A program made the translations under genes and the position numbers. Below are positions 1 through 16,146 of a stretch of 16,146 nt of DNA, one piece after another (within the stretch, counting starts at the first letter, position 1; each line of letters opens with the position of its first letter). This DNA comes from Anaerolineae bacterium (GTDB taxonomy: Bacteria > Chloroflexota > Anaerolineae > 4572-78 > J111), in the NCBI GenBank assembly GCA_020433835.1, contig JAGRBY010000101.1, positions 1 through 16,146 of the forward strand, read 5' to 3'. Under the pieces are notes generated by a model, which saw only the letters and a list, made by a program, of their open reading frames with translations, ran no database searches and was not told the DNA's origin.

Positions 1-618
1 GAAACGGAGCAGCTGCTGCACGACGCCCGCCATAACCCCCATTTTGCGGAGATGATGCGCGACAGGGGCTACAATGAAGAGAGTTGGGCTTACGGCGAGA
101 CGCTGCTGTTGCAGGCCAAAACGGCAGGTAACATTATGGAAAAAGCCGATGCGGCCAAGTTGGGGGCGACCAATACCTATGAGCGCAAGCGGGAGCAGAT
201 TTGGAAGCACAGCCGTATCTTGGCCAAAACGTGTGAGACGCTGTTTCAGGGAAAGACGAAGTGGCTGGGTGAGTTGGGGCTGCACGGAAAGCGCAAGGAC
301 GGCAACGGCACCAGCCAGATTTCCAAACCGCGTAAGTCGGCTAAGTTTGATACTGTGGTGGCCTGGCAGCGCCATTTGTATGAGGCGGCCCAGACGAATA
401 CGCAGATCGCTTCGATTTTGGCGGCAAACGGCTTTCCGGGCGAGACGCTGACGCAAGCCGCATCAAACGTAGAGGCGTTGGTTCAGGTTCATCATCGCCA
501 GGAGCAGGCCAAGGCGACGTGTATGCAGCGCCGCAGGGAGCGGGACGCAGCGTTTAAGACGCTGATCCAGTGGCTGCGCTGCGCCCAACGGGCGGCGGAG
601 TTGGCGACGGAGATGTAG
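1..618 (+). CDS. Hypothetical helical protein, 3' part of gene
   Basis: The reading frame is open from the first base of the window and ends at TAG 616-618, giving at least 205 residues. The start lies upstream of the window, so the ATG at 52 is only an internal methionine. I do not recognise the protein. It is hydrophilic, rich in Ala, Gln, Lys, Arg and Glu, has no membrane segment or signal peptide in the visible part, and looks almost entirely alpha-helical, with a basic central stretch (KGKTKWLGELGLHGKRKDGN) and a charged C-terminal helix (QRRRERDAAF). Codon use is GC-rich and unlike the AT-rich gene that follows. An intrinsic terminator sits about 40 bases after the stop, so this is the last gene of its transcript. 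Being a coding region is well supported; the function is unknown. Confidence 0.75.
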   Translation, partial: ETEQLLHDARHNPHFAEMMRDRGYNEESWAYGETLLLQAKTAGNIMEKADAAKLGATNTYERKREQIWKHSRILAKTCETLFQGKTKWLGELGLHGKRKDGNGTSQISKPRKSAKFDTVVAWQRHLYEAAQTNTQIASILAANGFPGETLTQAASNVEALVQVHHRQEQAKATCMQRRRERDAAFKTLIQWLRCAQRAAELATEM

Positions 619-657
619 TTTGTTGGTTGGGTAGTTGTTTCGTTTGTTGGAGAAAGA

Positions 658-693
658 AGCTCTACGGGCTGTTGGGTCTGTAGGGCTTTTTTT
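658..693 (+). terminator. Rho-independent terminator after the first gene
   Basis: The stem arms AGCTCTAC (658-665) and GTAGGGCT (680-687) form eight pairs including one G-U. The loop is 14 nt and a run of seven T follows (687-693). It is well placed to end the transcript of the truncated gene before it. Confidence 0.75.
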
Positions 694-1119
694 GTTTGGG
701 GGGAGTGTAGTTTTCTAACTTATTTTTGAGGGGGTTTATACGACTTTTTGATTTTAGGGCGGTATACTTTTGTTAGTTTTATCCTATTCATCGTATCACC
801 AATCCCTTATCGACCTTCCCTTCCTCAAGTAGTTAATGATTTCCCGTTTTGTTTGATGACAATCTGAGATAAATTCGATGATTGAATGAGCCGGCCTAAC
901 TCCGGTGCAGTTGTAAAGCCGTTACCTTTTAATTTTTAAGGTTGCTGTGAGACAGTTGGGTGTTTATGCAACAAAAAATACGCGCATTCGGCTGGACTCG
1001 CTGAGAAAAGGGGTGATATGATTGAAGAGTGGCGGAGTTTGTATACCAAAGGGACAACAGTAGCAAGGGGCTAAACTCCTTTGTTTAAGATTTTACCTAA
1101 CATAAAAGAGGTTACAGAT
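694..1119. other. AT-rich intergenic region upstream of the GmrSD-like gene
   Basis: No convincing gene is present. The composition turns AT-rich directly after the terminator and stays so into the next gene. A small inverted repeat ACCTT..AAGGT lies near 924-942. A frame open from about 940 to TAA 1072-1074 contains an 18-codon ORF starting at ATG 1018 (product begins MIEEWRSLYTKG) with a weak GGGGTGAT upstream; it may be a leader peptide or a gene remnant. GGAGTTT (1034-1040) and AAACTCC (1073-1079) can pair just upstream of the next gene. GTAAAGCCGTT at 913-923 recurs at 3192-3202 beyond that gene. Confidence 0.4.
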
Positions 1120-3018
1120 ATGGAAAATTACAATTTGGATACGGGTAAGAAATATGTAAAAGATATTTTTGCTTCTGATAGTTTTTATAACATACCAGAG
1201 TATCAGCGACCATATGTGTGGGAAGAGGATCAGGTTTTGACACTTCTAGAAGATTTCAGTAATGCTATGGAGTATGATGGAAAGAAAGAATATTTTCTGG
1301 GTTGTATGATCTGGAACTCAAAGAGATCAGGTGGTCAATTCGAGTATATTTGTCAAGATATCCTCGATGGTCAACAAAGATTTATAACCCTATTTCTTTT
1401 ACATGCAGTAATGCGTGATCTATCACAAAATGATAAATTAAAATCTAAAGTAGAAGAAAGGTTGAAACAAGAACATGATGAATTTGATGAGATTCCAGAG
1501 CGCAATCGGATCGTCTTTGAGATCAGGGACGACTCCGAGTTTCTAGAAAAATATGTACTTGTGCCGGGAAACACAAAAAAACTTGATGAATTAAAAAAGG
1601 TTTCGGATACCAATGAATCAAATTCTATCAGAAATATGGCAAGAGCACTCATCGCGATGCACTCTTGGTGGTCTGACCACGAGAACCATAAAGATGAAAA
1701 AGATTTTCATAAATACTTAGAGTCTTTTTTTACATATGTTTCTAATAAGGTGGTAACGCTATATCTCGCTACTCCAGATAACCTTGACGATGCTTACAAT
1801 TTATTTACCGTTCTCAATAGTCGTGGCGTCCAGCTTCAGGTAGGTGATATTTTACGTGCTCAGAATTTGCGCTCTATTGTGGATGACAAAAAAAGAAAAA
1901 AGTATGCGGAAAAGTGGATTGATTTTGGAAACCGAATAGACGCTCCTTATAGGTCTTTCGATGATTTTCTATGGGCGCTTGTTCATATAAAAATGAAGTA
2001 TCGAAGTGATGACAACCTCAACCTGACTAAAGCCTTTAACTTCATGTATGAGCGAAAGTATATTGAAAAAGGAATTCCAACTTTTGATTTTGTTGAAACT
2101 TATGTAACTCACTATAAAGCGATTACTAATCAAGAAATAGAGCCAAAGGATGCTGGAAATTTATTTTCAAATCTCATATTAATCCTAAATTCTGTTTTTG
2201 GTAGTCAATATCTTGCCCCTCTTATGCATTATAGGGACTGTTTCGGGGATTACCGCATTCTTGATTTCTTGATCAAACTTGATAATTTATTGTCAGTAAT
2301 GTGGTTAATAGGCAAGCGGACACTTCAGACCAGAATTTTTATCATCTTACGAAAGATGGACGATCTTGTTTTAGAATACAAAGGGGGAGGTCAGAATACA
2401 GCCGATGCTTTTTTAAGTAGTGATGTTTTAAAGTATGATTATGATGACGAAAAAGCTTCGACAATTATTAACATTGAAGAGTTTTTTGATTTGCTGAAAG
2501 ATGAAGACTTGGGAAGTTATGCAGGTACAAGAATAAATAAGACAAGGTATCTTTTATTAAAACTCGATCTTATTCATGGAGCATTGACTACATCATTACA
2601 GTTTGATAGAAAAATTTCTTCTGTTGAACATATAATGCCCAGAAAAATTGAGAACAGTAATTGGCATATTGATCCAGAATTTCATAGTCAATATGTTCAT
2701 AAGCTTGGTAATCTAGTACTTATTGATCGTAAGAAAAACTCCTCAATGAGTAATAAAAAATATTTAGACAAAAAAGAAATTTATGCTAATTGTATCGAAA
2801 CAAGAGCAAATACCAATTACATATTTATGAGTTATCCTGAGTGGACAAAAGAAAATCTTTTGCACAATCAAAGCCGGATCGAGCACTTGTTTCGTTACTA
2901 CTATGAAGGCAATTCATTTGAGGCTATTTTAGAATACAAAGCAAATGGCTTTAAGGAATTTACCCATAATAATACATCAGCTTCTTCTCATTTTACACAA
3001 GGGACCTTAAATTTATAA
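1120..3018 (+). CDS. GmrSD-like DUF262/DUF1524 restriction endonuclease
   Basis: Predicted single-chain relative of the GmrSD type IV restriction enzymes, which cleave DNA carrying modified (for example glucosylated) cytosines and so defend against phages. The N-terminal DUF262 (ParB/Srx-like nucleotide-hydrolysing) domain is visible from IPEYQRPYVWE (residues 25-35) and DGQQRFITL (83-91). The C-terminal DUF1524 His-Me-finger-like nuclease is visible from EHIMP (His504), HKLGNLVLI (His527, Asn531) and Asn540. A long helical middle joins them. I chose ATG 1120 (632 residues) because AAAGAGGT at 1105-1112 is well spaced; a TTG at 1081 in the same frame lacks such a site. The gene is strikingly AT-rich compared with its neighbours and has no partner methylase or other defence gene in the window, which suggests horizontal transfer. 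Family assignment is firm; the modification recognised cannot be read from sequence. Confidence 0.88.
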   Translation: MENYNLDTGKKYVKDIFASDSFYNIPEYQRPYVWEEDQVLTLLEDFSNAMEYDGKKEYFLGCMIWNSKRSGGQFEYICQDILDGQQRFITLFLLHAVMRDLSQNDKLKSKVEERLKQEHDEFDEIPERNRIVFEIRDDSEFLEKYVLVPGNTKKLDELKKVSDTNESNSIRNMARALIAMHSWWSDHENHKDEKDFHKYLESFFTYVSNKVVTLYLATPDNLDDAYNLFTVLNSRGVQLQVGDILRAQNLRSIVDDKKRKKYAEKWIDFGNRIDAPYRSFDDFLWALVHIKMKYRSDDNLNLTKAFNFMYERKYIEKGIPTFDFVETYVTHYKAITNQEIEPKDAGNLFSNLILILNSVFGSQYLAPLMHYRDCFGDYRILDFLIKLDNLLSVMWLIGKRTLQTRIFIILRKMDDLVLEYKGGGQNTADAFLSSDVLKYDYDDEKASTIINIEEFFDLLKDEDLGSYAGTRINKTRYLLLKLDLIHGALTTSLQFDRKISSVEHIMPRKIENSNWHIDPEFHSQYVHKLGNLVLIDRKKNSSMSNKKYLDKKEIYANCIETRANTNYIFMSYPEWTKENLLHNQSRIEHLFRYYYEGNSFEAILEYKANGFKEFTHNNTSASSHFTQGTLNL

Positions 3019-3087
3019 AAAAAAGTACCAAAATCTAACCTGTTAGTCCCCACTCTAGGATTCGGTTAAGAGGTAGAGTAAAAAAGC

Positions 3088-3112
3088 AGAGCCAATTGTG
3101 GCTCTACTTTTT
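3088..3112 (+). terminator. Terminator after the GmrSD-like gene
   Basis: The perfect 7-bp stem AGAGCCA (3088-3094) / TGGCTCT (3099-3105) has a 4-nt loop and is followed by five T at 3108-3112. It lies 70 bases after the stop of the restriction gene. The rest of the gap to 3293 holds no gene that I can support. Confidence 0.75.
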
Positions 3113-3293
3113 GGCGTGTATGTGTATTCTATCTGGGGTGGGAATGTAATAAATAGGCTAGAAAATCTCCAGCTTTATGTTATTCCGGAAGGTAAAGCCG
3201 TTTGCTAAGTTATGAACAGCACTTTAAATTGAATGGGTTTAACCTTATGACCAAGCAGAATAACTCACCCGTCGGTAATCGTCTCTTCTAGCG

Positions 3294-3935
3294 TCACCGA
3301 GTGGGGCGGGTTTTCCTAATCGGCTTGACGTAAAGTTTGGGCGCTTTTTTAACGGTTAGCCAAAATCCATCCTGTCTGAGGACGCGCACGGTGCTGCCGG
3401 CAGGGATGGGTTCTTTGCTACGCGCCGGCCACAACTCGCCATTAACCAGCACTGAGCCGGCAGAGTGCGACTCTATATCCGTTAGCGTTTCGCCGATTAA
3501 CCCAATTATCGAGTCGGGGTCATCGCCTAACCTTCGCCCTTCCACATTTCGTAAACGTTCGGTCGATATCCACATGATTATCGCCGCTATTAATGAGATC
3601 ACAACCACACGGTTGCTCACGAGCAGCTGATTATCTTGACTTACGAAAAGGAAGTAGGAACCCAGGACGAACATAGAGATAGAGATAAGAAACAGAGGAT
3701 TTCCCGGACGGGCCTGGCGAACGGCCATCGAGAGCAGCCATGGACTGAGACCTACCACCAGAAACGCCCAGGGATTTATGCGTAAATAGAGAAATCCAAG
3801 CACGAGGGCTGTTACGCACAACGCTATTCCCATTCTCAGAACCGTTGTTTTGGAATTCATATCCCCTAAGAATATGAGCGTAATACCTACGACAACCAGT
3901 AGATAAGCAAGCTCCGGATTTGTTAGAAACACCAT
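3294..3935 (-). CDS. NfeD-like membrane protein
   Basis: A 213-residue membrane protein with about five hydrophobic segments (roughly residues 8-24, 34-52, 55-70, 79-98 and 108-124) and a C-terminal soluble beta domain. The C-terminal part (about 143-196) matches the NfeD OB-fold pattern: GLIGETLTDI, then GSVLVNGELWPARS, then IPAGSTVRVLRQDGFWLTV. NfeD proteins usually work with SPFH/stomatin-like proteins or a membrane serine protease in membrane quality control; neither partner is in the window. The start at ATG 3935 is decided by AAGGAGG five bases upstream; the in-frame TTG at 3950 lies in front of that site. The gene is downstream of the amidohydrolase on the same strand but separated by a MITE-like insertion. 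The C-terminal domain call is good; the physiological role is inferred. Confidence 0.8.
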   Translation of the reverse strand: MVFLTNPELAYLLVVVGITLIFLGDMNSKTTVLRMGIALCVTALVLGFLYLRINPWAFLVVGLSPWLLSMAVRQARPGNPLFLISISMFVLGSYFLFVSQDNQLLVSNRVVVISLIAAIIMWISTERLRNVEGRRLGDDPDSIIGLIGETLTDIESHSAGSVLVNGELWPARSKEPIPAGSTVRVLRQDGFWLTVKKAPKLYVKPIRKTRPTR

Positions 3936-3953
3936 TTTTACCTCCTTCAAGTA

Positions 3954-4106
3954 GTACTACAGCGTAAAATAAGTTTTTTGAGGTTTTTGAGCGTCATTCC
4001 CGCATGCTTTTAGCGGGAATCCAAACCTGGGTGCCCGCTAACACCATTCGGGCACGACGGAGTGACCTACCGAAAAGCTTCCATTACTTATTTTACGGTG
4101 TAGTAC
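3954..4106. mobile_element. MITE-like palindromic element
   Basis: 20-bp terminal inverted repeats (3954-3973 and 4087-4106) match at 19 positions and bound a 153-bp segment without a gene. Inside are two perfect hairpins: ATTCCCGC (3996-4003) with GCGGGAAT (4013-4020), and GTGCCCG (4031-4037) with CGGGCAC (4049-4055). The CATTCCCGC..GCGGGAATCC style is common in bacterial interspersed repeats. There is no transposase, and no short target duplication is evident. It lies immediately upstream of the nfeD-like ribosome binding site. Confidence 0.6.
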
Positions 4107-4130
4107 GTTACGAAACTCAGTTTCGTAATG
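4106..4130. repeat. Perfect short hairpin beside the MITE-like element
   Basis: TTACGAAAC (4108-4116), a three-base loop TCA, and GTTTCGTAA (4120-4128) form a perfect 9-bp stem that can be extended by a G-U and a C-G pair. No T-run follows on either strand, so it is not an obvious terminator. Confidence 0.55.
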
Positions 4131-4142
4131 AGAATCCAAATG

Positions 4143-4168
4143 CCATTTTTACCTCCTCCAAGAAGTAC
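4143..4168 (-). repeat. Second copy of the nfeD ribosome binding site and start
   Basis: This 26-bp segment is a direct repeat of 3932-3957 (24 of 26 bases equal). Read on the minus strand, both copies contain GGAGG, TAAAA and an ATG. This copy opens a reading frame of only nine codons (4146 to stop 4117-4119), product MAFGFSLRN. The two copies flank the MITE-like element. Confidence 0.65.
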
Positions 4169-4207
4169 GTGGTGGTCACATTCGGTTGCGTTGACATTAC
4201 TATGACA

Positions 4208-5251
4208 TCACCCGTTCTCTTCTTTAACGAAGCGCGGAAATAAGGTTAAAGCATTATCGCTTTTTATACCTCTCAGGTTTTCTTCATCAAAACCAGCCCA
4301 TGAATTTAAGCCGAATATACCCAGGCTGATGACCATTTCTGGGGCAAAGGGGTAGTCGCTGCCAAAAAGGAGGTGGGCGGGGTCGGCTAACTCTTGCAAC
4401 GCACCTAAGGCGTAGGGTGAGGCTGATAAGGTTGTGTCGTAGTATAAGGTTTTTAGGTCGTTGATGGTATCGGTGTTTAGTAGATAGTCCAATAACGATA
4501 GCCGCCAGGCAATGTAGGGCGCAGTTCCTCCGGCGTGGGAAACGATAAAGCGGATAGCGGGATACTGTTTTATGGTTTTGTTGACGATCATATTGCCTAT
4601 GGCGCGGGTGGTATCGAAGACAAACTCCATGATGCTGGATGGGATATCCATTGTGGGGAATTTATCGTCGGCCGGAACGGTGGGATGGATGTAGACCACG
4701 GCCTTTCTGCGGTTTAGCTCAGCATATAATTCATCAAATTCGGGAGCACCGACATAAAGGCCGGCTATGTTTGAGTACAACACAACGCCATCCAGTTTGA
4801 GGGTATCAAGCGCGTATTCTACCTCGTTTAGGGCGGCATCGACATCAGGCAGTGGCAGTACGGCAAAAGCGCCAAATCGCGGTTGGTTATCGCTGATGAG
4901 GGTGGCGGAAAATTCGTTGCATTGTCGGGCCAGATCGATGGCAAAGGCCTTATCGCCGAAATAAACGCCCGGGGCGGAAATCGAGGTGATGGCGGTTGCG
5001 ATTCGGTTTTGATCCATAACGGCTAAGGATTTTTGCACATTCCAGTAGGGTAAAGGGAGACCGCCAAAGCTGGTAATACCGATTTTGGCCAACGCCTTGG
5101 TATAGACCGGCGGCAGAATATGATGGTGAATATCGATTCTATCCGGCTGCTGTGGTATTTCGGCACAACTGGTTGCGAGTACGGCCGGAGAAGATAGCAG
5201 CATGCCATAGAGCGTTGCTTGTTTTAAGAAAGTTCTTCGATTAACGCGCAT
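4208..5251 (-). CDS. Exported amidohydrolase-2 (ACMSD-like) family protein
   Basis: A 347-residue metal-dependent hydrolase or decarboxylase of the amidohydrolase-related family (PF04909, the ACMSD group). The TIM-barrel metal ligands can be followed in order: HHH at 42-44 (the HxH motif after beta strand 1), His189 in VYIHP, His239 in FIVSHAGG and Asp299 in LLFGSDYPF. The N-terminus NRRTFLK plus a hydrophobic stretch is a twin-arginine signal, and ATSC at 26-29 could be a weak lipobox, so the enzyme is probably exported and perhaps lipid-anchored. The start is ATG 5251 with GGAG about nine bases upstream. Upstream are an extended -10 promoter and a hairpin leader. The substrate is unknown; family members act on small carboxylated or phenolic compounds. 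Family and export are well supported, the reaction is not. Confidence 0.85.
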   Translation of the reverse strand: MRVNRRTFLKQATLYGMLLSSPAVLATSCAEIPQQPDRIDIHHHILPPVYTKALAKIGITSFGGLPLPYWNVQKSLAVMDQNRIATAITSISAPGVYFGDKAFAIDLARQCNEFSATLISDNQPRFGAFAVLPLPDVDAALNEVEYALDTLKLDGVVLYSNIAGLYVGAPEFDELYAELNRRKAVVYIHPTVPADDKFPTMDIPSSIMEFVFDTTRAIGNMIVNKTIKQYPAIRFIVSHAGGTAPYIAWRLSLLDYLLNTDTINDLKTLYYDTTLSASPYALGALQELADPAHLLFGSDYPFAPEMVISLGIFGLNSWAGFDEENLRGIKSDNALTLFPRFVKEENG

Positions 5252-5296
5252 TTTTATGTTCTCCGGCAGGGTTGCAGGGTGTTACTTTGTGATTTT

Positions 5297-5333
5297 AAAA
5301 AGGAGAGATATCGGCGTTTGGCGATATCCCTCC
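5297..5333 (-). terminator. Leader hairpin with T-run before the amidohydrolase
   Basis: On the minus strand a 12-bp stem with one mismatch (outer GGAGG side at 5333, inner GATATCG arms at 5322-5328 and 5307-5313, 8-nt loop) is followed directly by TTTTT. It lies just after the predicted transcription start near 5335 and upstream of the ATG at 5251, so it may be an attenuator or a 5' stabilising hairpin rather than an end-of-gene terminator. Confidence 0.5.
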
Positions 5334-5341
5334 CGCATTCT

Positions 5342-5350
5342 ATTATAACA
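5342..5350 (-). promoter_or_regulatory. Extended -10 promoter for the amidohydrolase
   Basis: On the minus strand TGTTATAAT is a perfect extended -10 (TGn plus TATAAT). The -35 position has no clear match. Transcription would begin near 5335, giving a leader of about 84 nt. Confidence 0.55.
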
Positions 5351-5416
5351 CAAAAATTTACCGCAGGGATTAGTCGGCAGGCCAGTTTTTGGCCTGATCA
5401 GGTGGAGAGGTTTGTG

Positions 5417-5444
5417 AATTATGAGGGATGAATTATGAGGGATG
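5417..5444 (+). repeat. Tandem 14-bp duplication over the phosphotransferase start region
   Basis: AATTATGAGGGATG occurs twice in a row (5417-5430 and 5431-5444). Each copy carries a GAGGG ribosome-binding-like block and ATG triplets. The second GAGGG (5437-5441) is six bases before ATG 5448. The first copy opens only a five-codon frame. Confidence 0.7.
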
Positions 5445-5447
5445 AAT

Positions 5448-6401
5448 ATGGAATACCCTACAATTGAAACCGTAACGGCTATTATGCATAAACATGGCGC
5501 TGCGCTTGGGCTGGAATCGATTAGCCACGTTGAAACGGCTGCGATTGGACAAGGTGAGGCAAACCGCAACGTTCTGGTTACGGTCGATAAGGCGCGTGAC
5601 TTTAATGTGCGGATTGGGTTGCGGGATAAGGAATCGGAGCGGACGCTGCAAGGGGAATTTAATGTGCTGCAGCGGGTGCCGGAAGGGATTGGCCCCCAGG
5701 CGTTTGTAGTTGATTTTACGCGAGCGGAGATGGCCGCGCCATATATGGTGCTCGAATATGTGGCTGGAGCGGTGAAGCAAACATGGGACAGGGCGGATTT
5801 GGAGGCGCACGCCCGGACGCTGGCCCGGCTTCACCGGCAAAAATTTAATGTGCATGGGGCTGTCGGTCAGCTTTCTGATGCCTCTTATGATTTTTTGCAC
5901 CGCTTTGATGTGGCGGTCGAGTACTGGCGGACCCATCATCCTTATCTGCTCGAAATTCCGATAGTGCAGCGCCTGCTGCCGCGCATTCGCCATTATATTG
6001 CCGGCAATAATGATCTGTTCACGGGGTTGCGCCGCTTTTGTCTGGTTCACGGCGATGCCCACCCCCAGAATATTCTGTTTGACGGGGATCGCCTGCGCTA
6101 TATCGATTGGGAATGGGCAGTGGTTGGTGACCCGGCGTGCGATATCGCCATGATTGGTTGGGATATTCCAACCCACTGGCAGATGGAATTGACGGGCGAG
6201 CGGTTGGAGGAATTTATCGAGGCCTATCTTGCGCTCGAACCCGACGACACCTTGCGTCGGCGGCGCGATGTGTGGATGGTTTATACGATGTATTTCGACC
6301 ACATCTATCACCGCACCCAAATCGCCGCCGATACGACGGGGAGGCAGTTGTACACGGTGCAGCAAATTGAAGGCTATTTGGTTGAGCGGTTTTTGGAATA
6401 A
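5448..6401 (+). CDS. APH/choline kinase family phosphotransferase
   Basis: A 317-residue kinase-fold enzyme (PF01636 family) that transfers the gamma-phosphate of ATP to a small molecule. Visible motifs are the N-lobe loop IGQGEANRN (33-41), the hinge-like YMVLEYVAG (99-107), the Brenner motif HGDAHPQN (201-208) with catalytic Asp203 and Asn208, and the metal-binding IDWEWAVVGDP (219-229) with Asp220. The length is normal. ATG 5448 is chosen because GAGGG ends six bases before it; ATG 5442 in the same frame abuts the GAGGG and has no spacing. The gene stands alone, divergent from the amidohydrolase. The family includes aminoglycoside, choline, homoserine and methylthioribose kinases and many uncharacterised housekeeping enzymes, so resistance should not be assumed. 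Confidence 0.85.
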   Translation: MEYPTIETVTAIMHKHGAALGLESISHVETAAIGQGEANRNVLVTVDKARDFNVRIGLRDKESERTLQGEFNVLQRVPEGIGPQAFVVDFTRAEMAAPYMVLEYVAGAVKQTWDRADLEAHARTLARLHRQKFNVHGAVGQLSDASYDFLHRFDVAVEYWRTHHPYLLEIPIVQRLLPRIRHYIAGNNDLFTGLRRFCLVHGDAHPQNILFDGDRLRYIDWEWAVVGDPACDIAMIGWDIPTHWQMELTGERLEEFIEAYLALEPDDTLRRRRDVWMVYTMYFDHIYHRTQIAADTTGRQLYTVQQIEGYLVERFLE

Positions 6402-6490
6402 GCAAGATGACAGTCACTTGTTGCTCACGAATCGGTGTTGATTTGTTTCAATTAGATCGATTTAGAACGCTTAAGTGACTGTCATCTTGC
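6402..6490. repeat. Perfect 18-bp inverted repeat, MITE-like
   Basis: GCAAGATGACAGTCACTT (6402-6419) and its exact reverse complement (6473-6490) enclose 53 bases with no gene. The left arm begins immediately after the phosphotransferase stop codon. AATAAGCAA occurs at both outer sides (6397-6405 and 6497-6505), which could be a trace of target duplication. Neither arm is followed by a T-run. The following stretch to 6665 holds no gene. Confidence 0.6.
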
Positions 6491-6665
6491 AGCGTAATAA
6501 GCAACCCGTTAAGAATTTTGTAATATTTACGTAACCGCTTGGTAATAAACCTCTTATACACTTAAACCATAAGTTTATTCAGTACAGCGCACTGCACGCT
6601 GCATTATGGCTTACTGATATGTCGTCCACCTACTTAAAATTTAATGTACAAGAGGAGTTATAAAG

Positions 6666-7763
6666 ATGTCTGCCCCATTTTATCAGAAAATACGTCGTAT
6701 CCCCGGGAAAGTGTTGTTAGGAGTTATATTTTTGGTGGCTTTGTTGGCCGCCCCGGCTTCGTTAGCCTTTGCGCAGGATAATATTTTTAGCCAACCGGCC
6801 AAGAATTACGAACTGGTGCAAGGTTGGTATCAAGGTCGCGAAACGTTTTATTATGATTTCGGCCCCAGCACCCCGCTGACCGAAGATGGCACCGGCGTTG
6901 TCACCGCGCCGATTTATGTGCTGGTTACCGGCTTTGATGCCGACGGCAATCCCCAGGCCGTTGCCGGCCAATCGAACATTGTCGATGTTATCCCCGGCGA
7001 TGACGGTTATTCGGATTTGTGGGAAGTGACGTTTGTGACCGTACCGGCCGATTATGAGGCCAACAGCATTACCTCGGCCCAAGAATTGATCGATGCCGGT
7101 TATGAACAAACCGTAGCCGGTGTGTATGTGAACTGCCCGATTGTTCCGGCCGGCTCGACGCTGTCCGAAGGTGGTGATCTGGTACAAGGTTGGTATAAAG
7201 GTCAGGAAGTTTTCTACTTCGATTTTGGTCCCAACCCAACCACACCCGCGCCGATTTACGTGCTGGTCACCGGCTTTGATGCCGACGGCAATCCCCAGGC
7301 CGTTGCCGGACAATCGAACATTGTCGATGTTGTACCTGAAGATGAAGGCTACAGTGCTTTCTGGAGCGTGAATTTTGTAACCGTTCCGGCTGATTATCAA
7401 GCCAACACCATTACCGATGCCGCCGATATTTTGTCCGGTGGGTATGACATTACTCCCGCCGGTATTTTGGTCAACTGCCCGGTTATCCGCACTGCCGATG
7501 CTCCGGCTACGATGGCTGAAGACGACGCGATGATGGCCGAAGGTGACGCCTCGATGGCTGAAGATGACGCGATGATGGCTGAGGATGATGCCTCGATGGC
7601 TGGAGATGACGCGATGATGGCCGAAGAAACGCCGGCTACCTTGCCCGCAACCGGCGGCGTTAAGTCAGAGCCGGTGCTGTGGTCGGTGTTGGTGGCTGTT
7701 GGTGTCGGTTTGGCCGGGTTAGGGTTTTACGTCCGCCGCAAAAACGAGTCAACGTCCCGCTAA
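6666..7763 (+). CDS. Secreted two-repeat protein with LPATG wall anchor
   Basis: A 365-residue surface protein. It has a signal peptide (basic KIRR, hydrophobic 17-34, probable cut after AFA at 36). Two homologous domains follow (about 49-161 and 172-273), each starting with LVQGWY.G.E.FY.DFGP and containing APIYVLVTGFDADGNPQAVA and a late NCP motif with the only cysteine. I do not know the fold; the pattern resembles uncharacterised domains of Chloroflexota surface proteins. A Met/acidic heptad tract (MAEDDAM-type, 283-321) follows. LPATG (326-330), a membrane helix (338-355) and a basic tail form a sortase-type anchor; no sortase is in the window. The start at ATG 6666 has AGAGGAG eight bases upstream. 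The gene stands alone and ends at a strong terminator. Export and anchoring are well supported; ligand and role are unknown. Confidence 0.85.
   Translation: MSAPFYQKIRRIPGKVLLGVIFLVALLAAPASLAFAQDNIFSQPAKNYELVQGWYQGRETFYYDFGPSTPLTEDGTGVVTAPIYVLVTGFDADGNPQAVAGQSNIVDVIPGDDGYSDLWEVTFVTVPADYEANSITSAQELIDAGYEQTVAGVYVNCPIVPAGSTLSEGGDLVQGWYKGQEVFYFDFGPNPTTPAPIYVLVTGFDADGNPQAVAGQSNIVDVVPEDEGYSAFWSVNFVTVPADYQANTITDAADILSGGYDITPAGILVNCPVIRTADAPATMAEDDAMMAEGDASMAEDDAMMAEDDASMAGDDAMMAEETPATLPATGGVKSEPVLWSVLVAVGVGLAGLGFYVRRKNESTSR
6906..6989 (+). repeat. 84-bp intragenic repeat, copy 1
   Basis: This is nearly identical to 7248-7331 (81 of 84 bases; the three changes are silent). The rest of the two protein repeats is much more diverged, so this core was recently duplicated or is kept alike by gene conversion. 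Confidence 0.85.
7248..7331 (+). repeat. 84-bp intragenic repeat, copy 2
   Basis: Partner of 6906-6989, encoding the same APIYVLVTGFDADGNP core in the second domain of the LPATG protein. Confidence 0.85.
7512..7616 (+). repeat. Five 21-bp tandem units coding Met/acidic heptads
   Basis: The units encode MAEDDAM, MAEGDAS, MAEDDAM, MAEDDAS and MAGDDAM, so there is also a 42-bp higher order. A partial sixth unit (MAEET) follows. It forms the stalk before the LPATG anchor and can change length without a frameshift. Confidence 0.85.
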
Positions 7764-7818
7764 AACGCCAGTTAAGCGATTTCGGCAGACCAGATACGGT
7801 TGAAATCGCCAGGTTTCG

Positions 7819-7866
7819 GCCCCACGGATCTTACACCTCGGTGTAAAATCCGTGGGGCTTTTTTTT
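7819..7866 (+). terminator. Strong terminator after the LPATG protein gene
   Basis: The arms 7819-7837 and 7840-7858 pair over nearly 19 bases with one mismatch around a very tight loop (ACAC CTCG GTGT at the tip), followed by eight T (7859-7866). Confidence 0.9.
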
Positions 7867-7930
7867 GTTAGACGTAAAATCAGGGGGTTGATGGCTCACC
7901 GCGAAAATATCTTTTTAGGCGATTTCAGGC

Positions 7931-7936
7931 TATAAT
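7931..7936 (+). promoter_or_regulatory. Candidate -10 box for the carD-like gene
   Basis: A perfect TATAAT lies 124 bases upstream of the carD-like ATG and after the previous terminator. The -35 position (7908-7913, TATCTT) matches poorly, so promoter strength is uncertain. Confidence 0.4.
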
Positions 7937-8059
7937 TATTCATAACCGGTGCTACCTAAAGCAAGGCAAATCGATTGTCCTCTTTTTCCCCCGGTCTCAC
8001 AAAAGCATCTGCCCCGAGTAGGTCTTCGGCGGCGTTTTTTTAGATTTAAGGAGCCTGTC

Positions 8060-8545
8060 ATGCAATTTAAAGCTGGTGATTACATTGTTCACCCGACTCA
8101 CGGAGTGGGTCATATTGTCGAAATTGAGAAGCGACAGTTTTCTGAGGATGGGGCTGACTTATATTATAAAGTCACGGTTCCTAATTCTACGTTGTGGATA
8201 CCCGTAGAAGCGGAAATTGCCCATGAACTGCGCTTGTCGACCCCCGAAGAAGAGTTAGACCAATACCGTGAGGTTTTGAAGAGTCGCCCCACGTCATTGA
8301 GCCAAAATCATAAGAGCCGATATATTGATTTGACCAATCGCCTGGAACAGGGTTCGTTTCGGGTAATTTGCGAAGTGGTGCGCGATTTAACTGCATGGCG
8401 GCAAAATAAACATTTAGGCACGCGTGAGTCAGAAATTCTCAAGAAGGCGCGCGAGCGGTTGTGTGAAGAGTGGGCTACGGCTGCCGGTATTTCCGTTCAT
8501 CAGGCTACGAAAGAAATTGATAATTTGCTCCAGGTCACTGAGTAA
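8060..8545 (+). CDS. CarD-family RNA polymerase-binding regulator
   Basis: A 161-residue CarD/CdnL-type protein. Members bind the RNA polymerase beta subunit and stabilise open promoter complexes, often at rRNA and growth genes. The N-terminal Tudor-like RNA polymerase interaction domain (about 1-60) shows the family pattern FKAGDYIVHPTHGVGHI and then YYKVTVPNSTLWIPVE. The helical C-terminal DNA-binding domain contains a Trp in the family position (TAWRQNKHLGTRESEIL, before KKARERLCEEW). The start ATG 8060 has AAGGAG six bases upstream; a longer frame from 7949 has no such site and its extension is not CarD-like. It is monocistronic, convergent with the anti-sigma-like gene. The assignment is firm; target promoters are unknown. 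Confidence 0.9.
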   Translation: MQFKAGDYIVHPTHGVGHIVEIEKRQFSEDGADLYYKVTVPNSTLWIPVEAEIAHELRLSTPEEELDQYREVLKSRPTSLSQNHKSRYIDLTNRLEQGSFRVICEVVRDLTAWRQNKHLGTRESEILKKARERLCEEWATAAGISVHQATKEIDNLLQVTE

Positions 8546-8568
8546 GTTACTGTTATAACAAATGAACG

Positions 8569-8600
8569 AAAAAGCGCGGAATGGCTCCGCGCTTTTTTTT
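8569..8600. terminator. Bidirectional terminator between convergent genes
   Basis: AAAAAGCGCGGA pairs with TCCGCGCTTTTT around the loop ATGGC. Eight T follow on the plus strand (8593-8600) and five on the minus strand. It serves the carD-like gene and the sigma/anti-sigma operon. Confidence 0.9.
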
Positions 8601-8628
8601 ATGCATCGACGGTTATAAGCGCATTGGT

Positions 8629-9972
8629 TTAATCGTCATCGCCCTTATCATCCCCACCGCCCTTGCCGGATTTGTCATTTTTATCATCATCATGGCCGGA
8701 GCTGTTGCTGCCACTGCCGGAATTATCCTCTCGCTTATCGTCATCAGAGCCGCCACCACCGGAACCGGAATTATCATCTGAGCTGTCGTCGCTGCTGCCA
8801 GAGCCGGAGTTGTCGTCATCGCTGCCACTGTTATCGGGGGTAGGTTCAACCGTAACCTCAAATTCATTCACGTCGTCGTCGGCGTTACCCGGCCCTGAGT
8901 TGTCGACATCAGGGACGATAGAGTCATTACTGCCGGAGTTACTGCTGCCCGGCCCCGAGTTATCCTCGTCCGGCTCGTTATCGCTGCCGGAATTGCTGCT
9001 GCCCGGCCCTGAATTATCATCAGCCTCATCACCGTCATCACGGTTGTCGTCATCTGTCGGGGTGGGCAGGGGGGTAGGGATGAATTTGATGATGTCTGAT
9101 GTCGATTGGCCGACGGGTGTCGCTGTGGCGGTTGGTGACGACGTTGCTGTGGCGGTTGGTGACGGCGTTGCTGTGGCGGTTGGCGTTGACGTCGGCGTTG
9201 GAGGCAGCGGCTCGAGCAGTGTGACTGTGCGGGCATTTAGCTCTCCCGCCGCGTTCGTTTCCCCATTGATTTGCACGCGTGCGCCGACAACCAAATTTTC
9301 ACGTTGAGCGGCTTTCGGAGCCAGATTGAGCGTTATGCCGTTGATGGTTATGGTGGTCTCGGTCATGGCCTCGATGCGTCCGGCGATGATAACGTCGGCT
9401 GTTTTATTGCTTTCGGTTAGGCGCTCGACTTCTTCAAGGCGGCGCTGGCTGAAGGTTTCCTCCAGGCGTTGCCGTTGATGGGTATTGGGCGCAAAATTGA
9501 GCTGGATAGTTTCTGACAGCCGCTTGATGGGATACAAAGCTTGACCGGGCAGGCTGCCTTCGGCGGCCAGAACCAATCCCCCACCCATGAGGCTACCCAA
9601 ACCACACACAAAGACCAACAGCGCCGCCGCGATAGCCGTCGATAGGCCGGTGCTAAACAGCAGGCGGCTCAGCGTAAAGCGCGGCCCCGGCGACCGATGG
9701 CCGGCCGGCTGGCCTCGCTGTGTTGGAGCCGGAGTCGCCAGGGTTTCGGCATGCGCCAGCAGGCGATCGAGGCTGGCCTGCGGCGGCGGAACGATCAGTG
9801 CCGGTTTCAAGTCATCGACCTCGGCAGTCAGCTCCAGTATAGGCCGCAGCCAGGCGGCATCCTCGCCGGATTCGGCCAGTACCTCATCCAGCGAAAGCCC
9901 GGCGGCTAAGAGGGCTAAGGCCTCATCGAATTGGTCTGCCTGATTAAATTGAGGCTCGTTGTGCATCGTCAT
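8629..9972 (-). CDS. Membrane-spanning anti-sigma-like protein with acidic surface tail
   Basis: 447 residues, cotranscribed with the ECF sigma gene; the sigma stop TAG directly abuts this ATG, so translation is probably coupled. Order: a cytoplasmic helical part (1-100), which would be the sigma-binding region by analogy; one hydrophobic segment (104-137); a DUF5667-like helical region (about 140-190, QALYPIKRLSETIQL then RRLEEVERL); a small beta domain like DUF5666 (about 195-252, GRIEAMTETTITINGITLNL); a Pro/Thr stalk (255-306) with 8-residue PTATATxS repeats; and a long Asp/Ser/Gly/Asn tail with DNSGPGSSNSGS units. No zinc-binding HxxxCxxC motif of classical ZAS anti-sigma factors is present. 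The tail ends in KSGKGGGDDKGDDD, resembling the end of the lipoprotein at 12309-13334. The anti-sigma role is inferred from position and topology. Confidence 0.75.
   Translation of the reverse strand: MTMHNEPQFNQADQFDEALALLAAGLSLDEVLAESGEDAAWLRPILELTAEVDDLKPALIVPPPQASLDRLLAHAETLATPAPTQRGQPAGHRSPGPRFTLSRLLFSTGLSTAIAAALLVFVCGLGSLMGGGLVLAAEGSLPGQALYPIKRLSETIQLNFAPNTHQRQRLEETFSQRRLEEVERLTESNKTADVIIAGRIEAMTETTITINGITLNLAPKAAQRENLVVGARVQINGETNAAGELNARTVTLLEPLPPTPTSTPTATATPSPTATATSSPTATATPVGQSTSDIIKFIPTPLPTPTDDDNRDDGDEADDNSGPGSSNSGSDNEPDEDNSGPGSSNSGSNDSIVPDVDNSGPGNADDDVNEFEVTVEPTPDNSGSDDDNSGSGSSDDSSDDNSGSGGGGSDDDKREDNSGSGSNSSGHDDDKNDKSGKGGGDDKGDDD
9122..9193 (-). repeat. Three 24-bp tandem units coding the Pro/Thr stalk
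   Basis: The units are 24 bp long, the last diverging near its end, and encode PTATATxS on the minus strand. They lie between the DUF5666-like domain and the acidic tail of the anti-sigma-like protein. Confidence 0.75.
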
Positions 9973-10530
9973 CTAAACCACATCTTCTTCCACAGAGCGA
10001 GACTGCATCAATTCGGCCAGCGCTCGCATCGCTCTAAATTGCAGTCCCTTGATCGCCCCCGGCGTTTTGTCGAGCGCATGGGCTACGCTTTGAATATCCA
10101 AACCCTCCATAAATCGCAATACGATAACCTCGCGCTGCTCATCGGTTAGTTGTTGAATGGCTTCGACCAGTTCACGGTTGCGTTCGCTTTGAATAGCCTG
10201 CTGTAGGGGATTCATATGCTCGGCTGAGGTGATCTGTTCATCAAGCACCACTTCGGGCATGCGTTCGCGCTGGCGGTAGTGATCGGCCACCACGTTGCGA
10301 GCAATGCCCATAATCCAGCCCTGCGGCGAATCACGCCAGGCCGAACCGCGACGCAGCGCCTCCAGAGCACGCACGAAAATTTCGCCGCACAGATCTTCGA
10401 CCGTTCGCGCATCGCCAACTTTGAACTGCACGTAGCGGGCCACCATCGCGTAAAAGCGTTGGTGGAATTCGCGCAGCCCGTCGGGGTTAAGTTGTTTGGC
10501 TTTTTCCAGCAAAGTGTGATCGTTGGTCAT
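9973..10530 (-). CDS. ECF (sigma-70 family) RNA polymerase sigma factor
   Basis: A 185-residue group 4 sigma factor with only regions 2 and 4. Region 2 spans about residues 18-85: FHQRFYAMVARYVQFKVGD, then VEDLCGEIFVRALEAL (the DL.qevF core-binding motif), then WIMGIARNVVADHYR (region 2.4, -10 recognition). Region 4 spans about 120-175: LVEAIQQLTDEQREVIVLRF, then SVAHALDKTPGAIKGLQFRAMRAL (helix-turn-helix for -35). I chose ATG 10530 rather than TTG 10560 because the latter lies inside the promoter-like element; no Shine-Dalgarno is visible and the predicted mRNA leader is only a few bases. It heads an operon with the anti-sigma-like gene and is divergent from the GT-C gene. The family call is very firm; the exact ECF group is not determined. 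Confidence 0.92.
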   Translation of the reverse strand: MTNDHTLLEKAKQLNPDGLREFHQRFYAMVARYVQFKVGDARTVEDLCGEIFVRALEALRRGSAWRDSPQGWIMGIARNVVADHYRQRERMPEVVLDEQITSAEHMNPLQQAIQSERNRELVEAIQQLTDEQREVIVLRFMEGLDIQSVAHALDKTPGAIKGLQFRAMRALAELMQSRSVEEDVV

Positions 10531-10543
10531 CGTTAGGGTACTT

Positions 10544-10568
10544 GTCGCAAAACGGCCCAAAAAGTTAC
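10544..10568 (-). promoter_or_regulatory. Candidate ECF promoter for the sigma/anti-sigma operon
   Basis: On the minus strand -35 GTAAC (10568-10564), a 16-base spacer and -10 CGAC (10547-10544) match the general ECF promoter layout with its AAC-containing -35. The start would be near 10537, leaving a leader of under ten bases before ATG 10530. Confidence 0.6.
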
Positions 10569-10614
10569 GCGCTTTGGCAAAATTTGTTGAAAATAATCAA
10601 TTTTCAAAATTCGC

Positions 10615-10639
10615 GTAACTTTTTGAAAAGTTCTGCGAC
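10615..10639 (+). promoter_or_regulatory. Candidate ECF promoter for the GT-C/lipoprotein operon
   Basis: -35 GTAAC (10615-10619), 16 bases, -10 CGAC (10636-10639). It has the same boxes and spacing as the leftward copy, while most bases in the middle of the spacer differ. The predicted start is near 10647, about 65 bases before ATG 10712. Confidence 0.6.
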
Positions 10640-10711
10640 AGTAATGGTCGAGAATTGTGGCCGCAAATTTCTCACCCTTGAGTGTAACGATGTTTTCAAA
10701 AGGAGCAATCT

Positions 10712-12265
10712 ATGAGGAATATTTTGACAGTACCATCCCGTGAAGGTCTGCACGTGATGGGCCGGATCGCCGCCGTGCAGCAGGCTGTGCGGCAGCGACT
10801 GCGGTTCAACCGATCGACGCTACTGATGGGAGCGGTGTTATGGAGTATATTTGTGGTCGGGCTGGCGTTTATTCAGTTCAGTACGCCCAATTTGGCCGGC
10901 AATGACGGCTACTACCACATTAAATTAGCCCAGGTGATGGGCGAGGTGGGTTTGCGCCCTGCCTTTCCCTGGCTGCCACTGACGGTGCTCAATGCGGATC
11001 GTTACGTTGATCATCATTGGCTGTATCACGTGCTGCTTATCCCTTTTACGTTTGGCGATTTGCGGCTGGGGGCTAAATGGGCCAGTGTTGTGCTGCCGTC
11101 GCTGGCGTTTGTGGCGGGCTGGTGGCTGCTGCGCGGGCAGCGCGTGCCGTTCGCTGCGCTGTGGGCGCTGGGCTTTTTAGCCGTCTCTGAGGCGTTTTTA
11201 TATCGCATGAGTATGCCGAGGGCGCAGGCGGCGTCGCTGCTGTTTTTGCTGCTGGCGCTGCACTGCATGCTGGCCGGACATGAGCGCTGGCTGCTGCCGT
11301 TGGGGTGGCTGTACGTTTGGCTTTATAACGCTTTTCCACTGCTGCTGGTTGTGGTTGGGGCGCACGTGGTGGCGCGTTGGCTGCTGGCCGGCCGTCTGGA
11401 TCTCAAGCCGGTGCTGTATGCCGGGGGTGGGCTGGCTTTAGGTTTGGTTATCAATCCTTATTTTCCTGATAATTTGGTCTTTATCTATCATCACCTTTCG
11501 CCCAAACTGACCGAAGCGACGGCCACCAGCGTTGGCCGCGAGTGGTATCCCTACCAGACCTGGACGCTGGTCGAAAATTCCGGGCTGGCGCTGATCGTTT
11601 TTGTGCTGGGTGGGTTGGCCCTGGGGCTTTCCACACGCCGGATGGAGGCGGATACCGGCACGCTCTTTTTCCTGGCAGTGCTGTTTGGGGCGATGCTCTT
11701 TAAGTCGCGGCGGTTTGTTGAGTACTATCCCGCCTTTGCCCTGCTTTTCTGCGCGTTGGCCTGGCGACCCTTAATCGAAGCATGGCGCACCCGGCCCGGT
11801 ATCGCCGCTAAGAGCATTCCGGCTATCCTGGCCTTGGTGCTGCTGCCGTCGATTTTCTTTACGCTGCAAAAGGCGCAGGTAAGTCTGCAAAGCGCCTCAT
11901 CATACACTCAGTACGCCGACGCCTCGGCCTGGCTCGAAGAGCACACGCCCGCAGGCAGCCGTCTTTTCCAAACCGATTGGGATGATTTCACACGTCTCTT
12001 TTTCTACAACACCCACAACACCTATACCCTGGGGCTTGATCCAACCTATATGCAGCGTTACGATCCGCAATTGTATGACACCTGGGTTGATATCACCCAG
12101 GGGCGCGTCGAGCAGCCGTCGCAAACGATTACGGAGCTTTTCGGCGCAACGTATGCCCTGACCGATCTCAACCATACCCAATTCATCAAACAGGCTGAGG
12201 CCGATCCCCATATGCAGGAGGTTTATCGCGATGACGATGCCGCTATTTTTGAAATTGTTTACTAA
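10712..12265 (+). CDS. GT-C/STT3-like multi-pass membrane protein
   Basis: 517 residues with about ten or more membrane helices from residue 36 to about 400 and a soluble C-terminal domain of roughly 120 residues. The first external loop has GNDGYYHIKLAQV (63-75), which resembles the DxxYYH-type acidic motif of STT3/AglB/PglB oligosaccharyltransferases and other GT-C enzymes; a second acidic loop is VDHHWLYH (99-106). The C-terminal part begins ASAWLEEHTPAGSRLFQTDWDD, a pattern seen in GT-C-like membrane proteins. Likely role: transfer of a lipid-linked sugar outside the membrane, but I see no complete WWDxG motif, so this is a family-level guess. The start ATG 10712 has AAAAGGAG seven bases upstream. 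It is followed after 43 bases by the lipoprotein gene, so the two probably form an operon under the rightward ECF-type promoter. Confidence 0.65.
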   Translation: MRNILTVPSREGLHVMGRIAAVQQAVRQRLRFNRSTLLMGAVLWSIFVVGLAFIQFSTPNLAGNDGYYHIKLAQVMGEVGLRPAFPWLPLTVLNADRYVDHHWLYHVLLIPFTFGDLRLGAKWASVVLPSLAFVAGWWLLRGQRVPFAALWALGFLAVSEAFLYRMSMPRAQAASLLFLLLALHCMLAGHERWLLPLGWLYVWLYNAFPLLLVVVGAHVVARWLLAGRLDLKPVLYAGGGLALGLVINPYFPDNLVFIYHHLSPKLTEATATSVGREWYPYQTWTLVENSGLALIVFVLGGLALGLSTRRMEADTGTLFFLAVLFGAMLFKSRRFVEYYPAFALLFCALAWRPLIEAWRTRPGIAAKSIPAILALVLLPSIFFTLQKAQVSLQSASSYTQYADASAWLEEHTPAGSRLFQTDWDDFTRLFFYNTHNTYTLGLDPTYMQRYDPQLYDTWVDITQGRVEQPSQTITELFGATYALTDLNHTQFIKQAEADPHMQEVYRDDDAAIFEIVY

Positions 12266-12308
12266 TCACCTATCAAAACTATCACGTATGAATCTGAAGG
12301 AGAAAATC

Positions 12309-13334
<1,026 letters not shown>

Positions 13335-13370
13335 TGAGAAACTGCTTTAGAAGTTGACGCTTACAGCGTT

Positions 13371-13450
13371 GTCCACAGATTTACACAGATAGCTACAGAT
13401 TTTATCTTAAAATTGATAATAGCCGTGATAATTTGTGTTTATCTGTGGAC
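13371..13450. repeat. Palindromic intergenic element between convergent genes
   Basis: The arms GTCCACAGATTTACACA (13371-13387) and 13434-13450 match at 15 of 17 positions, with looser pairing further out (CGCTTACA against TGTAAAAGCG). The GATTTACACAGAT style is known from interspersed bacterial repeats. No gene is visible between 13335 and 13493. Confidence 0.55.
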
Positions 13451-13493
13451 TGTAAAAGCGTTTTTCGAAGGTTCTTGTGGGTAACGCGCTTCT

Positions 13494-14633
13494 CTAAAAA
13501 CCCGGCAGGCTGAGTTGAAAATCCGGTCTTTGGCCGGCCAGAAGCATAAAGGGCGCAGCTCGGTCAACTTGGACACCCAGTTTTCCGAGCTGCTGCCTAT
13601 TGCGCAGCATGCCGGTTTGCCGGGCCTGGATAATCGCCTCAGCAGTTTTGGGGCCGATGCCGGGAATACGCAGCAGCTCCGAGCGGGTCGCTCGGTTGAT
13701 TTCCAACGGCTGGTGGCGCAAATGGGCTTCGGCCCAGAGTAGTTTTGGATCACGGCTGAGGCTGAGATTGCCTTGGGTATCAAAAGGTAGCTCTTCAATC
13801 GTAAAATTATAGAAGCGCAGCAGCCAGTCGGCCTGGTAAAGCCGATGTTCGCGTAGTGGGTCGGTTTTACTTTTGTTTTCAAATGTTGTATTGCGGATAG
13901 GGGAAAAGGCAGAATAATAAGCCCGCGCCAAACCGGCCTCACGGTAAAGTTTGTCTGCCGTCACCAACAGCTCTTGGTCAGATTCGTTGGCCGGGCCGAC
14001 TACAAATTGGGTGGTTACGCTGGGAGGTCTTATCCACGGGGCGAGGGTAGATCGTCGCTGGTGAACCCAGTACATCGGTGACAGTAACTCGCGGGTAAAA
14101 TCTTTTTTGGGCGCTAATAGGGGCAGGCGCTCCTCGTTAGCGCCTTCCAGGTTGATCGACAGCCGGTCGGCCAGTCGCATGGCCTGCTCTATTTGAGAAT
14201 TCTCGGCTCCGGGCATAATTTTGAGGTGGATGTAGCCGCCGTACTGGTGTTTGCGGCGAATGATATCGACCGTATCCAGCATTTTATCCATCGCTTTAAC
14301 TCCACCGCCGATAATGCCGCTGCTGAGGAATAAGCCATCCACCAGTTTTTTCTGCTGCATCTGATCAAACGCCGAAGCCAGTTCCTCCGGCTTGAGCGTG
14401 ACACGTTGGTAGTTGCGACCGGCCTGAAAGGGGCAGTAGTGGCAGTTTCGCTCGCAGGCGCTGGTTTGCATAGTGCGCATTACCGGGATTCTGCCGCGTT
14501 GGGGATGGGTGACCGTTACCCGGCTGTGTTCGATGAACTGCGCTTTGCGCTCTTCGCGCGATAGTCGCGGTGGTCCTTCACAATCGAGCACCGCTGCTTT
14601 TTCAAGATTAGCCACTTTTTGATGAATATCCAT
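13494..14633 (-). CDS. Radical SAM protein with HhH domain, putative DNA modification/repair
   Basis: 379 residues. The [4Fe-4S] cluster motif is CxxxCxxC at Cys60, Cys64, Cys67 (SACERNCHYCPFQ). The barrel continues with FLSSGIIGGG (102-111) and LSINLEGANEERL (158-170). The C-terminal 311-365 region is a helix-hairpin-helix DNA-binding module: LEINRATRSELLRIPGIGPKTAEAI. This order matches the family annotated as putative DNA modification/repair radical SAM protein (TIGR03916). That family is often next to a DUF4130 partner (TIGR03915), which is not in this window. The chemical reaction is not known to me. The start is ATG 14633; a TTG at 14669 in frame is the first base of the -35 box, so it is rejected. 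The promoter position makes the mRNA leaderless. Confidence 0.88.
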   Translation of the reverse strand: MDIHQKVANLEKAAVLDCEGPPRLSREERKAQFIEHSRVTVTHPQRGRIPVMRTMQTSACERNCHYCPFQAGRNYQRVTLKPEELASAFDQMQQKKLVDGLFLSSGIIGGGVKAMDKMLDTVDIIRRKHQYGGYIHLKIMPGAENSQIEQAMRLADRLSINLEGANEERLPLLAPKKDFTRELLSPMYWVHQRRSTLAPWIRPPSVTTQFVVGPANESDQELLVTADKLYREAGLARAYYSAFSPIRNTTFENKSKTDPLREHRLYQADWLLRFYNFTIEELPFDTQGNLSLSRDPKLLWAEAHLRHQPLEINRATRSELLRIPGIGPKTAEAIIQARQTGMLRNRQQLGKLGVQVDRAAPFMLLAGQRPDFQLSLPGF

Positions 14634-14640
14634 AGCGGAT

Positions 14641-14669
14641 ATTATACGAACAAATGTTTTGATCGTCAA
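14641..14669 (-). promoter_or_regulatory. Near-consensus promoter giving a leaderless radical SAM mRNA
   Basis: On the minus strand -35 TTGACG (14669-14664), a 17-base spacer and -10 TATAAT (14646-14641). The expected start is at about 14634, the base before the ATG (14633). There is no ribosome binding site. Confidence 0.8.
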
Positions 14670-14676
14670 GGAGATT

Positions 14677-14782
14677 AAAGGCTGAGGCGAAGGCGAAGGC
14701 TAAGGAAAAGCTTTTCTTTTATTGCCTGAAGGCTCAATAGATAAATGTTTATTTCTCAGCCTTAGCCTCAGCCTTCGCCTTT
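14677..14782. repeat. Inverted arrays of GGCTGA/GGCGAA/GGCTAA hexamers
   Basis: The arms 14677-14705 and 14755-14782 are built from the hexamers GGCTGA, GGCGAA and GGCTAA, facing each other over about 50 AT-richer bases. Both arms begin AAAGGC from the outside, but the hexamer order differs, so pairing is imperfect. A small TTGCCTGAAGGCTCAA hairpin sits in the centre. It fills the gap between the Ig/LysM gene and the radical SAM gene. Confidence 0.7.
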
Positions 14783-14788
14783 CTTTCG

Positions 14789-16146
14789 CTAGTTCTCTTC
14801 CTCAGTCAGCGACTCGGCCACCTCAGCGGCAACGATGCACAGTTTCCAGCCCGGTTCGATTACATCGGGGTTTTCGATTTCGGCAAATGTATCATCGATA
14901 GCGTGTTTCTCATTTGTGGCTGTAACAATAGCGGGGTAGAGAAAGAGATCACTGTAATATTTGTCTGACAATTTCGACAGCCAGTCGTCGGCGACCACGA
15001 TGTAATCCTCCTGGCAGGCGAAACCGGTTTCGTCGATGATCTCGGTCTCGGCTGGTTCTTCTTCTTCCGGCTGGGTGATAACCAAGGTCACCGGATCGGT
15101 GGCGGCAACGACCTCGCCCTCGCTGTCGAGCACGTTGATGATCAGTTCAATCTCGCCCGGTTCGTCGATATCTTCCGAAAAAGACCAGGCTCCGTTGTCT
15201 CGAACTGTTGTTGTGCCGAGCGTTTCGCCATCGATTAGAAATTCTAGCTCAGTTTCCGGTTCGCCGGTGCCGCGCAGGGTTTGCGGCCCGGCCTGCAGTG
15301 AATCGCCGGCCTGGGGTGAAATAAGCTCGGGTACCAGTATTTCCGCGGCGGTGATGGTCAGTGGGGCCGGTTCGGATGAAGCGATGATGTTGCCGCTGCT
15401 GTCCAGTGCATTGATGACCACTTGGTAGTCGCCGGCTTCGTCTATTGTGCCGGCCCAGGCCCAGAAGCCATTTTCATCGACTGCGGCAGTGCCGATAACT
15501 TTGCCATCCAGCATAATTTCAATAATGCTGCCGGGTTGACCGGTGCCCGATAAGGTTAGTTCGCCGCTGGTTAACTCGGCTATGGGTGCGTCAAAGGTCG
15601 GCGGGAGCACCTCATCGCCTAAGCCCACAATAGGAATGGTGACCGGATTGGATGAGGCCACAACGTTGCCAGCGGCATCGAGCGCGTTTACGACGACTTC
15701 GTAGTTGCCCGGTTCGTCAATCGTGCCCGTCGCGGACCACAATCCGCCGGTATCGATGGTTGTTCGAACAAAGGGATTACCGTTAAGCAAGACCTCGATA
15801 TCGGTTTCCGGTTCGCCTGTGCCCAAGAGGGTGACGCTGCCGGTAAAGAGTTCGGCACTGGGGAGGTCGATGGTTGGGATCGTTACTGCGGCGGTGCCTG
15901 TAGGAGCGCCTGGCTCCGACTCGGTTTCGGTCGACGGTTGATCGGGGCTATTGAGCGCCGGTTCGTCGGTGGGGAGGGTTTCGGTTGGCGCAGTATCGAC
16001 GGGCGTTGCGGCATCGGTTTGGGCGGTTGCCTCTTGCGTAGAGGGAACGGTTGTTGTATTGGCCGTCTCTGTCTGAGCGCCGGAAAATTGCGCTCGAACG
16101 GAGGGCATAAGGATGAAGAGCAAAATAAGGGTAACAATTAATTTTG
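14789..16146 (-). CDS. Exported Ig-like repeat and LysM-domain protein, 5' end missing
   Basis: The frame is open to the window edge: the codons before the TTG at 16123 read KLIVTLI and continue a signal-peptide core (KLIVTLILLFILMPSVRA, probable cut near RAQF). The true start is outside. Counting from the TTG: a Thr/Pro/Glu-rich linker (15-85); three Ig-like beta repeats (about 85-165, 176-258, 265-350), each with GTGxPxxxIExLLDG, GxWxxxxxIDEPGxYExVxNxLDxxG-type spacing; a Glu-rich hinge; and a C-terminal LysM-like domain (373-432, DYIVVADDWLSKLSDKYY, then NPDVIEPGWKLCIV). Cys370 and Cys429 flank the LysM domain and may be disulfide-bonded. LysM suggests peptidoglycan or glycan binding; the repeats would act as spacer or adhesive modules. 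Extracytoplasmic location is well supported. Confidence 0.82.
   Translation of the reverse strand, partial: KLIVTLILLFILMPSVRAQFSGAQTETANTTTVPSTQEATAQTDAATPVDTAPTETLPTDEPALNSPDQPSTETESEPGAPTGTAAVTIPTIDLPSAELFTGSVTLLGTGEPETDIEVLLNGNPFVRTTIDTGGLWSATGTIDEPGNYEVVVNALDAAGNVVASSNPVTIPIVGLGDEVLPPTFDAPIAELTSGELTLSGTGQPGSIIEIMLDGKVIGTAAVDENGFWAWAGTIDEAGDYQVVINALDSSGNIIASSEPAPLTITAAEILVPELISPQAGDSLQAGPQTLRGTGEPETELEFLIDGETLGTTTVRDNGAWSFSEDIDEPGEIELIINVLDSEGEVVAATDPVTLVITQPEEEEPAETEIIDETGFACQEDYIVVADDWLSKLSDKYYSDLFLYPAIVTATNEKHAIDDTFAEIENPDVIEPGWKLCIVAAEVAESLTEEEN

Follow-up and report, generated by a model that had tools for sequence, protein, structure and literature searches.

Between two divergent operons of an Anaerolineae bacterium lies an inverted repeat, which raises the question of whether two promoters face each other there, whether a regulator binds the symmetric sequence, or whether pairing between its arms is what maintains the repeat, and which genes would be controlled in each case. 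We addressed this in a stretch of 16,146 bases (hereafter the window) and in related genomes. Leftward of the repeat lies the gene for a 185-aa ECF sigma factor (9973-10530, minus strand), which by Pfam consists of regions 2 and 4 only (Sigma70_r2 and r4) and stops after region 4. It scored 149.4 bits against TIGR02952 (BldN family), under the cut-off of 206.45, and is not assigned to that family. We favour the ATG at 10530 as its start, as do the relatives, rather than the TTG of the open reading frame list, which is located within one of the elements described below. Directly behind the sigma gene follows the gene for a 447-aa protein (8629-9972, minus strand) with a DUF5667 domain (43.2 bits), a DUF5666 domain (25.3 bits, slightly under the cut-off of 27) and a D-, S-, G- and N-rich outer tail. 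This protein is probably a membrane anti-sigma factor, with a predicted role and topology; DUF5667 and DUF5666 were its sole matches at E up to 5, and the RsgI N-terminal domain was not found among them.

Rightward of the repeat lie the genes for a 517-aa GT-C membrane protein with a modelled STT3 oligosaccharyltransferase fold (10712-12265, plus strand; AAGGAG at 10700-10705) and for an Asn/Asp-rich lipoprotein (12309-13334, plus strand), assigned by its sequence, LTGC lipobox and composition, with an SG- and DH-rich tail. The lipoprotein gene has its own ribosome-binding site (GAAGGAG, 12296-12302), the open reading frame list giving a start at 12231, and a Pfam search with the window lipoprotein returned no match. 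Two flanking genes also adjoin these operons in the nearest relative: a CarD-type transcription factor gene near the anti-sigma gene (7949-8545, plus strand) and a gene for a radical SAM and helix-hairpin-helix protein (13494-14669, minus strand), which is near TIGR03916 (282 bits, under the cut-off of 343.5).

The pattern CGCGTAACTTTTTG-N9-GCGACA matches the window exactly twice, with no third match. The target-side copy, a predicted ECF promoter element, occupies 10612-10640 on the plus strand (GTAAC 10615-10619, CGAC 10636-10639) and ends 71 bases upstream of the GT-C ATG (10712), and its sigma-side counterpart occupies 10543-10571 on the minus strand (GTAAC 10568-10564, CGAC 10547-10544) and ends 12 bases upstream of the sigma ATG (10530). 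The two copies share their outer 14 and 6 bases and differ at five of the nine spacer bases, and the distance from GTAAC to CGAC is 16 bases in both. These exact matches confirm the original prediction of two facing copies of one element, with identical outer blocks, equal spacing and mostly different spacer bases, one directed at the sigma gene and the other at the GT-C gene. Using a matrix built from other genomes, with both the window and its nearest relative (G001) excluded from training, the plus copy scored 31.5 bits and the minus copy 29.4, against 9.8 for the next position in the window, which places the pair beyond chance. Scanning 9900-10800 for the sigma-70 consensus returned no site, a result that is hardly informative since shuffled sequences average 0.7.

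A search of genome contigs with the sigma factor returned four loci, one 91% identical (L001, in G001) and three 62-66% identical (L002-L004). Surveying 25 genomes of the order of G001, we found a close sigma factor (52-91% identical) in eight (G001-G004, G012, G016, G019 and G020); 15 others had matches of at most 38% only, and two had none at E up to 1e-20. Together with the window, this gives nine close sigma loci, from which nine sigma-side and nine target-side elements were compiled, partly by eye. Comparison of the intergenic regions shows that the elements recur: a sigma-side element lies 12-22 bases upstream of the ATG at all nine sigma loci (weak in G016), and a target-side element precedes eight of 12 GT-C starts inspected across the window and the eight genomes. 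The four starts lacking one, in G002 (L042), G004 (L043), G003 (L047) and G016 (L045), have best matrix scores of 0.0, 6.7, 5.0 and 12.6 bits, respectively, the last falling within a GT-C gene fragment. G016 has the close sigma factor, L045 is the only GT-C start found in it, and its GT-C fragments are spread over two contigs.

The arrangement of the copies differs from genome to genome. The gap between the facing 28-base elements is 42 bases in the window and in G001, to which this value is limited, and 138, 280, 130, 123 and 296/416 bases elsewhere. The GT-C gene and its element are on a different contig from the sigma gene in G004, and G020 has a single sigma-side copy and two tandem target-side copies. 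The variable gap, the tandem copies and the unlinked copies in G004 together argue for two independent ECF-type promoters and not for a hairpin; the inverted repeat is the mere appearance of two equal promoters placed face to face. A repeat search reports the window copies as a single inverted repeat with 42-nt arms, 76% complementary and 14 nt apart, as might befit a repeat kept for its own pairing, be it a hairpin, a cruciform or a two-way terminator. However, such a role is exceedingly improbable, given that no more than 2-7 of the 11 spacer positions match between facing copies across loci, that the gaps vary and the G004 copies are unlinked, and that a terminator scan of 9900-10800 found two sites, none of them at the repeat. 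The symmetry of the arms in the window would equally suit a dimeric regulator that binds there and controls both operons, but gaps of 42-416 bases, tandem copies and copies on separate contigs make this very unlikely, and every copy reads as a -35 and a -10 box at promoter spacing. On the basis of the gap variation and the tandem and unlinked copies, we rejected the hairpin, terminator and dimer-operator readings. The earlier proposal that selection acts on the boxes rather than on a hairpin was likewise upheld: pairing kept with boxes lost was looked for in the relatives and the opposite was found, the boxes being retained and the pairing not.

We consider it very probable that the region 10543-10640 contains two independent, divergent ECF promoters, through which the sigma factor would drive its own operon and that of the GT-C protein and lipoprotein. 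The consensus we propose for these promoters is GCGTAACYTTTT, about ten bases, and GCGACA. In the suggested mechanism, which is modelled on known ECF systems (PMC8103513), the membrane anti-sigma factor holds the neighbouring sigma factor until an outside signal, speculatively read via the anti-sigma tail, frees it and both promoters fire. Leftward, the freed sigma factor would transcribe its own sigma/anti-sigma operon, a positive feedback with built-in inhibition, and rightward it would transcribe the operon of the STT3-fold GT-C protein and the lipoprotein.

The element is largely confined to these genes. With leave-one-genome-out matrices (the window and G001 being omitted as a pair), each of the 18 elements outscored any non-element position of the 10 scanned stretches (lowest element 11.4, in G016; highest other position 10.8). 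A search of the eight related genomes (about 56 Mb) for GCGTAACYTTT-N11-GCGACA with at most one mismatch found 12 places, 11 of them at sigma or GT-C genes; the lone one-mismatch copy away from module genes is at G003:C18:36547. Two-mismatch places number 20 in the eight genomes, the G003 sigma-side element among them. We rejected a wide regulon at two mismatches, since these 20 places compare with 16 for a reversed-pattern control (up to two mismatches), which is near background.

Further related sigma factors, 27-38% identical, are present in the same order genomes, and one of these could read the elements as ECF promoters, alone or in addition to the neighbouring sigma factor. Consistent with this, the sigma-side -35 boxes are variable, and at four loci elsewhere in the class (L118, L120, L123 and L124) a site precedes a GT-C or lipoprotein gene with no related sigma gene found in the stretch read, which for L120 and L124 finishes at a contig end; at L119 a different sigma-like open reading frame lies downstream (by eye). 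Yet we regard control by such a relative as improbable: the close sigma factor and the GT-C protein co-occur in an identical set of eight of the 25 order genomes, and 21 of 22 loci of more distant sigma factors have a best score below 10 bits. The exception, L020 (G007:C311, about 1360-1412), has a 15.9-bit site directly upstream of a related sigma gene; the CCGTATCTTTTT half of this site again has an inverted counterpart, lying a few bases off.

Target and sigma sides are not equally conserved. TAAC is present in all nine target-side elements as opposed to four of the nine sigma-side ones (window, G001, G019 and G020), so that conservation is stronger for target control than for self-control. 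The remaining five sigma-side elements have GCC (G002, G004 and G012), GAC (G003) or GTC (G016) in place of AAC and retain the T-run; the -10 box is CGAC in 17 of the 18 elements, the sigma-side element of G016 having CCAC. Self-control thus appears less certain than target control, and at the loci lacking AAC either the sigma factor tolerates a weaker box of its own or self-control has changed. Of the original prediction that the sigma factor drives both its own and the divergent operon, shared control is retained as the best reading, while the self-control part finds its box at four of nine loci only. The elements, their conservation, their position and their rarity are established by genome comparison; from these we infer recognition by the neighbouring sigma factor and the likely start sites.

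The promoter itself is of a common ECF type, in a phylum that has been little studied. According to PMC8103513, autoregulated ECF (group IV) systems have AAC in the -35 box and CGT as the hallmark of the -10 box. The window system resembles these as described there in the AAC of the -35 box, the 16-base spacing, a sigma factor with regions 2 and 4 only, a probable anti-sigma gene directly behind and a promoter upstream of its own gene. It differs in having CGAC rather than CGT at -10 and in the sigma-side -35 box without AAC at five of nine loci. ECF41, as presented in PMC3426412, similarly has a single motif (TGTCACA-n16-CGTC) in front of both the sigma gene and an adjacent target, and very few targets; however, its motif and targets are different from those found here, and it is regulated via a fused C-terminal extension.

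A structural model of the GT-C protein was built from a 45-sequence alignment (mean pLDDT 85.3, pTM 0.86). The model has the STT3 oligosaccharyltransferase fold: the best Foldseek match was 6s7o_A (E 1e-9, TM 0.71 by query length), and each of the 28 PDB matches at E up to 0.001 is a GT-C enzyme or a complex containing one, with human and yeast oligosaccharyltransferase STT3 at the head of the list and AglB, DPY19, ArnT and PglB lower. Beyond this shared fold the protein differs from STT3, AglB and PglB in its length of 517 aa, its 10-16% identity in the structural matches, its lack of a Pfam match and the depletion of N-X-S/T in five lipoproteins. Searching the PDB by sequence or with the 45-member profile gave nothing meaningful, and the match to TIGR04154 was weak (19.4 bits against a cut-off of 450). 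STT3-type oligosaccharyltransferases typically carry a WWDYG motif; D422-W-D-D-F426 of the GT-C protein, a possible counterpart, is invariant in the 45 aligned sequences. Fold and setting suggest that the protein moves a lipid-carried sugar onto an acceptor outside the membrane. Counts in the five lipoproteins did not support N-linked modification at N-X-S/T: there are 4, 3, 2, 3 and 1 such sites against shuffle means of 11.8, 15.4, 13.4, 13.9 and 8.2, a depletion that arises partly because Asn alternates.

The GT-C protein was found in 56 of 396 genomes sampled from the class, eight of which are the order genomes with the close sigma factor, and we examined 15 distant loci, one each from 15 of the remaining 48 genomes. 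A related sigma gene (32-37% identical) lies downstream of the GT-C gene on the same strand at six of them (L111, L112, L114-L117). Five of the 15 have lipoprotein, GT-C, sigma and anti-sigma genes, in this order, in a single operon, and the order at L115 is GT-C, lipoprotein, sigma and putative anti-sigma. The anti-sigma factors of L112 and L114 have DUF5667 by Pfam, and those of L111, L116 and L117 were assigned via similarity to the window protein. With a matrix trained solely on the 18 sites of the order, and a 6-bit line set after the scores were known, sites of at least 6 bits lie upstream of four of 15 GT-C genes and five of seven lipoprotein genes (9/22 combined), and upstream of none of six sigma genes, none of five anti-sigma genes and 2/107 other genes. 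One of these two others is a lipoprotein-like gene at L124, cut by the contig end, and the second, at L119 (12264-13004, reversed), encodes a subtilisin-like protein (by eye) and is preceded, at a distance of about 50 bases, by a 17.5-bit site; the GT-C gene of L119, in the same stretch, has its own site. Sites are thus present at 10 of 15 loci, with L123 adding a 14.9-bit site within an early-called frame, and they mostly start with CCG and finish with CGACT. Four loci have no site, namely L113, L121 and L122, and L125, which begins at a contig end. The stretches viewed at L113, L121, L122 and L119 contain no lipoprotein gene.

The close sigma factor itself was not found in 12 class genomes searched (best 40%), and a phylum search at E up to 1e-45 found it in one genome of a thin sample of 400. 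Within the 12 class genomes the motif at one mismatch occurs at five places, compared with one for the control, none at GT-C loci. One of these elements (L138; G105:C11, 1319-1346) lies about 125 bases before the gene for a 1155-aa protein with many CxxCH motifs and an Asp-rich C-terminal tail, by eye a multihaem cytochrome. Another copy (L137; G185:C12, 1826-1853) lies 45 bases before a gene whose small product looks secreted and has an Asp-rich end, in a genome whose GT-C locus is itself without a site.

The anti-sigma factor and the lipoprotein both have long tails rich in N, D, S and G, with the C-termini DDDKNDKSGKGGGDDKGDDD (anti-sigma factor) and DDDKSGKGGKDDGGKKSGKGGSKKK (lipoprotein) in the window, and both tails of L112 have N-T and N-G-N-E repeats. 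We compared the two at 12 loci (window, G001-G004, G020, L111, L112 and L114-L117; the G004 pair is unlinked), excluding G012 (contig end), G016 (no partner), G019 (runs of N) as well as those class loci that have no linked anti-sigma gene. Composition similarity over the last 60 residues was 0.894 within genomes versus 0.722 between genomes; this value was reached by none of 20,000 permutations, and by 1 in 10,000 when shuffling inside two groups only, in a comparison that ignores kinship (it is not tree-aware) and covers only these two kinds of tail. A dipeptide measure gave 0.0002 (0.004 within groups), and the nine loci left after removing one of each close pair gave within-group values of 0.0005 to 0.0033. 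The own-genome partner is often not the top match (ranks 1 to 9). Tails from the same genome are partly similar at the DNA level, and shared composition or gene conversion could lie behind the match. In the same genomes, the anti-sigma factors of four related systems (L034-L037) lack a comparable tail. DUF5666 is an uncommon domain in these genomes: in G137, G105, G402 and G145 all seven matches (one sub-cut-off) fall within the module, G105 and G145 having the domain in both lipoprotein and anti-sigma factor, G137 and G402 in the lipoprotein alone. Elsewhere, G002 has one match (the anti-sigma factor) and G003 three outside the module, and none is present in the lipoprotein of the window, of G002 or of G003.

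The resemblance of the anti-sigma tail to the lipoprotein tail of its own genome hints at self-sensing. We tentatively raise the possibility, which we hold to be doubtful, that the anti-sigma factor mimics the tail of the sigma-controlled lipoprotein and so reports the fate of that lipoprotein outside the cell, output being measured by resemblance; in some lineages the anti-sigma factor would share the DUF5666 domain with the lipoprotein too. What is sensed might be, for example, that the module's STT3-fold enzyme modifies the tail, or that the tail is bound or cut. As long as this handling proceeds normally, the anti-sigma factor would keep hold of the sigma factor; its failure would set the sigma factor free, yielding more enzyme, lipoprotein and inhibitor. 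If the tail match does reflect sensing, the module would offer an example, open to direct testing, of an anti-sigma factor monitoring the controlled product by likeness. A comparable logic, and logic only, is found in SigI/RsgI of Clostridium thermocellum, where, according to PMC4711584, the sigma factor is autoregulated and the outer part of the anti-sigma factor resembles portions of the controlled surface proteins, GH10 for example occurring on both RsgI6 and the target xylanases. The sigma and anti-sigma families described there are different, and RsgI has folded binding modules rather than a low-complexity tail.

The module with an STT3-fold protein and a tail-matched anti-sigma factor is a new variation on known ECF systems. 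In the open-licence literature searched, we found no paper on DUF5667 and nothing on a sigma factor with an oligosaccharyltransferase in Chloroflexi. An ECF sigma clade of uncultured Anaerolineae thereby gains a predicted promoter and a small target set, and DUF5667, DUF5666 and a Pfam-unmatched STT3-fold family are joined in one putatively regulated surface module, which recurs, rearranged, in further genomes of the class. A general rule that a tailed DUF5667 anti-sigma factor stands beside a tail-matched neighbour was rejected, as none of six other loci inspected matched. DUF5667-type anti-sigma candidates with other low-complexity tails, including GQ and SG repeats, are encoded at L022, L024, L025, L026, L032 and L038.
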